Origin: Stenotrophomonas sp. SAM-B
GTDB lineage: Bacteria; Pseudomonadota; Gammaproteobacteria; Xanthomonadales; Xanthomonadaceae
Assembly (NCBI RefSeq): GCF_013387485.1
Contig: NZ_JABBXB010000002.1
Location: 248,001 to 312,000, forward strand
Reading direction: 5' to 3'
DNA length: 64,000 bases
The stretch's first letter is position 1; every line of letters begins with the position of its first letter. Position numbers and translations under genes: made by a program. Under the pieces are notes generated by a model. That model saw only the letters and a list, made by a program, of their open reading frames with translations. It was not told the DNA's origin and ran no database searches. Positions 1 to 64,000 of the stretch are shown in pieces.

Positions 1-222
1 TTCCTGCACCTTGTTCTCGCCGAGCTCGTGGCAGCCGGCTTCCCACGCCATGCGCAGGCGGGCTTCATCGACGGTCTTGCTGACCGGCAGCAGGCGTACG
101 CCGGCCGGGTCGCGCCCGGCCAGTGCACAGGCGCGGACGATGCGTTCGCGCACCGCCTCCAGGTTGTGGCGGATCTCGTCGACGGTGGTGGCCTGGGGCC
201 AGGTGGGGGCAGCGATGGGCAT
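1..222 (-). CDS. yggS: YggS/PLPBP family PLP-binding protein (5' part only)
   Basis: This is the first 74 codons of a gene that runs off the left edge of the window. The reading starts at an ATG at 222 and contains the family hallmark LLPVSKT (about residues 44-50), in which the lysine (about K49) is the PLP Schiff-base residue, followed by HELGENKVQE, matching the conserved GEN-VQE segment. YggS/PLPHP proteins bind pyridoxal phosphate in the cytosol and help vitamin B6 and amino-acid homeostasis; they have no firmly known catalytic reaction. In many proteobacteria yggS sits beside proC or pilT, but that neighbour would lie outside the window. Family identification is confident; the remainder cannot be judged. 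Confidence 0.88.
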   Translation of the reverse strand, partial: MPIAAPTWPQATTVDEIRHNLEAVRERIVRACALAGRDPAGVRLLPVSKTVDEARLRMAWEAGCHELGENKVQE

Positions 223-332
223 GGGGGCTCCGGAAGCGGGGACGGCTGCGGCGCGTCGGCGCGCCGGCAGGGCGGTCCCGTGACAACGGACAGGTTGTCA
301 TAGCGCTACTCGAAAATCACCGCCCGCCGATG

Positions 333-839
333 TCACGGCGCCGCAGCGGAGTGCGGGCTGACGTAGTGCGACTGTTCGTCGTTGTTGAGGAAGATCAGCT
401 CCGGCTTGCCCTGCCAGGAGGTCAGCATCGCGCCGGTGCTGTTCTGGTGCTTGACCACCAGGGTGGCGCCGCGGTCCGGGTTGGCGGTGACCTTGAACAC
501 TTCGGTGGTGCCGGTGGCATCGTCCAGGGTGAGGATCGCCTCGTCGCCGACATCGGCGGTGCCGTACCCGCCGCGCTCGGAGCCGTCGGCACCGATCAGG
601 ATCAGGCCCGACAGCGGTGACGCGCGCGGCCCCTGGGTGACGCCCTTGGTGAGCGGGTCGGGGACCGGCGCGCCGAGGATCACCCGCGCCTGGCCGTTGG
701 CATCGCGGATGATCAGGCCCCGCGCGGTGATGACACGCTCATCGGACTGGCTCTGGTGCAGGCGCAGCGCGGTCCATCCGGAAACCACCAGAGCAAGGCT
801 GGATACAACCAGCGTGGTGAGGGTCAGCGCGCGCGACAT
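333..839 (-). CDS. Membrane-anchored protein of unknown function
   Basis: A 168-residue protein starting MSRALTLTT, with one hydrophobic segment (about residues 5-25) acting as an uncleaved anchor or signal, followed by a hydrophilic, probably periplasmic domain. That domain has short beta-like blocks (ARGLIIRDANGQARVILGAP, GLILIGADGSERGGYGTADV, AILTLDDATG), as in small beta-sheet sensor or carrier proteins. I do not recognise a named family. The start at 839 is preferred over an in-frame ATG at 890 because GGAG lies just upstream of 839. It is flanked by yggS and the SOS cassette, both on the same strand, without obvious functional linkage. Confidence 0.7.
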   Translation of the reverse strand: MSRALTLTTLVVSSLALVVSGWTALRLHQSQSDERVITARGLIIRDANGQARVILGAPVPDPLTKGVTQGPRASPLSGLILIGADGSERGGYGTADVGDEAILTLDDATGTTEVFKVTANPDRGATLVVKHQNSTGAMLTSWQGKPELIFLNNDEQSHYVSPHSAAAP

Positions 840-949
840 ACCGTCTCCGGATCCTTGGAAGGGTGCGACCATACCGGATAGGCCATTCACGACACCAGTC
901 GGAAAACTCTGGAATTGAATTCAGAGTGTGAAGTGGGTCACGAGATGGC

Positions 950-3900
950 TCAGCGGAAATCACGGCTGTGGGTGCGCACGCCGTCGATCAGGCTGTCGAT
1001 GTTGTGCATCTGGCGGACGATCAGGTGCTGCACGCCGTCCACGCGTTCGAGCCGGCCATCGATCTGCATCAACTGCGCTTCGACCAGCACCCGATGCTGG
1101 CGGTCGGCGATCTTGCGCCAGACCACCGCGTTGACCATGCCGCATTCGTCTTCCAGGGTGAGGAAGGTGACGCCGCTGGCGGTCTGTGGGCGCTGGCGCA
1201 TGCGCACCAGGCCGGCAAACCGCACACTGCGCCCGTGCGGCAGTGCGCTCAGTTCGTCGGAACGGTGGCAACGGCGCTGGCGCAGTTGGCTGCGGATGAA
1301 CGACACCATGTGCCGGCCCAGCGTGGTGCCGGTGCTGTTGTAGTCGGCCTGCATGTCCTCGAAGGCACTCGGCAGCGGCAGCGGCACGGCGGTTTCAGTG
1401 GTGGCGCGCGCGGTCTCGAACAGCGGCAGTGGCTTCTCCACGCCGGAAACCTCCCAGCGTGCGCGATGGCGATGGCCGCTCAAGCCCTTGAGTGCGCCGG
1501 CATCGGCCAGCAGGCCCTGGTGGCGACGGTCCAGCTGCGCGCGCTGGCTCAGGTCGGCGACGCTGTCGAAGGGCGCGCGGTGGCGCGCCTGTACCAGTCC
1601 CTTGGCGACCGCCTCGCTGAAACCATCGACCAGGCGCAGGCCCAGGCGGATGCCGAACGGGCGACCTGGCGAGGTGGGCGGGACCAGGGTGCAGTCCCAC
1701 GCGCTGTAACGCACGTCCACCGGCAGCACCGGCACGCCATGGCGGCGCGCGTCCTGCAGGATCTGGTCCGGGGTGTAGAAGCCCAGTGGCTGGCTGTTGA
1801 TCAGGCTGGCGGCAAACGCGGAGGGGTGGTGGCACTTGAGCCAGCAGCTGACATAGGTGATCAGCGCGAAGCTGGCCGCGTGGCTTTCCGGGAAGCCATA
1901 ACTGCCGAATCCCTTGATCTGCTCGAACAGGCGCTCACCGTATTCGCGGCTGTAGCCGTTGGCGGCCATGCCGGCGAGCAGTTTGTCGCGGTGCGGCTCC
2001 AGCCCGCCGTGGCGCTTCCAGGCGGCCATCGAACGGCGCAGCGCATCGGCCTCGCCGGGGCTGAAATCGGCGGCGGCGACTGCCAGCTGCATCACCTGCT
2101 CCTGGAACAGCGGCACGCCGAGGGTGCGTTTGAACACCTTTTCCAGCGCGGGGGGATAGTCGATCTCTTCGATGCCTTCTTCCTTGAGCTTCTTCCGTCG
2201 GTTCAGATACGGATGGACCATGTCGCCCTGGATCGGGCCGGGGCGCACGATCGCCACTTCGATCACCAGATCGTAGAAACAGCGTGGCTGCATGCGCGGC
2301 AGCATCGCCATCTGCGCGCGCGACTCGATCTGGAACACGCCCAAGGTGTCGGCGCGGCAGATCATGTCGTAGGTGGGCTCATCGCCCTGCGGAATCTTCG
2401 CCATGGTCATCGGCGGTCCGCCATGCGCTTCCAGCATCGCCAGGCATTTGCGTACCGCGGTGAGCATGCCCAGCGCCAGGCAGTCGACCTTCATCAGGCC
2501 GGTGACATCCAGATCGTCCTTGTCCCACTGGATCACGGTGCGGTCGGCCATGGCCGCGTTCTCCACCGGCACCATCGTGGCCAGCGGATGTTCGGAAATC
2601 ACGAAGCCGCCCGGATGCTGGGACAGGTGGCGCGGGAAGTCGACCAGTTCGGCGGTCAGGGCGACCACGCGCCGCATCAGTGGCGTCTCCGGATCGAAGC
2701 CGCGCTCGCGCAATGCCTCGGGCAGCGGCTCGTGGCTGCTCCAGCGGTCCAGGCAGGCGGCCAGTTCGTTGACCTGGTCCGGCGGCAGGCCCAGCACCCG
2801 CGCCACATCGCGCACCGCGCTGCGGCCACGGTAGCTGATCGCCACCGCGGTCAAGGCGGCGCGTTCGCGGCCGTAGCGGTTGAACACGTATTGCAGCACT
2901 TCCTCGCGGCGCTCGTGTTCGAAATCGATGTCGATGTCCGGCGGCTCGTCGCGTTCGGCGGAGATGAAGCGCTCGAACAGCAGCGCCATCTCGCTGGGGT
3001 CGATCTCGGTCACGCCCAGCACGTAGCACACCGAGGAATTGGCGGCCGAGCCACGGCCCTGGCAGAGGATCTGCTGGCTGCGCGCGAAGCGCACGATATC
3101 GTGCACGGTCAGGAAGTACGACTCGTACTGCTTGGTGTGGATCAGCGCCAGCTCGTGTTCGATCTGGTGGCGCTGCTGGGGCGTCGCGCCCGTTGGCCAA
3201 CGCCATCGCATGCCTTCCTCCACCAGCACCCGCAGCCAGCTGGCCGGGTCGTGGCCGGCCGGCACCAGTTCGCGCGGATAGGTGTACTGCAGCTGCTTGA
3301 GATCGAAGTGGCAACGCTCGGCGATGCGCAGCGTCTCGGCCAGCAGCTCGGGCGGGTACAGCGTGGCCAGGGCCTGGCGGGTGCGCAGGTGGCGCTCGCC
3401 ATTGGCGAACAGGCGCCAGCCAGCGTCGCCGAGCGTGCAGTGGTGGCGGATCGCGGTGAGGGTGTCCTGCAGCGCGCGGCGGCGGCGCACATGCATGTGC
3501 ACATCGCCGCTGGCCACCAATGGAATGCCCTGGTCGCGGCCGAAACGACGCAGGCGCAGCAGGCGCGCGCGGTCGTCGGCCTCGCGGTGCAGTTCAACCG
3601 CCAGCCACAGCCGCTGCGGGAAGCAGGCCTGCAGCCACTGTGCATCCTCGATGCCCGGGGTGGCGTCGGCCCACAGGCACAGCAGGCCGGCATGCAACGA
3701 TCCGATGTCGCTGCGCAGGCAGCGGTACTCGCCCTTGGGCGCGCGCCGGCGGCAGGTGGTGATCAGCTGGCACAGCGCGGCGTAGCTGCCCTGGTCGGTA
3801 CACAGCAGCACCAGCTTGGGGCCGTCCTCCAGCTGGAATTCGGCGCCGGTGATCAGCGCCAGCTGGTGCTTCTGCGCGGCCTGCCAGGCGCGCACGATGC

Positions 3901-4054
3901 CGGCCAGCGAGCACTCATCGGTGATCGCCAGCGCACGGTAACCCTGGCCCTTGGCGCGCGCGAACAACTCCTCGGCGATGGACGCGCCGCGCTGGAAACT
4001 GAAGGCCGACAGGCAGTGCAGCTCGGCATACCCGGGCAACGGCGGCGCGCTCAT
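950..4054 (-). CDS. dnaE2: Error-prone DNA polymerase DnaE2 (ImuC)
   Basis: A 1034-residue C-family polymerase alpha-like protein. The N-terminal PHP domain begins [17 protein letters not shown] and ALAITDE. The palm carries the catalytic acidic cluster [15 protein letters not shown], and the C-terminal part has the helix-hairpin-helix and OB-fold regions ending near the [15 protein letters not shown] tail. Length and motifs fit DnaE2/ImuC, the translesion polymerase of the SOS-induced mutasome, rather than replicative DnaE1 (about 1,170-1,200 residues). The ATG at 4054 overlaps the imuB stop by four bases (ATGA), so the two are translationally coupled. A longer reading extending to 4177 is in frame but lies inside imuB and is rejected. 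Confidence 0.95.
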
Positions 4055-5466
4055 GCGAACCAGCCGTGCAGCATGAAAGGTCCGCTGCGTGCATCGGCGG
4101 CGGTATAGGCCCAGCCGCGCTGGCCCTGGCCGGTTTCGATGACGTAATAGTCGCGGCGGATGTCGCCGGCATCCCACCAGCCCGATTCGATCCGCTCCGG
4201 CCCGGACAGGATGCGCAGGTGCGGGTCCTGCAGCGCCTGTGGCTGCGCCAGCAGCCAGCCCGGACGCATCGGCAGCACCGGGGGCCGGACCTTCGGGGCG
4301 CCCTGGGCATCGCCGCTCGCGCGTTCGGGCCGGTGCTCGGCGCGCAGCCCGAGCCCCTGCACGGCGTCATCGCCGAGCCGCGCACGCAGGCGTTCGCGCA
4401 GCTGCTCCCACGGCATCGCCTGCTGCGGGCGGGGGTCGAACAGATCGCGTGCGGCCGGCACGAACGGCGGCAGCTGCTCGGCCTGCAGCCGCAGGCCGCG
4501 GCTGCCCGCCGGCAACTGCAGGTGATCGACACGGTTGCGGGCCAGCTCGAACAGCATCGCGGGTTCGCGCTCGGGCGCGAGCAGGCCGATCGAGAGCCGC
4601 GTATCCGGGTGGTTTTCGTGTTCGAACCACAGATCGAACTGCAGCACGCCGCCATCGCGCGAGCACAGGAAGGCGGCCAGGTCGGCGGTCAGCCGCCGCA
4701 GCGGGAACAGCATCGCCTGCGTGGACTCGACCTCGTACTCGAACTCGATGCGCGCATCGAAGCGGTCCGGTGGCTGGAAATAGCGCAGCGGCGGCGTGCT
4801 GATCCCACGCAGCGCATCCAGGTGCGCCAGTACCTGCGGCGGGAAACGCCGCGCCAGGCTCTCCCGTGGCAGGCCGAACGCGGCGCCCAGTGTGCGCAGG
4901 CCCGACCGCGCCAGCACCGTGACCGCCTCGACCGGCAGCCCGCTGCGTTCGATCGGCACCTGGGCCAGGGCCGCGTCCAGCTGGTGCGCATCCACGCCGA
5001 GCCGGCCATGCACGCGCGCCAGCACACTGGCGGCATGCGGATTCGGTGCGGCCACCAGCCGATGCCGGAAGCCCAGCTCGGTCAAGCCGCGGGTGAGGCG
5101 CTGCTCGACCTTCGGCCAATCACCGAACAGGGCGCGGCTGGCCCGGATTTCCAATGCCAGCGCGTGCGGGAAATCCAGGCTGACCTGCGAGCTGATGCCG
5201 TACAGCCAGCTCGCCAGTAGTTGGCGGGTGGCCTGCTCGGCGCGTGGGTCGTACTCCACGCTGAGCATGTCGCGGGTGAGCACCTGCGCGGCCGAGAGCA
5301 GCATGCCGCGGCGCAGCCCGAGCTGCCGTGCCGAGGGACTGACCGCATGCAGCACGCGCCGCTGCGCCGGCCCGGTGACCAGCACCAGCGGCGCGGCCGG
5401 ATCCGGTTGCTGGCGCAGGGCAGCGTCCAGCGCCAGGTGCGGCAGCAGCAGGCAGGCCCAGTCCAC
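4051..5466 (-). CDS. imuB: ImuB, Y-family polymerase-like mutasome hub
   Basis: A 471-residue protein with a Y-family polymerase fold that lacks the usual catalytic acidic residues: the N-terminus reads [17 protein letters not shown], and the later [12 protein letters not shown] block stands where active enzymes have a DE pair. ImuB proteins serve as the hub that binds the beta clamp and recruits ImuA and DnaE2. A candidate clamp-binding motif QLPPF is at residues 331-335. Translation probably starts at a GTG at 5466, nine bases after the imuA stop, and the 3' end overlaps dnaE2. This is the middle gene of imuA-imuB-dnaE2. Confidence 0.93.
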
Positions 5467-5475
5467 GGCGGCGGC

Positions 5476-6093
5476 TCAATGGGCCACGGCCAGCGGCAAG
5501 GGCTGCGCCGGTGCCAGCCCGCCACGGCACTTGAGCACCCGCACCTGGCCATCGTCGAGCTGCAGGCGCAGCGCGGCCGGAGAGGGGTTGCGCGCATGCC
5601 GGGCATCGCGGAAGGAAAAACCCAGGCACTGGCCGGTTTCAGCCGCCACCTGCAGCCGGCGCAGCGCCCGGTCATCGGCCTGCTGCGGCCAGCACAGCAC
5701 CGCCGCGCAGGCGGCCGAGCGCAGGCATTGTTCGGCGGCCCACAGCGCATCGCGTGGGCTGGCCTGGACCACCTGCACCTGGCCCAGCGCCAGCCCGGCG
5801 CGGGCCCAGGCCGGGGCATGCGGCAGGTGCGGCGGAGCGATCAGCACCACGGTCTGCTGCTGCTGGCTCAGCCGTGCCAGGATCGGCCAGACCAAGGCCA
5901 GCTCACCGACCCCGGGCGAAGCCAGCAGCACCTCCGACAACGCCGAAGGCGGCCAGCCACCGCCGGGCAGGCGGGCATCCAGCGCCGGGTGACCGGTGGG
6001 GTGCGGGGCCACCTCCGGGAAGGCCGCACGTGGCTGCCCCCGCCAGACCCGGCGGGTTTCCAGCAGCCGGTCCAGGGCCAGCACGGCGCCCAT
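5476..6093 (-). CDS. imuA: ImuA, RecA-like SOS mutagenesis accessory protein
   Basis: A 205-residue protein with a RecA-like core as in ImuA/SulA-related proteins: an N-terminal LLETRRVWRGQ segment, the HPALDARLPGGGWPPSALSEVL block that resembles the recA-family loop before the Walker region, and hydrophobic strands VLIAPPHLPHAP and AAVLCWPQQADD. No intact Walker A lysine is visible. The ATG at 6093 follows a GGAGG ribosome site and is preferred over an in-frame upstream ATG at 6207. As first gene of the cassette it should be controlled by the LexA-like palindrome about 115 bp upstream. Confidence 0.88.
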   Translation of the reverse strand: MGAVLALDRLLETRRVWRGQPRAAFPEVAPHPTGHPALDARLPGGGWPPSALSEVLLASPGVGELALVWPILARLSQQQQTVVLIAPPHLPHAPAWARAGLALGQVQVVQASPRDALWAAEQCLRSAACAAVLCWPQQADDRALRRLQVAAETGQCLGFSFRDARHARNPSPAALRLQLDDGQVRVLKCRGGLAPAQPLPLAVAH

Positions 6094-6207
6094 CAGCGGG
6101 CCTCCCGGCAGGGCTGGAGCAGGCGGAAACGGGCGGGAAACAAGGGCATGGCGGCGAGTATCGGCAGCACGCGTGTCAAAGGCTGAGACCGACAATCCTA
6201 CCCGCAA

Positions 6208-6223
6208 TTAGTAAAAATGCTAA
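6208..6223. promoter_or_regulatory. LexA-like SOS box upstream of imuA-imuB-dnaE2
   Basis: The sequence TTAGTAAAAATGCTAA has TTAG/CTAA arms eight bases apart in an A/T-rich patch within otherwise GC-rich DNA. Xanthomonadaceae LexA boxes have the form TTAG-N6-TACTA or close variants, so this fits as an operator for the mutagenesis operon. The match is by eye, and binding is inferred from position. Confidence 0.6.
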
Positions 6224-6327
6224 CGAATTCGGCCGCCCGATTCCGAACCGGTTGGGGGTGCTGAATGCTTCAGCGAGAGCAGAATGGCAGCGCGCCAGAC
6301 GGGATGGCCAAGTGCGTAATGGAGGGC

Positions 6328-6350
6328 ATCCACGCATGGCGTGGATCTAC
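6328..6350 (-). repeat. GTAG-type palindromic repeat (SMAG-like)
   Basis: On the minus strand this reads GTAG followed by ATCCACGC-CAT-GCGTGGAT, a perfect 8-bp stem with a 3-base loop (6328-6335 and 6339-6346). The GTAG abuts the TGA of the VOC gene (6351-6353), so it lies directly after the stop and may act as a 3' stabiliser or terminator. Such elements are widespread in Stenotrophomonas. Confidence 0.8.
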
Positions 6351-6785
6351 TCAGCGCCCCTGTGGATCGGGCCGGTGGTGCACGTACTCGACCACGGTGC
6401 CGTCCGGATGCACCGCATTGAAGGCCGCGCCGGTAGGCACGACCTGCAGCGGGAAGATGATCTGCGCCCCGGCCGCCACCAGCCGGTCGTAATACGGCTG
6501 CACGTCATCGACCAGCAGCGTCCCGGTGGTGGAGGTGAACGGGGCCAGTTTGTCCGGCGCTCCTTCGATCAGCAGGAACGCCCCGACCATCGCCAGGCGA
6601 AGGCCGGCCTCGGGGAACGGGAAACCCGCATCGGCGACCACGCCCTGCAACTGCTCGTAGAACGCCACCCGCGCTTCCAGTTCGCCCGGGCCGACGAACA
6701 CCCGGATCAGCACCCGCGGGCTGCGTTGCCGGGAGGTGTCATTGCGGTCGCGCCAGAGTTGATCGAAGTGGCGGTGTGGGGGCAT
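6351..6785 (-). CDS. VOC (glyoxalase/bleomycin-resistance fold) protein
   Basis: A 144-residue protein with the paired beta-alpha-beta-beta-beta modules of the vicinal oxygen chelate superfamily: VLIRVFVGPGELEARVAFYEQLQG, FLLIEG, TLLVDDVQPYYDRLVAAGAQIIFP, and a C-terminal HPDGTVVEYV strand. The substrate cannot be told from sequence. The ATG at 6785 has a GGAG site eight bases upstream. The 5' 79 bp overlap the 3' end of the MFS gene on the same strand, so the two are probably cotranscribed, and a GTAG repeat follows the stop. Confidence 0.8.
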   Translation of the reverse strand: MPPHRHFDQLWRDRNDTSRQRSPRVLIRVFVGPGELEARVAFYEQLQGVVADAGFPFPEAGLRLAMVGAFLLIEGAPDKLAPFTSTTGTLLVDDVQPYYDRLVAAGAQIIFPLQVVPTGAAFNAVHPDGTVVEYVHHRPDPQGR

Positions 6786-8050
6786 GCGGTTGCTCCGGGA
6801 CGTGAGCAGTCATTATCGATCCGCGCTCCGCCGGGAACCGGGCAGGGCTCATGACCACCGGTGATGGCGTGATAACCCGTCATCGCCCACCACGCCAGCA
6901 GTGCCAGCAGCGACACGCCGGCACCGGCCGCGCATACCGCGTTCCAGCCATGGGCGGCATACAGCGCACTGCCGGCCAGCGCACCCAATCCACTCCCTGC
7001 AGCGTAGAACAGCATGTACGCGGCGATCACCTGCGCCTGTGCGTGCGGGGCCGCGGCCAGGATCCGGCTCTGGTTGGTCACGTGCAGCGCCTGCACGGCG
7101 AGGTCCAGCAGCAGCACGCCAAGCACCAGCCAGCCCAGGTGGTGGGACATCGCCGCGATCGGTGCCCAGCTCAGCAGCATCAGCAGCAGGGCGCCGGTGG
7201 TGACCCGACCGGCATGCCCACGGTCGCTCCAGTGCCCGCTGCGTGCCGCCGCCAAGGCACCGAGCAGGCCGACCAGCGCGAAGGCGCCGATGCCGGTGTG
7301 GCTGAGCGCATACGGCGGTGCGCTCAGTGGCAGGCTCATGCTGCTCCAGAACAGCCCGAACACGGTGAACAGCAGCAGGCCCAGCACGCCGCGCTGGCGC
7401 AGCACCGGCTGCTGCCGCAGCAGGGCGATCACGCCGGTCCGCGCGCTGGACGTGATGGGCACCGGCAGCCGCGGCAGGCGCGCCCACAGCAGGGTGCCCG
7501 TCACCACCATCAGCGCCGCCGAGAGCAGATACACCGCGCGCCAACCGCCCAGATCGGCCACCGCGCCCGCCACCACGCGCGCCAACAGCAACCCGACCAC
7601 CACGCCGGCCTGTGCGGCACCAACCACGCGGCCGCGCTCGTGCTCGCCTGCGGCGGCGGCCGCATAGGCGATCAGCCCCTGGGTCATCGCGGTGCCGAGC
7701 AGGCCCACTGCCAGCATGCCCAGCAACAGGCTCCAGGCCTGCGCGGCCATCGCGACGGCCAGCAGGGCGAGCACCAGGCCCACTGTCTGGATCGCCATCA
7801 GGCGGCGACGCTCCATGCGGTCGCCCAGCGGCACCACCCACAGCAGGGCGGCCACCGAGCCGAGCTGGGTGGCGGCGATCACCGCGCCGATGCGGCCGGT
7901 GCTGATCTGCAGATCGGCCGCCAGCGCATCCAGCAAGGGCTGCGCGTAATAGACATTGGCCACGCTGAGCCCGGCGGCGCAGGCGAACAGCATCAGCAGG
8001 GCGGAGGGAAGCGGGGAAGGGGAAATGCCGGGGGCGGTGGTCGCCATCAT
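6707..8050 (-). CDS. MFS efflux transporter, 12 TM, with C-terminal tail
   Basis: A 447-residue major facilitator transporter, mostly hydrophobic with about 12 membrane segments. NVYYAQPLLDALAADL in TM1 and the PLGDRMERRRLM loop (MFS motif A-like) between TM2 and TM3 place it with drug/sugar proton antiporters. About 45 hydrophilic residues follow the last helix (from GGHEPCPVPGG) and run into the VOC gene. This is unusual for the family and may reflect loss of an original stop. It is divergent from an HxlR regulator, suggesting local repression with induction by the transported compound. Confidence 0.85.
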   Translation of the reverse strand: MMATTAPGISPSPLPSALLMLFACAAGLSVANVYYAQPLLDALAADLQISTGRIGAVIAATQLGSVAALLWVVPLGDRMERRRLMAIQTVGLVLALLAVAMAAQAWSLLLGMLAVGLLGTAMTQGLIAYAAAAAGEHERGRVVGAAQAGVVVGLLLARVVAGAVADLGGWRAVYLLSAALMVVTGTLLWARLPRLPVPITSSARTGVIALLRQQPVLRQRGVLGLLLFTVFGLFWSSMSLPLSAPPYALSHTGIGAFALVGLLGALAAARSGHWSDRGHAGRVTTGALLLMLLSWAPIAAMSHHLGWLVLGVLLLDLAVQALHVTNQSRILAAAPHAQAQVIAAYMLFYAAGSGLGALAGSALYAAHGWNAVCAAGAGVSLLALLAWWAMTGYHAITGGHEPCPVPGGARIDNDCSRPGATACPHTATSINSGATAMTPPGNAARGC

Positions 8051-8062
8051 TCAGTCTCAAAA

Positions 8063-8095
8063 TAGAACCAGTTGATTCTGCGGCATGTGGTTCTA
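8063..8095. promoter_or_regulatory. Inverted-repeat operator between MFS and HxlR genes
   Basis: An 8-bp inverted repeat, TAGAACCA at 8063-8070 and TGGTTCTA at 8088-8095, is separated by 17 bp in the 72-bp divergent intergenic region, which is more A/T-rich than its surroundings. HxlR regulators usually bind such sites in the promoter they share with the target gene, so this is the likely operator for both genes. Confidence 0.55.
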
Positions 8096-8122
8096 AAATG
8101 AAACCTTGAGCGGAGAATCCTG

Positions 8123-8566
8123 ATGGCCACCGAGTCGATGACAACCTGCCCGGTCGGGCGCGCGCTGGATCTGGTCGGCGACCGCTGGTCGCTGCTGATC
8201 GTGCGCGAGGCCTTCGACGGGGTGCGCCGTTTCAGCGATTTCCAGCGCCGCCTGGGGATGTCGCGGAGCATGCTCAGCCAGCGCCTGCAGGCCTTGCTGG
8301 AGGCGGAGGTGCTGGTGCAGCAGCCCTTGGCCGAAGGCCGCAGCTATCAGGAATATGTGCTCACCGAACGTGGCCGCGCGCTGTTCCCGCTGGTGGTGGC
8401 GCTGCGCCAATGGGGCGAAGCCTTCCTGTTCGCGCCGGGCGAACCACGCTCGGTCCTGCAGGCCGACAGCGACGATCGCCCCTTGGCGCTGATGCAGCCG
8501 CGCGATCAGCGCGGGCAGGTGGTGGAGGCCGCCCAGACCCGTGTCATCAAGCCAGTTTCGGCGTGA
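8123..8566 (+). CDS. HxlR-family winged-helix transcriptional regulator
   Basis: A 147-residue protein with the HxlR signature CPVGRALDLVGDRWSLLIVREAFDGVRRFSDFQRRL near the N-terminus, helix-turn-helix GMSRSMLSQRLQALLEAEVL, and wing YQEYVLTERGRALFPLV. HxlR proteins are dimeric repressors or activators that often sense electrophiles, quinones or oxidants through a conserved N-terminal cysteine, here C9 in TTCPVG. It is divergent from the MFS gene and probably controls it through the palindrome between them. GGAG lies a few bases before the ATG. Confidence 0.92.
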   Translation: MATESMTTCPVGRALDLVGDRWSLLIVREAFDGVRRFSDFQRRLGMSRSMLSQRLQALLEAEVLVQQPLAEGRSYQEYVLTERGRALFPLVVALRQWGEAFLFAPGEPRSVLQADSDDRPLALMQPRDQRGQVVEAAQTRVIKPVSA

Positions 8567-8724
8567 ATCCCCAGCCCCAGAGTGTCCCAAATGTAAGCAT
8601 CCTGTTGACAGGCATGAACAGGCTCGCCCACTCTTCCGGGGTGGAGTGCCGGTAACGGGCTCCCGGGTGGTGCGGCTGTCACGACGGGCGGAGGGGCCTG
8701 GACGTAGCCGTCATCGCCTTGCGT

Positions 8725-8738
8725 TGTAAACGGTTCCG
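8725..8738. promoter_or_regulatory. LacI-like half-palindromic operator upstream of GH3
   Basis: TGTAAACGGTTCCG has the central CG and AA/TT flanks typical of LacI-family operators and lies 96 bp before the glycosidase start. No LacI gene is present nearby. The match is short, so this is only a candidate. The rest of the 267-bp region 8567-8833 shows no gene. Confidence 0.3.
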
Positions 8739-8833
8739 CGCGCCTGCGCGTGGTTCCCGCCGACATGGCGCTGCACCCTTCTGCGGCAAGACTCCCTGGA
8801 TTTATTGCGCAAGCAAAGGTGTTTCGTCCGCTC

Positions 8834-11653
8834 ATGAAAACGATTTCAAAGCCCCTGGCCCTGACGGCCGCCATCGCGCTCTCGCTGAGCGCTTCCGCCT
8901 GGGCTGCCGCCCCGGTTGCCACCACCGACGCGTTCACCGTGCTGACCCTGGAACAGACCCCGGGTGAGCTGGATGCGGCCGTGGTCGCCGCGCAGCTGGA
9001 GCAGCTGCAGGTCGATGCCCTGACCGTGCGCAACGTCGAACGCCGCGCCGACCGCGTGGACCCGCTGCAGGGCCTGGCCGACGCGCTGGGCTACCACTAT
9101 CGTTTCGTGACCGCCGATCCTGCCGCCGCGCAGCAGACCGGCAGCGTCGTGCTGACCCGCCTGCCGATCGAAGCCGAGTCGGGCACCGAACAGCCGTCGC
9201 TGAATTACCTGCGCCTCAACGATGGCCGCCACGTCGTCGCGCTGTACACCAGCGCTGCCGATGCCGCCGCACTGCCGCCGCTGGTCACCCGTTCGCGCCT
9301 GGGCGCACCGGCCGTGCTGCTGGGCGCGGTCAGCGCCGATGCGGCCACCACCGCCGGCTTCGATCCGTCGCGCGTGGCGCTGGAAGCCAACGAGAGCTAC
9401 TTCAGTGACGGCTTCCAGTCGGCCAGCTCGGCCCCGATCAAGCTGCGCACCCATGACGGCAGGAAGGGCACCACCGCGGCCACGCTGCTGACCCTGGGCT
9501 ATGCCGCGCCGGTCGGTGGCGAGACGCCGTGGATGGACACCGCCCTGAACGCCGATGCCCGTGCCAAGGCCCTGCTCGCGCAGATGACCGTGGACGAGAA
9601 GTTCCAGATGCTGCACAGCTACTTCGGGCTGGGCAAGGACGGCGGTCCGCTGCCGGAAGGCGCGGTCGGTTCGGCCGGTTTCGTGCCGGGCGTGCCGCGC
9701 CTGGGCATTCCTTCGCAGCAGTCGGCCGATGCCGGCGTCGGCGTGACCAACCCGGGTGGCCTGCGCAAGGGCGACCACGCCACCGCGATGCCGTCCGGTC
9801 CGTCCACCGCATCGAGCTGGAACCCGGATATCGCCTTCGCCGGTGGCGCCACCATGGGCCGTGAAGCCTGGCAGCAGCGCTTCAACATTCTGCTGGCCGG
9901 CAGCGTCAACCTGCAGCGCGACCCGCGCAATGGCCGCAACTTCGAATACGCCGGTGAAGATCCCCTGCTGGCCGGTGTGCTGGTCGGCGAATCGATCCGC
10001 GGCGTGCAGAGCCAGCACGTGATCTCCACGATGAAGCACTTCGCGCTCAACGACATGGAGACCTCGCGTAATTTCCACAGCGCCGAGATCGGCGAACAGG
10101 CGATGCGCGAGTCGGACCTGCTGGCCTTCGAAATCGCCATCGACATCGGCAAGCCCGGTTCGGCGATGTGCTCGTACAACCGCATCAACGGCACCTACGG
10201 CTGCGAACACGATTACCTCATGAACGAGGTGCTCAAGCAGGAATGGAAGTTCCCCGGTTTCGTGATGTCCGACTGGGGCGGCGTGCACAGCGGCTCCAAG
10301 GCGGCGCTGGCCGGCCTGGACCAGCAGTCGGCCGGTGAAGTGTTCGACAAGGCGGTCTACTTCGACGAACCGCTGCGCCTGGCCGTGGCCGGTGGCGTGG
10401 TGCCGCAGGCGCGCCTGGACGACATGGTGAGCCGCATCCTGCGCACCATGTTCGCGCACGGCAATTTCGACCTACCGCCGGTGCATGAGCCGATCGACGA
10501 CGACGCCGGCTTCCACGCCGCGCAGCGCACCGTCGAAGAAGGCAGCGTGCTGCTGCGCAATGCCGGTGACCTGCTGCCGCTGGGCAAGGACGTGCAGCGC
10601 ATCGTCATCATCGGTGGCCATGCCGACAAGGGCGTGATCGGTGGCGGCGGTTCCTCGATGGTGGGCTGGACCGCGCGCGGCACCAATGCGGTGCCGGGTG
10701 TGATGCCGACCACCTGGCCGGGCCCGGTGATCTTCCACCCGTCCTCGCCGCTGGAAGCGCTGCGTGCCGAACGTCCGGATGCCCGCATCGATTACGTGGA
10801 TGGCCGTGACGTGGCTGCCGCCGCGCGCGCTGCCGCTGCCGCCGATGTGGCCATCGTGTTCGCCACGCAGTGGTCGGCCGAGTCGGTCGATCTGCCGCAC
10901 ATGCAGCTGCCGGACAACCAGGACAAGCTGATCGCCGGGGTGGCCAAGGCCAACCCGAAGACCGTGGTGGTGCTGGAAACCAATGGCCCGGTCGAGCTCC
11001 CGTGGCTGCAGCAGGTACCGGCCATCCTGCAGGCCTGGTACCCGGGCATCCGCGGTGGCGAAGGCATCGCCGCGCTGCTGACCGGCAAGGTCAATCCGTC
11101 CGGCCGCCTGCCGGTGACCTGGCCGGTGGATGTCAGCCAGCTGCCGCGCCCGCACGTCAACGGCCTGGGCTTCAACCCGAAGAACAAGCCGGATGACACC
11201 ATCGATTACGACATCGAAGGCGCCAACGTCGGCTACAAGTGGTTCGCCGCCAAGGGCCTGACTCCGCAGTACGCGTTCGGCCATGGCCTGTCCTACACCA
11301 GCTTCGGCTACGACAACCTGCAGGTGGTGGTGGAAGGCCAGCGTGTGGTCGCCAGCGTGGACGTGCGCAACACCGGCAAGGTCGCCGGTGCGGACGTGCC
11401 GCAGCTGTACCTGCAGCTGCCGCAGGGCAGCACCACGCCGATCCGCCTGATCGGCTTCCAGAAGGTGACGCTGCAGCCGGGCGAAAGCCGCCGTATCCGC
11501 ATCGAAGCCGAGCCGAAGACGCTGGCCAGCTTCGACACCGCCGACAAGCAGTGGAAGATCGCCGGTGGGCAGTACGAAGTGCAGCTGTCGCGCGCGGCCA
11601 ACGCACCGGTGCAGCGCGTGCCGCTGGAGCTGGCCGAGCAGGTCGTCCGCTGA
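8834..11653 (+). CDS. Secreted GH3 beta-glucosidase with EEP-like N-terminal domain
   Basis: A 939-residue secreted enzyme. Signal peptide MKTISKPLALTAAIALSLSASAWA is followed by an unusual region (about residues 28-225), then a full glycoside hydrolase family 3 core: NLQRDPRNGRNFEYAGEDP, KHFALND, and the nucleophile motif GFVMSDWGGVHS with Asp480. After it come the alpha/beta sandwich and a C-terminal fibronectin III-like domain (YDNLQVVVEGQRVVASVDVRNTGKVAGADVPQLYL). GH3 enzymes release glucose or xylose from beta-linked oligosaccharides, here probably in the periplasm. The ATG at 8834 is chosen because it begins the signal peptide; an in-frame upstream ATG exists at 8764. The N-terminal region resembles a degenerate endonuclease/exonuclease/phosphatase fold (see findings). 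Confidence 0.9.
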   Translation: MKTISKPLALTAAIALSLSASAWAAAPVATTDAFTVLTLEQTPGELDAAVVAAQLEQLQVDALTVRNVERRADRVDPLQGLADALGYHYRFVTADPAAAQQTGSVVLTRLPIEAESGTEQPSLNYLRLNDGRHVVALYTSAADAAALPPLVTRSRLGAPAVLLGAVSADAATTAGFDPSRVALEANESYFSDGFQSASSAPIKLRTHDGRKGTTAATLLTLGYAAPVGGETPWMDTALNADARAKALLAQMTVDEKFQMLHSYFGLGKDGGPLPEGAVGSAGFVPGVPRLGIPSQQSADAGVGVTNPGGLRKGDHATAMPSGPSTASSWNPDIAFAGGATMGREAWQQRFNILLAGSVNLQRDPRNGRNFEYAGEDPLLAGVLVGESIRGVQSQHVISTMKHFALNDMETSRNFHSAEIGEQAMRESDLLAFEIAIDIGKPGSAMCSYNRINGTYGCEHDYLMNEVLKQEWKFPGFVMSDWGGVHSGSKAALAGLDQQSAGEVFDKAVYFDEPLRLAVAGGVVPQARLDDMVSRILRTMFAHGNFDLPPVHEPIDDDAGFHAAQRTVEEGSVLLRNAGDLLPLGKDVQRIVIIGGHADKGVIGGGGSSMVGWTARGTNAVPGVMPTTWPGPVIFHPSSPLEALRAERPDARIDYVDGRDVAAAARAAAAADVAIVFATQWSAESVDLPHMQLPDNQDKLIAGVAKANPKTVVVLETNGPVELPWLQQVPAILQAWYPGIRGGEGIAALLTGKVNPSGRLPVTWPVDVSQLPRPHVNGLGFNPKNKPDDTIDYDIEGANVGYKWFAAKGLTPQYAFGHGLSYTSFGYDNLQVVVEGQRVVASVDVRNTGKVAGADVPQLYLQLPQGSTTPIRLIGFQKVTLQPGESRRIRIEAEPKTLASFDTADKQWKIAGGQYEVQLSRAANAPVQRVPLELAEQVVR
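8835..8848. promoter_or_regulatory. Possible LacI-like palindrome overlapping GH3 start
   Basis: TGAAAACGATTTCA has 5-bp arms (TGAAA/TTTCA) around a CG centre, the shape of a LacI-family site. It overlaps the first codons, so the symmetry may be coincidental. Confidence 0.2.
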
Positions 11654-11668
11654 GCTGACGGACGCGCC

Positions 11669-11786
11669 GGTACCGACCAACGGTCGGTACCTACCGCGGA
11701 TCGGACCCGAGGCGCGTTACGGGGTAGGGCACGACCGTTGGTCGTGCCAACGTTCTGACGGGCAGGCCACGACCGTTGGTCGTGCC
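11669..11786. repeat. Cluster of three GTAG-type palindromes
   Basis: Three short inverted repeats fill the 138 bp between the GH3 stop and the convergent LysR gene. One is GGTACCGACC-AAC-GGTCGGTACC (11669-11691). The next is GTAG-GGCACGACC-GTT-GGTCGTGCC (11724-11748, with GTAG at 11724-11727). The last is a near copy with one bulged base (11765-11786). The third shares the second's core, so this looks like a local amplification. They probably serve as 3' hairpins for both convergent genes. Confidence 0.75.
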
Positions 11787-11791
11787 ACCGG

Positions 11792-12688
11792 TCACCCCGG
11801 CAGGTGCTCGCGCAGGTGCGCCAGCAGCAGCCGGACCCGGCGCGAGGGCTGGGCGGTGTTCGGAAACACCGCATACACGCCCTGGCGCGGGAACCGATGG
11901 TGGCGCAGGATCGGCAGCAGCCGGCCCTGCGCCAGATCGTCATCGATCAACCACTGCGGCAACACGGTCGCGCCGGCCCCGGCCAGCGCGAAGGCGCGCA
12001 GCGTGGAGGCGTTGTCGACCGTGACCACCGCATGGGCGGGGTTGCAGGCAAACAGCGCGGTGCTCCCATCGGGGGCCACCAGCGGCAGGTCCGCCAGGCG
12101 CGGATACCCCAACCGTGGCAGCGTGCGGATCCAGTCCGGATCGTCGCGTGCCGCATCGTCGGGCAACGTGGACAACAACGAGGGTGAGGCGACCGCGCAC
12201 AGCGCGTGCTCGTCCAGCAGGGTCGCGCGCAGCTGCGAGTCCTGCAGGCGCCCCAGCCGGATCGCCAGATCGAACCGCTCGGGGATCAGGTCCGCCGGCG
12301 CCGGTGAGGTCGACAGGTGCAGGCGCAGCTCGGGATGCAGGGCGCGGAACGATTCCAGCACCGGCACGACCCGGGCGATCGCATACTCCGGCGTGGTGGT
12401 CAGCCGCAGCGTGCCACGCAACTGGAGCTGTTCACTGCGGGCCTCCTCGATCGCCAGCTCGGCAGTCGCCAGCAGGGCGGTACAGTGCTGGTAGAAGCGT
12501 TCGCCGGCCTCGGTCAACGCCAGGCTGCGGGTATTGCGCACCAGCAGGGTCACGCCCAGTTCCTGCTCCAGCCGCTTGAGATTGAAGCTCACCACGGCCC
12601 GGCTCTGGCCGAGGCGCTCCGCGGCCGCGGTCAGGCTGCCGGCATCGACAATCGCCTTGAAGGTTTCGAAGCGGTCCAGGCTGACCAT
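11792..12688 (-). CDS. LysR-type transcriptional regulator
   Basis: A 298-residue LysR protein: N-terminal helix-turn-helix (MVSLDRFETFKAIVDAGSLT, ERLGQSRAVVSFNLKRLEQELG) and a C-terminal periplasmic-binding-like effector domain. The ATG at 12688 is preferred over an in-frame TTG at 12706 because the latter falls inside the operator palindrome. It is divergent from the DHA2-type exporter, the usual arrangement when a LysR protein controls its neighbour in response to the pump's substrate or a related metabolite. The inducer is unknown. Confidence 0.9.
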   Translation of the reverse strand: MVSLDRFETFKAIVDAGSLTAAAERLGQSRAVVSFNLKRLEQELGVTLLVRNTRSLALTEAGERFYQHCTALLATAELAIEEARSEQLQLRGTLRLTTTPEYAIARVVPVLESFRALHPELRLHLSTSPAPADLIPERFDLAIRLGRLQDSQLRATLLDEHALCAVASPSLLSTLPDDAARDDPDWIRTLPRLGYPRLADLPLVAPDGSTALFACNPAHAVVTVDNASTLRAFALAGAGATVLPQWLIDDDLAQGRLLPILRHHRFPRQGVYAVFPNTAQPSRRVRLLLAHLREHLPG

Positions 12689-12700
12689 GGCTGCCGTGTC

Positions 12701-12719
12701 TGTCAAAAATGGTTTGACA
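12701..12719. promoter_or_regulatory. LysR operator (T-N11-A palindrome)
   Basis: TGTCAAA-AATGG-TTTGACA is a perfect 7-bp inverted repeat with a 5-bp spacer and contains the LysR-box form T-N11-A. It lies between the divergent LysR and exporter genes, 12 bp upstream of the LysR start, so it probably mediates both autorepression and activation of the exporter. Confidence 0.7.
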
Positions 12720-12792
12720 GTCTTGCACTCGATTGCCCGTATATCCAGCCACTGGCAACGCGCATGCTGCCGCCTTGCAATCGGAGCGCGCC

Positions 12793-14148
12793 ATGACCTA
12801 CCGGGCGAGAGTGGAAACGTTGTACCTGCTGGGATTCTCGCTGGACCTGGTGAACATGTTCATCGGCACGGTCGCCTATCCGGCCATCGCGACCGACCTG
12901 CAGGCCTCCGTGCCGCAGCTGGCGTGGATCGGCAACGCCTACATGCTCGGCCTGACCCTGGTCATTCCGCTCGGCAGCTGGCTCGCGGCACGCCTGGGTG
13001 AGCGCCGGCTGCTGTGCGTGTCGCTGGCGCTGTTCACCCTGGGCGCGGTGCTGGCAGGCACCGCCCCCAGCATCGAGTGGCTGATCGGCTGGCGCCTGCT
13101 GCAGGGGCTGGGTGGGGGCCTGTTGATTCCGGTCGGGCAGGCGATGGCCTATCGCGAATGCCCGCCGGCCGACCGCGCACGCCTGACCGCCCGCATCATG
13201 GCCGTCGCGCTGCTGGTGCCGGCGCTGTCGCCGACCCTGGGGGGCGTGCTGGTGGAGTGGGGCTCGTGGCGGGGCGTGCTGCTGGTCAGTGTGCCGCTGG
13301 CCGTGGTGGCCCTGGCGCTGGCGGCCTGCTGGGTGCGTCCGGGTGCGCCGCTGTCCGCGCCAGCGCTGGACCGGCGCGGGCTGCTGCTGGGCTCGGTGGG
13401 GCTGAGCGTGCTGCTGGTCGCGCTGAGCCTGATCGCCGAACCGGGCCAGCGGCCGGTGGGCGCCGGGCTGCTGGTTGCCGCCGCCGTGGTGCTGTTCCTC
13501 TACGCCCGCAGTGCGCGTCGGACCGATCAGCCGGTGCTGCAGTGGTCGCTGCTGCGGCATGCCTCACTGCGGTTGGCGATGCTGGTCTATCTGCTGGTGC
13601 CCGGCACCTTCATCGGCACCCAGCTGGTGGCGACGCTGCTGCTGCATCGGCAAGGCTACGGGGCCGCCGCCATCGGTGGCTTCATGTTGCCGTGGGCGAT
13701 CGCCTCGGCCTGCGCGATTGCCACCACCCGGCACTGGCTGCCACGCATCGGCGCGCGCCCACTCCTGAGCTTCGGCATGGGATGTCAGGCGCTCGGCATC
13801 GCGCTGCTGATCGGCGTGCAGGCCGGCCACCCGTGGTTGCCGGTGCTGGCGTTCGCGCTGATGGGGCTGGGTGGCAGCCTGTGCAGCAGCAGTGCGCAGA
13901 CGCTCGCCTTCCAGGGCCTGGCGGATGCGGAGCTGCTGCCGGGCAGCGCGCTGTGGAACCTCAACCGCCAGCTCAGCTTCTGCCTGGCTGCCGCACTGCT
14001 GGCCTGCGTCCTGGCGCTGCTCTCCGCCGTCCTGCCGGCACAGGCATTCACGCTCACCCTGATGCTGGCGGCCGGCATGAGCCTGCTGCCGATCCTGCTG
14101 TTGTGGCGCCTGCCGGCGTCCTCCCTTTCCTTGAGAACCTCCCCATGA
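12793..14148 (+). CDS. MFS DHA2-type (EmrB/QacA-like) exporter
   Basis: A 451-residue transporter with about 13-14 membrane segments. TM1 reads LGFSLDLVNMFIGTVAYPAIATDL with an acidic residue, as in EmrB/QacA. The GSWLAARLGERRLL loop is motif A, and GWRLLQGLGGGLLIPVGQAMAYR matches motif C-like segments. Such pumps use the proton gradient to export drugs or metabolites. The ATG at 12793 follows GGAG. The stop overlaps the next start (ATGA at 14145-14148), so it is translationally coupled to the NTF2-like gene. Confidence 0.88.
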   Translation: MTYRARVETLYLLGFSLDLVNMFIGTVAYPAIATDLQASVPQLAWIGNAYMLGLTLVIPLGSWLAARLGERRLLCVSLALFTLGAVLAGTAPSIEWLIGWRLLQGLGGGLLIPVGQAMAYRECPPADRARLTARIMAVALLVPALSPTLGGVLVEWGSWRGVLLVSVPLAVVALALAACWVRPGAPLSAPALDRRGLLLGSVGLSVLLVALSLIAEPGQRPVGAGLLVAAAVVLFLYARSARRTDQPVLQWSLLRHASLRLAMLVYLLVPGTFIGTQLVATLLLHRQGYGAAAIGGFMLPWAIASACAIATTRHWLPRIGARPLLSFGMGCQALGIALLIGVQAGHPWLPVLAFALMGLGGSLCSSSAQTLAFQGLADAELLPGSALWNLNRQLSFCLAAALLACVLALLSAVLPAQAFTLTLMLAAGMSLLPILLLWRLPASSLSLRTSP

Positions 14149-14540
14149 ATGACACGCGTGCCTTCACCGAAATCCATGACCTGCATGTGCTGATCGAAGA
14201 CTGGTTCACCGGCCGCGCGCCGGTGGCTGCACTGGACGCGCTGCTCGCCCGTTTCAACGACGACTTCAGCATGGTCGGCATCCGGGGCGTGCGCCTGGAC
14301 AAGCCGGCGCTGGCAGGCTTCTTCGGATCGGCCCATGGCAGCCGGCCAGGCCTGCAGATCACCGTCGATGCGTTGCAGTATCTGCCGTTGGGTGCCAACG
14401 CCTGCGCGGTGCGCTACCGCGAAGACCAGAGCGAGGCCGGTGGCGCGGGCCATGGCCGCGAAGCCTTGGCCATTCTGGTGGACAGCGCTGACGGCACGCT
14501 GGCCTGGCAGGCTTTGCATGAAACGGTGGTTGGCAGCTGA
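14145..14540 (+). CDS. NTF2/SnoaL-like small protein
   Basis: A 131-residue cytosolic protein beginning MNDTRAFTEIHDLHVLIEDWFTG. The opening helix, the ALDALLARFNDDFSMVGIRG segment, and the alternating strands through YREDQSEAGG and ALAILVDSADGTLAWQALHET fit the cone-shaped NTF2/DUF4440-like fold used by many small ligand-binding proteins and isomerases. It has no visible catalytic motif. Its four-base overlap with the exporter gene suggests a joint role, perhaps handling the exported compound. Confidence 0.7.
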   Translation: MNDTRAFTEIHDLHVLIEDWFTGRAPVAALDALLARFNDDFSMVGIRGVRLDKPALAGFFGSAHGSRPGLQITVDALQYLPLGANACAVRYREDQSEAGGAGHGREALAILVDSADGTLAWQALHETVVGS

Positions 14541-14638
14541 ATGCGCGAAATGGCCACGGAACAGGCCGATCGGCATCTACCGGGGCAGCGCCCGCAGCGC
14601 TAGGCTGCGGGAGTTGCCATCACTGCCGGGAGAGCCCC

Positions 14639-16534
14639 ATGCGTGTGCGTGTAGTGCCAGTTGCGCTGTTGAGCCTGATGGTTGCGGCCAGTGTGTCGGC
14701 GCAGACCTCGCCGATGACCCCGGACATTCCCGCCAAGGGCTTCGTGACGCCCACGGCGCAGGACAACTACGACAAGCGCGTGGTGATGGTGCCGATGCGT
14801 GACGGAACGAAACTCTACACGGTGATCGTGGTGCCCAAGGGCGCCAGGAACGCGCCGATCCTGCTGACCCGCACGCCTTACGATGCCGCCAACCGCGCCA
14901 AGCGCATGGATTCGCCGAACATGCGCGACATCCTGCCGCAGGGCGACGAGGTGTTCGTCGATGGCGGGTACATCCGGGTGTTCCAGGACATCCGTGGCAA
15001 GTACGGCTCCGAGGGCGATTACGTGATGACCCGGCCACTGCGCGGGCCGCTCAACAACACCAAGGTCGACCACGCCACCGACGCGTGGGACACCATCGAC
15101 TGGCTGGTCAAGCACGTGCCCGAGAGTAACGGCAAGGTCGGCATGCTGGGCTCATCCTACGAGGGCTTCACCGTGGTGATGGCGCTGACCAACCCGCACC
15201 CGGCGTTGAAGGTCGCCGCGCCGCAGAGCCCGATGATCGATGGCTGGATGGGCGACGACTGGCTCAACTACGGGGCGTTCCGGCAGGTCAACTTCGGCTA
15301 CTTCACCGGGCAGCTGGCCAAGCGCGGCAAGGGGCCGTCGATCCCCAGCGTGGGCTACGACGATTACACGACCTTCCTGCGCGCCGGCTCGGCGGGCGAC
15401 TACGCCAAGGCCAACGGGCTGGACCAGCTGCCGTGGTGGCACAAGCTGATCGAGCATCCGGGCTACGACGCGTTCTGGCAGGAGCAGGCGCTGGACGCGC
15501 GCATGGCCAAGACCGAACTGAAGGTGCCCACGATGTGGCTGCAGGGCCTGTGGGACCAGGAAGACATGTGGGGCGCGGTGCACAGCTATGCGGCGATGGA
15601 GCCGCGCGACACCGGCAACACGCTGAACTATCTGGTGATGGGCCCGTGGCGGCACAGCCAGGTCAACTATGACGGCAGCAGCCTGGGGCCGTTGAAGTTC
15701 GACGGCGATACCGCGCTGCAGTTCCGCCGCGATGTGCTCAAGCCGTTCTTCGATCAGTACCTGGTCGATGGCGCGCCCAAGGCGCAGACACCGCCGGTGC
15801 TGATCTACAACACCGGCGAGAACCATTGGGACAAGCTGCAGCAGTGGCCGCGCAGCGTGGCGCAGTCCAGGCCGCTGTACCTGCGCGCGGGCGGCAAGCT
15901 GTCCTTCGAGGCACCGCAGGCGGGGGAGGCCACGTTCGAAGCCTATGTGTCCGATCCGGCCAAGCCGGTGCCGTTCGTGCCGCGCCCGGTGCGGTTCGCC
16001 GACCGCGATATGTGGACCAGCTGGCTGGTGAAGGATCAGCGCTTCGTGGACGGCCGGCCGGACGTGCTGACGTTCGTCAGTGAGCCCTTGACCGAACCGC
16101 TGCGGATCGGTGGTGCGCCGCAGGTCAATCTGCAGGCGGCGACGAGCGGCAGCGACAGCGATTGGGTGGTGAAGCTGATCGATGTGTATCCGGACCAGAC
16201 GCCGTCGACGCCCGAGATGGGCGGCTACGAGCTGTCGGTCTCGATGGCGATCTTCCGTGGCCGGTACCGCGAGAGCTTCAGCGATCCGAAGGCGATCGCG
16301 AGCAATCAGGTCCTGGACTACACGTTCGGTCTGCCGACCGCGAACCATGTGTTCCAGCCAGGTCATCGGGTCATGGTGCAGGTGCAGTCCAGCCTGTTCC
16401 CGCTGTATGACCGCAATCCGCAGACGTTCGTGCCGAACATCTACTTGGCCAAGCCGGGCGATTACCAGAAGGCGACGCAGCAGATCTGGCACGCGCCGCA
16501 GCAGGCCAGCTTCATTTCTTTGCCGGTGTACTGA
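14639..16534 (+). CDS. aehA: Secreted alpha-amino acid ester hydrolase (CocE/NonD family)
   Basis: A 631-residue periplasmic serine hydrolase with signal peptide MRVRVVPVALLSLMVAASVSAQ. The alpha/beta-hydrolase core contains GSSYEGF with nucleophile Ser173, the acidic residue in LQGLWDQEDMWG (Asp306) and the histidine in MGPWRHSQVNY (His339). This is the spacing of the Xanthomonas citri alpha-amino acid ester hydrolase (Ser174/Asp307/His340 from memory). A C-terminal jelly-roll domain completes the CocE family. These enzymes hydrolyse or transfer alpha-amino acyl groups of esters and beta-lactam antibiotics; the natural substrate is unclear. A GGGAG ribosome site precedes the ATG. Confidence 0.92.
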   Translation: MRVRVVPVALLSLMVAASVSAQTSPMTPDIPAKGFVTPTAQDNYDKRVVMVPMRDGTKLYTVIVVPKGARNAPILLTRTPYDAANRAKRMDSPNMRDILPQGDEVFVDGGYIRVFQDIRGKYGSEGDYVMTRPLRGPLNNTKVDHATDAWDTIDWLVKHVPESNGKVGMLGSSYEGFTVVMALTNPHPALKVAAPQSPMIDGWMGDDWLNYGAFRQVNFGYFTGQLAKRGKGPSIPSVGYDDYTTFLRAGSAGDYAKANGLDQLPWWHKLIEHPGYDAFWQEQALDARMAKTELKVPTMWLQGLWDQEDMWGAVHSYAAMEPRDTGNTLNYLVMGPWRHSQVNYDGSSLGPLKFDGDTALQFRRDVLKPFFDQYLVDGAPKAQTPPVLIYNTGENHWDKLQQWPRSVAQSRPLYLRAGGKLSFEAPQAGEATFEAYVSDPAKPVPFVPRPVRFADRDMWTSWLVKDQRFVDGRPDVLTFVSEPLTEPLRIGGAPQVNLQAATSGSDSDWVVKLIDVYPDQTPSTPEMGGYELSVSMAIFRGRYRESFSDPKAIASNQVLDYTFGLPTANHVFQPGHRVMVQVQSSLFPLYDRNPQTFVPNIYLAKPGDYQKATQQIWHAPQQASFISLPVY

Positions 16535-16656
16535 GCGGACACGGCCTGCTTCGCCACGCGGCTGCGCTGGCACGCCGCGTGCGGGGTCGCGCCGGTTGCA
16601 TTGCATCGTCCTTGGACAGGCGGTAGCGTGCAGCTCCGCTTTGTACGATGTGACCG

Positions 16657-18528
16657 ATGAAGAGGATGTTCGTTGTAGCCGCGCTGGTGTCGCTGGCAGG
16701 CGGCGCGCAGGCGCAGTCGTTCACTGTGCTGGGCAACAGCTTCGGCGCCGAGGCGCTGGTGTCCGTCGATGGCCGCCTGCTGGTACCGCCCAATGGCGCG
16801 CGCATGCAGCGCCTGTCTGCTGACCGTTGGATGCGCGCGCAGCACACGTCCACGCCGCAACAGTGGTACGACGATGCAGGCCGGCTGCTGCGCGAGGACC
16901 GCGGCTACACCGAGTACCAGGAACGGTTCGTGCTGCGCCAGACCGCCCCCGGGGATCCGTTGTGGAAGGCGTTCATCAAGCCGGACGGAGAACCCACCGG
17001 CGGTTGGGGCGTGGTCGATGCGCTGGGCCAGGTGCGCCTGCCGGCACTGAACGATGGCGAGTGGGTGCCATTGGCGGCGCCCGATCGCGTGCTGTGGAAT
17101 CCCCGACATGGTCCGCTTCGCTTCCATGACCTGCACGGGCGCCCGGTCATGGAACTGGACGAGCGCCAGTTCCAGTGGGTCGCCGGACCGTTCGCCGGCC
17201 GCCCTGTGTATGTGGCCTGCAGTGTCCAGGTGCCTGAGCACTGCAACGTGCTGGATGAAGACGGCACGACGCTGTTCTCCGATGATATCGACGCACTGCT
17301 GCCGGTCAGCGACGGTGGCTGGTGGCTGCGTCAGGGCGAGCTGTGGCGGCGCGTGGATGCACAGGGCAGGGCGACCGACATCGCGCGCTACCAGCAGGAT
17401 GGCCTGTATCCCCGCTACCGACAGTACGGCGGCACCGCAGGGCGGCGTGACTGGCCCGAGCAGGTCCACCGGCACGCTACCGGCAGCGCCGACGACACGC
17501 CCGAGCCCGGCTGGCTGATGGCCGATGGACACTTTGCCGCACAGCGCGGCAACGTCCGCCTGGACTACTGCGGTGGCCGCTGGCAGGTGTTGGACAAGGA
17601 GGGCACCCACCCGCCCACCGCCGCCCCGGCCGCACTGGCAGTGGTGCTGGACGAGCCCGATGCCGAACAGCGGCAGGCACCGCCATGGCGCGTGCGCCAT
17701 CCCACCGATACCGAGACCGCAGCGGTACTGGACTGCGATGGCAAGGTGATCTTCGCTCCCTCAGGCGTGACCCGATTGGATGCCGTTGGCAGCGGATTGC
17801 TGGGAAGGTTCGGCGACGAGTCCTCACCCCGGCTGTGGTGGGATGGCCGCACGGCCTACACGGTGCCTGCCGAGATGGCCATCGACGAAAACCACGTCAC
17901 CCCGCCGTTGCTGTTGCTCCGGGAGCAGGGCGCCGGCGTCAACCACCTGTACAACCTCGCGCATGGCCGCATCGTGGGTCGTCCCTTCGAAGGTGTGGTG
18001 CGCATGGACGCTGACCGCGTGGTATTCCGCCGGGACGGGAAGCTGGGCATGATGCTGGCCGATGGCAGCGAACCGGTGCCGCCAGAGAGCTTCGATATCC
18101 TGCCCTGGGGCACGGACCGCACCTGGACGCGCCGCTATCTGGACGGGGGCGATGAGGAACTGGTCCTGCTGGATGCCAACCACCAGGTGCTGCTGCGACG
18201 ACGCCTGCTGTTCAGTGGTGTGGAACTGCAGTCCACCTGGCAGGGCGACGTGGAAAGTCAGCCGCTGACGCAGTTGAATCTCGGGACGATGCGCTTTGCC
18301 GATGGTGAGTACTTTGTCCAGCAATGGCTGGATCGCAACGGACAGGTGCTGCTCAGTGACATCAGCTGTCCGGCGCCCGGTAATGGCCCGCCCTCGAAGG
18401 GGAAGGGCGTCCTGCTCGGGCGGGGGTGGCGCGTGGACAGTGTGCCCACGCGCCCCTGCAAGCTGCCCCGGGCGCTGCTGCCGGTGCTTGCCGGCGGCGA
18501 TGTGACCGATGCGATGCGCGCCCGGTAA
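16657..18528 (+). CDS. Secreted protein with WG-like repeats, function unknown
   Basis: A 623-residue exported protein with signal peptide MKRMFVVAALVSLAGGAQAQ. It is dominated by short strands of the type GGWGVVDALGQVRLPAL, LYNLAHGRIVGRPFEGVVRM and DGKLGMMLADGSEPVPPESF, recalling WG/beta-propeller-like repeats of bacterial surface proteins. Cysteines are few. It is followed 11 bp later by the convergent OYE gene, so it probably ends its own transcript. No enzymatic motif was recognised. Confidence 0.7.
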   Translation: MKRMFVVAALVSLAGGAQAQSFTVLGNSFGAEALVSVDGRLLVPPNGARMQRLSADRWMRAQHTSTPQQWYDDAGRLLREDRGYTEYQERFVLRQTAPGDPLWKAFIKPDGEPTGGWGVVDALGQVRLPALNDGEWVPLAAPDRVLWNPRHGPLRFHDLHGRPVMELDERQFQWVAGPFAGRPVYVACSVQVPEHCNVLDEDGTTLFSDDIDALLPVSDGGWWLRQGELWRRVDAQGRATDIARYQQDGLYPRYRQYGGTAGRRDWPEQVHRHATGSADDTPEPGWLMADGHFAAQRGNVRLDYCGGRWQVLDKEGTHPPTAAPAALAVVLDEPDAEQRQAPPWRVRHPTDTETAAVLDCDGKVIFAPSGVTRLDAVGSGLLGRFGDESSPRLWWDGRTAYTVPAEMAIDENHVTPPLLLLREQGAGVNHLYNLAHGRIVGRPFEGVVRMDADRVVFRRDGKLGMMLADGSEPVPPESFDILPWGTDRTWTRRYLDGGDEELVLLDANHQVLLRRRLLFSGVELQSTWQGDVESQPLTQLNLGTMRFADGEYFVQQWLDRNGQVLLSDISCPAPGNGPPSKGKGVLLGRGWRVDSVPTRPCKLPRALLPVLAGGDVTDAMRAR

Positions 18529-18539
18529 CGGCCCGCGGA

Positions 18540-19634
18540 TCAGCCGGAAACGCTGGGGTAATCGGTGTAGCCGTGCGCACCGCCGCCGTACAGCGTGTCC
18601 TGGTCCAGATCGGACAACGCCACGCCCAGACGGAAGCGCTCGACCAGATCCGGATTGGCGATATACGGCCGACCGAAGGCGATCATGTCCGCATAGCCCG
18701 ACGCGACCGCTGCTTCCGCACGTGCCTGGTCATAGCCGTTGTTGGCGATCCAGGCACCGGTGAACTTGGCGCGCAGGGCGGCATAGTCGAAGGCGATGTT
18801 GTCGCGTGGACCACCGGTCGCCCCTTCGATCACATGGATGAAGGCGAGCGGGCCGATGGCATCCAGGCGTTCGACGGCGCGTTCGAACAACGGCTGCGGA
18901 TTGGAGTCGGCGGCATCGTTGGCCGGGGTTACCGGCGACAGGCGCACACCGGTGCGTTCCGCGCCGATTTCCGAGGCGATCGCACGGACCACTTCATCGA
19001 GCAGGCGGGTGCGGTTCTCGATGCTGCCACCGTATTCGTCGGTGCGCTGGTTGCTGCCATCGCGGAGGAACTGGTCGATCAGGTAGCCGTTGGCGGCATG
19101 CACTTCCACGCCGTCGAAGCCGGCGGTGATCGCGTTGCGCGCGGCCTGCCGGAAGTCCTGGATCAGGCCGGGAATCTCGTCCAGGCGCAGGGCACGCGGC
19201 TCGGAGACATCTTCAAACCCGTTGGCGGTGAACGTCTTGGTGTTGGCACGCAGTGCACTCGGTGCGACCGGGACTTCGCCCTCGGGCAGCAGGCTGGTGT
19301 GCGAGATGCGGCCGACGTGCCACAGCTGCAGCACGATCTTGCCGCCGCGTGCATGCACCGCATCGGTGACCTTTTTCCAGGCGTCGATCTGCGCCTGGCT
19401 GTATATGCCGGGGGTGTCGAGGTAGCCCTGGCCCATCGGGCTGATCTGGGTGGCCTCGGCGATGATCAGGCCGGCGCTGGCGCGCTGCTCGTAATACTGG
19501 ATCGCAAGCGGATTGGGGATGCGGTCGTGGATCGCGCGGTTGCGCGTCAGCGGTGCCATTGCGACGCGGTTGGCGACGTCGATGGCCCCCAGACGGGTGG
19601 GGGAGAACAACTGGCCGTCACTGGACTCTGTCAT
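18540..19634 (-). CDS. Old yellow enzyme family alkene reductase (NemA-like)
   Basis: A 364-residue FMN-dependent TIM-barrel enzyme. It begins LFSPTRLGAIDVANRVAMAPLTRNRA and carries the substrate-binding pair in GFDGVEVHAANGYLIDQFL (His and Asn), then NQRTDEYGGSIENRTRL and the FMN-binding DMIAFGRPYIANPDLVERF. Members reduce activated C=C bonds, nitro esters and quinones with NAD(P)H. The ATG at 19634 is chosen by family alignment and an AAGG site; an in-frame upstream extension to 19838 overlaps the divergent SDR promoter and is rejected. It is divergent from an SDR gene, possibly a shared redox-stress unit. Confidence 0.93.
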   Translation of the reverse strand: MTESSDGQLFSPTRLGAIDVANRVAMAPLTRNRAIHDRIPNPLAIQYYEQRASAGLIIAEATQISPMGQGYLDTPGIYSQAQIDAWKKVTDAVHARGGKIVLQLWHVGRISHTSLLPEGEVPVAPSALRANTKTFTANGFEDVSEPRALRLDEIPGLIQDFRQAARNAITAGFDGVEVHAANGYLIDQFLRDGSNQRTDEYGGSIENRTRLLDEVVRAIASEIGAERTGVRLSPVTPANDAADSNPQPLFERAVERLDAIGPLAFIHVIEGATGGPRDNIAFDYAALRAKFTGAWIANNGYDQARAEAAVASGYADMIAFGRPYIANPDLVERFRLGVALSDLDQDTLYGGGAHGYTDYPSVSG

Positions 19635-19842
19635 GGGTTTACCTTGGGGGAGGGCTGCCGCCATTGGCGGATGAAAGATGGGAGGTGGACGTACGACCCC
19701 GAGCATAGGCCCGGGTGCGTTGCAGCGATGGGAAGGATTGTTGCGTAGCACGCTGTGCACGTTCTGTAACGTTTTCGCGGCGTATGGTCGATGCATGGGC
19801 AGGCACGGCCCGCAGCCTTTTTCCAACACGAGGAACAACGCG

Positions 19843-20601
19843 ATGATTGATTATCAGCTCAAGGGAAAGGTCGCCATCGTCACCGGCGGCGTCTCGGGCA
19901 TCGGCCTGGCAGTGGCCGAGCTGCTGGCCGATTCCGGCGCGGCGGTGGCGGTCTGGGATCTCAAGGCCGACGCTGTCGAAAAGACAGCCGAGGCGCTGCG
20001 CAGGAAAGGCGTGAAGTCGATCGGCATCGCGTTGAACGTCACCGACGAGCAGGCGGTGGAGGCCGCGGTGAAGCGGACGGTGCAGGAGCTTGGCGGCCTG
20101 GACATCGCGGTGAACAACGCTGGCATCGGCGGGCCGTCGGCCACCAGTGGCGACTATCCCGTGGAGGGCTGGAAGAACGTCATCGACGTCAATCTCACCA
20201 GCGTGTTCCTGTGCCAACGCGCACAGATCCAGGCGATGCGCAGCGCGGGCAAGGGCGGCAGCATCATCAACATGGCCTCCATCCTCGGCCAGGTCGGGTT
20301 CAACAATTCAGCGGCCTATGTCGCGGCCAAGCACGGTGTGGTCGGATTGACCCAGACGGCCGCGTGGGAACACGCCGCGGACAGCATCCGCATCAACGCG
20401 GTCGGCCCCGGCTTCATTGCCACGCCGCTGCTGGACAAGATGGACCCGAAGGTGAAGCAGGCACTGGAAAGCAAACATGCGCTGGGGCGCCTGGGCAAAC
20501 CGGAAGAAGTCGCCGCGCTGGTGGCCTGGCTGGCCAGCGCCGATGCAGGCTTTGCGACCGGCACGTACTACGCCATCGATGGCGGTTACCTGGCGCAGTA
20601 A
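19843..20601 (+). CDS. Short-chain dehydrogenase/reductase (SDR)
   Basis: A 252-residue classical SDR: TGGVSGIG nucleotide-binding motif near residue 14, NNAGIGGPSA, catalytic Ser in NMASILGQVGFNNS, YVAAK (catalytic Tyr-Lys) and the NAVGPGFIATPL segment. It probably acts on a keto or hydroxy substrate with NAD(P)H; the substrate is unknown. The ATG at 19843 follows an AGGA site. It is divergent from the OYE gene and followed by a small stem-loop. Confidence 0.92.
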   Translation: MIDYQLKGKVAIVTGGVSGIGLAVAELLADSGAAVAVWDLKADAVEKTAEALRRKGVKSIGIALNVTDEQAVEAAVKRTVQELGGLDIAVNNAGIGGPSATSGDYPVEGWKNVIDVNLTSVFLCQRAQIQAMRSAGKGGSIINMASILGQVGFNNSAAYVAAKHGVVGLTQTAAWEHAADSIRINAVGPGFIATPLLDKMDPKVKQALESKHALGRLGKPEEVAALVAWLASADAGFATGTYYAIDGGYLAQ

Positions 20602-20610
20602 GCCCTGCGG

Positions 20611-20634
20611 CGGCAGGCTCACCCTGGCCTGCCG
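20611..20634 (+). terminator. Weak stem-loop after SDR gene
   Basis: CGGCAGG (20611-20617) and CCTGCCG (20628-20634) form a 7-bp stem with a 10-base loop, followed by TTGGCTT. The T tract is poor, so this is a weak terminator candidate at the end of the SDR transcript. Confidence 0.35.
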
Positions 20635-20700
20635 TTGGCTTCACGGTGCCCAGACGCCCTTGTCTGCGACGCTCCCTCCATCGCCGGATGAGAGACGCGG

Positions 20701-21159
20701 ATGGGACTGGAACAAGATCTATCGATCCTGCTGCGGATCGCCGTAGCCATGCTGCTGGGCGCCACGCTCGGCATCGAGCGCGAGATGGGCAAGCACGCCG
20801 CCGGTCTGCGCACCCACATGCTCATCGCGGGGGCGGCCGCCCTCATCGTGGGCCTGGGCGACAGCATCGCCGAGCACTTCCAGGAGGAGCGCTATCGCGA
20901 CCTCCTGCAGGTCGACCCGGTGCGTCTGATCGAAGCAGTGGTGGCCTGCGTCGGTTTCGTTGCTGCCGGCACGATCCTGCGGGGGTCGCGCGACGATCAG
21001 GTCAGCGGCCTGACCACCGCGAGTTCGCTGATCATGGCCGCCGCGATCGGTATCGCGGTCGGCATCGGCGAGTACGTGATCGCCGTCGGCGTGAGCGTGC
21101 TGTGCCTGATCGTGCTGGTGGTGTTCAGCCGTATCGCCAAGAAACTGGAGTCGTCATGA
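20701..21159 (+). CDS. MgtC/SapB family inner-membrane protein
   Basis: A 152-residue membrane protein with four to five hydrophobic segments and the MgtC hallmark: an N-terminal arginine-containing helix (LLRIAVAMLLGATLGIEREMGKHAAGLRTHMLI) and the VGFVAAGTILRG stretch, followed by GLTTASSLIMAAAIGIAVG. MgtC-type proteins influence Mg2+ starvation responses and modulate the F-type ATP synthase in pathogens; this shorter SapB-like form is of uncertain role. Its stop overlaps the next start (ATGA at 21156), indicating coupling. Confidence 0.85.
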   Translation: MGLEQDLSILLRIAVAMLLGATLGIEREMGKHAAGLRTHMLIAGAAALIVGLGDSIAEHFQEERYRDLLQVDPVRLIEAVVACVGFVAAGTILRGSRDDQVSGLTTASSLIMAAAIGIAVGIGEYVIAVGVSVLCLIVLVVFSRIAKKLESS

Positions 21160-21590
21160 GCAGTAAACGTCCCTTCGACATTCAACGCATCGATCACGTC
21201 GTGCTGCGCGTGCAGGATCTGCCGCGTGCCGTGCGTTTCTACTGCGACGTCCTCGGCTGCACGGTCGCGCGCGAGCGGCCCTCACTGGGCATGGTGCATC
21301 TGCATGCCGGTGAGTCGCTGATCGATCTGATCAGTGTCGATGGTCCTCTGGGGCTGAAAGGTGGCGCGGCGCCGGGGCGGGAAGGGCGCAATGTCGAGCA
21401 TGTCTGCCTGCGCGTCGAGCCGTTCGATGCCGAACAGGTGCGCACCCATCTGCAGGAACTGGATGTGGAGCTGAGTGGGCCGGCCGAGCGAAATTATGGC
21501 GCGGAGGGCGATGGGCTGTCGCTGCGACTGCGCGACCCCGACGGCAATTCGGTCGAGCTCAAGGGGCGCTCCAGCGACTGCGGCTGCTAA
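21156..21590 (+). CDS. VOC family (glyoxalase-like) metalloprotein
   Basis: A 144-residue protein with two VOC modules: IDHVVLRVQDLPRAVRFYCDVLG (His probably a metal ligand) and VEHVCLRVEPFDAEQVRTHL, closing with RLRDPDGNSVELKG (Glu ligand). It belongs to the glyoxalase/dioxygenase superfamily without a definable substrate. It is coupled by a four-base overlap to the MgtC-like gene and precedes the lactate operon operators, so its transcript probably ends near 21590. Confidence 0.82.
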   Translation: MSSKRPFDIQRIDHVVLRVQDLPRAVRFYCDVLGCTVARERPSLGMVHLHAGESLIDLISVDGPLGLKGGAAPGREGRNVEHVCLRVEPFDAEQVRTHLQELDVELSGPAERNYGAEGDGLSLRLRDPDGNSVELKGRSSDCGC

Positions 21591-21591
21591 A

Positions 21592-21602
21592 TGGTAATAC
21601 CA
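21592..21602. promoter_or_regulatory. LldR-like operator O1
   Basis: TGGT-AAT-ACCA is a perfect short palindrome matching the PdhR/LldR subfamily core TGGT-N3-ACCA. It lies immediately after the VOC stop codon and 85 bp upstream of a second, longer copy before lldP. Confidence 0.65.
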
Positions 21603-21686
21603 ATAAGCGAGCCTAGACCTATGGTCTAATAGGCTCGCCCTGCGTTTGGCGTTTCAATGCGGGCAGTTTCAACGGGCGTTCCAATT

Positions 21687-21701
21687 ATTGGTCATACCAA
21701 T
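21687..21701. promoter_or_regulatory. LldR-like operator O2
   Basis: ATTGGT-CAT-ACCAAT is a perfect 6-bp palindrome with a 3-base spacer, matching PdhR/LldR (GntR-FadR family) operators. It lies 75 bp upstream of lldP. Together with O1 it probably lets LldR block the lldPRD-dld promoter in the absence of L-lactate, possibly by looping between the two sites. Confidence 0.72.
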
Positions 21702-21725
21702 AACGCCGGTTGAGCGTTCTCGGCT

Positions 21726-21745
21726 CGCGCGGTGCTGACCGCGCG
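21726..21745 (+). other. Hairpin in the lldP leader
   Basis: CGCGCGGT-GCTG-ACCGCGCG forms a perfect 8-bp stem with a 4-base loop between O2 and the lldP start codon. It would lie in the 5' untranslated region and could affect mRNA stability or initiation; its role is unknown. Confidence 0.45.
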
Positions 21746-21775
21746 GACCCCTGTCCGTCTTGATGAGATCCGCCG

Positions 21776-23434
21776 ATGCAGGCCTGGCAACAACTGTATG
21801 ACCCCGCTGGCAACCTCTGGCTGTCCAGCCTGATCGCGCTGCTGCCGATCGCCTTCTTCTTCGTTGCGCTGGCTGTGCTGCGCATGAAAGGCTGGCTCGC
21901 CGGCACGATCACCGTCGCCATCGCGCTGGCGGTGGCGCTGCTGTTCTACCGGATGCCGCTGTCGCAGGCGTTCGCGGCGGCGGGCTATGGCTTCGTGTAC
22001 GGCTTGTGGCCGATTGCCTGGATCATTCTGGGCGCCGTGTTCCTGTACAAGGTCTCGGTCAAGACCGGCCAGTTCGACATCATCCGCGCCTCGATCCTCT
22101 CGGTCACCGAAGACCAGCGCCTGCAGATGCTGATGGTCGGCTTCGCGTTCGGCGCGTTCCTGGAAGGGGCGGCCGGCTTCGGTGCCCCGGTGGCGATCAC
22201 CGCCGCGCTGCTGGTCGGGCTGGGTTTCAAGCCGCTGTATGCGGCCGGGCTGTGCCTGATCGTCAACACAGCGCCGGTGGCCTTCGGCGCGATGGGCATT
22301 CCGATCATCGTGGCCGGGCAGGTGACCGGGCTGGATGCCTTCGAGATCGGTCAGATGGCTGGACGCCAGCTGCCGTTCCTGACCATCATCGTGCTGTTCT
22401 GGATCATGGCGATCATGGATGGCTGGCGCGGTGTCAAGGAAACCTGGCCGGCGGTGCTCGTGGCCGGCGGTTCGTTTGCCATCGCGCAATACCTGACCTC
22501 CAACTTCATCGGTCCGGAGCTGCCGGACATCACCGCCTCGCTGACCTCGCTGGTGTGCCTGACCCTGTTCCTGCGCAGGTGGACACCGGTGCGGATCTTC
22601 CGCTTCGATACCGAAACCAGCGCCGAGGCGGCTGCCCAGGCACGGGAGGCCCCGCGTTACTCCGCCGGCCAGATCGTCAAGGCGTGGTCGCCGTTCCTGA
22701 TCCTGACCGCGATGGTCACGATCTGGAGCGTCAAGCCGTTCAAGGCGCTGTTCGCCGCCGGGGGCGCGCTGGAACACTGGGTGCTGAAGATTCCGGTGCC
22801 GTCTCTGGATCAACTGGTGCAGAAAATGCCGCCGATCGTGCCGGTGCCAACCGGTTACGAGGCGGTGTACAAGTTCGATGCGGTCTCGGCCACCGGCACC
22901 GCGATCATGCTCGGCGCGGTGATCGCGATCGTGCTGCTGAAGATGCGCCCGGCCGCGGCGCTGCGCACGTTCGGGGAAACCGCCAACGAGCTCAAGGTCC
23001 CGATCTACTCGATCGGCATGGTGCTGGCCTTCGCCTTCATCGCCAACTACTCCGGGCTGTCGGCGACGCTGGCACTGGCCCTGGCGCATACCGGCAAGGC
23101 GTTCACGTTCTTCTCGCCGTTCCTGGGCTGGCTGGGCGTGTTCCTGACCGGCTCGGATACCTCGTCCAATGCGCTGTTTTCGGCGCTGCAGGCGACCACG
23201 GCCCAGCAGATCGGCGTGTCCGAGGTGCTGCTGGTCGCGGCCAATACCACCGGTGGCGTGACCGGCAAGATGATCTCGCCGCAGTCGATCGCGATTGCCT
23301 GCGCGGCGGTCGGCCTGGCCGGCAAGGAGTCGGACCTGTTCCGCTTCACGGTCAAGCACAGCCTGATCTTCACCGTGATGGTCGGCATCATCACCACGGT
23401 GCAGGCTTACTGGCTCACCTGGATGATTCCCTGA
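21776..23434 (+). CDS. lldP: L-lactate permease LldP
   Basis: A 552-residue inner-membrane lactate:proton symporter, essentially the same length as E. coli LldP (551). Diagnostic segments are [17 protein letters not shown] at the N-terminus, [33 protein letters not shown] and [13 protein letters not shown]. It imports L-lactate (and D-lactate or glycolate in homologues). It is the first gene of lldP-lldR-lldD-dld and is preceded by two LldR-like operators. The ribosome site is weak (GAGATC 10 bases before the ATG). Confidence 0.95.
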
Positions 23435-23501
23435 GCCCATGCGCGGCATCCCGGCCACCGGCATCGACCCCATCGCCCGCGACGCGGGCGACAATGGCGC
23501 C

Positions 23502-24266
23502 ATGAAGAACGAACGCCTGTCCGACAAGGTGGCCGCGCAGCTGCGTGGCCTGATCCGTGAGCAGAACCTGCAGCCCGGCGACCGCCTGCCGGCCGAGCGT
23601 CCCCTGGCGGTGCAGCTGGGGGTCTCGCGCACGGCGCTGCGCGAGGCGATCGCACAGCTGGCCAGCCAGGGCCTGCTGAGCGCGCGGGTCGGCGGCGGCA
23701 CCTACGTGAGCGAGCCGGCGGCCCGCGCCCGGCAGACCATCGATGAGCCCTTGATGCCGTACCTGCCGCTGTTCCAGGGCGACCCGGAATACCGCTTCGA
23801 CGTACTGGAGATTCGCCACGCGCTGGAAGGGGCGACCGCCTGGCATGCGGCGCTGCGGGCCACCGACGAGGACCGCGCCAGGATCCGCGAGGCCTTCGAT
23901 ACCATGATGGCCGCGCACGGCAAGGACGATCCGGCCGGCGAGGCGCAGGCCGACGCGGCCTTCCACCTGGCCATCGCCGAGGCCTCGCACAACCTGGTGC
24001 TGCTGCAGGTCATGCGCGGCCTCTTCGAGCTGCTGCAGACCAACATCTCGCAGAGCCGCGAGAAGCTCTACACCTCCGCCCGCACCTTCGAGCCGCTGTC
24101 GGCCCAGCACCGCGAGATGATGGACGGTGTGCTTTCCGGCGACGCCGAACGCGCGCGTGCCGCTGCGCACGCGCACCTGGAATTCGTGCACACCTCCCTG
24201 CGCACGCTCGACGACAACGAAGCCCGCCGCGCCCGCGCGTCACGGCTTCCTTCTTCCCACGGTTGA
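23502..24266 (+). CDS. lldR: LldR, GntR/FadR-type lactate-responsive regulator
   Basis: A 254-residue regulator with an N-terminal winged helix (RLSDKVAAQLRGLIREQNLQPGDRLPAERPLAVQLGVSRTALREAIAQL) and a C-terminal all-helical FCD ligand-binding domain containing FDVLEIRHALEGATAWHAAL, FHLAIAEASHN and QHREMMDGV, with the metal-binding histidines. It should bind the TGGT-N3-ACCA sites upstream of lldP and release them on L-lactate. The ATG at 23502 aligns with E. coli LldR; an in-frame ATG at 23439, just after lldP, would add 21 residues. Confidence 0.92.
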   Translation: MKNERLSDKVAAQLRGLIREQNLQPGDRLPAERPLAVQLGVSRTALREAIAQLASQGLLSARVGGGTYVSEPAARARQTIDEPLMPYLPLFQGDPEYRFDVLEIRHALEGATAWHAALRATDEDRARIREAFDTMMAAHGKDDPAGEAQADAAFHLAIAEASHNLVLLQVMRGLFELLQTNISQSREKLYTSARTFEPLSAQHREMMDGVLSGDAERARAAAHAHLEFVHTSLRTLDDNEARRARASRLPSSHG

Positions 24267-24269
24267 CCC

Positions 24270-25430
24270 ATGATCATTTCCGCCTCCACCGATTACCGCG
24301 CAGCGGCGCAACGTCGCCTGCCGCCGTTCCTGTTCCACTACATCGATGGCGGCGCGTATGCCGAGCACACCCTGAAGCGTAATGTCGCGGACCTGTCCGA
24401 CATCGCGCTGCGCCAGCGCATCCTGCGCAACATGTCCGACCTGAGCCTGGAAACGGAACTGTTCGGCGAACGCCTGGCGATGCCGGTCGCGTTGGCGCCG
24501 GTCGGCTTGACCGGGATGTACGCGCGCCGCGGTGAAGTGCAGGCGGCGAGGGCGGCGGCGAGCCGGGGGATTCCGTTCACGCTGTCCACCGTCTCGGTCT
24601 GCCCGATCGAGGAAGTGGCGCCGGCCATCGACCGGCCGATGTGGTTCCAGCTGTATGTGCTCAAGGACCGCGGCTTCATGCGCAATGCGCTGGAGCGGGC
24701 CAAGGCTGCCGGCGTGACCACCCTGGTGTTCACCGTGGACATGCCCACGCCGGGCGCGCGCTACCGTGATGCGCACTCGGGCATGAGCGGCCCGAACGCG
24801 GCGGCGCGGCGCATGCTGCAGGCGGTCACGCATCCGCGCTGGGCGTGGGACGTGGGCCTGTTCGGCCGCCCGCACGACCTCGGCAACATCTCCACCTACC
24901 GGGGCAGCCCGACCGGTCTGGCCGACTACATCGGCTGGCTGGGCAACAACTTCGATCCCTCCATTTCGTGGAAAGACCTGGAGTGGATCCGCGAGTTCTG
25001 GACCGGCCCGATGGTGATCAAGGGCATTCTCGATCCGGAGGATGCGCGCGATGCCGTGCGGTTCGGGGCCGACGGCATCGTGGTCTCCAACCACGGCGGC
25101 CGCCAGCTGGACGGCGTGCTTTCCACCGCACGGGCGTTGCCGGCGATCGCCGATGCGGTCAAGGGCGAGCTGAAGATCCTGGCCGATTCGGGCATCCGCA
25201 CGGGTCTGGACGTGGTCCGCATGATCGCGCTGGGCGCGGACAGCGTGCTGCTCGGCCGGGCGTTCGTGTATGCCCTCGCGGCGCAGGGCGAGGCCGGCGT
25301 GGCCAACCTGCTGGACCTGATGGCCAAGGAAATGCGCGTGGCGATGACGCTCACCGGCGCGAAGACCATCGCCGACATCAGCCGCGATTCGCTGGTGGAC
25401 GCGACCCGTCGCCTCACGGTCGCGCCGTGA
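24270..25430 (+). CDS. lldD: L-lactate dehydrogenase (cytochrome), LldD
   Basis: A 386-residue FMN-dependent alpha-hydroxy-acid oxidase family enzyme that oxidises L-lactate to pyruvate at the inner membrane and passes electrons to quinone. Visible motifs are the N-terminal [46 protein letters not shown], the catalytic [11 protein letters not shown] and [21 protein letters not shown] for FMN. Length equals the usual 380-400 residues. It begins three bases after the lldR stop and overlaps dld by the GTGA at 25427-25430. Confidence 0.96.
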
Positions 25431-27154
25431 GCGGCGCATCCCAGGGCACGGCGGCACTGCTGGCGCAGCTGCGTGGCGTCGTCGGCGATGCGCACGTGCT
25501 GTCCGGCGACAAACCGACCCGGCGCTTCCGCAAGGGCTATCGCTTCGGCGACGGCCCGGTGCTGGCGGTCGTCCGCCCGGGCACGCTGCTGGAGCAGTGG
25601 TACGCCCTGCAGGCGGTCGTGGCGGCCAACGCCATCGTGATCATGCAGGCGGCCAACACCGGCCTCACCGGTGGCTCCACGCCCGATGGCGCGGAGTATG
25701 ACCGCCCGGTGGTGATCATCAGCACCCTGCGCCTGACCGGCGTGCAGCTGATCAACGCAGGCCGCCAGGTCGTCTGCCTGCCGGGGGCGACGTTGGACCG
25801 GCTTGAAAAGGTGCTCGCACCGCTGGATCGCGAACCGCACTCGGTGATCGGCTCGTCGTGCATCGGGGCGTCGGTGTTGGGCGGGGTCTGCAACAATTCC
25901 GGTGGTTCGCTGGTGCGGCGCGGGCCCGCCTATACCGAGATGGCGCTGTTCGCACAGGTCGATGCCGATGGGCAGCTGCAGTTGGTCAACCATCTCGGCA
26001 TCGCGTTGGGGGACACCCCCGAGCAGATCCTGGAGCGGCTGCAGCGCGGCGACTACGCGGCTGCCGACGTGGACAACGACAACGACCGCGCCGCCTCCGA
26101 TCCGCGTTATGCCGAGCAGGTACGCCAGGTCGATGCGGCCACCCCGGCCCGCTACAACGCCGATCCCGCGCGGCATTACGAAGCCTCCGGCTCGGCCGGC
26201 AAGCTGGCGGTGTTCGCGGTGCGCCTGGACACCTTCGCGCGCGAGCCGGGCGAGGTGTTCTACATCGGCAGCAATGCGATGGAGGACCTCACCGCGATCC
26301 GTCGCCACCTGTTGACTGCCTTCGAGCGCCTGCCGATCTCCGGCGAGTACCTGCACCGCCAGGCGTACGACATCGGCGAACGCTACGGCAAGGACACCTT
26401 CCTGCTGATCGACCGCTTCGGCACCGCCCGGGTGCCGGCGGCGTTCGCGCTGAAGAGCCGGGTCGACGGCTGGTTCGAAAGTCTGGGCCTGCGCGGGGTC
26501 ACCGACCGGGTGATCCAGCTTGCGATGCAGTGCCTGCCCGGCCATCTGCCGGCACGCATGCGGCAGTTCCGGGATCGCTACGAGCACCACCTGCTGCTCA
26601 AGGTGTCAGCGGTGGATGCCTCGGCGACCGAGACTTTCCTGCGCAATCACTTCGCCGATAGCGAAGGGGACTTCTTCCAATGCACGGCCGAGGAGGGGCG
26701 CAAGGCATTCCTGCATCGGTTCGCCGTCGCCGGCGCGGCGGTGCGCTACCGCGAAGTCCATCGGCGCGAGGTCGAGGACATCGTGGCGCTGGACGTGGCC
26801 CTGCGGCGCGACGACCGCGCATGGGTCGAACAGCTGCCGGCGGCCATCGACGCCAAGCTGGCCGGCAAGCTGTATTACGGGCACTTCTTCTGCCACGTGT
26901 TCCACCAGGACTACATCGTGCGCAAAGGCGAAGATCCGCTGGCGATCGAGCATGCCATGTGGACCTTGCTGGACGCGCGGGGCGCCGAGTACCCGGCCGA
27001 ACACAACGTGGGCCATCTGTACCCGGCCAAGCCGGCCCTGGCGGCGTTCTATCAGCAGCTGGATCCGAGCAATACGTTCAATCCGGGCATCGGCCAGACC
27101 GAGAAGACGCGCGGCTGGGGCAGGGGCAGCTGCGACTGCACCCACCCCGGGTAG
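25427..27154 (+). CDS. dld: Quinone-dependent D-lactate dehydrogenase Dld
   Basis: A 575-residue FAD flavoprotein of the peripheral-membrane E. coli Dld type (571 residues). It contains the PCMH FAD-binding half ([44 protein letters not shown]) and the C-terminal membrane/substrate domain ending in [34 protein letters not shown]. It oxidises D-lactate to pyruvate, complementing LldD. Translation starts at GTG 25427, overlapping the lldD stop. Its TAG stop is built into the GTAG repeat that follows. Confidence 0.94.
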
Positions 27155-27222
27155 GGCCACCCCATGGGTGGCTGTGCGGCGTATCGCAGGTTTCAGAGCA
27201 GCCACCCATGGGGTGGCTCTAC
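27151..27222. repeat. Paired GTAG palindromes after dld
   Basis: A dimeric element: GTAG-GGCCACCCCATGGGTGGC and its inverted partner GCCACCCATGGGGTGGCTCTAC face each other over about 25 bp, so the RNA could fold into two small hairpins or one long one. The GTAG at 27151-27154 supplies the dld stop codon. It probably ends or stabilises the lactate operon transcript. Confidence 0.8.
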
Positions 27223-27232
27223 CTGCGGAGAA

Positions 27233-27538
27233 TCATTCGCAACGGACAGCGGTGATCACGTTGTCCTTGTCGATGAACACACGCAGGCGATCCTGGCGCA
27301 GGTCGCGCGACGTGATCGTGGCCGGGCCGATCGGGTTGATCAGGCCGGCGCCGCTCTGCAGCAGCAGCTTGCGCATGTTCGCCTGGTCGGCCGGCTGCCC
27401 GATGGCCCAGCCCAGTTCGTCGGCCTTGCACAGGCCCGGGCCCTTGATTTCCGGCCCCGGCGAGCTGACGCAGGCGGTCAGCGACAGGGTGCCTGCGAGC
27501 ATGATCGCGGCGAGGGGATAACGGGAAAGGGGTGCCAT
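27233..27538 (-). CDS. Lipoprotein of the I78 peptidase-inhibitor type
   Basis: A 101-residue lipoprotein. The lipobox LSLTAC puts the lipidated cysteine at about residue 23, after signal MAPLSRYPLAAIMLAG. The mature part (GPGLCKADELGWAIGQPADQ, then a strand-rich segment ending DRLRVFIDKDNVITAVRCE) has the small fold and terminal cysteine of the I78 inhibitor family, with a probable disulphide between its two cysteines. Related proteins inhibit serine proteases, often in the periplasm. The family call is by eye. Confidence 0.72.
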   Translation of the reverse strand: MAPLSRYPLAAIMLAGTLSLTACVSSPGPEIKGPGLCKADELGWAIGQPADQANMRKLLLQSGAGLINPIGPATITSRDLRQDRLRVFIDKDNVITAVRCE

Positions 27539-27708
27539 CGGGTCGCTCCTGCGGGGTCAGGCGCCGACCATACCACCGCCACGTGCATCGTCGCGTGGTG
27601 GCCGCCCCGCGACCGTTCGACGCAGCCGGGTCGGCGTGCGGGGGCAGGGCGCTTCGCCCTGGGCGTTACACTGGCCCCTCTCAGAATCGGCCATGCCGGG
27701 AGTCGCGG

Positions 27709-28203
27709 GTGCTGCACGTGTTCATGCTTGGCGGGCGGCATGCCCGGGCCCGGATCGAGGTGCACGACGTCGCCTTCGCCAATGTCGATGCCATCGAGGA
27801 GGCTTACCCGCAGCTGCGCCAGGACTGGTTCGGCGAACGCAGGGGGCTGCATGTCGATGGCTGGCTCGCGGTGGATGGGGTGGAGGAGTACCGGGTGCGG
27901 TTTGCCGATGTCGCACCTGCGGCCGGCGCGCCGCGGCTGTATTTCCTCAATCTCGGCGGGTACGCCGCAGGCGCGCTGGGCGAGGCGCATGACTACCGGT
28001 TGCTGGTCGCCACCGATGTCGAGGAGGCCAAGCGCAAGGCCAAGGGCCTGCGTGATGCCAGCTGGTTCAAGCCGCATACCGACGCGCTGCTGGAGGTGGA
28101 TGACTGCATCGCCATCGACCAGGTCGGCGGCCGCCATGTGCAGCTCGAGCGCGGCGGGCACCGCGGGATCACCCTGGTCAGTGACTACATCGTGATCGGC
28201 TGA
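27709..28203 (+). CDS. DUF1543 domain protein
   Basis: A 164-residue protein with two repeated alpha/beta segments, LHVFMLGGRHARARIEVHDV and RLYFLNLGGYAAGALGEAHD, each followed by a helical VDAIEE/VEEAKRKAKGLRD stretch. This is the DUF1543 pattern, of unknown function in proteobacteria. GTG 27709 is the likely start; in-frame sequence upstream looks non-coding. No neighbour explains its role. Confidence 0.72.
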   Translation: MLHVFMLGGRHARARIEVHDVAFANVDAIEEAYPQLRQDWFGERRGLHVDGWLAVDGVEEYRVRFADVAPAAGAPRLYFLNLGGYAAGALGEAHDYRLLVATDVEEAKRKAKGLRDASWFKPHTDALLEVDDCIAIDQVGGRHVQLERGGHRGITLVSDYIVIG

Positions 28204-28303
28204 GCGGACCCGATTGCCCGCGGCCATGCCGCTGGCGCATAGTGTCGCGGTCCTATGAGGTCCGGCGCTGTCGCCGCGACAGATCAACCAACGGAAGTAG
28301 AAC

Positions 28304-28930
28304 ATGCAGAGCAGGAAGATCACGGCCGCGCTGATCGTGACACTGGGAATGACGATGGCGGGCAGCGCCGCTGCGGCCGAGCCGGACGCGCCGGTCTTCG
28401 GTGGCTGGCGCAACCTGCATTCGGCCAGTGGCGCCGAGCCGGTCCTGCGCAACCAGCCGTTTGCGATCCTGCCGCGCGAGGTCGCCAAGGGCGAGCGTTT
28501 CGCGATCCTCGACCGCGAGAACAAGCAGGTGGTGTGCTGCCTGGTGGTCGACAGTGAGCGCCTGGATGCGATCGCGCTGGAAACCCGCTACCGGCTGCCC
28601 GGGGTCTGGATCGCCGACCTGCTTGGCAACGAGGACTACAACCGCCGGCACGGCGACCCGCATGTGTTCGCGATGAAGCGCGAGGGCGAGCTGGTCGACC
28701 ACGTCTTCTCGCAGGACGGCGGCGGCTACAGCGACCTCGGCGGTCTGCTGCTGCCTGCGGGTGCTGCGCTGGAAGAGGGCGGCAGCATCAAGCTTGGCGC
28801 CACCCGCTACCGGCTGCAGGCGCAGTCGCAGCGCTTCGCCGATGACAATGGCGCGCTGGATCGCTACACCCTGCAGCCGCCGGCACCCGCCGCGCCGGTG
28901 GTGGTCGAGGTGCCTTACAGCACGTACTGA
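28304..28930 (+). CDS. Secreted protein of unknown function
   Basis: A 208-residue exported protein with signal peptide MQSRKITAALIVTLGMTMAGSAAA. The mature part contains adjacent cysteines in VVCCLVVDS and a proline-rich C-terminus (PPAPAAPVVVEVPYSTY). No family recognised. GGAAG lies ahead of the ATG. It is followed by the CDP-diacylglycerol hydrolase gene. Confidence 0.65.
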   Translation: MQSRKITAALIVTLGMTMAGSAAAAEPDAPVFGGWRNLHSASGAEPVLRNQPFAILPREVAKGERFAILDRENKQVVCCLVVDSERLDAIALETRYRLPGVWIADLLGNEDYNRRHGDPHVFAMKREGELVDHVFSQDGGGYSDLGGLLLPAGAALEEGGSIKLGATRYRLQAQSQRFADDNGALDRYTLQPPAPAAPVVVEVPYSTY

Positions 28931-29017
28931 CACGGAAGCGACAGAACCGGCACGGTACAATCGCGCCCGCCCGTCGGCATCGCTGCTGCGGGCCTGTTTC
29001 CTTGTCCGAGCCTGTCC

Positions 29018-29818
29018 GTGATCGCCCGATTGTCCCTGTCCTGCGCGCTGCTGCTGTTGGCCGCCTGCGCCACGCCGGCCCGGCCGCCGGCCGCACCGCC
29101 TGCCAAACTGCCTGCCAATCCGGACGCGCTGTGGGGCATCATCCAGCGCGACTGCGCGGGCGATGCAGCGCCGCGCGGGAGCTGCCTGGCGGTAGCCGCC
29201 GAGGCGCATCGCCGCGATGTACTGCTGAAGGACTCGCATGGCCACTATCAATTTCTGCTGCTGCCCCTGGACCGGGTCTCGGGCATCGAAAGCCCGGCGC
29301 TGCTGAGGGCCGGTGCGCCGAACTACTTCGCCGCCGCCTGGGCCGCCCGCAGCCACACCGAGCAGGCACTGGGCCGGGCGCTGCCGCGCGATGTGGCCAG
29401 CCTGGCCTTGAACTCCCCGCATGGCCGCTCCCAGCACCAGTTGCACATCCACGTGGATTGCCTGCGTGCCGATGTCCTGGGCCAGCTGCGCCGGCTGCAG
29501 CCTGCCATCGGCAGCGACTGGCAGCCGTTGCCGGAGCCGCTGCGCGGACATGCCTATCTGGCCCGACAGCTGCCGGGTGCCGAGCTCACCGCCAATCCGG
29601 TGCGCCTGCTGGCGGCCCACCTGGCCGACCCCGCCGATATCGGCAACTGGTCGCTGGTGGTGGCGGGACGGACCGATGCAGCCGGCGCGCCTGGCTTCGT
29701 GTTGCTGGCCACCCGGCTTGACCTGGCAGCCGGCAACAAGGCCAGCGGCGAGGAACTTCAGGACCATGCGTGCGCCGTGCTGACCGGCGCGGCTGGTCCG
29801 CTGGATGGCGTGCTGTGA
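29018..29818 (+). CDS. cdh: CDP-diacylglycerol diphosphatase (Cdh)
   Basis: A 266-residue membrane-associated hydrolase with an N-terminal lipoprotein-like signal (LSCALLLLAAC). The diagnostic motif is SQHQLHIHVDCLRADVL, the HIT-like HxHxH centre that hydrolyses CDP-diacylglycerol to phosphatidate and CMP. Other Cdh segments are LWGIIQRDC, PNYFAAAWAAR and GSDWQPLPEPLRGHAYLAR. GTG 29018 is the likely start. The active site faces the periplasmic side in homologues. Confidence 0.9.
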   Translation: MIARLSLSCALLLLAACATPARPPAAPPAKLPANPDALWGIIQRDCAGDAAPRGSCLAVAAEAHRRDVLLKDSHGHYQFLLLPLDRVSGIESPALLRAGAPNYFAAAWAARSHTEQALGRALPRDVASLALNSPHGRSQHQLHIHVDCLRADVLGQLRRLQPAIGSDWQPLPEPLRGHAYLARQLPGAELTANPVRLLAAHLADPADIGNWSLVVAGRTDAAGAPGFVLLATRLDLAAGNKASGEELQDHACAVLTGAAGPLDGVL

Positions 29819-29937
29819 GGCGTGGCAGATCGCACGATTGAAACAAAAACCGCGGACGTGGCACGTTATAGTGGCCGTTCAATGCGGTTCCCGCTTTCGC
29901 GCCCGGGCTGACTGGCGCGTCGTATCCGACTGATTCC

Positions 29938-30705
29938 ATGACTGCTGAAACCACGACTCCGCCCGCCGCTGCGCCGTCCCAGGCCACCGGTCCGCTGTTC
30001 TACCAAGCGCCCGTGCCGCTGCGCTCGGATCTGCATGCCGCCTGGCGCCTGGTGCCCGACACCGCGCATTTTGCTGCGGATACCAATGCGATCCCCGCCG
30101 TGATCGGCGAGTTCGGCTCGCTGGCCCAGCATTACCCGATCATCTTCACCGGCAAGGATGCGATGCCGCTGGTGGCCGTGGGTCTGGCCCAGCGCAATCT
30201 GTTCGTTGCCAATGACCTGTGGGATGAGCAGAGCTACGTGCCCGCCTACGTGCGTCGCTACCCGTTCGTGTTCATGCAGGCCGGCGAGCAGGACGAGTAC
30301 GTGCTCGCGCTGGACTCGGCCGCCCGGCAGGTCAACCAGGGCCAGAGCGAGGACGGCCTGCCGCTGTTCCAGGATGGCAAGGCGACCGAGGTGGTCGACA
30401 ACGCCATGCGCTTCTGCGGCGATTACACCCGCGAGCATGATGCGACCCGTCGCTTCACTGCAGCCCTGATCGAGAACAGCCTGCTGATCGACCGCAATAT
30501 CGACGTCACCCTGGCCGATGGCCGGCAGATGTCGATCAACGGTTTCCAGGTCGTGGACGTGGAGAAATTCGCCGCGTTGCCGGATGCCACCGTGGTGGCC
30601 TGGCACCGCAACGGCTGGCTGGCGCTGGTGCATCACCACCTGAGCTCGCTCGCACGCTTCAGCGCGCTGGTGAACCGCCAGAGCGCACTGCCTGCCGACG
30701 CCTGA
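29938..30705 (+). CDS. SapC family protein
   Basis: A 255-residue protein of the SapC family, beginning near ATGPLFYQAPVPLRSDLHAAWRLV and containing HYPIIFTGKDAMPLVAVGL, YVRRYPFVFMQAGEQDEYVLAL and INGFQVVDVEKFAAL. SapC-like genes sit next to TonB-dependent receptors in Xanthomonadales and Caulobacterales and are thought to act with them, but their biochemistry is unknown. This one precedes a receptor, separated by a terminator-like hairpin. Confidence 0.85.
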   Translation: MTAETTTPPAAAPSQATGPLFYQAPVPLRSDLHAAWRLVPDTAHFAADTNAIPAVIGEFGSLAQHYPIIFTGKDAMPLVAVGLAQRNLFVANDLWDEQSYVPAYVRRYPFVFMQAGEQDEYVLALDSAARQVNQGQSEDGLPLFQDGKATEVVDNAMRFCGDYTREHDATRRFTAALIENSLLIDRNIDVTLADGRQMSINGFQVVDVEKFAALPDATVVAWHRNGWLALVHHHLSSLARFSALVNRQSALPADA

Positions 30706-30731
30706 GCCCAGGCGCACGCGAAGTCACGCAG

Positions 30732-30757
30732 ACGGCGGCCGCAGGGCCGCCGTTTTT
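30732..30757 (+). terminator. Rho-independent terminator after sapC
   Basis: ACGGCGGCC-GCAG-GGCCGCCGT is a perfect 9-bp stem with a 4-base loop, followed directly by a run of Ts (TTTTTCGTTG). It probably separates sapC from the TonB receptor transcript or attenuates read-through. Confidence 0.85.
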
Positions 30758-30903
30758 CGTTGCTTAGGCGAAATATCGATAAGCATATCCCGGGCGGTCA
30801 TTTCCCCCTTTTCCGCCTGTTCAGCAGAATCACGGCCCCTTCCTCACTACGCTCCGGCACGGGCCTGCCCGCGACGGGACGTAGCTCTTTACCGGAATTC
30901 TGC

Positions 30904-33627
30904 ATGTCTGTGCTGTATCGCCCGCTGCGTCGGCGGGCCCTGGTTCTGTCGTTGTTGCCCCTGCTTGGCGCAGGCTCCCTGGTCCACGCCGCCGATGCGC
31001 CGACCCAGCTCGATGCGGTCACGGTCACCGGCTCGCGCATCCCCCGCGCCAGCGTGGAAGGCCCCTCCCCGGTAACGGTGATCACCCAGGAGCAGATCGA
31101 GGCGCAGGGCTATCGCAGCGCATTCGAAGCACTCAGCGCGCTGACCGAGAACACCGGCAACGTGCAGGGCGAGGACTTCGGCAACACCTTCACCCCGGCA
31201 GCCAATACGATCAATCTGCGTGGCCTGGGCCCGAACCGCACGCTGGTGCTGGTCAACGGCCGCCGCCAGTCCGATTACCCGCTGGCTTACGAAGGCTCGG
31301 TCAACGTGGTCAACCTGGCCAACATCCCGAGTGCGCTGATCGACCGGATCGAAGTGCTGGCCGGTGGTGCGTCGGCGGTGTACGGCTCGGATGCGATCGC
31401 CGGCGTGGTCAACATCATCCTCAAGAAAACCTATGACGGCGTCGGCATCAATGTCCGTGCCGGTACCACCGAGCAGGGCGGCGGTGACAACCAGCGCCTG
31501 CAGGCCGTGGGCGGCGGTTCGGGCGAGCAGTGGGACGCGATCTTCGGCCTGGAGATCGCCAACCGCAAGGCCATCTACGGCTCGCAGCGCGATTTCATGG
31601 ACTCGCTGACCGACGACCCGCGTGGCGTGGACCCGCTGGCAACGGCGGTGGTCTATCGCCGCAACGCGTCCACCAACAACTACATCGATCCCGGCACCGA
31701 CGGTTGCGATGCCTCCAGCACGCTCTACGGCGGCAGTGTGTTCCGCGCGCAGAACCCGCGCCAGGGCTGGTACTGCGGCAGCAATGAAGCCTCGCCGACG
31801 TTCTGGACCGTGCAGACCGAGAAGCGCAACATCGATGCCTACAGCGCCGTGACCTGGCGTTTGAACGATCGCCAGGAACTGTTCGCCGATGCGGCCATCG
31901 GCACTGCGCGCATCTACAACAACACGCGTGCGCCGAGCTGGACCTCTTCGCGCAACTACTTCTACAACCAGAACAGCGGTCAGCTGGAAAGCTGGTACCG
32001 GCGGTTCGCGCCGGAAGAGATCGGCGGCGTACAGCGCAACGCCAACCGCTTCCTGGAGCAGTCGTGGTCGTTCAACGTTGGTGCGCGCGGCAGCATCGGC
32101 GGCTCGGACTGGGACTACGAAGCGGCCTACAGCCGCTCGCGCTATGAGAACAGGACGCAGCGTCCGGGCCTGCTGGTCGGCATCAACGAGTATCTGCTCG
32201 GCCCGCAGCTGGGCACCCGCAACGGGGTGGAGGTGTATGCACCCGATCCGTCACGTCTGTACCAGCCGCTGACCCCGGGTGAGTACGACGGTCTGTCGGA
32301 CCGTTACGAGAGCCGCAACGCGGCGTGGCTGCAGACCGCCAGCGTCAGCGTCAACGGCCAGCTGTTCGATCTGCCCGGCGGCCGTGCCGCGCTGGCAGCG
32401 GTGGTCGAGGCCGGCAGCCAGGGCTACAGCAACCGCCCGGACCCGGCATTGGGCCAGGGCGTGTTCTGGAACCTCAATGCCGGCATTCCCGCCGGTGGCG
32501 AACGTGATCGCTATGCGGCCGGCGTGGAGCTGCAGCTGCCGTTGCTGGAGCGCCTGACCGCGACTGTCGCCGGCCGCTACGACCAGTACCGCGCGGCCGG
32601 GGACCACCTGGGCAAGGCGACCTGGAGCACCGGCCTGGAGTTCCGCCCGTTCGATACGTTGCTGCTGCGCGCCAGTGCGGCGACCAGCTTCCGTGCGCCG
32701 GACATGAACTATGTGTTCGCGACCGAAACGCGCGGCTACAACCCCGGCATGACCGACTACTGGCGCTGCCGCAGTGCCGGCCAGGCCTATGACGACTGCG
32801 ACTTCAGCGGACTGGCGATCGACTACACCAGCGGCGCCAACCCGCAGCTGCAGCCGGAGACCGCGAAGTCCTATGGCCTGGGCTTCGTGTGGTCGCCGTC
32901 GGCGAATCTGGATTTCACTGCCGACTACTACGACATCCGCATCGACGACGAGGTCACCAACCTCGACGCCACGCGCATCCTCAAGGATGAAGCAGATTGC
33001 CGTCTCGGCCAGACCGTGGGCGGCGACGCGCGCGATATCGGCTCGGCGCAGTGCCAGGACGCGCTGCGCCGGGTGATCCGCAACCCGGCCGATGCCGCGG
33101 TGCAGCCGAACCAGGTGGTGCGCGTGCTGATCAACCCGATCAACGCCGCTTCCGAAACCGTGCGCGGCATCGACCTGAAGTCGAACCTGCGCTGGGATGC
33201 CGGTCGCTACGGTCGCTTCTCCGCGCGAGCGGCGTACTCGCTGGTGATCGATCACAGCTACCGCCAGTTCGCCGGTGACGAGGTCCAGGACCAGCGCAAC
33301 TCGCTGGATTCCTACCAGTGGCGCAGCAAGGTCAACGGCAGCGTGACCTGGGCGATCAATGACTGGACCGCCACGCTGTACGGCATGCGCTACGGCTCGT
33401 TGCCGAAGACCGACGGCAGCGGCCGCATCGCCCCGTACATGACCTACAACGCCAGCCTGTATCGCAAGCTCAACGACAACGCCACGCTCGGCCTGATCGT
33501 CAACAACCTGCGCGACAGCCGTCCGCCCGCGGACAAGAACGGCGGTGGCTGGCCGTTCTATCCGGTCGGCAACTACGATCCGTACGGCCGCCAGTTGTGG
33601 CTGGAGTTCGACTACCGCTTCCTGTAA
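30904..33627 (+). CDS. TonB-dependent outer-membrane receptor
   Basis: A 907-residue receptor. After a signal peptide (RALVLSLLPLLGAGSLVHA) comes the TonB box-like QLDAVTVTGSRIPR, a plug domain with NLRGLGPNRTLVLVNGRRQ and IEVLAGGASAVYGSDAIAGVVNIILKK, and a long 22-strand barrel ending in the aromatic C-terminus LWLEFDYRFL. The plug type (TBDR with SapC neighbour) is typical of Xanthomonadales nutrient receptors; the ligand is not deducible. The ATG at 30904 is chosen by signal peptide and a weak GGA site. Confidence 0.92.
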   Translation: MSVLYRPLRRRALVLSLLPLLGAGSLVHAADAPTQLDAVTVTGSRIPRASVEGPSPVTVITQEQIEAQGYRSAFEALSALTENTGNVQGEDFGNTFTPAANTINLRGLGPNRTLVLVNGRRQSDYPLAYEGSVNVVNLANIPSALIDRIEVLAGGASAVYGSDAIAGVVNIILKKTYDGVGINVRAGTTEQGGGDNQRLQAVGGGSGEQWDAIFGLEIANRKAIYGSQRDFMDSLTDDPRGVDPLATAVVYRRNASTNNYIDPGTDGCDASSTLYGGSVFRAQNPRQGWYCGSNEASPTFWTVQTEKRNIDAYSAVTWRLNDRQELFADAAIGTARIYNNTRAPSWTSSRNYFYNQNSGQLESWYRRFAPEEIGGVQRNANRFLEQSWSFNVGARGSIGGSDWDYEAAYSRSRYENRTQRPGLLVGINEYLLGPQLGTRNGVEVYAPDPSRLYQPLTPGEYDGLSDRYESRNAAWLQTASVSVNGQLFDLPGGRAALAAVVEAGSQGYSNRPDPALGQGVFWNLNAGIPAGGERDRYAAGVELQLPLLERLTATVAGRYDQYRAAGDHLGKATWSTGLEFRPFDTLLLRASAATSFRAPDMNYVFATETRGYNPGMTDYWRCRSAGQAYDDCDFSGLAIDYTSGANPQLQPETAKSYGLGFVWSPSANLDFTADYYDIRIDDEVTNLDATRILKDEADCRLGQTVGGDARDIGSAQCQDALRRVIRNPADAAVQPNQVVRVLINPINAASETVRGIDLKSNLRWDAGRYGRFSARAAYSLVIDHSYRQFAGDEVQDQRNSLDSYQWRSKVNGSVTWAINDWTATLYGMRYGSLPKTDGSGRIAPYMTYNASLYRKLNDNATLGLIVNNLRDSRPPADKNGGGWPFYPVGNYDPYGRQLWLEFDYRFL

Positions 33628-33634
33628 TCGCCTC

Positions 33635-33665
33635 GCGGGCCCGGCAATGCCGGGCCCGCTGCGTT
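33635..33665 (+). terminator. Stem-loop terminator after the TonB receptor
   Basis: GCGGGCCCGGC-AAT-GCCGGGCCCGC is a perfect 11-bp stem with a 3-base loop eight bases after the receptor stop. The tail (TGCGTTTGG) is T-poor but the stem is very stable. It lies between convergent genes. Confidence 0.75.
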
Positions 33666-33687
33666 TGGATGCAGGTATCGCTGGCGC

Positions 33688-34326
33688 TCAGAGCATCATC
33701 CCGCCCAGCACCGCCAGGGCCAGTGCGATGAGCAGGACACCGGACAGGCGCTCGATCCACGGCAATGCGCTGCTGAATCGTCGCATCACGGAGGCACGGC
33801 CGACCAGGCCCGCGACCAGTAGATCCCAGCCCAGCACCACCGAGAACATCCACAGCCCATAGAACACCCGCGTACCCGCAGTAGTGCCGGGTACGCTCAA
33901 CATCGCCGCGAGGCTGGCGTAGAACAGGGCATTCTTGGGATTCAACAGGGCTGACATTCCGCCCAGCGCGAAGGCACGGGCCCACCTGGATGAGGCGCGA
34001 TGGGCGGACGCTGATGTCGGCTGTTCTGCCATCGATGGTAGCGCTGCCGCACCCGCATGGCGCACGAACAGCGCGCCTACGTACAGCAGGAAGACGCAGC
34101 CCGCCACCTGGATCACCTGAAACAGCACGCTGCCGGACTGCAGCTCTGCCACCCCGGAGAAAGCCAGCGCAATGTAAATGCCGTTGGCGAGGGCAACGCC
34201 GATGCACGCGCCGCTGGCAATGCGCCAGCCCTGATGGATCGCCGTGCGCGCGATCAGGAAGAAGTCCGGCCCGGGCGACAACAGCGCCAGGAAGTGCACA
34301 GCAGCAACGAGCAGAAACTGTTCCAT
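33688..34326 (-). CDS. LysE/RhtB family amino-acid exporter
   Basis: A 212-residue transporter with about six membrane segments and the family motif LLSPGPDFFLIARTAIHQGWR near the N-terminus. The GALFVRHAG segment, GGMSALLNPKNALFYASLAAM and VLLIALALAVLGG complete the fold. LysE/RhtB proteins export basic or neutral amino acids or homoserine lactones. The ATG at 34326 is preferred to an in-frame extension reaching 34596, which would overlap the AraC gene. It lies 73 bp downstream of an AraC regulator on the same strand. Confidence 0.88.
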   Translation of the reverse strand: MEQFLLVAAVHFLALLSPGPDFFLIARTAIHQGWRIASGACIGVALANGIYIALAFSGVAELQSGSVLFQVIQVAGCVFLLYVGALFVRHAGAAALPSMAEQPTSASAHRASSRWARAFALGGMSALLNPKNALFYASLAAMLSVPGTTAGTRVFYGLWMFSVVLGWDLLVAGLVGRASVMRRFSSALPWIERLSGVLLIALALAVLGGMML

Positions 34327-34399
34327 GGGGCAGGCGTCAACGGGGCGCGTGACTGTGCCGGTCCTGCGTGATGCTGTATTGCACGATATTGCGCAGCGC

Positions 34400-35215
34400 T
34401 CAGCGGCGATAGCGACCTGGGGTAATGCCGGCGTGTGCCTTGAACAGGCGTTGAAAATGGCTCTGGTCTGCAAAGCCGAGTGCGTGGGCGACGTCGGCCA
34501 GCGCTTGCCCCCGGCCCAGTCGCTCCCGCGCGGCATTGACCCGTCGATTGAGCTGCCAGGCATGCGGGGTGAGTCCGGTGGCGCTGCGAAACGCACGGAT
34601 CACCGCGTAGCGGTTCATCCCGGTGCATGTAGCCAGGTCGGCCAGCGATACGCCTGACACAGGCGCGGCATCCAGCAGGGCGAAGGCCGGCTGCAGTCGC
34701 CTGCGCAGCTCCGGGCTTGTGTGCGGGGCGGGGATCGGAATCCCGGCAGCGACCTCGAGATCGTCGATGAAAGCGACCACGGCGGCTTCTTTCTCTGCGG
34801 GATCGGCGCCGGAGAACAGCAGGTCATTCATGTCGCAGAACGTCCGGTAGCGCGCCACGCTGCCGTCAATGCGGATCGGCGGCGCCGTTGCAGCCCCTGC
34901 CTCGATGGGTTGCCTGTCAGCCATGACCGCCGCCATCCATGCCGCATCCAGATGCAGCATCTGATAGCTCCAGGCGGTGTCGGGCGCTGGATTGCAGGCA
35001 TGGACACGGTGCGCTGGCACGATGACCAACGTGCCTGGCTGAAGGCGGTGCTGTCCACCCGGTGCGCCGCTGAAAATGCTCTCACCGGCATCCACGGCGC
35101 CGATCGACCAGGTGGGATGACTGTGCGGGCGGTAACAGGCCCGGCTGTTGCACGCGCGGCGTGACTCGACCCACGGCAGCTGGGGATCGCGCCAGAACGC
35201 GTTATCCGAGGCCAT
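34400..35215 (-). CDS. AraC-family regulator
   Basis: A 271-residue regulator with an N-terminal cupin-type sensing domain (HSHPTWSIGAVDAGESIF, LVIVPAHRVHACNP) and a C-terminal double helix-turn-helix: VSLADLATCTGMNRYAVIRAF and QALADVAHALGFADQSHFQRLFKAHAGITPGRYRR. It is upstream of and in the same direction as the LysE exporter, which it probably controls. ATG 35215 aligns with the family; an in-frame GTG at 35248 is possible. Confidence 0.88.
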   Translation of the reverse strand: MASDNAFWRDPQLPWVESRRACNSRACYRPHSHPTWSIGAVDAGESIFSGAPGGQHRLQPGTLVIVPAHRVHACNPAPDTAWSYQMLHLDAAWMAAVMADRQPIEAGAATAPPIRIDGSVARYRTFCDMNDLLFSGADPAEKEAAVVAFIDDLEVAAGIPIPAPHTSPELRRRLQPAFALLDAAPVSGVSLADLATCTGMNRYAVIRAFRSATGLTPHAWQLNRRVNAARERLGRGQALADVAHALGFADQSHFQRLFKAHAGITPGRYRR

Positions 35216-35276
35216 GCGGCCGGAAGGGTCGCGCTCGCGTATGCTCACCGCCTGAACTCACTGCAATCCATGAGCC

Positions 35277-35744
35277 ATGGTAAATCACATCCATTACCGC
35301 CGCGCCGTACCCGACGATGCCGCGGCCTGCATCGACCTGCGCGGTCGCACCCGCGAGAACGCGTTCTCCGCCGCCCAGCTCGTCGAGCTCGGCATCACGG
35401 AAGACAGCTGGGCGGCCGGTATCCGTGACGATGCACTGCCGGGGCATATCGCACTCGAAGGTGAGCGGATGGTCGGCTACTGCTTTGGCGATCGCGAAGG
35501 CGGCGAGATCTTGGTCCTGGCGTTGCTGCCGGCCTATGAAGGGCGGGGCATCGGTCGGCACTTGCTGGATCTGGCCATTGCCGATCTGGTCGAGGCGGGT
35601 CATTCGCGGCTGATCCTGGGGTGTGCAGCGGATCCGGCGGTTCGCTCGCACGGGTTCTATCGTTACCTCGGCTGGCGGCCGACCGGCGAGATCGATGCGC
35701 TGGGCGATGAGGTGCTCGAGCTGCACGTGGGCGCCACACCGTAG
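35277..35744 (+). CDS. GNAT family N-acetyltransferase
   Basis: A 155-residue acetyltransferase: motif D-like IHYRRAVPDDAAACIDL, motif A EILVLALLPAYEGRGIGRHLLDLAI (the acetyl-CoA pyrophosphate loop) and GFYRYLGWRPTGE. Transfers an acetyl group from acetyl-CoA to an unidentified amine. It is divergent from the AraC gene with a short intergenic region. Confidence 0.9.
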   Translation: MVNHIHYRRAVPDDAAACIDLRGRTRENAFSAAQLVELGITEDSWAAGIRDDALPGHIALEGERMVGYCFGDREGGEILVLALLPAYEGRGIGRHLLDLAIADLVEAGHSRLILGCAADPAVRSHGFYRYLGWRPTGEIDALGDEVLELHVGATP

Positions 35745-35870
35745 GATCGTGGTAGGGCGTGCCAGTGATTCCGTGTCGGGTTCATGCGCATGGGTGGGTC
35801 ATTGTGCAGCCGGTCACGACAGCGGTACCGGCACCGGGACATGCTGGATGCCTCTGCACGGAGCGATGCG

Positions 35871-36305
35871 ATGCCTGCGTGGTTGCTGACCCTGATGATG
35901 AGTGCCACCACGGTGGAGCCGCCCACTCGACAGGTTCACACCTGCCTGGTGGACGGCGCGCGCCACTACCAGTCCACCCCGTGCCAGGGTCCCACCGAAC
36001 GCATCCGCGAGATGCCGCCGCCTGCCGACACCTGGGCCAATGACATGCATATCGAGTCGCTGCGGCAGGAGCTCCAGGCCAGGCGGCGCGCGGACGCTGC
36101 ACCCACGCGTCAGAAGCGCGCGCAGCGCCCCCGCGGGGCACCGGCTTCCGGCGTCCGCGGTGCGCTGATCACGGTCCACACCGATCCTGTGAAGTGCGCC
36201 GCGGCGCGGCGACAGCGGGAGACGGCGTACCAGAAGGCCGGCCAACGGCCGAGCCTCGCGCTGAGCCGGCAGATGGATGACCGTGTTTACGATGCCTGCC
36301 GGTGA
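35871..36305 (+). CDS. Small exported DUF4124-like protein
   Basis: A 144-residue protein with a short hydrophobic start (MPAWLLTLMMSATTVEPP) and the segment VHTCLVDGARHYQSTPCQGPTE, like DUF4124 proteins, in which a strand pair is tied by two cysteines. The remainder is basic and arginine-rich (RQELQARRRADAAPTRQKRAQR). Function unknown. The start at 35871 follows GGAG; in-frame ATGs exist upstream at 35841 and 35784. Confidence 0.6.
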   Translation: MPAWLLTLMMSATTVEPPTRQVHTCLVDGARHYQSTPCQGPTERIREMPPPADTWANDMHIESLRQELQARRRADAAPTRQKRAQRPRGAPASGVRGALITVHTDPVKCAAARRQRETAYQKAGQRPSLALSRQMDDRVYDACR

Positions 36306-36377
36306 CCGCCCGGCATCCGCTGGGACGGCGCACGAAAGGCGAACCGTGCCCGCCATGATGGCCGCCGCAGAGCACCC

Positions 36378-37757
36378 TCAGGGCTGCGTCATCAGGTACC
36401 GCGCGACGGCATCGAAAGCGGGCAGGGTGGTCGGGTCATTCGCGCTGTTGCCGGCGACCGGGTGCGAGCCGAACCGCGCGATCACCACCCGTGCGGTGGG
36501 ATCGATGTAGAGGGCCTGGCCATGCACGCCGCGCGCCATGTAGGCGCCGTGGTCGTTGTGCGAGATCCACCACATGCCGCGATAGCTCCAGCCCGGCAGC
36601 TGTGCATACCCGGCCTTGGCGAAGGCCTGCGTGTTGCCGCCCGCGCGGATGCGGGCGATCGCGGCGGCGGGTACGACGGACTGGCCACCCACCTTGCCGT
36701 CATCGAGCAGCAGCTGGCCGACCCGGGCGAGATCGCGCAGGCCGGCATTGAAGCCACCGCCTGCGAACGGCGTGCCGGTGGAGTCCACGGTGTAATACGC
36801 ATCCTGCTCGGCGCCGAGACGTTGCCAGATCCGCGACTGCAGCAGCTGCGCGACCGACTTGCCGGTACGGCGGGCGATGATCCAGCCCAGGGCATCGGTG
36901 TTGATCGTCTTGTAGCCGAACGCTTCGCCGTGGCGGCCCTGCTTCTGCACGGTCTGCAGGTAATCGTAGTAGCTGCGCGGCCCGGTGTAGCCGGCGGGCG
37001 GGGGCAGGGTGCTGCCGGCGGCGGAGTACTGCCAGACCTCGGCATCGGGGTCGGCGTAGTCTTCGCTGTAGCGCAGCGCCGTGGTCATCTCCAGCACCTG
37101 CTTGACCGTGGCGTCGCCGAAGGCGCTGTCCTTGAGCTCGGGAATGATCGCGCCGACGCGCTCGGTTTCATCGATCACGCCCTCGGCCACCAGCATTTCG
37201 CCGAGCAGCCCGGTGATCGATTTGGTGACGGACATCGCGCCATGCTGGCCATGTTCGTCCAGGCAGCCGCTGTAGCGTTCGTAGACCACCACGCCGTCAT
37301 GCAGCACGACGATGCCGTCGGTGTAATTGGCCGGCAGTGACTGGGCCCAGGTCATGCGGGTGCTGCTGCCGAGCGGCGTGAACGACAGCGCGTCGATCGC
37401 GTCATCCAGCCGACGCGGCAGCGCACGGGCCGCGCCGGCACCGCGGCTGACGCCGACGGTGGGCATCAACTGGCGGAAATGGCAGGCCGTCCAGCGCAGC
37501 TTGGGGAAGCTGAAATAGTCGTCGTCGGTGTAGCGGATGCGCTTGTCTTCCGGCGGCGGCGCGCCCTGCATCCAGCCCAGCAGCTTCGGATCGGACGCCT
37601 CCGCCGACAGCGGTGGTGCGGTCGGCGGCGCCGGGGCAGCGGCGGCGGCGCCCGGCAGGGCAAGCACGGCCACCAGTGCCGCGGCAAGGCGCGTGCGCGA
37701 TGCCGCAAAGGCTGCGCGCACGCCGGACACGGTGATGCGGGGACGTGGAACGGGCAT
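36378..37757 (-). CDS. Secreted serine hydrolase, beta-lactamase/NylB-like
   Basis: A 459-residue exported hydrolase with signal peptide RLAAALVAVLALPGAAAA. The class C beta-lactamase-like fold shows the catalytic SVTK motif (Ser176, Lys179) after GIVVLHDGVVVYERYSGCLDEHGQHGAM, then LEMTTALRYSEDYADPDAEVWQYSA and TDALGWIIARRTGKSV. The closest relatives are 6-aminohexanoate-dimer hydrolase and EstB-type esterases rather than true beta-lactamases. An AAGGAG site precedes the ATG at 37757. A likely periplasmic esterase or amidase of unknown substrate. Confidence 0.85.
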   Translation of the reverse strand: MPVPRPRITVSGVRAAFAASRTRLAAALVAVLALPGAAAAAPAPPTAPPLSAEASDPKLLGWMQGAPPPEDKRIRYTDDDYFSFPKLRWTACHFRQLMPTVGVSRGAGAARALPRRLDDAIDALSFTPLGSSTRMTWAQSLPANYTDGIVVLHDGVVVYERYSGCLDEHGQHGAMSVTKSITGLLGEMLVAEGVIDETERVGAIIPELKDSAFGDATVKQVLEMTTALRYSEDYADPDAEVWQYSAAGSTLPPPAGYTGPRSYYDYLQTVQKQGRHGEAFGYKTINTDALGWIIARRTGKSVAQLLQSRIWQRLGAEQDAYYTVDSTGTPFAGGGFNAGLRDLARVGQLLLDDGKVGGQSVVPAAAIARIRAGGNTQAFAKAGYAQLPGWSYRGMWWISHNDHGAYMARGVHGQALYIDPTARVVIARFGSHPVAGNSANDPTTLPAFDAVARYLMTQP

Positions 37758-37820
37758 GGTGCACTCCTTGCTGATGCGCAGTACGTCTGCGCCACCAAGG
37801 GTACTGCACCGCAAACGAAG

Positions 37821-37839
37821 ACGGCGCCATCGGCGCCGT
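37821..37839 (-). terminator. Terminator after DUF2968 gene
   Basis: ACGGCGCC-ATC-GGCGCCGT is a perfect 8-bp stem with a 3-base loop. On the minus strand it is followed by CTTCGTTTGC. It lies downstream of the minus-strand DUF2968 gene, probably ending its transcript. A second perfect hairpin, GCCCTGCC-GG-GGCAGGGC, is at 37849-37866. Confidence 0.65.
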
Positions 37840-37877
37840 CCGTGACGTGCCCTGCCGGGGCAGGGCGCGCGATGCCG

Positions 37878-38597
37878 TTACGGGCTGCCGGGGTTGCCCT
37901 GCGGCACCGGATCCGGCGTGGCCGACTCGGCCGAGGGCAGGGACAGCGCCGGATCCAGCTGCTGCGCCTGCAGCGTCTGGATGCGCTGGTTGAGCGCGTC
38001 CAGTTCGCTGTGGGTGCTGCGCAGGTCGGTGCTCAGGCTGACGGCCTGCTGCTTGGCCTGTTCCAGCGAGGCGCTGACCTGCAACGACTGCTGGCGCTGC
38101 AGCTCGGCTTCCTGCTGCAGGCTGCGCAGCCGCTCTGCGTTGTAGGCGACCAGGTTTTCGGTGTAACGCTTGCCGGCCTGCAGGCGGGTGGTGTCGATAT
38201 ACACCTGGGCCAGCTGTTCGGTCTGTTCGACGAACGTGCGGTAGACCTTCTCGGCGTTGTCGACCGAATCGGTCTTGATCACGCGCCAGAAGTCTTTCTC
38301 GTGGAACAGCGCCACGTAATAGTTCAGCGTGCTGGTATTGAACAGCAGGCTGGCGCCGTAGGCACCGTTGTAGGTCGTGCGCAGCTCGGTCAGCTGTTTG
38401 GAGTCGACCAGCTGGCGCAGTTCGTCCACGGTATTGCGGACCACCGGCGCCGGGCGCGGTGTGGCCTCCGCGGCCGGCTCGGCACGCGGTGCGCGCGCGG
38501 CCAGGGCCTGCGGTACGACGGACAACGTCAGCAGCAACACGATTCCACCGGTCAACGCGTGCGTGACGATGGAACCTACCCCTTTTCTCTCTCGCAT
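37878..38597 (-). CDS. DUF2968 family exported coiled-coil protein
   Basis: A 239-residue exported protein: signal region IVTHALTGGIVLLLTLSVVPQALA, the DUF2968 core VDELRQLVDSKQLTELRTTY, NGAYGASLLFNTSTLNYYVA and KDFWRVIKTDSVDNAEKVYR, then a long coiled coil rich in Q/E/L (RSLQQEAELQRQQSLQVSAS). Function unknown. It follows tadG 92 bp downstream on the same strand and may be an add-on to the pilus locus or independent. Confidence 0.75.
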   Translation of the reverse strand: MRERKGVGSIVTHALTGGIVLLLTLSVVPQALAARAPRAEPAAEATPRPAPVVRNTVDELRQLVDSKQLTELRTTYNGAYGASLLFNTSTLNYYVALFHEKDFWRVIKTDSVDNAEKVYRTFVEQTEQLAQVYIDTTRLQAGKRYTENLVAYNAERLRSLQQEAELQRQQSLQVSASLEQAKQQAVSLSTDLRSTHSELDALNQRIQTLQAQQLDPALSLPSAESATPDPVPQGNPGSP

Positions 38598-38689
38598 ATT
38601 CTGGCCATCCACGAATGGATTATCGGTGAAGTTGAGTCCCCGCCGGAGTCTAGCACGCACAATCGCGTGGTCCGCACTTCACCTCGGCG

Positions 38690-40861
38690 TCAATAAACCA
38701 ACTGTGCCGGGGTGCACTGGATGGACTGCATGTGTACGTCGGTCCGGCCCAGCTCCAGCCCGAGTATCTGCGCCAGCGTCTGCGAGAGCAGGATGCCGAC
38801 GCCATTGAGCAGCGGCTTCAGGGTTTCCAGGACGGGGGTCAGGGCCAGGCACAGCAGGCCGCTGCAGCGGACCTGGTCGCTGCCCGGATCGGTGACGCCG
38901 GTGCCGCCGCCCAGGTCCTGCAGGCCGCCGGGCCGGGTCTGCAGATAGGAGGCGAGATTGGATTTGACGCAGTTGTTGTAGTTGAGCAGGGTGCCGACCA
39001 GGCTGTTGCAGCGGTTGACGACCAGTCCGCCGAGCAGCGAGCCGAGCAGGCCGCTGAGTGCGCCCATCCCTTCGCCGGTGACGGTGGCGTTGTACCCGTC
39101 CCAGACGGAGCCGGTTTCAAAACAGGTATCGAGGTTCAATATTCCACATGCGCGCGGCACGCCATTGGGCACATCCCAATCACCGAGCGCACCGATGCCA
39201 AGCGCCGGGTTGCCATGGCGCAGCAGCTCGATGGTTTTCTTGGCATCGTAGAATCCATTGCCCGGATTGGCGGCCTTGAGATACTGGTCCGCCAACCGGT
39301 TGGCGGTGGCGGCATCGGTGCTGCCCTGCTTGCCCGGCGTGACCACGTTCCCCAGCACGCGCAGCAGTTCGCTCACCAGGCCGGAAACGGCCGAGCCGAC
39401 CTGGGCCTGGTTGAAGCGGGTGGAGGCGGTTTCCCCGGCAGCCAGCGTGACGCGTTCATCGTGTGCGAGGGCATTGAGGGAGATCTTGTCGGTGACCAGC
39501 GGCGCGCCCAGCAGGGTCAGCAGCTGCTCGTTCTGCAGCCCGGTGTCGCAGACGTTGCGCTGGGAGAACTGATTGGCCGCATCGACGCGGCCGACACAGG
39601 CGCGCAGCAGCGAGGACTGCACCCGCACCGTGGCGGTGGGCGGGGTTGCGCCGCAATTGAGCGCCTCCAGCGTCCCCATCGCGTTGGTCACGTCGGCGTA
39701 GATCGGCAGGTTGAGGCGGATGCCCAGTCCGCTCAGCACCGGGCCGAGCACGGCCAGGCCGGCGGTATCGATATCGATCTTCAGCCGGACCTGCGCGTTG
39801 TAGGCGCGTGTGCCGACGCCGCCGATGGCGATGGAGGGCGGCTCGATGATCGCCGCGCGGGTCTGCACCAGGCCCAGGATGTTGAGGTTGTTCACCGCGA
39901 CGCCATTGCCGCCGCTGGCGATACTGATGCTGGTGGTGATCAGGTCCAGCGCGTTGACGTCGGCCTGCAGCGCTGGCGATGCAGGGCCTTCGGGCGCCAC
40001 GATCCGCGCGAACAGGCCGCCCGTGGCATCGGTGCTGCCGAGTTGCACGTTGAGCTGGTTGAGATCGATCCTTGCCGCGAGCGCGTTGCGTAGTGCGGTC
40101 AGGTCCACGTTGGCGACACCGCTGCTGGTCAGCACCGTGGCCGTGGCGTCCAGCAGTTGCCCGAGCGATACGCGGTTCGCGGCGAGAAGCGCGTTGAATT
40201 CGGCGATGCCGATGTTGGCATCGACCGGAATGCCCAGTGCCTGCAGCAGGCCGCCCGGGGTGACCCTGGCCTGCGCCAACCCGTCATAGCCGAGCAGGGT
40301 GGTCTGGTCCAGATTGACGCCGACCAGACTGAGTACGTTGCCCAGCGGCGTCGTGCCATTGACCCGCAGCAGCTGCGAGCCCACCGAGAACACGGCGATC
40401 GGTGGCGCGCGGGTCGCCACCGCCTGCGCGCGGACCGTGGGCAGGCGCGTGTTCTGGCCGAAGAACGGCACGACCGGGCGGGTCGCCACGATCTTGACGG
40501 CATTGAGCGGGTTTGCCGCGTCCAGCGTCATGCTGAAGTGGTCGCCGGTGCCGCGCGTCGGGTTCCAGTTGCCGCACTGGATCGCCAGGGTGCCGGAAAA
40601 TCCATTGTCCTGTTCCGCATTGCTGCGGGCGGCGCTGTTGTCGCCGCGGTCGGCGCTGCACAGGTCCAGCCGCTGCGCGCCGGCCATCGAGGCCAGGTCG
40701 ACCACCTTCTGCGCATCGCGCTTGGCCCAGTACAGATAGCCCACTTCGACCAGGCCGAGCATGCCGACCAGGCCGAGCAGGACCAGCATCATGGTGACCG
40801 ACATCCCGCCGCGCAGCCGCCGGCGGGACGGCGGGGATACGCGGGCGCTGGACTGGTGCAT
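38690..40861 (-). CDS. tadG: TadG-like pilus assembly protein
   Basis: A 723-residue protein with a short cytosolic N-terminus, one transmembrane helix (MSVTMMLVLLGLVGMLGLVEVGYLYWA) and a typical start of the exported domain, KRDAQKVVDLASMAGAQRLD, as in TadG/TadE-like pseudopilin-related proteins. The long periplasmic part is alanine/leucine-rich with many cysteines and no recognisable vWA domain. TadG is thought to anchor or shape the Flp pilus. GGAGG lies upstream of the ATG. It is the last core gene of the Tad run. Confidence 0.85.
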   Translation of the reverse strand: MHQSSARVSPPSRRRLRGGMSVTMMLVLLGLVGMLGLVEVGYLYWAKRDAQKVVDLASMAGAQRLDLCSADRGDNSAARSNAEQDNGFSGTLAIQCGNWNPTRGTGDHFSMTLDAANPLNAVKIVATRPVVPFFGQNTRLPTVRAQAVATRAPPIAVFSVGSQLLRVNGTTPLGNVLSLVGVNLDQTTLLGYDGLAQARVTPGGLLQALGIPVDANIGIAEFNALLAANRVSLGQLLDATATVLTSSGVANVDLTALRNALAARIDLNQLNVQLGSTDATGGLFARIVAPEGPASPALQADVNALDLITTSISIASGGNGVAVNNLNILGLVQTRAAIIEPPSIAIGGVGTRAYNAQVRLKIDIDTAGLAVLGPVLSGLGIRLNLPIYADVTNAMGTLEALNCGATPPTATVRVQSSLLRACVGRVDAANQFSQRNVCDTGLQNEQLLTLLGAPLVTDKISLNALAHDERVTLAAGETASTRFNQAQVGSAVSGLVSELLRVLGNVVTPGKQGSTDAATANRLADQYLKAANPGNGFYDAKKTIELLRHGNPALGIGALGDWDVPNGVPRACGILNLDTCFETGSVWDGYNATVTGEGMGALSGLLGSLLGGLVVNRCNSLVGTLLNYNNCVKSNLASYLQTRPGGLQDLGGGTGVTDPGSDQVRCSGLLCLALTPVLETLKPLLNGVGILLSQTLAQILGLELGRTDVHMQSIQCTPAQLVY

Positions 40862-40874
40862 GGCCTTGCCCTCC

Positions 40875-41327
40875 TTAGTTGGTGTCGCTGACGTCCTTCT
40901 TGACGCTGGTCTTGAGGAACTCGGGAATCTCGTGCTCGAAGCTCTTGAGGTAACGCGCGTAGCTGGCGGTCGCCTGGTCACCGAGGATCGGCAGGCGCGG
41001 CCCGGCATGGGTGCCCGCGGCCTGCATGCGCAGCAGGTCGCGGGTGGTCTGGCCGATCTCGGTGCGCGGCGGCGGTACAGGGGGAACGTAACGCTCGGCC
41101 GGCACGCCCGCGGCATGGCCAGGTGCGCGCGCCACGTCAGCGGAATCGGGCTGGAGGGGCGCCGCGGCAGGCAGCGCAGTGACGGTGACGGGCGGGACAT
41201 CCTGCCCGCCCAGCATCTGTCCGGTCAGCGGTGCCTGCTGCGCCAGCACGGGCGGATTCCACGCCAGCAGCATCATCAGCAGGCCGACGGGCAGGAGGCA
41301 AACAGGCAGGCGACGCAGCTGGCTCAT
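40875..41327 (-). CDS. DUF3613 protein in the Tad locus
   Basis: A 150-residue exported protein with signal segment VCLLPVGLLMMLLAWNPPVLA and the DUF3613 core TEIGQTTRDLLRMQAAGTHA followed by RLPILGDQATASYARYLKSF. Its start overlaps the tadD stop by ATGA. DUF3613 genes recur in Tad loci of Xanthomonadaceae and Burkholderia, which suggests a pilus role, but the function is unknown. Confidence 0.75.
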   Translation of the reverse strand: MSQLRRLPVCLLPVGLLMMLLAWNPPVLAQQAPLTGQMLGGQDVPPVTVTALPAAAPLQPDSADVARAPGHAAGVPAERYVPPVPPPRTEIGQTTRDLLRMQAAGTHAGPRLPILGDQATASYARYLKSFEHEIPEFLKTSVKKDVSDTN

Positions 41328-42217
41328 GGGGTGTTCTCGCTGGCGGGAGAGGCGGTGCTGAAGCGCTCGAGCATCGATGGCGCCAGACGCGCATCGCTGC
41401 TGGTACGGCGATCGATATCGGCGGCCACCCGGCGGGCTGCCGATGGGGTGGCGGGACGGGCGGTGGGTGCGGGCGCCGGGGCCGCTGCGGCGACGCTGGC
41501 CGGGGCGCGCTGCACCGACGGCGCGGGCGTGGCCTGTTGGCGCAGCTGTTCCGCCAGCCGGCGCACTTCGGCTTGGGCGCTGTCGGTCAAGCGCGCGTTG
41601 CGCATGATCGTCTCGGCCATCTCGTTCTGGCCACGCAGCAGGGCCCACACCGCCAGATTGGCGTTGGCCTTGGCGCTGCCGGGGGACAGCTCGGCGGCCT
41701 TGGCCAGCGGTTCCTGCGCCCGGGCCCAGTCGCCGGCGCGCAGCCGGGCGAAGCCAAGATCGCCCAGGTAGCCCGTATTCAACGGTTGCAGCTGCACGGC
41801 CTTCGCCAGTGCCTGTTCCGCGCGCACCGCGTCGCCGTCGCGGGCCGCGACCAGACCCAGTCCGTGCCATGCCGCCGCGGCCTGCGGTCCGCTGGTGAGG
41901 CTGGCGTACATCGTCAGCGCGGCCTCGCGTTGTCCGGTTTCGCGCAGCGCATCGGCATTCAACAGCCGCAGCTGGGGACTGTCGCCATAACGCTGCCGGT
42001 AGGCATCCACGTGCGCCAGCGACGCGTAGTACGCGCCCTGCTGCTGCATCTTGGCGATCAGCTCCGCGTAGAGCTGCTTGTCGTCCTGCGGCGCCACCTC
42101 GGGCGAGGCCAACGCCATCGGGTCCTGGCGGTAGCCGTTGCGCATGTTCGAACAGGCGGCGCAGAGTGCTGTCGCGGCGAGCAGCAGGCAGAGGCGGGAT
42201 AGCACGGCGTGGCGCAT
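41324..42217 (-). CDS. tadD: TadD-like tetratricopeptide lipoprotein
   Basis: A 297-residue lipoprotein. LLAATALCAAC gives a lipobox with the lipidated Cys near residue 22. Three to four TPR units follow (LRLLNADALRETGQREAALTMYASL, AAAWHGLGLVAARDGDAVRAEQALAKAVQL, TGYLGDLGFARLRAGDWARAQEPLAKAAEL, AKANANLAVWALLRGQNEMAETIMRNARL), then a proline/alanine linker. TadD is an assembly chaperone of the Tad secretin. ATG 42217 is preferred over an in-frame TTG at 42226. Confidence 0.85.
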   Translation of the reverse strand: MRHAVLSRLCLLLAATALCAACSNMRNGYRQDPMALASPEVAPQDDKQLYAELIAKMQQQGAYYASLAHVDAYRQRYGDSPQLRLLNADALRETGQREAALTMYASLTSGPQAAAAWHGLGLVAARDGDAVRAEQALAKAVQLQPLNTGYLGDLGFARLRAGDWARAQEPLAKAAELSPGSAKANANLAVWALLRGQNEMAETIMRNARLTDSAQAEVRRLAEQLRQQATPAPSVQRAPASVAAAAPAPAPTARPATPSAARRVAADIDRRTSSDARLAPSMLERFSTASPASENTP

Positions 42218-42222
42218 GGCGT

Positions 42223-43173
42223 TCAATCCAGTTTGGTCAGGGCGGAGGCGAGGGCGATGATGGCCGGACCGGCCAGCACCAGCATCAACGCCGGCAACAA
42301 CGTCAACATCATCACGACGGTCATCTTCACCGAGAGCTTGCCGACCTTCTCCTTGAGGGTGGAACGGCGCTGTTCGCGCAGCCGGATGCTGAACTGGCGC
42401 AACGGCTCCTGCACGGCGCCGCCATGGGCATGCACCTGCAGGATCAGCTGCACCAGGCTGCGCAGATCCTCGTCATCGAACGATTCGCTCAGCCGGCGCA
42501 GCGACTGCTCGCGGCTGCGCCCATGCATGTAGGCGATGTTGGCCTGGTGGATCTCGCGGCCCAGCACCGGGATGGCGTTGCGCAGCTTGTCGCCCAGCGT
42601 CTGCAGGCTCTGGTCCATGCTGAAACCCACCCCCTGCAGCAGCCGCAGCAGATCGATCAGCAGGGGCAGCTCGGCGGAGACCTGCTTGCGCAGGCGCATC
42701 GCCCAGGCACGCAAGGCGAACTTGGGCAGCAGGATGCCGAACGCCAGCGCGCCGAAGATCGCCATCGCGCGGCTGAACCCGGTGCTGTGGTTGAAGGCCA
42801 GCACCAGGACCAGTGTGGCGACCGCGATCAACAGGCGCAGGCCGAGGAAGATCGCGGTGCCGGCCTGGGTGTTCCAACCCGCCTGATCGAGCAGCAGCCG
42901 ATCTTCCGGCGCGAGCAGGGCGGCTTCGATGCGCCCGCCATTGAAGCGCTGGCCGAACCCCGCGATTCCGGTGAGCCAGCGCTGGCGCAGGCTGACCGGG
43001 GGTTGCGCGGGCGGGGACGGTGAGCCCGGCACGTCGCGCGGACGCAGGGCGGCCTGCAGCGTCTCCTGGTTGCGCTGTTCGCGGCCACTCAGGACCCAGC
43101 CGCGCACCCCGAGCAGGGCCACGCCCGCGGCGAGCACCAACAGCGTGGCGATCCACCAGCCGCTACTGGTCAT
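42223..43173 (-). CDS. tadC: TadC-like inner-membrane platform protein
   Basis: A 316-residue type II secretion system F-family protein: N-terminal membrane anchor WWIATLLVLAAGVALLGVRGWV, the cytosolic GspF-like helical domain (SAELPLLIDLLRLLQGVGFSMDQSLQTLGDKL; SEFDD-like SESFDDEDLRSLVQLI), and hydrophobic helices at the end (VVMMLTLLPALMLVLAGPAII). It forms the inner-membrane platform with TadB around the TadA ATPase. It is 36 bp after tadB. Confidence 0.9.
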   Translation of the reverse strand: MTSSGWWIATLLVLAAGVALLGVRGWVLSGREQRNQETLQAALRPRDVPGSPSPPAQPPVSLRQRWLTGIAGFGQRFNGGRIEAALLAPEDRLLLDQAGWNTQAGTAIFLGLRLLIAVATLVLVLAFNHSTGFSRAMAIFGALAFGILLPKFALRAWAMRLRKQVSAELPLLIDLLRLLQGVGFSMDQSLQTLGDKLRNAIPVLGREIHQANIAYMHGRSREQSLRRLSESFDDEDLRSLVQLILQVHAHGGAVQEPLRQFSIRLREQRRSTLKEKVGKLSVKMTVVMMLTLLPALMLVLAGPAIIALASALTKLD

Positions 43174-43209
43174 GGTGACCTCCGGTGGCCGGGAAGGGCA
43201 GGCGGGCGC

Positions 43210-44148
43210 TCATAGGGATTTGGCCAGGCGGTACAGCAGGAAGCCGCCGATCAGTTCCAGCCCCAGCGCCCACAGCAGCAGCTTGTGGCCGAGTGGCTCG
43301 TGGTTGATCGGCTGGAAGAAGTCGGGGCTGGTGATCGCCATCAGGACGGCGCTGATCGGCGGCAGCAGGCCGAGCACCCAGGCCGACATGCGGGTCTCGG
43401 AAGTGGTGGCCATCAGCTCCTGCTGGGCCTGGTCCAGATCGCGCATGAAATCGGCCATGCGCTGCAGGATCTGGTCGGCACGGCCGCCGATGCGCACGCT
43501 GACGCCGAGCACGACCGACAGCACGTTCAGGGCCTCGAGCCGATAGGGCTGGGCCGCCTGTGCCAGGGCACGGTCCAGGTCCAGTCCGCTGCGGGTGTAG
43601 GACAGGGTGGCATCGAGCAGGCCACGCAGCGGCATCGGCATCTGCGCGGCCGAGGTCTGGAACGCCATCTGCAGGCTGTTGCCGAGCCCAGCCAGGCGCA
43701 CCAGGTTGTCGAGGAAGTCCGGCAGCTGGCGCAGCAGTTTGGCCTGCAGCCGGTTGATCCGGCGCGATACCCAGAACCAGGCCGCCAAGGCACTGAGCAC
43801 CAGCACGACCGGGGCGGCCCACGCGGTGCCGAGCCGCGCACTGGCGATCCACGCCAGCAACGCAGCGGCGGCGGCGATCAGCAACGGCACCCGCCAGCCG
43901 GTCGGCAGGGCGGCGCGTTGCATCAGCGCATCCCAGGGCAGGCCGGTGGGCGCGGTGGTCACCGGCATCGGCGCGGGGCTGTCGCTGATGCCGGCCAGGC
44001 GCGGTGACGTGTCCGGCCGTGCCAGCCGCTGCTCGGCATGCTGCAGCGACAGCCGGCGCTGCTCGCGCGCAGCCGCGCCGCCCCACAGCTCCACGGCCAG
44101 GGCCACCAGCACCAGCGCCGCACTGCACAGGAGCAGGACGAAGGCCAT
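43210..44148 (-). CDS. tadB: TadB-like inner-membrane platform protein
   Basis: A 312-residue GspF-family membrane protein with N-terminal helix AFVLLLCSAALVLVALAVELWG, a central pair of helices (LLIAAAAALLAWIAS, PVVLVLSALAAWFWV), the cytosolic domain QLPDFLDNLVRLAGLGNSLQMAF and C-terminal membrane segments. Works with TadC as the platform of Flp pilus assembly. It begins two bases after the tadA stop. Confidence 0.9.
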   Translation of the reverse strand: MAFVLLLCSAALVLVALAVELWGGAAAREQRRLSLQHAEQRLARPDTSPRLAGISDSPAPMPVTTAPTGLPWDALMQRAALPTGWRVPLLIAAAAALLAWIASARLGTAWAAPVVLVLSALAAWFWVSRRINRLQAKLLRQLPDFLDNLVRLAGLGNSLQMAFQTSAAQMPMPLRGLLDATLSYTRSGLDLDRALAQAAQPYRLEALNVLSVVLGVSVRIGGRADQILQRMADFMRDLDQAQQELMATTSETRMSAWVLGLLPPISAVLMAITSPDFFQPINHEPLGHKLLLWALGLELIGGFLLYRLAKSL

Positions 44149-44150
44149 GC

Positions 44151-45503
44151 TCAGAAGCCTCCGCCCAGCGCTTCGCGCAGCTGCCGGCGGAACGGCTCGA
44201 GCTTGTGCGAATGCGGTTGGAAGCCCAGCCCGACCCAGCGATCCTGTTCCTTGCCGTCGGCATCGATCTGTACTTCGTGACGGAACATCTCCTGGGTCGC
44301 GATCATGTTGTCGGTGACACCGGTGATTTCCGTGATCGAGATCAGTACCCGGCGGCCGCTGCCCAGGCGGGAGATCTGCACGATGAAATCGATGGCGCTG
44401 GCGATCTGCCGGCGCAAGCTGTCCTCGCTGCCCTGGAAACCAGCGAACCCGGCCAGCATCTCGATGCGGTAGAGGCAGTCGCGCGGCGAGTTGGCGTGGA
44501 TGGTGGCCATTGAGCCGTCATGGCCGGTGTTCATTGCCTGCAGCATTTCCAGCACTTCGGCGCCACGCACTTCGCCGACCACGATCCGGTCCGGGCGCAT
44601 GCGCAGGCTGTTGCGGACCAGGTCGCGGATGCTGATCGCGCCGTTGCCGTCCGCGCCGCCGATCCGACTTTCCAGGCGCACCACGTGCGGGTGGTTGAGC
44701 GAGAGCTCGGCGGTGTCTTCGACGGTGATCACGCGCTCGTTGGCCGGAATGTAGTTCGCCAGTGCATTGAGCAGCGAGGTCTTGCCCGAACTGGTGCCGC
44801 CCGACACCAGGATGTTGCAGCGCCCCAGCACCATCGCGTGCAGCAGCGCCTGCATCGGCCGGTCGAAGGTGCCCATGCGCAGCAGTTCGTCCGGGGTGAA
44901 CGGGTCCTTGCGGAATTTGCGGATCGAGACCATCGGCCCATCCACGGCCAGCGGCGAGATGATGGCGTTGAGGCGGCCGCCGTTGGGCAGGCGCGCATCC
45001 ACCATCGGGTTGGATTCATCCAGCCGGCGGCCGAGCGGGGCCAGGATCCGGCGCAGGATGCGCAGCAGGTGGCTGTCATCGCTGAAGCGCTGCGGCGCCC
45101 GCTTGAGCATGCCGCCCTGGGAGACGTGGATGTCCTTGTAACCGTTGATCAGGATGTCCTCGATCTCCGGATCATGCAGCAGGTCATCGAGCGGACCGAA
45201 GCCGGTGAGTTCCTTGACCAGCGCATTGGCGACGATGTCCTTCTCGGCTTCGTTGATCGGAATGCGCCATTCGTGGACGAAGCCGGCGGTCTGCGCATGC
45301 ACATAGCGCGACACGGTATCCGGCGCCCACGCATCGATGTCGATGCGCTCGTCCTCGATGCTGTTGAGCAGGTGCTCATGCGCGGCGATCAACACTTTCT
45401 GGTACTGCTCGGACTGCTCGAACGGCTGCACGCCATGCTCGGCCTCGGCGGCGGCATCGCCGCGGGCGGTGGCGGTCGGGAACGGGGTCACTTTGTCTTC
45501 CAT
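44151..45503 (-). CDS. tadA: TadA/CpaF secretion ATPase
   Basis: A 450-residue type II/IV secretion ATPase. An N-terminal helical domain (residues 1-100) precedes the RecA-like core: Walker [16 protein letters not shown] with Lys241, the Asp box in [10 protein letters not shown], and a Walker B-like [27 protein letters not shown]. It powers Flp pilus assembly from the cytosol. The start overlaps the cpaE 3' end by 16 bases, so the two are coupled. Confidence 0.96.
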
Positions 45504-46765
45504 GGGGAACCACTCAGGCGAAGGGCGAGGTGTTCCCGCCAGCCCCTGGCCGGCGCGGGGGCCGTCGGATCCAGGTGCGACAACAGCGGGGCAAGGGCAC
45601 GCACATACGGATCACGGGGCGCATCCTGCAGCAGCAGGCGGCCATGGCTGGCACTGGAACGCAGTGTGGGCCGATCGGGCAGCGTCGCCAACAGCGGCAG
45701 CTCGAACCGGGCGGCGATCTGCGCCGGGCTCAGTCCGCTGGCATCGTCATGCCGGTTGATGATCAGCTGCGCCCGGGCATCGCGCGCGCCGACCTGGGTG
45801 AGGTGGCGGAGCATCTGGTCCAGCGAGACCAGGGTGCCGATCGACTGGTCGGCGATCAGCCATATCTCGTCGGCACTGTTGAGCAGCGACACCGGCAACT
45901 GGCGCAGCGGGACGCCGCCGAGATCGCACAGCACGGTGTGGAAGACACTGCGCAGGCGCTGCATCAGCATGCCGGGGTCGGGCAGTGCGGCCCCTTCCAT
46001 GCCCGGCGGCTGGCCGAGCAGGGTGACGCCGGTGGCATGGTGGGCCATCGCGGTACGCGCCAGCGTGGCATCGATGCGTCCGGCGTTACGCAGCGCATCG
46101 TCGAAATGGAAGCTGGGGTCCACATTGAGGTACAGCGTCAGATCGCCGGTGGGTTGCCCCAGGTCGAGCAGCAACGTGCCCGTGCCGGCAGGTGCCGTTT
46201 CAGTCGGAACACCCGGGTGCGCCGTCGTGGCCTGCTGCGCAAGCACGCCCAGATGCGCGGCCAGCGTGCTGCCGCCCACGCCGGGGCGTACCCCGAGCAG
46301 CAGCACCATGCGCGCGCGTGCCGGTGGCGCGACCGGGACGGCGCCGCGGCCCTGCACGCCCAGCGACGCGGCGCGGCGCAGCACGGCCTCCATGTCCTGT
46401 GGTGCGCTGTCCAGATCGAGCAGGTCGCGCAACCCGGCGCGCAGCGCGGCCACCACGCCGTCCATGTGCTCGGCCTGGGTCGAGCCCACCGCTACCAGCG
46501 GCAGCTCGGGCGCCTGCGCCTGCAGCTGGCGGGTCAGGGCCGCGGAAAACGCCGCGTGCTCATGCCGGTAGTCCAGCAGCACCACGCAGCCGGTATCGCG
46601 CAGCGGTTCCAGCGCCGACGCCGGCGCGGCGCTGTCCAGCCACTGCACCGTGCCCAGCGACGGCAGCAACGCCGAGAGCAGGGTGGCCAGTTCGCGGTCC
46701 GGCGCAAACAGCACGAGCTTCATCGAAGCATCCCGTGGTTGGACCAGTTGCAGGGTGGCGGACAT
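45488..46765 (-). CDS. cpaE: CpaE/TadZ-like protein with degenerate Walker A
   Basis: A 425-residue MinD/ParA-like protein. An N-terminal receiver-like domain (residues about 15-125: MKLVLFAPDRELATLLSALL; GCVVLLDYRH; AALRAGLRDLLDL) is followed by the ATPase domain: GVRPGVGGST (158-167) stands where a deviant Walker A GxGKT is expected, and LLLDLGQPTGDLTLYL holds the usual acidic switch. The invariant lysine is replaced by Gly165, so nucleotide hydrolysis may be lost. TadZ/CpaE proteins position the Tad machine at a pole. An alternative start at ATG 46723 exists. Confidence 0.85.
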   Translation of the reverse strand: MSATLQLVQPRDASMKLVLFAPDRELATLLSALLPSLGTVQWLDSAAPASALEPLRDTGCVVLLDYRHEHAAFSAALTRQLQAQAPELPLVAVGSTQAEHMDGVVAALRAGLRDLLDLDSAPQDMEAVLRRAASLGVQGRGAVPVAPPARARMVLLLGVRPGVGGSTLAAHLGVLAQQATTAHPGVPTETAPAGTGTLLLDLGQPTGDLTLYLNVDPSFHFDDALRNAGRIDATLARTAMAHHATGVTLLGQPPGMEGAALPDPGMLMQRLRSVFHTVLCDLGGVPLRQLPVSLLNSADEIWLIADQSIGTLVSLDQMLRHLTQVGARDARAQLIINRHDDASGLSPAQIAARFELPLLATLPDRPTLRSSASHGRLLLQDAPRDPYVRALAPLLSHLDPTAPAPARGWREHLALRLSGSPWKTK

Positions 46766-46790
46766 GGAGGGCAGGTTCCTGGCATCGGGC

Positions 46791-48158
46791 TCAGCGCGAG
46801 AATCCGGGCAGCTGGTCCGAAGACGCCGGGCTCAGCAGCCAGGCCCCCCAGACCGGCAGGTTCGGCGATGCCTCGCGCTGGCCCGGCAGCGGCACTTCGG
46901 TGCCCTGGGCCAGGGGCTGCACCAGCCGTGGCGTCACGATGATGACCAGCTCCTTCTCTTCCTTCTTGTAATTCAGGGTGCGGAAGAACGAGCCGATGAT
47001 CGGCAGATCGCCGAGCAGCGGCACCTTGTCCACGTTGGAGGTGACGTTGTTGCTGACCAGCCCGCCGATCACGAAGGTTTCGCCGTCGCCCAGCTCGACC
47101 GTGGTGTCCGCGCGGCGCGTGGTGATCGATGGCACCTGCACATCGTTGTAGGTGATGCCGGCGGCATAGTTGAGATCGCTTGCTTCCGGGGCGACCTTCA
47201 GCGCGATGCGGTTCGGGCCGAGCACGGTCGGGGTCACGGTCAGGCCGATGCCGAACGGCTTGAACGTCACCGTGGTGGTGCCCAGGCCCTGCGGCTCGAG
47301 GATCGGCAGCTCGCCACCGGCCAGGAAGCTCGCGCTCTGCCCGGAAAGCGCGACCAGGGTCGGCTCGGCCAGCACCCGGGCCATGCCGTTGCTCTGCAGC
47401 AGGTCGATGTTCGCATCCCACCCATGGGTGAGGGATTTGAACACCAACCCGAATGCGGACGAGAGCGGGTTGGTGATGATGACGTCGTCGGGGCCGGCCG
47501 ATTCGCCGGCGGGCAACAGGCCCGGCAGGATGGAACCCGGGCGGGTGATGCCGTAGTAGAAACCGTTGTTGCCGTTGAAGTTCTTGTTGCCGAAGCTCAT
47601 GCCGATCTGGCGCAGCACCGACTTGTTGAACTCGACGATCTTCACCTCGACCTGGACCACGCCACCGCTGGCGATGGTGGAGATGTCGGCGAGCTGGCCG
47701 TCCTTGCCCACCGCCATCGCGGCGGCTTTCACGCTGCTCTGGTGCTCCAGCAGCGACGGGCTCAGGCCCTGCAGCAGGCCCTGGCCGTCCTGCACGATCA
47801 GGCCGGTGCCGCCACCCTGCGCGCTGACGGCGCCCTGCACCGCGCTTCGCACCTCGACCTGTAGACGCTCCGGCTCGCGGCTGCCGTTGCGCCACAACAG
47901 CAACGTGGTGCTGCCCGGCGCCTTGCCGACCAGCAGTGCCTCACGGCCGCGCAGCATCACCACGTCGGCCACGCTGGGATCGGCGATGGCCACACGCTCC
48001 AGGTTGGCCGGCAGTGACCACGGCCGCTGTTCGCGCGTCTGCAGCACCAGCTCTGCCTCGGCGCTGGCCAGCAGCGGGCTGCCGATCAGCACGCCGACCA
48101 GCAGGCAGCGTGGCAAAACGTGGGAGAGACGGCGCGCGAGGGTGGGGCGTTCGGTCAT
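46791..48158 (-). CDS. cpaC: CpaC/RcpA outer-membrane secretin
   Basis: A 455-residue secretin of the Tad system: signal peptide CLLVGVLIGSPLLASA, an N-terminal domain with VAIADPSVADVVMLRGREALLVGKAPGST (pilus-type N domain), and the beta-barrel core with VVQVEVKIVEFNKSVLRQIG, SGQSASFLAGGELPI and DGETFVIGGLVSN...VPLLGDLPIIGSFF. It forms the pore for the Flp pilus. ATG 48158 is chosen; an in-frame ATG at 48173 also fits between cpaB and cpaC. Confidence 0.93.
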   Translation of the reverse strand: MTERPTLARRLSHVLPRCLLVGVLIGSPLLASAEAELVLQTREQRPWSLPANLERVAIADPSVADVVMLRGREALLVGKAPGSTTLLLWRNGSREPERLQVEVRSAVQGAVSAQGGGTGLIVQDGQGLLQGLSPSLLEHQSSVKAAAMAVGKDGQLADISTIASGGVVQVEVKIVEFNKSVLRQIGMSFGNKNFNGNNGFYYGITRPGSILPGLLPAGESAGPDDVIITNPLSSAFGLVFKSLTHGWDANIDLLQSNGMARVLAEPTLVALSGQSASFLAGGELPILEPQGLGTTTVTFKPFGIGLTVTPTVLGPNRIALKVAPEASDLNYAAGITYNDVQVPSITTRRADTTVELGDGETFVIGGLVSNNVTSNVDKVPLLGDLPIIGSFFRTLNYKKEEKELVIIVTPRLVQPLAQGTEVPLPGQREASPNLPVWGAWLLSPASSDQLPGFSR

Positions 48159-48177
48159 GGGCTGTCTCGGCATGGGT

Positions 48178-49215
48178 TTAGCGCGACCCGCTATGGGAGG
48201 AAATGTCGCCACGGATGATTTCGATGCCGCGGTCCGCGCGCGGCGTGGCGCGGCGGGGGGCGCTGCTCGGTAGCGGCAGTGCGGCGGCCGTACTGCGTCC
48301 CCGGCCGGCCAATGCATCGGTGTCGATGCCGGCATAGGCGTCGTTCTCCGGGCGCTGCAGGGCCAGGCGCTCGTCGGCGGAGAGCTCTCGGCGCGGGCTG
48401 AGCACGCGGTTGGGCGTCGGGAACAGCGCCTGGTCCGGCAGCCCGATGTCGGCCGGGTTGCGCAGCGCCAGGAACAGCTTGCCCTGCTGGGCGCCGAGCA
48501 GCAGTCGGTTCGCTTCGGCGACCGGCACGGCCAGCACCGCGCTGCGTGCCGGGGCCGTGCTGCCCTCGCTGCGGGAGCCGCCCGCCGAACTGCTCCCGCC
48601 GGTGATGTCCTGTGCGCGGCTGTCGGCGGGCGGCGGCTCGCTGCCATCGGCCGGCACCGTGGCCACGCTCTGTACGTCATGCGCGCCATAGCTGAGCACG
48701 CGCAGGCGCGACAGCAGCAGCCGGGTCTGTGCATCGCCGTCATCGCGCAACCCACCGGAGGCGCGCAGGTTGAGGAAGACGTCGACGAAATCGCCGGGCT
48801 GGATGCGGTTGCCGGCGGCGACCAGTTCGTCCACCGGTACGGCGAGCGCACGCTCGCCGGGGTTCAGGCGCAACGAAAAGCCCTGTGCGATCTGTGTCGT
48901 CTGGATCTGGCTGCCGGCCGGGATGTCCTGGGTCGGCACCGCGCCGACCAGCGCGTCGATCGAGGTGTAGGCGCCAGTGGGGCGTTGAGGATGCCCCGTG
49001 ACGCGCAGGTCCTCGGCCGTGATCGGGCGTCCGGCCGGCAACGCGCCGACCGCCTCGACCACCGGCCAGGTCGTCGGTTGTGCCGGTGCGTTCGCCGTCG
49101 CCGGCGTCCCGGGGGGCGTCTGGCTGGCGCGACGGCTTACGCCGAAGGCGACGATCGCGAGGATCACCGCCAGGCCGATCAACAGGATCGCGGCGATGCG
49201 GGTCAACTTGAGCAT
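48178..49215 (-). CDS. cpaB: CpaB/RcpC Flp pilus assembly protein
   Basis: A 345-residue protein with N-terminal signal anchor ILLIGLAVILAIVAFGVS, a SAF/antifreeze-like domain (WPVVEAVGALPAGRPITAEDL, AVPTQDIPAGSQI, VPVDELVAAGNRIQPGDFVDVFLNL) and the RcpC/CpaB C-terminal domain AVLAVPVAEANRLLLGAQQGKLFLALRNP. It belongs to the periplasmic part of the Tad machine and helps pilin maturation or secretin function. It starts 19 bp after tadE. Confidence 0.9.
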   Translation of the reverse strand: MLKLTRIAAILLIGLAVILAIVAFGVSRRASQTPPGTPATANAPAQPTTWPVVEAVGALPAGRPITAEDLRVTGHPQRPTGAYTSIDALVGAVPTQDIPAGSQIQTTQIAQGFSLRLNPGERALAVPVDELVAAGNRIQPGDFVDVFLNLRASGGLRDDGDAQTRLLLSRLRVLSYGAHDVQSVATVPADGSEPPPADSRAQDITGGSSSAGGSRSEGSTAPARSAVLAVPVAEANRLLLGAQQGKLFLALRNPADIGLPDQALFPTPNRVLSPRRELSADERLALQRPENDAYAGIDTDALAGRGRSTAAALPLPSSAPRRATPRADRGIEIIRGDISSHSGSR

Positions 49216-49234
49216 GCTGTTCTCCGGAGTGTCA

Positions 49235-49723
49235 TCAGTTGCCGCCGAGGTCGAGCTGGGCGACGGCGGTGCTGCGCAGTGGCTTGGGCATCACCCAGCC
49301 ATAGACGCGGCCGGTGCCGGGCAGGAACGGGTAGGCGCTGTAGTCGTAGCTCACTTCCACCCGGATGCACTGCGCGGCCGGCAGGTCGGCGCACGGCGCG
49401 GGCGTGGAGACGGTGATCGGCGGGGCGGCAGCCGCAGCGCAGTCGGGGGCCTGTTTGGCATAAGTGAGCAGCCACTGCATGGAGCGGCGCGCCGCCAGGC
49501 AGGCGGCAGTACGGCGTTCGGTCGGCGTGGCATGGCGGAAGGCGGCCCGTGCGCCCTCGGCCGAGGCCGCCGAGAGCGTCTGCTGCACGGCCATGATCAT
49601 CACGCCGGAGTACGTGACCAGCAACAGCGGCAACAGGCCGAACAGCAGCATCAAGGCGAATTCCAGCGTGGCGATGCCGCGTTGGGGCCGGGCAGGACGG
49701 CGGTGCGGATGGGCAATCGTCAT
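49235..49723 (-). CDS. tadE: TadE-like minor pseudopilin
   Basis: A 162-residue protein whose N-terminal segment RGIATLEFALMLLFGLLPLL is a prepilin-like signal (cleavage after Gly, Glu at +5) followed by QTLSAASAEGARAAFRHA. The remaining 90 residues form a small exported domain with four cysteines (DCAAAAAP, APCADLPAAQC). Its ATG overlaps the tadV stop (ATGA at 49720-49723). Confidence 0.85.
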   Translation of the reverse strand: MTIAHPHRRPARPQRGIATLEFALMLLFGLLPLLLVTYSGVMIMAVQQTLSAASAEGARAAFRHATPTERRTAACLAARRSMQWLLTYAKQAPDCAAAAAPPITVSTPAPCADLPAAQCIRVEVSYDYSAYPFLPGTGRVYGWVMPKPLRSTAVAQLDLGGN

Positions 49724-50265
49724 GCGGCACCGCCGACGTGCTGCTGCAGCACCCACCACAGGCTGGCGAAGGCCAGGTACGCCGCGTACGGGATTCCGAC
49801 CCGGCCTTGGCGTGCATGACGCCACTGCGCGATCACCGGCTGCACCCTGCGCGAGACCGGACCGCTGGAGCCGGTGGACAGTGCGTCGTGGAAGAAGACA
49901 GGTCCAATGCGCCGCGCGACGATCACGCACATCGCATGTGCCCCGGCGAGCAGGCTGGCGATGATCCAGATCGGCAGCAGCGGTGCGGCGCCGAGCAGCA
50001 GGCCGAGCACCGCAAAATACTTGACGTCACCGGCGCCCATCCAGCCGATGGCATAGAACGGCAGCAGCGACAGCAATCCCAGTGCGAAGCCCAGCAGGTG
50101 CGTGCCCGGAAAGCCACGGCCCGCCATCAACCACTGCCAGGCCAGCGCCACCAGTGCCAGGCCGGTGGCCAGCATCAACCCACGATTGGACACCCGTCGG
50201 GCGTACAGGTCATGGATGGCGACCTGTACGCCCAGCAGCAATGCCACCAGGGGAAGGAGTTCCAT
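49720..50265 (-). CDS. tadV: TadV/CpaA prepilin peptidase
   Basis: A 181-residue aspartic protease (A24) with about six membrane segments. The two catalytic Asps are in VAIHDLYARRVSN (Asp19) and the GxGD motif GWMGAGDVKYF (Asp80). It cleaves the prepilin signals of Flp and TadE-type proteins. It lies between flp and tadE and is coupled to tadE. Confidence 0.92.
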   Translation of the reverse strand: MELLPLVALLLGVQVAIHDLYARRVSNRGLMLATGLALVALAWQWLMAGRGFPGTHLLGFALGLLSLLPFYAIGWMGAGDVKYFAVLGLLLGAAPLLPIWIIASLLAGAHAMCVIVARRIGPVFFHDALSTGSSGPVSRRVQPVIAQWRHARQGRVGIPYAAYLAFASLWWVLQQHVGGAA

Positions 50266-50314
50266 GCGTTATGTCCCCCGAATCGGTCGTGCCTCAACAC
50301 GTCCGCGCCATGCC

Positions 50315-50339
50315 GTCGCCACGGGGAGAGCCGGGCGAC
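50315..50339 (-). other. Hairpin between flp and tadV
   Basis: GTCGCC (50315-50320) and GGCGAC (50334-50339) form a 6-bp stem with a 13-base loop, within the 98-bp gap between flp and tadV. A partial stop or stabiliser here would let the major pilin be expressed above the machinery genes. The stem is short, so this is tentative. Confidence 0.35.
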
Positions 50340-50363
50340 AGCGCGGGCAGTCACATCAGACGA

Positions 50364-50555
50364 TCAGGCCGACGCTTTCCCGGTGGCGTCCTCGACGACT
50401 TCACCGAGTTTCTTGAAGAGCTCGGTGAAGAACCCTTCGATCTGCGTTTTACCCACGACCACCAGGATGCCCGCGATCACGGCGGCCAGCAGGCCGTACT
50501 CGAGCGCGGTCACGCCATCTTCTTCCACGAGGAACTTGCGAACGGATGCATTCAT
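50364..50555 (-). CDS. flp: Flp major pilin
   Basis: A 63-residue prepilin: short basic leader MNASVRKFLVEEDG, cleavage site before VTALEYGL (Glu at +5, Tyr at +6), and a single hydrophobic helix LLAAVIAGILVVV, then a polar tail GKTQIEGFFTELFKKLGEVVED. It is the subunit of the Flp pilus. The ATG at 50555 is preferred over an in-frame start at 50576. GGGAG lies upstream. It is the first gene of the minus-strand Tad run. Confidence 0.95.
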   Translation of the reverse strand: MNASVRKFLVEEDGVTALEYGLLAAVIAGILVVVGKTQIEGFFTELFKKLGEVVEDATGKASA

Positions 50556-50689
50556 GACGGTTTCTCCCTTTCCCAATCAGAGCCCGAACGGGCGGATACA
50601 ACCCCTGGTACCGATGGTGTTGCCTGGCTCCGCCAGGACGTCCATCTCGACCGCGCATCCTGCGCAGTGCGGCCCTTTACAGGCCTGCG

Positions 50690-50809
50690 CTATCGGCCGG
50701 GCAGTGCCCGGGCGACGTCATTGGCGGCAGATCGCGCTGGACAGTGCGTCACTGCTGCCGGCACGCGGCTGTGGCAATGAAGGCACTGAAGATGAAGGTT
50801 GCTGTCCAT
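50690..50809 (-). CDS. Possible 39-residue small protein with CxxC
   Basis: A short frame MDSNLHLQCLHCHSRVPAAV... preceded by the strong purine run GGGGGA, with CLHC and HC motifs that could bind a metal. It is upstream of flp and in the same direction. Coding status is uncertain because the length is small and no family is known. Confidence 0.3.
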   Translation of the reverse strand: MDSNLHLQCLHCHSRVPAAVTHCPARSAANDVARALPGR

Positions 50810-51020
50810 GGCGTTCCCCCTGTGTTGCAGTATCACCGCGTCGGTATGTCCGGGCGTCCTGATCGGGATGCTCGACGAATCGCGCGGTATCCAATACACA
50901 AAATCGGCAGACCCGGATTCAACTTTAGGGAAAACCGGCCAGCTGCTGCTGCGCTGTATGAACCTGATGTAATGGCGCCAAAGTGAAGTGCGGGTGGAGA
51001 TTATGTGAGTACAGCGTGAT

Positions 51021-51034
51021 GTCAACTATTTGAC
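51021..51034. promoter_or_regulatory. GTCAA-N4-TTGAC palindrome upstream of AraC
   Basis: A 5-bp inverted repeat with a 4-base spacer in the A/T-rich part of the divergent region. A candidate operator; no regulator is implied directly. Confidence 0.3.
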
Positions 51035-51346
51035 GGTGTGCGGACGCGCACAAACGCTGGGTTTCACGGGTGTCGGCCATATTTGTGATGGCGATTGTGA
51101 TTCTGTTTACCTGGCGTCCAGTTCGGGCATACTTGCCAAAAATGCGCATCGAATCACGCGCGCAGAGCGGCAAGGCATCTGCTGAATCATTTAGCGGGAA
51201 TCGCCGGATGATCTGGATGGGCGGGCAGGAGGAATCGCCGCGGCAGGTTGGCCGTAACAGAATGCGCAGCAGGAATCGAAGGAGTGCGCACCCGGTGGCC
51301 ATGTGGCGAGGCACCGGGGGTCCAGGCCAAAGGGGGCATCACTGTC

Positions 51347-52336
51347 ATGGTAGATGGTGTGGTGGATAACCGGATCGAGAGCGGGCTAAGGGCATTCGAC
51401 CTGGCGTCGCTCAGTGGTGTGTTGCGTGTCTGCGACCTGGAAATGGTGCTGCTGGATGGCAACGGCCCGCGGGCCGCCATTGAATCGCAGGTGCACGACG
51501 AGGCATTGTTCTGCACGGCCGTGAGCGGGTTCCATTTCCGCGGCCGTTTCATGCTGCCGCAGGACTGGTGCCTGCTGGGTCTGATCCACGCCACTGACGA
51601 GAATGTGAGCTGGTGCCACGGCATGCCGCTCGCGGCGGGGATGGCGTTGACCGTTCTGCCCGAAGGCATCAGCGAGTTCACGCTCAGCGCCGGCACCCAC
51701 CTCACCCTGCTGCTCGCGCCGATGCAGCGGGTGCAGCGCAAACTGACCGAACTCAGCCTGCGCAACACACTGCCTTCGGGCCAGGCGCTGTCCCTGTTCC
51801 ACGTTGGCGCGGCCGGCGGCGCGGCGCGCTTGATGCAACGCTATGCCGATGTGCATGCCGCGCTGGCCGGGCAGGGCGGCGCCTTGGCGGCCGATGCCGT
51901 GGATACCCTGCTGCATGACCACATCCAGGCCCTGTTGGGCGCCGGCAGCGACGACCACCCGACCTGCAGCCGGGGCCGGCGTACGCATTATCTGATCGCC
52001 CAGCGCGCCGAGAACTTCATGCGGCTCAATCTGCGTCGCTATATCTACATGAATGAAATCTGCGACGCGGCCGGTGTCAGCGAGCGCGCGCTGCGATATG
52101 CCTTCGAAGACCTGTTCGGCACCTCGCCCAACCGCTATCTCTCGATGCTGCGCCTGTGCGCCGCATGCCGCGGGTTGTCGATGGCCGATTCCAGCCGCAA
52201 ATCGGTCAAGGCGATCGCGCTCAGTTGCGGACTGTGGGACCTGTCGCGCTTTGCCGATAATTATCGGCGCGTGTTCGGCGAGCTGCCACGCGACACACTG
52301 ATGCGCGCGCCCGCGCAGATGGGCAGCCCGGCCTGA
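51347..52336 (+). CDS. AraC-family regulator between Tad and adhesin
   Basis: A 329-residue regulator. The N-terminal domain (to about residue 210) is of unknown fold with strand-like segments (FHFRGRFMLPQDWCLLGLIHATDE; MALTVLPEGISEFTLSAGTHLTLLLAP). The C-terminal double helix-turn-helix has YIYMNEICDAAGVSERALRYAFEDLFGTSPNRYLSMLRL and SVKAIALSCGLWDLSRFADNYRRVFGELPRDTL. Its position between the Tad locus and the adhesin gene points to control of attachment factors. ATG 51347 follows GGGGG; an in-frame start at 51248 is possible. Confidence 0.87.
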   Translation: MVDGVVDNRIESGLRAFDLASLSGVLRVCDLEMVLLDGNGPRAAIESQVHDEALFCTAVSGFHFRGRFMLPQDWCLLGLIHATDENVSWCHGMPLAAGMALTVLPEGISEFTLSAGTHLTLLLAPMQRVQRKLTELSLRNTLPSGQALSLFHVGAAGGAARLMQRYADVHAALAGQGGALAADAVDTLLHDHIQALLGAGSDDHPTCSRGRRTHYLIAQRAENFMRLNLRRYIYMNEICDAAGVSERALRYAFEDLFGTSPNRYLSMLRLCAACRGLSMADSSRKSVKAIALSCGLWDLSRFADNYRRVFGELPRDTLMRAPAQMGSPA

Positions 52337-52374
52337 GCATTCAAAAGAGTATCCACACGCCGGCCGTGCACATA

Positions 52375-52452
52375 TTCGGCAACCTGCCGAAATTGCCCAT
52401 CACCCTGCCGGTTTTACCCGTCGTCTTGCCGGAACGCACGTTTGTGCTGCCG
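52375..52452 (+). repeat. Four TGCCG words spaced exactly 21 bp
   Basis: TGCCG occurs at 52385, 52406, 52427 and 52448, every 21 bp, and the first is paired with an upstream inverted copy (TTCGGCA at 52375-52381, TGCCGAA at 52385-52391). The 21-bp phase places sites on one face of DNA, as for AraC-type direct repeats. Read in frame from 52366 it could also encode a small peptide with LP every seven residues, ending TAA at 52456-52458. The array lies 100 bp before the adhesin start. Confidence 0.7.
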
Positions 52453-52551
52453 GAATAAAGTGCTCGCGGTTTGACCCCTCGACTGTAATGACATCCACGT
52501 GCCGTCAGGCACCGGTGATGTTCAACGCATTCGTACACGGGGGAATACCTG

Positions 52552-55500
52552 ATGAACCGTATTTTTCGATTGGTGTGGAGCCACCGGCTGAATGCCTTGG
52601 TGGTCGTCTCCGAAATCGCCACCGCGCGTGGCAGCCTGGCCGCCGGTCCGGTCGTGGTGCATCTGAAGGTGCCGATGTCGGTGCTGTCGCTGGGTCTCTC
52701 GCTGGCGCTGTGCACGGGCAGTGCATGGGCCGGTGAGAACCAGACGCTCACCGACCTGCAGGCACTGACTGCAAAGTACACCGCGCCACTGCCGGTGAAG
52801 CTCGATGCGGAAGTGGCACTGGCAGCGGCGGCACGTGATCGTGGCACGGCGCCCCTGCTGAGCGTGGATGCCAAGGTCAACCTCAACCTCGGTACCCCCA
52901 CGGCCAACCGGCCGGCGCTGCAGGTGCACGCCGCTGCGCAGGCGAACGCGGACCTGCCCAGGCGCGTTGCTGCACCGGGCGCCCAGGTGGCGGCCCTGGC
53001 CGATCTGGGCATCGCGGCAGGCACGGGTAACGGTGCCGGGTTGAATGCCAATACCGACATCGATGCGGTCGCCTCGGTTGCGCCGACGGCAGCGACGGTG
53101 CGGGTGCCGGTCAAGGCCGAGGCGAAGGCGAGCGTGGCGGTCGCGGCGACGCCGTCACCACGGAAGGCCGCACTGGAGGCCAATGTCGATGCGGCGGCAC
53201 AGGCACGCCTGGCGGCGGCCGAGGTGGAGGCCAGGGCGGCGCTGATCGCTGACGCCACGGTGACGCCCGACGCGCCGGATGCCGTGCAGGCATCGCTGGC
53301 CAGCAATGTCGCTGGTGGTGTGCGCGTGGATGCGCTCGGCCACGTGGTCGATCCGGCCGACCGCAATCCCAAGCTCGTGGACGCCGGCGTCAGTGCCGTG
53401 CAGACCAGCTCGATGGCGCTGGCGCCGAATGGTCTGGGCAACGCGCTGGGCGGAGTGTTGAACGGTGTCGGCGGGGCGGTCGGCGGCCTGCTCGACGGCG
53501 TCGGCACTACCGTGGGTGCCATCACCACGCCGGTGCTGGGCGCGGTCGGTGCGATCACCACGCCGATCCTGGGCACCGTCTTCCCGGCGCCGACCGCGCT
53601 GCCGCCGGGCAGCCCGAAGGGGCCGGCCCCGGCCGATCCCAACGCCGGTCTGGTCATCGGCACCGGCGGCCTGGTCGGCTCGCTCTCGCAGCTGGTCGGC
53701 CCGACCGCGCAGGGGCTGCTGGGCGGCGACGGCTATGTCCGCAACGGCAACCTGAAAGTCAGCAGCGCCAACGTCATGCAGACCTATTCGGTCACCAACG
53801 TGCTCGGCCTGCCGGTGGTCAACCTGACCCCGGTCGGTACGCTGCTGGATGGGCTGGGCGGGGCAAGCACCGGCGGCAGCTCGCACCTGACCCTGATCGG
53901 TGGCGTCACCTCCGACAGCTACATCTACAACATCAACAACGGCGACCCCAACGGCCTGCTCGGGCTGGTGCTGCCGGACGGTTCGCCGGCATGGTCGAAC
54001 CAGTGCGTCAATCTGCTGGTGGCCAGCGTGGACTGCTGGGCGGTCAATGCCGCGCAGGACTACCAGGTGCTGGTGGGTGATGGCGCCTATGCCAATGGGT
54101 CCAGGGAAGTGGTAATCGGTGCGAACGCACGCCACGAGCTGCCGCAGCAGGACGCCAACCTGGCGTTCCCGGGCGCAGGGGTCAACGACCCGACCGATCC
54201 GACGGGCGTGCCGACGGCCGATTACGCAGCGCGCATGGGCCACTCCGTGGTGGTCGGCGACAGTGCGACGGGCACTGCCAACGGGCAGACCATTCTCGGC
54301 TCGGAGGCGACCTCCAACCAGGCCAACAGCGTGGCGCTGGGCTACCGCTCGGCGGCCAACCGCGGTGCGCAGGCCAGCTACAGCGCGTATGGCTTGACCG
54401 CCGCGCAGGTATCGGCTGGTGAAGTCTCGGTCGGCTTCGCCGGCGGCGAGCGCCAGATCAGCAACGTGGCTGCCGGCAGTGCCGCCACCGATGCGGTCAA
54501 CGTGGCCCAGCTGCAGGGCGCGATCTCGCAGATCGATGCGGTCGGCACGCTGGCGGTGACCTACGACGACGACGGGGCTGGCGGTGCGGACTACCGCCGC
54601 GTCACCCTCGGCGGCGGCACCGGCACCACCACGATCGCCAACCTGGCCAACGGCGCGGTCGACGCGGGCAGCACCGAGGCGGTCAATGGCGCCCAGCTGT
54701 TCGATACCAACAGCGCGATCGTCGACTACTTCGGCGGTGTCACCGCCTACGATCCCGCCACCGGTGCGTGGACCGCACCCAGCTTCCAGATCTCCACGAT
54801 CTCCAGCGGTGGCGCTGTCGCGCAGGGGGTGTACGACAACGCCAGCGACGCGTTCTCCGCGGTGGATGGCTCGCTGGTCAACCTCAACACGCAGATCACC
54901 GACATCCGCAATGGCGTCGGCAGCCGCTACCTGAAGATCAACTCGACCGGCGCCGAGGCCGCCGCAACCGGATTGGACAGCATCGCTGTCGGCACCGGGG
55001 CCTCGGCCACGGCCGCCAACAGCATTGCCGTGGGCGCCGGTGCCGTGGCCGATCGCGAGGGTACGGTGTCGGTCGGCGCGGCCGGTGCCGAACGCCAGGT
55101 GGTCAATGTCGCCGCCGGCACCCAGGCGACCGATGCCGTCAACGTGGCCCAGCTGGACGCCTCCGAGCAGGGCGCGCTGCGCTACGACCTCAACCCCGAT
55201 GGCAGCGTGAACTACGCCAGCGCCACGCTGGGCAACGGGACCGGTGCGACCACCCTCAGCAACGTCGCTGCCGGCAGTGTCACTGCCACCAGCAACGAAG
55301 CGATCAACGGCGCCCAGCTGTTCAATGCCAATCAGGCCGTGGCCACGCATCTGGGCGGTGGTGCAGCGCTGGACGCCAACGGTCTGGTCACCGCCCCGAC
55401 CTACACGATCAACAACGTGGCCAGCGATGGCCAGGTCACCGCCGGCAGCTATGACAACGTCGGCAGCGCCTTCGACGCCGTGAGCACCTCGTTGGCCAAC

Positions 55501-57078
55501 GTCGCCGACCAGACCGACACCGTGGACCGCCTGGCCGTGAAGTACGACGCCGATGCCAGTGGCAACGCGACCAACACCATCACCCTGGCCGGCGATGCCA
55601 GCGGCGCGGCGGTGGCACTGACCAACCTGGCCGACGGACGCGTGCTGGCCGGCAGCCTGGATGCGGTCAACGGCAACCAGCTGTTCCAGACCAACGCGGC
55701 CCTGGTCGGGTACTTCGGCGGCACCACCAACTTCGATGGCAACACCGGCATCTGGACCGCGCCGACCTTCCGCATCTCCTCGATCGCCACCGATGGCAGC
55801 GTCATCGCCAACGACTACAGCGACGTCACCGTGGCCTTCTCGGCGGTGGATACCTCGCTGACCAACCTCAATACCCGGATCGACCAGATCCAGCCGGGCG
55901 GCAACAGCCAGTACGTGCAGGTCAACTCGACCAAGGGCGCGGCCACCGCGGGCGGTGCCGACAGCATCGCGATCGGGCCGCTGGCGAGTGCGGCGGGCAG
56001 CGGCAGCGCGGCGATCGGCGATGGCGCCAGCGCCAGCGCGGACAACAGCGTCGCCCTCGGTGCCGGCTCGGTGGCCAGTGTGGGCGCACAGGCCGGGTAT
56101 ACCGGTGCCTACGGCCAGGCCGGTGCCAGCAACTCGGTGGGCGAGGTGGCCGTCGGCAGCACAGGTGCCGAGCGCAAGGTCACCCACGTAGCCGATGGGT
56201 CGGAGCGCTATGACGCGGTCAATGTCGGCCAGCTGCAGAACGGTGTGAACTACGCGATCACCGAGTCCAAGGCCTACACCGACACGCAGATCAACAACAT
56301 CAACAACGGCACCTCCGGGATGTTCCAGGTCAACAACACGCAGAACCTGGCGGCGCCGGCCGCGACCGGCGACAACGCAGTGGCAGGCGGTGCCGGGGCT
56401 GCCGCCGCAGGCAGCAACGCGACCGCACTGGGCAACGGAGCCAGCGCACAGGGCAGCAACAGCGTCGCGCTGGGCGCCGGTTCGGTGGCCAACCGGGCCA
56501 ACACGGTCTCGGTGGGCAGCAGTGGCGCGGAACGGCAGGTCGCCAACGTCGCCGACGGCAGCGAAGCCACCGACGCGGTCAACGTTCGCCAGCTGCAGGC
56601 GTCCCAGCAGGGCACGATCCGTTACGACACCAACGTCAACGGCACCACCAACCTCAACAGCGTGACACTCGGCAGTACCGCCAGTGGTCCGACCACGGTG
56701 CGCAACGTCGCCCCCGGCACCGCAGGTACCGATGCCGTCAACGTGGACCAGCTGCGCAGCGGCATGGCCCAGACCCTGGACTGGTCCAAGGCGTACACCG
56801 ACGAGCGCATGGACTCGTTCGACCGCAATCTGCAGAAGACCGACAACCGCGCCTCGGCCGGCGTCGCCTCGGCCATGGCGGTGGCCGCCCTGCCGCAGCC
56901 CTATGAAGCCGGCCGCAGCATGGCCTCGCTCGCCGCAGGCAGCTTCAACGGCGAATCCGGCGTGGCGGTGGGCATTTCGGGGGTCTCCGAAGGCGGCCGC
57001 TGGATCTACAAGTTCAGCGGTTCGACCAACAGCCGCGGCGATGGTGGTGTCGCGGTAGGTGCCGGCATCCAGTGGTGA
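52552..57078 (+). CDS. Trimeric autotransporter adhesin (YadA-like)
   Basis: A 1508-residue type Vc autotransporter. The N-terminus MNRIFRLVWSHRLNALVVVSEIATARG is an extended signal peptide region. Next comes an A/V-rich segment, a glycine-rich hydrophobic repeat (GVLNGVGGAVGGLLDGVG, TTPVLGAVGAITTPILGTV) and a two-cysteine patch (NQCVNLLVASVDCWAV). Head and stalk modules with repeating neck motifs (ERQ-NVA-GS-ATDAVNV-QL, at least four copies) follow. The last ~77 residues (NRASAGVASAMAVAAL ... GAGIQW) form the YadA membrane anchor. It mediates adhesion or aggregation. GGGG precedes the ATG. Confidence 0.95.
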   Translation: MNRIFRLVWSHRLNALVVVSEIATARGSLAAGPVVVHLKVPMSVLSLGLSLALCTGSAWAGENQTLTDLQALTAKYTAPLPVKLDAEVALAAAARDRGTAPLLSVDAKVNLNLGTPTANRPALQVHAAAQANADLPRRVAAPGAQVAALADLGIAAGTGNGAGLNANTDIDAVASVAPTAATVRVPVKAEAKASVAVAATPSPRKAALEANVDAAAQARLAAAEVEARAALIADATVTPDAPDAVQASLASNVAGGVRVDALGHVVDPADRNPKLVDAGVSAVQTSSMALAPNGLGNALGGVLNGVGGAVGGLLDGVGTTVGAITTPVLGAVGAITTPILGTVFPAPTALPPGSPKGPAPADPNAGLVIGTGGLVGSLSQLVGPTAQGLLGGDGYVRNGNLKVSSANVMQTYSVTNVLGLPVVNLTPVGTLLDGLGGASTGGSSHLTLIGGVTSDSYIYNINNGDPNGLLGLVLPDGSPAWSNQCVNLLVASVDCWAVNAAQDYQVLVGDGAYANGSREVVIGANARHELPQQDANLAFPGAGVNDPTDPTGVPTADYAARMGHSVVVGDSATGTANGQTILGSEATSNQANSVALGYRSAANRGAQASYSAYGLTAAQVSAGEVSVGFAGGERQISNVAAGSAATDAVNVAQLQGAISQIDAVGTLAVTYDDDGAGGADYRRVTLGGGTGTTTIANLANGAVDAGSTEAVNGAQLFDTNSAIVDYFGGVTAYDPATGAWTAPSFQISTISSGGAVAQGVYDNASDAFSAVDGSLVNLNTQITDIRNGVGSRYLKINSTGAEAAATGLDSIAVGTGASATAANSIAVGAGAVADREGTVSVGAAGAERQVVNVAAGTQATDAVNVAQLDASEQGALRYDLNPDGSVNYASATLGNGTGATTLSNVAAGSVTATSNEAINGAQLFNANQAVATHLGGGAALDANGLVTAPTYTINNVASDGQVTAGSYDNVGSAFDAVSTSLANVADQTDTVDRLAVKYDADASGNATNTITLAGDASGAAVALTNLADGRVLAGSLDAVNGNQLFQTNAALVGYFGGTTNFDGNTGIWTAPTFRISSIATDGSVIANDYSDVTVAFSAVDTSLTNLNTRIDQIQPGGNSQYVQVNSTKGAATAGGADSIAIGPLASAAGSGSAAIGDGASASADNSVALGAGSVASVGAQAGYTGAYGQAGASNSVGEVAVGSTGAERKVTHVADGSERYDAVNVGQLQNGVNYAITESKAYTDTQINNINNGTSGMFQVNNTQNLAAPAATGDNAVAGGAGAAAAGSNATALGNGASAQGSNSVALGAGSVANRANTVSVGSSGAERQVANVADGSEATDAVNVRQLQASQQGTIRYDTNVNGTTNLNSVTLGSTASGPTTVRNVAPGTAGTDAVNVDQLRSGMAQTLDWSKAYTDERMDSFDRNLQKTDNRASAGVASAMAVAALPQPYEAGRSMASLAAGSFNGESGVAVGISGVSEGGRWIYKFSGSTNSRGDGGVAVGAGIQW

Positions 57079-57150
57079 CCGCGTCCGGTGCCGGCGCGCC
57101 GCCGGCACCGGGCCCCACGGTCCGCATTCAACGTTTACAGGGGGAACACC

Positions 57151-58002
57151 ATGCACATGCAGCCCGCATCCATTTCCCAGGGTCCGCTGCTGCGGTCACT
57201 GGGCCTGAGCCTGGCAGCCCTGCTGCTCGGCGCCTGCGCCAGCCACGGCGAGCAACGCGCCACACCGCCTGATACCGCCGTCGACGCCGAGGCGGTGAGC
57301 TTCCCGGATCCAGCCAGGGCCAGCCTGAAGGAAGGACTGTTCGTGGACGTCGACAACCTGCGCCTGTTCGCCCGTGGCATGAGCAAACGCCAGCTGTACG
57401 CTCTGCTGGGCACCCCACATTTCGGCGAGGGCATGTGGGGCGTGCGCGAATGGAACTACCTGTTCAATTTCCGCAGTAGTCCGGGTGGGGATTACTTCAC
57501 CTGTCAGTTCAAAGTCGATTTCGATGGCAAGGGCATTGCCCAGGCAGCGCACTGGAAGCCGCAGGCCTGCGCCGCCGTGCTCGATCCACCGCGCCCACCC
57601 ACGCCACCGGCGCCCGCGCCGATGCCGAGCGAGCCGCTGCGGCTGGCGGCGGATGCGATGTTCGCGTTCGACAGTGCTGTGCTCACGCCCGAAGGACGCC
57701 GCAACGTGGAGACCTTGCTGCAGCAGGTGCGCGATGCCAGCCGGGTGCAGACCATCCAGGTGATCGGCTACACCGACCGGATCGGCAGCGACCGCTACAA
57801 CCTGGTGCTGTCGCAACGGCGTGCCGAGGCCGTGCGCGACGCGCTGGTGGCCGGCGGCGTACCGGCGGCGGCGATCGTCGCCGAAGGGCGGGGCAAGGCC
57901 GACCCGCTGGTGCAGTGCGAGCAGGCGCAGCGCAACGCGCTGATCGTCTGTCTGGCGCCGAACCGACGCGTCGAGCTGTCCGGCAAGGCACTGCCGCGCT
58001 GA
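57151..58002 (+). CDS. tpgA: TpgA-like OmpA/BamE-domain lipoprotein for the adhesin
   Basis: A 283-residue lipoprotein with lipobox LAALLLGAC (Cys near residue 29). The first half has an SmpA/OmlA (BamE-like) fold segment (FVDVDNLRLFARGMSKRQLYALLGTPHFG...EWNYLFNF), then a proline-rich linker and the OmpA-like peptidoglycan-binding domain (AMFAFDSAVLTPEGRRNVE; VIGYTDRIGSDRYNLVLSQRRAEAVRDAL). This domain order matches TpgA, which anchors a trimeric autotransporter to peptidoglycan in Acinetobacter. It begins 72 bp after the adhesin stop, so the two are probably cotranscribed. Confidence 0.88.
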   Translation: MHMQPASISQGPLLRSLGLSLAALLLGACASHGEQRATPPDTAVDAEAVSFPDPARASLKEGLFVDVDNLRLFARGMSKRQLYALLGTPHFGEGMWGVREWNYLFNFRSSPGGDYFTCQFKVDFDGKGIAQAAHWKPQACAAVLDPPRPPTPPAPAPMPSEPLRLAADAMFAFDSAVLTPEGRRNVETLLQQVRDASRVQTIQVIGYTDRIGSDRYNLVLSQRRAEAVRDALVAGGVPAAAIVAEGRGKADPLVQCEQAQRNALIVCLAPNRRVELSGKALPR

Positions 58003-58164
58003 GCGCCGGCGGACCGCGTCCTCCTTCCCCGTGTGCATACCCGGCCGGCGCACGCATGCGCCGGCGAGGGACCGTCTTGACCTGGCGCGTCGTCCGCACA
58101 GCGTGATGTCTCCCCCGTCATCGTCCTGAAGACGGCGCGCTAGGTCATCTTCCTCCCGCTCCGG

Positions 58165-58191
58165 GGCGGCTGCAGGCGATCTGCAGCCGCC
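58165..58191 (+). terminator. Stem-loop after the adhesin-tpgA pair
   Basis: GGCGGCTGCAG-GCGAT-CTGCAGCCGCC is a perfect 11-bp stem with a 5-base loop and a short T-containing tail (GTTTCC). It lies between the convergent tpgA and fasciclin genes and may end either transcript. Confidence 0.65.
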
Positions 58192-58199
58192 GTTTCCGG

Positions 58200-58781
58200 T
58201 TACGGCATCAGCACTTTGTCGATCACGTGGATCACGCCGTTGCTCTGCTTCACATCGGCGATGGTGACGTGGGCGACCTGGCCCTTGCTGTCGGTCAGGG
58301 TGATGCCCTTGCCAACGACGCGGGCGGTCAGCGCTTCGCCCTCGACCGTGGTGAGGCTGGCCTTACCGCCACCCTGCTTGATCTTCGCCATCAGGTCGGT
58401 GGCAGTGACCGCACCCGGAACGACGTGATAGGTCAGGATCCTGGTCAGGTCCGCCTTCTTTTCAGGCTTCAGCAGCCCTTCCACGGTGCCCTTCGGCAGG
58501 GCCGCGAACGCGGCGTTGGTCGGTGCGAACACGGTGAACGGGCCTGCACCCTTGAGCGTGTCGACCAGGCCGGTGGCCTTGACCGCGGCAACCAGCGTGG
58601 TGTGGTCCTTGGAATTGACGGCGTTGTCGATGATGTCCTTGTTGGCATACATCGCCGCACCGCCGACCATCGGATTGCTGTGCGCCGCCATCGGCGCGGC
58701 CGGGGCCTGCGCGAAGACGAGCGGGGACGCGGTGGCGGCAAGACAACCGATCAGTACGAGGCCTGCGAACTGGATCTTCAT
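58200..58781 (-). CDS. Fasciclin (FAS1) domain protein
   Basis: A 193-residue exported protein with signal peptide [19 protein letters not shown] and one FAS1 domain: [40 protein letters not shown], then [16 protein letters not shown] and [16 protein letters not shown]1 proteins mediate cell adhesion or surface interactions. GGGAG precedes the ATG at 58781. Its position beside the adhesin genes fits a surface role but is not proof. Confidence 0.93.
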
Positions 58782-58937
58782 GACCAAAACTCCCAAATGG
58801 ATGCGCCGGTGTGACGCACCTTCAGCTACGGCGGGAGTGTCGTGGCGGATGCAGCGGAGGCTTTCTTTTTTCAACTGTCAGGAGCAGGTGAAAGCGGCGT
58901 CTGCACCACGCGATGAAACCACGGGGCGGCCACACGG

Positions 58938-59330
58938 TCAGGGGCCCTGTTCGCTGGTGATCGTGGCTCCCTCACGCATGACCAGGGTGACCGGCGTCTT
59001 CTCGACGACCTCGAGCAGGCGCGCCCAGTGCGCCTCGGTCAACACCCCGGAGGCATGCAGTACGCGGTGGACCTGCAAGCGGCCGTCCGCGTCGCGGGAG
59101 GAAGACAGCTCGGCACGGAACTCGCCCAGGTCCCAGCCCTTCTTCTCCGCATACATGCGCAGGGTGATGGCCGTGCAGGCCGCAAGCGAGGCGAGGTAGA
59201 GATCGAAGGGGGCCATGCCTGCCGCCTGGCCGCCCAGGCTCACCGGTTCGTCGGCCACCAGCGCGTGCTCGCCGCTGCGGATGTGGTGGCGGTAGTTCAC
59301 GCCATCGGAAACGATCTGGACCTGTGCCAT
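58938..59330 (-). CDS. OsmC family protein, second cysteine absent
   Basis: A 130-residue protein of the OsmC/Ohr superfamily: GMAPFDLYLASLAACTAITLRMYAEKKGWDLGEF carries the first redox cysteine. The position of the second cysteine (EKCPVH in peroxidases) reads EKTPVTLVM, so the usual thiol peroxidase pair is incomplete, as in the YhfA-like branch. Likely a stress or redox protein of uncertain activity. Confidence 0.85.
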   Translation of the reverse strand: MAQVQIVSDGVNYRHHIRSGEHALVADEPVSLGGQAAGMAPFDLYLASLAACTAITLRMYAEKKGWDLGEFRAELSSSRDADGRLQVHRVLHASGVLTEAHWARLLEVVEKTPVTLVMREGATITSEQGP

Positions 59331-59459
59331 CTGCTGCGCCTTCGGGGGTGGAGATCGGCGCAGGATGGCATGGGCCGCGGGACAGCGTACGGTCGCGCTC
59401 TGGAGCACCCTGCGATCCGGGGCGACCCGCGCGGCCTTCCACGCTCCGCCCCAAGGTGC

Positions 59460-61247
59460 TTACGGGTGCGCGGGAACGCGCAGCGGCGGCAGGTCGGTCG
59501 CCACATCGCCCACCGGAAAGCGCACTTCGACACGGGTTCCGCCGAGCGGGCTGGAACCGATCCGCAGGCTGCCGCCCAACAGCCGTGCACGCTCTTCCAT
59601 GCTGATCATGCCCAGCCCCGGCGCCGCCGGCGTACTGCCCGCTACCGGCATGCCGATGCCATCGTCGTCGACCCGCAGCAGCAGCTGCTCGCCGCGCACC
59701 GTCACCAGGACGTGGGCGGTACTGGCATGCGCGTGTTTGTCCACGTTGTTCACCGCTTCCTGCACGATCCGGAACAGGCTCAGCTCGCGGTCGTCACCGA
59801 GCCGGGGCGGGCTTTCGATCCGGCATCGCACGCGCAGCGCGCCACGTGCATTGCGCTTGATGCAGAACGCATCGAGCGCACTGGCCAGGCCGGTGAAACG
59901 CAGGATGCTCGGATGCAGTTCGTGGGAGATCGACCGGATGTCATTGGATACTGTCAGCAATTGCTCCTGGAGCTCGACCACGCTGTGGCGTTCGGCTTCG
60001 GGAATCTGGTTGCGCAGCGTACTCAGGCAGATCGAGATCGCGGCAAGCGACTGGTTGACGTCGTCATGCAGGTCGCGCGCGATGCGTGTGCGCTCTTCTT
60101 CCTGCACCACCAGCATCCGCCCGGTCACCTCACCCAGCCGGCGATAGGCCTGCTGCAGTTTCAGGTGATTGGACAGCTTCTGCTCGGACAGCGCGCCAAG
60201 GAACAGCAGGGCGCAGCTGGTGCCGAGGGTCCACACCTGGGCGGTGATCAGGTTGCGCTCGGGTGTCCAGAAGGCAAACGGTCCCGCGCCGGCCATGCTC
60301 AACTGCATCGCCAGCACCGCCACGACCAGCATGCAGACCGCCGCGCCGCTGACCCCGAACACGATCAACGCCCAGATCAGCGGCGGGATGGGGGCCAGGA
60401 CCAGCAACGGGGTCATCACCCCCTCGGCCCAGTCCATGCCCCAGATCACGCCAAGCGCCCCCGACAGAAGCACGGCGATGGCGACGGTACGCCAACGCCA
60501 GCCGGCGCGACGTTCCGGCGACTGCAGCACCCGCGCGATGTTGACCACCGTCGGCACGATCAGCAGGTAGCTCACGCTGCTGCACAGCAGTCGCGTGAGC
60601 AGCATGCCCGATGCCAGTCCGCGGGGCTCGCCGGGAAAGACAATGATCTGCCACCACGCCACGCACACGGGAAGCGCGATGCAGCTGAGTGCGATGAACA
60701 GGGAGATGTCGCGGAATCCCTCCAGCGCGGAACCGGTCGCGCGCCAGCGCAGTAAAAGCCAGGCTACGGCGGCCACCAGGGCCAGTTCACCGGCACTGGC
60801 CACCAGCCCACTCAGCCCGACGAACGGCACCAGCACGAACGCCAGCACGGTGCCGACCGCGGCCGCGAGGATGCACGTGCGCCACTGCGGGCGCGGGGTG
60901 AACAGCAACCAGCCCATCAAGAGCGGTCCTGGAATCCACAGCACGTGCAGACGGAAGCCCGGCATCTGCGCCAGCGTCGGCAGCAACTGGCCTAGCAGGC
61001 AACCAATCAGCAGCGGCAGGACATGCGTGAATGTGATGCGAAGCGCAGGTGATGTTCGCGTGGAGGCGGCGGGGCTGACCGCTCCGTCCGGCGGTGCTGC
61101 ACGGGCGCTGTCGACGGGGGCGATGTGCGTCACGGTCGCATTGACGTGCACGTAGACCTCGGCCGGTGCGTGAAGAGGCTTCGGATCGGGACCCGTCCCG
61201 GGTGGCGCGAGCACCCCTTGGACAAGTCTCCATGTGATGCGTTTCAT
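59460..61247 (-). CDS. Membrane sensor histidine kinase (MASE1-like, HisKA_3)
   Basis: A 595-residue kinase. An N-terminal membrane domain with about eight to ten hydrophobic helices (from ITFTHVLPLLIGCLLGQLL to WTLGTSCALLFLGAL) resembles MASE1. The cytosolic part has the HisKA_3 dimerisation motif TRIARDLHDDVNQSLAAISI (His394), an N box VQEAVNNVDKHAHAS and G boxes LRVDDDGIGM and GLGMISMEERARLLGG. This is the NarX/DesK type, which partners with LuxR-type response regulators. ATG 61247 is preferred; a GTG at 61268 is in frame. It is divergent from an AraC gene. Confidence 0.9.
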   Translation of the reverse strand: MKRITWRLVQGVLAPPGTGPDPKPLHAPAEVYVHVNATVTHIAPVDSARAAPPDGAVSPAASTRTSPALRITFTHVLPLLIGCLLGQLLPTLAQMPGFRLHVLWIPGPLLMGWLLFTPRPQWRTCILAAAVGTVLAFVLVPFVGLSGLVASAGELALVAAVAWLLLRWRATGSALEGFRDISLFIALSCIALPVCVAWWQIIVFPGEPRGLASGMLLTRLLCSSVSYLLIVPTVVNIARVLQSPERRAGWRWRTVAIAVLLSGALGVIWGMDWAEGVMTPLLVLAPIPPLIWALIVFGVSGAAVCMLVVAVLAMQLSMAGAGPFAFWTPERNLITAQVWTLGTSCALLFLGALSEQKLSNHLKLQQAYRRLGEVTGRMLVVQEEERTRIARDLHDDVNQSLAAISICLSTLRNQIPEAERHSVVELQEQLLTVSNDIRSISHELHPSILRFTGLASALDAFCIKRNARGALRVRCRIESPPRLGDDRELSLFRIVQEAVNNVDKHAHASTAHVLVTVRGEQLLLRVDDDGIGMPVAGSTPAAPGLGMISMEERARLLGGSLRIGSSPLGGTRVEVRFPVGDVATDLPPLRVPAHP

Positions 61248-61366
61248 GCTTGCGGGGCAGGGTGACACCGCTTGTCGCGATGATGTTTCCGCCCCACAAT
61301 CGCGCCGATGTAAGCAGCTTGTCCCCCGTCGCGCTATCCGCTTTCCGACCCGTTCGAGGAACTGGC

Positions 61367-62338
61367 ATGGACGAACCGATGGCCCCGTACAGCCGCTTCG
61401 TCGTCGATGGATTCGATGCCGATGCGTTGCTGGGGGTGGTGCGCGACACCCGGTTCGAACAGCGCCTGCTGGCCGCCGGGCACTTTCGAGCGTGCCTGCA
61501 GCGGCTGGTCTTTCCAGAGTTCAGCCTGGACAGCGGCACCTACACGCTGCCGATTTTCGCCAGCGGCAGTTTTGGTAAAGGGTTGATCGCCTTGGCAATG
61601 GCCGTGTCCTGCCGGCAGCCGATGTGGGCCAACGGGCGCTGGATTCCGGCGGGCCAGGTGATGGTGTTCGCCGAGGACAGCGAGCTCAATGTGCGTCCGG
61701 GGCCCGGGGGGTGGCAGTGGGCCGTTCTCCTGATTGCGCGTGAGGTCCTGCAGCGCGAGGCGGTCGCGCGGGTGGGCCGCGAACTGCGTCTTCCACGCAG
61801 TGGCTGGTGCAGTCGCGCTGCCGACCCGGCGCACGGGCAGGCGCTGCGTTACGGCGTGTCCAGGGCACTGGAAGCGGCCGCCCACTGGCAGGGCCTGATC
61901 ACGCCGGAACAGCTGGCAGCGCAGTCGGCGCTGCTGCTGGGGGCGTTCGTGGATGCGGTCAGTGCCGCCGATGCCGGACCGGAACGACGTGGGGAGGGCA
62001 GTTGGATCGAACGCCACCGCGATGCCGTGGTGCGGCGGGCCGAGAACCATCTCAAAGCCCATCTGGACCGGCCGTTCGACAGCGCGGCCCTGTCGCTCGC
62101 GCTGGGCGTGGGCGAACGCCAGCTCGAACGTCTGTTTCGTGATGCCTACGGACATGGGCCGTGTCACTGGCACCAGGTGGCCCGTTTGAACCGTGCGCGC
62201 ATCGCGTTGCTGCAGGCAGATGCGTCGGGGAGTGTGACGGAGATAGCCCTGCGGCTGGGCTTCGGGCATCTGGGCCGCTTCTCCCTGCTGTACCGCACTG
62301 TCTTCGGGGAATGTCCTCGAGACACCTTGCGACGCTGA
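61367..62338 (+). CDS. AraC-family regulator
   Basis: A 323-residue regulator with an unrecognised N-terminal domain (to about residue 225: FASGSFGKGLIALAMAVSCRQPMWANGRWIPAGQVMVFAEDSEL) and a C-terminal AraC DNA-binding domain with FDSAALSLALGVGERQLERLFRDAYGHG and TEIALRLGFGHLGRFSLLYRTVFGECPRDTL. It lies between a kinase and its likely response regulators. AGGA precedes the ATG at 61367. Confidence 0.85.
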   Translation: MDEPMAPYSRFVVDGFDADALLGVVRDTRFEQRLLAAGHFRACLQRLVFPEFSLDSGTYTLPIFASGSFGKGLIALAMAVSCRQPMWANGRWIPAGQVMVFAEDSELNVRPGPGGWQWAVLLIAREVLQREAVARVGRELRLPRSGWCSRAADPAHGQALRYGVSRALEAAAHWQGLITPEQLAAQSALLLGAFVDAVSAADAGPERRGEGSWIERHRDAVVRRAENHLKAHLDRPFDSAALSLALGVGERQLERLFRDAYGHGPCHWHQVARLNRARIALLQADASGSVTEIALRLGFGHLGRFSLLYRTVFGECPRDTLRR

Positions 62339-62538
62339 ATCGTGACCTGAGCCGTGGGCCGCAGCGCGCACGACATCGCGTGCATGACATCACGGCCCCG
62401 TCACGCAGCCACTCGCATGTTCGGCACGCTGCAGACGCATCGGGAAGGCTTGTCGTGGCGCATTGCCGATGACGAACCTGGCGATGGTGGCTGCAGCGAC
62501 GGGTGCACGGGGGCTATCGCAGCGAACGGAGGCAGGCA

Positions 62539-63189
62539 ATGGGCGTCTCGTGCGTGCAGAGGAGGTCTGTGCCATTCGGCAGTGTCGTCGTCGCCGACGA
62601 CCACAGGCTCGTGGCCCAAGGCATCGAACGCTTGTTGATGGACTGTTTTGACTCGATCGTGCTGGTGTCGTCCGGCGAGCAGCTGCTGGCCACCCTCCGC
62701 CGCGAAACGCCGGATATGGTCGTTTCGGATATCAGCATGCCCGGCATCAGCGGCCTTGAGGTGATGCGCCAGGTGCGCAGCGAAGGTTGCCTGACGCCGT
62801 TTCTGTTTCTCACCATGCACGACGAGTCCAGCCTCGCGGCCGAGGCGATCCATGCCGGTGCCCGTGGCTACATGCTCAAGAGCGCGGCCGGCGACGAACT
62901 GGTGCGCGCGATCCATGGCGTGATGGAAGGCCACACCTATGTCACGCCCAGCCTGGCGGTGGATGCGATCGTGTCGTCGGGGCGCCGACAGCATGCGCTG
63001 ACCGACAAGCAGCTGCGCATCCTGGAATACGTCGGCCGTGGCCTGCGTTCCAAGCAGATTGCCTACGCGCTGGGGGTATCGGTGCGCACCATCGAATCGC
63101 ACAAGTACGCGATCATGCAGGAGCTGGGGGTTCACGGGACGCTGGAGCTGGTGCGCAAGGCCCAGTTGGAGGGCCTGATCCGCCCCTGA
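62539..63189 (+). CDS. LuxR/NarL-type response regulator
   Basis: A 216-residue response regulator. The receiver has VVVADDHRLVAQGIERLL (acidic pair), the phosphoacceptor in MVVSDISMPGISGLEV (Asp64) and Lys114 in YMLKSA. The C-terminal helix-turn-helix is ALTDKQLRILEYVGRGLRSKQIAYALGVSVRTIESHKYAIMQELG. It is a plausible partner of the kinase at 59460-61247, which is of the matching NarL type. GGAGG precedes the ATG. Confidence 0.93.
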   Translation: MGVSCVQRRSVPFGSVVVADDHRLVAQGIERLLMDCFDSIVLVSSGEQLLATLRRETPDMVVSDISMPGISGLEVMRQVRSEGCLTPFLFLTMHDESSLAAEAIHAGARGYMLKSAAGDELVRAIHGVMEGHTYVTPSLAVDAIVSSGRRQHALTDKQLRILEYVGRGLRSKQIAYALGVSVRTIESHKYAIMQELGVHGTLELVRKAQLEGLIRP

Positions 63190-63304
63190 GCAGCCTGGCC
63201 GTGTGCAGCCAGTAGATTTACTTGCCCGCTCGCGGTGGTTTTTCCCTTGCGAGCGTCCGGTGTCCGGTCGCACCATCAGGACAGGTGTCGAGCAGGCGAG
63301 TGCG

Positions 63305-63712
63305 ATGAACGCGGTACGGGTACTGCTGGCCGAAGATGGGTGCGCGATGGGACGCCAGCTGCGCGGGCTGCTTGCCGAGCACTTCCAGGTGATCGGGCTC
63401 GTGCAGGACGGGGCTTCACTGGTGCAGGCAGCACAGACGATGCTGCCCGATGTGGTGGTGACGGATATTGGCATGCCGGAGTTGGATGGACTGGAGGCCG
63501 CACGCCGGCTTCGACTGCGGCGCCCCGTTCTTGGTGTGGTGTTCATCACCGTGCACGCCGCGCCGCAGATGGTGTCGCAGGCAATGGCCCTGGGAGCGTG
63601 CAGCTATGTGCTCAAGTCCGATGCAGGTGATGACCTGCTTGAGGCGGTTGCGGCCGCTGTGAAGGGTGAGTCGTTCGTCTCGCGATCATTACGTGGCCCG
63701 CGCAGGAGCTGA
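63305..63712 (+). CDS. Stand-alone receiver domain protein
   Basis: A 135-residue protein that is only a response-regulator receiver: VLLAEDGCAMG, phosphoacceptor Asp54 in VVVTDIGMPELDGLEAAR, the Thr/Ser switch in VVFITVHA and Lys103 in YVLKSDAG. No DNA-binding output domain is present. Such proteins act by protein-protein contacts or as phosphate sinks. It follows the NarL-type regulator by 115 bp. Confidence 0.9.
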   Translation: MNAVRVLLAEDGCAMGRQLRGLLAEHFQVIGLVQDGASLVQAAQTMLPDVVVTDIGMPELDGLEAARRLRLRRPVLGVVFITVHAAPQMVSQAMALGACSYVLKSDAGDDLLEAVAAAVKGESFVSRSLRGPRRS

Positions 63713-63790
63713 TCGCAGAGAGTCACTGGCTGTAGCAGGACGCCTGCGACCGCAGTGCGTCATTCGGTTCATACCTGGGAGGCTCATGTC

Positions 63791-64000
63791 ATGAAAGCGC
63801 TCTGCATCGCCGTTGTCGCGGCCAGCCTGGTTGCCTGTGCATCCACACCGACCGTCAACACCGATTTCGATCCGGCCGCCAACTTCGGCGCGTACAGAAC
63901 CTACAGCTGGGCGGTCAAGCCAACGGCTGGCTCGCCCCTGGTGCAACAACGCATCGTCGATGGCATCAATGCCAGACTGCAGGCCAAAGGCCTGCGCGAG
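63791..64000 (+). CDS. DUF4136 lipoprotein (5' part only)
   Basis: The first 70 codons of a gene that runs off the right edge. MKALCIAVVAASLVACAST has a lipobox (LVAC, Cys at residue 16). The mature start PTVNTDFDPAANFGAYRTYSW is the DUF4136 signature, a family of small envelope lipoproteins of unknown function. GGAGG lies upstream of the ATG. Confidence 0.85.
   Translation, partial: MKALCIAVVAASLVACASTPTVNTDFDPAANFGAYRTYSWAVKPTAGSPLVQQRIVDGINARLQAKGLRE

Follow-up and report, generated by a model that had tools for sequence, protein, structure and literature searches.

The window, by which we mean the whole 64-kb stretch of Stenotrophomonas sp. SAM-B DNA analyzed, carries on its plus strand a gene for an AraC/XylS-type regulator of 329 amino acids (51347 to 52336; Pfam HTH_18), followed by a gene for a trimeric autotransporter adhesin of 1508 amino acids (52552 to 57078). 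The predicted structure of the regulator has its strands in the N-terminal and its helices in the C-terminal part, and it matched CuxR, ToxT, AraC and MarA chains in structure comparison. The model thus has the AraC/XylS architecture, with a predicted N-terminal beta-barrel and a C-terminal DNA-binding domain of two helix-turn-helix motifs. The adhesin has the ESPR signal peptide, head, stalk and membrane anchor of a YadA-type protein (Pfam ESPR, YadA_head, YadA_stalk, YadA_anchor), and GGGGGA at 52539 to 52544 (plus strand) is its likely ribosome-binding site. An OmpA/TpgA-like partner gene lies downstream on the same strand (57088 to 58002; Pfam OmpA, 2.6e-22, and BamE, 1.4e-12) and is probably co-transcribed with the adhesin gene. 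The order of an adhesin and then an OmpA-type peptidoglycan-associated partner is that of the trimeric autotransporter and TpgA operon, although the partner matches the NCBIfam TpgA model (NF047726) at 5.6e-49 with 166.7 bits, under the cut-off of 350.

The gap between the regulator and adhesin genes (52337 to 52551, 215 bp) contains four TGCCG words. Direct reading of the window placed their starts at 52385, 52406, 52427 and 52448, each 21 bp apart, so that the exact phasing that the first-pass annotation had reported in front of the adhesin gene was verified at all four positions; the TTCGGCA that it had placed just upstream of the first word is present at 52375 to 52381. The adhesin start at 52552 is 104 bp beyond the start of the last word. 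Four TGCCG words in 21-bp phase were reached by none of 2000 dinucleotide-preserving shuffles of the gap, the best TGCCG phasing being two words, once. When any 5-mer and any period of 8–59 bp were allowed, the shuffles reached three words at most (18 of 2000), and no second ladder of at least four identical 5-mers at one such period was found elsewhere in the 64-kb window.

The array divides into four units on the plus strand: unit 1 (52385 to 52405, with TGCCG at 52385 to 52389 and G..CAT at 52395 to 52400), unit 2 (52406 to 52426), unit 3 (52427 to 52447) and unit 4 (52448 to 52468), which adjoins the -35 region. Back to back with unit 1 lies an inverted fifth unit (52367 to 52382), whose minus strand reads TGCCG and then GTGCA.

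To follow the array in relatives, we turned to a genus sample of 91 genomes. The region was recovered from 81 of them by DNA search, with matches that span the adhesin end only in two (G001 and G070), and a protein search found the regulator in 79 (E up to 1e-30). The DNA behind the regulator was read for all 79 genomes, giving 80 loci (one genome contributed twice) with no locus dropped. In 79 of the 79 genomes, three or more TGCCG words keep the 21-bp phase exactly and lie no farther than 900 bp from the regulator stop codon. The count was at least four in 70 genomes and three in nine, and each of these nine has TGCCA in phase where the missing word would be (the third in eight loci and the fourth in locus L079). 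The spacers between the words differ widely from lineage to lineage, and the 21-bp phase is kept between regulators of only 53–56% identity while the spacers diverge. The first-pass annotation had proposed that conserved TGCCG words with drifting spacers, in an alignment of adhesin upstream regions, would speak for binding sites, and that loss of the phase in close relatives would speak against its observation. The comparison favors binding sites, and the phase was found in every genome with the regulator.

The array and its neighbors are not always intact. In 7 of the 79 genomes inserted DNA has come between regulator and array, and there the array still lies 98–107 bp before the adhesin gene. 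A single in-frame stop (TGA or TAG) interrupts the regulator gene in 2 of the 79 (G024 and G076; loci L040 and L076), which keep the array. Three genomes (G057, G027 and G028; loci L017, L024, L025 and L212–L214) have regulator and array with no match to a YadA-type adhesin adjoining them, reflecting either adhesin loss or another target. Other open frames follow the array in G057 and G028, suggesting that the array has persisted there after the loss of its target gene; the G027 contig is too short for a decision.

The regulator is absent from 12 of the 91 genomes. The pattern TGCCGGA-N14-TGCCGGA, which misses arrays of other words, matched once each in 7 of these 12; each match lies within a stop-free frame of at least 150 residues, and none of the seven shows T..A.T 36 bp past its last word. 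Read backwards, the pattern matched many genus genomes as well, so a TGCCGGA pair at such spacing is by itself not specific. Nor is a bare ladder of three TGCCG words, since exact three-word patterns occur in 90 of the 91 genomes; our impression is that these are mostly coding repeats. One such ladder (G000:C3, locus L209), beside a gene that we take to be aspartate-semialdehyde dehydrogenase, has repeat-like surroundings and was set aside as chance.

Named genomes were then scanned with an alignment of 16 regulators, and the best 80 of 91 loci were kept. Among these best 80, at least three phased words were present in 67, including loci of Luteimonas abyssi, two Pseudoxanthomonas, two Fulvimonas and several Dyella. 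Rhodanobacter was mixed, with the array in two of seven loci (L164 and L165) and not in the other five (L174, L175, L185, L192 and L202). Fewer than three phased words were found in 13 of the best 80 (L166, L174, L175, L185, L192, L195–L200, L202 and L203), of which L175 carries two and L197 is masked by N. Seven of the 13 have distant regulators (37–47% identity), whereas L166, L174, L185 and L192 lack the array with regulators at 49–59% identity, and in L185 and L192 an ESPR adhesin nevertheless lies downstream. When loci without an exact ladder were scored with a profile, the scores of L175, L195 and L196 were reached by 1, 0 and 1 of 200 mononucleotide shuffles, suggesting that these loci may hold degenerate arrays; L198 and L199 were less clear (3 and 4 of 200). 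One further locus (L130) has a Stenotrophomonas-type regulator and the array on a contig titled Bacillus subtilis SK7B5 (JAHREJ010000029.1), which is probably a contaminated assembly.

The 80 genus loci and the 67 named loci were pooled, the 13 named loci with fewer than three phased words being excluded. Because the two sets share genomes, only distinct arrays were counted, which gave 92 arrays, with 41 representatives below 85% identity. TGCCG stands in unit 1 in 89 of the 92 distinct arrays, in unit 2 in 92 (named-set arrays having been kept only with at least three phased words), in unit 3 in 82, with TGCCA in the other 10, and in unit 4 in 92 by construction, this word being the anchor. 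In the named set TGCCG conservation is partly by construction, because loci were selected for having TGCCG; the second box and the -10 box played no part in the selection.

That second box emerged from 160 pooled units of 40 representatives (L079 was excluded from this profile, being anchored one unit early with TGCCA as its fourth word). A unit consists of TGCCG, then G/A, A/T and A/T, and then a weaker box with G at position 10 (60%), C at 13 (52%), A at 14 (65%) and T at 15 (50%), position 13 being C or T. It is strong in unit 1, with A at position 14 in 93% and T at position 15 in 74% of the 41 representatives, but weak in both unit 3 and unit 4. AraC/XylS operators likewise consist of direct repeats of about 21 bp with two boxes one helical turn apart, and two boxes ten bases apart within a 21-bp repeat would fit one AraC-type monomer per unit.

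Upstream of the four units the pattern is less regular. Further TGCCG words occur at -75 from the last word in 25 and at -96 in 26 of the 92 distinct arrays, that is, in about a quarter; the two are 21 bp apart, in a register shifted by 12 bp from that of the array. The inverted fifth unit, in the form TGCA-N6/7-CGGCA, was found in 19 of the 92, and CGGCA no more than 12 bp upstream of site 1 in 23 of them, but in only 1 of the 18 arrays from outside Stenotrophomonas. From this distribution it appears to be a sub-clade feature, not an ancestral one. We considered the upstream inverted repeat as a looping site and rejected it, its conservation being too poor for an essential role.

A -10-like hexamer, TGTAAT (52484 to 52489, plus strand), lies 36 bp from the start of the last TGCCG. 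At this offset T..A.T occurs in 83 of the 92 distinct arrays and in 37 of 40 representatives; the runner-up offset reaches 4 of 92. Eight of the nine exceptions read CGNAAT; the ninth, L079, which is not among the 83, reads TTGAAT when counted from its fourth word, TGCCA. The distance from array to start codon, readable in 88 of the 92 arrays, varies from 78 to 150 bp. Since the -10 distance is fixed and the start-codon distance is variable, the array is held relative to the promoter and not to the gene. The promoter-proximal unit thus lies at a fixed distance from the putative -10 box and adjoins the predicted -35 region, and transcription would start near 52496. A sigma-70 consensus scan of the plus strand from 51000 to 52700 returned no promoter, and the -10-like box came to light through comparison instead; both this negative scan and the weak -35 are what would be expected of an activator-dependent promoter. 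Directly past the putative transcription start lies an inverted repeat, GTGCC-GTCA-GGCAC (52499 to 52512), and TGCC-N2..6-GGCA occurs in the equivalent zone of 56 of the 92 distinct arrays; this may be a hairpin in the leader or one more operator. An Rfam search of 50500 to 58500 gave no match at E up to 1.

The spacing recurs at a second promoter. Away from the adhesin locus, TGCCGGA-N14-TGCCGGA was found in several genus members as TGCCGGAAAGGGC..., and the gene downstream encodes a protein with Pfam CshA_NR2 and GEVED domains. By protein search this CshA-like surface protein, with open frames from about 2,000 residues upward, is present in 18 of the 91 genus genomes, all of which have the regulator (loci L204–L208 and L215–L232). 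A 21-bp TGCCG pair precedes the gene in 15 of the 18 genomes, one of these having three words, and the last word lies 134–285 bp before the start codon. TACAAC or TATAAC stands 37 bp past the last word in 14 of these 15 promoters, the exception being L229. Visual inspection showed a phased pair with a single mismatch in L230 and in L231; L232 is unreadable. In L204 (genome G040) an interruption near the start breaks the CshA-like gene, which is open in relatives. The phased pair in 15 of 18 genomes suggests that one regulator probably controls two adhesin classes, YadA-type and CshA-like.

The window's own genome has no CshA-like gene by protein search. The exact pair TGCCGGAA-N13-TGCCGGAA occurs there once, at the adhesin locus, and with two mismatches it gave 13 matches against 15 for the backward-read control. 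A single exact pair, with mismatched copies no more frequent than in the control, fits a dedicated and not a global regulator. A 21-bp TGCCG pair within 350 bp before the regulator gene was found in 5 of the 80 genus loci, always on the minus strand, which gives no general evidence for autoregulation.

The layout resembles operators of known AraC-family activators. The XylS unit, TGCA-N6-GGNTA-N6, is 21 bp long, the MekR unit, CACC-N5-CTTCAA-N6, likewise repeats every 21 bp and MtlR has a period of 22 bp (PMC4514859). These operators, as described in that source, are likewise two-box direct repeats with one monomer per unit just upstream of -35, but they have two units, against usually four here, are built of other words and serve catabolic operons instead of a surface adhesin (PMC4514859). 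The PIP box of the AraC-type activator HrpX of Xanthomonas also consists of 5-bp direct-repeat words, with a -10 box 30–32 bp downstream as against 31 bp here; it differs in being TTCGB-N15-TTCGB, with period 20 and two copies, and in serving the type III secretion regulon (PMC3968052). We considered the array as a PIP box, but the word is TGCCG (reverse complement CGGCA) at period 21, not TTCGB at period 20; because word and period differ, it is not a PIP box. As for the target, VirF of Yersinia is an AraC-type activator of the YadA-family trimeric autotransporter adhesin gene yadA, but it is encoded on the pYV plasmid and its regulon is shared with yop genes, whereas the regulator here is encoded directly upstream of the adhesin gene (PMC4937351). 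The K279a genome paper names three YadA-family proteins, and the term AraC does not appear in its main text (PMC2643945).

The first-pass annotation had not seen such an array described, and our full-text searches of the open-licence literature agree, finding no published description of the regulator or the array. Judged by its sequence, the array is expected to work like a XylS- or HrpX-type activator operator, its unusual feature being that it generally has as many as four units. Promoters of MelR and ToxT have multiple sites as well. The best reading is an apparently undescribed AraC/XylS-type activator operator of known kind, whose array is unusually long and deeply conserved.

We assign a probability of about 0.87 to the reading that this stretch serves the adhesin operon as operator and core promoter and is contacted by the AraC-type activator encoded upstream. 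The AraC-type binding sites proposed by the first-pass annotation are strongly supported by comparison, namely by the conserved phase with drifting spacers, the fixed -10 distance, the array in all 79 genomes with the regulator and the pair at the CshA-like promoter. Points that weigh against this reading are the three genomes with regulator and array but no adjoining adhesin match, the loci that lack the array with regulators at 49–59% identity, the two regulator genes with a stop, the weak second box of the last two units and the low specificity of the TGCCGGA pair. Each 21-bp unit would be contacted by one regulator monomer through its two helix-turn-helix motifs, and because the units are two helical turns apart the four monomers would be aligned on a single face of the DNA. 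The one bound to the last unit would adjoin -35 and recruit RNA polymerase to the weak -35/-10-like promoter. We infer from the comparison both the identity of the binding protein, which would be the neighboring regulator, and the sign of regulation, which would be activation; binding would be cooperative, and a ligand or signal would act on the N-terminal beta-barrel. More tentatively, and with doubts that outweigh our confidence, we suggest that 4–6 monomers chain on the phased units to form a cooperative multi-site switch in place of the usual dimer, that this switch co-controls two unrelated classes of giant adhesin, YadA-type and CshA-type, and that the number of units (2–3 at CshA-like and 4–6 at YadA-type promoters) sets the threshold for each.

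If the neighboring AraC gene were coincidental, the array could be a platform for another DNA-binding protein, either a global regulator or a second AraC-type protein. The insertions that part the array from the regulator and leave it beside the adhesin, and its retention in the two genomes with a stop in the regulator, are in keeping with this proposal. Against it stand the co-occurrence of array and regulator in 79 of 79 genomes, the single exact pair in the window's genome, and the unit length, two-box structure and -10 distance, which are those of AraC/XylS operators; we consider it improbable. A functionless phase, produced by chance or tandem duplication, could draw on the 71% likeness of the successive stretches 52380 to 52400 and 52401 to 52421, and yet the ladder was never reached in shuffles and is the sole one of its kind in the window, the phase outlasts the divergence of the spacers, an unrelated promoter (that of the CshA-like gene) has a pair with the same spacing, and array conservation in other genera contradicts it. 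This account has next to no credibility.

The 21-bp period could also be a codon-level repeat within a short leader peptide; the first-pass annotation had left equal room for a peptide with LP at seven-residue intervals. The open frame that it described does exist, from GTG at 52366 to TAA, and the LP frame over the array has an internal stop in only 5 of the 92 distinct arrays. Two antisense frames nearly match this low count, with stops in 7 and 6 arrays (28 in the third), as against 11 and 44 in the other two sense frames. In 638 array pairs differing by 1–10 bases, TGCCG words excluded, substitutions at codon positions 1, 2 and 3 numbered 1539, 1200 and 887 over 20, 16 and 16 columns. Under a coding constraint most changes would fall at position 3, yet the fewest were found there, so the peptide is not supported; the synonymous share is 0.254 in the LP frame, between the 0.436 and 0.171 of the other two. 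A stop directly past the last LPE is present in 57 of the 92 arrays, mostly within the DNA string GGAATGA or GGATTGA, and in 15 of the 41 representatives, and an in-frame ATG or GTG lies upstream in 29 of the 92. The conserved codons with synonymous third-base changes that a peptide was predicted to leave are thus not seen, and neither start nor stop is conserved, which makes the peptide very improbable.

For Stenotrophomonas and related genera, the operator reading provides a concrete and testable switch of trimeric autotransporter adhesins, with a particular regulator gene, a likely recognition unit, a second target and the place of the promoter. Kept as it is across several genera, a four-unit array would offer a natural series for the study of how AraC-family monomers cooperate at short regular spacing, and the phase kept in relatives suggests how these bacteria turn on sticky surface proteins.
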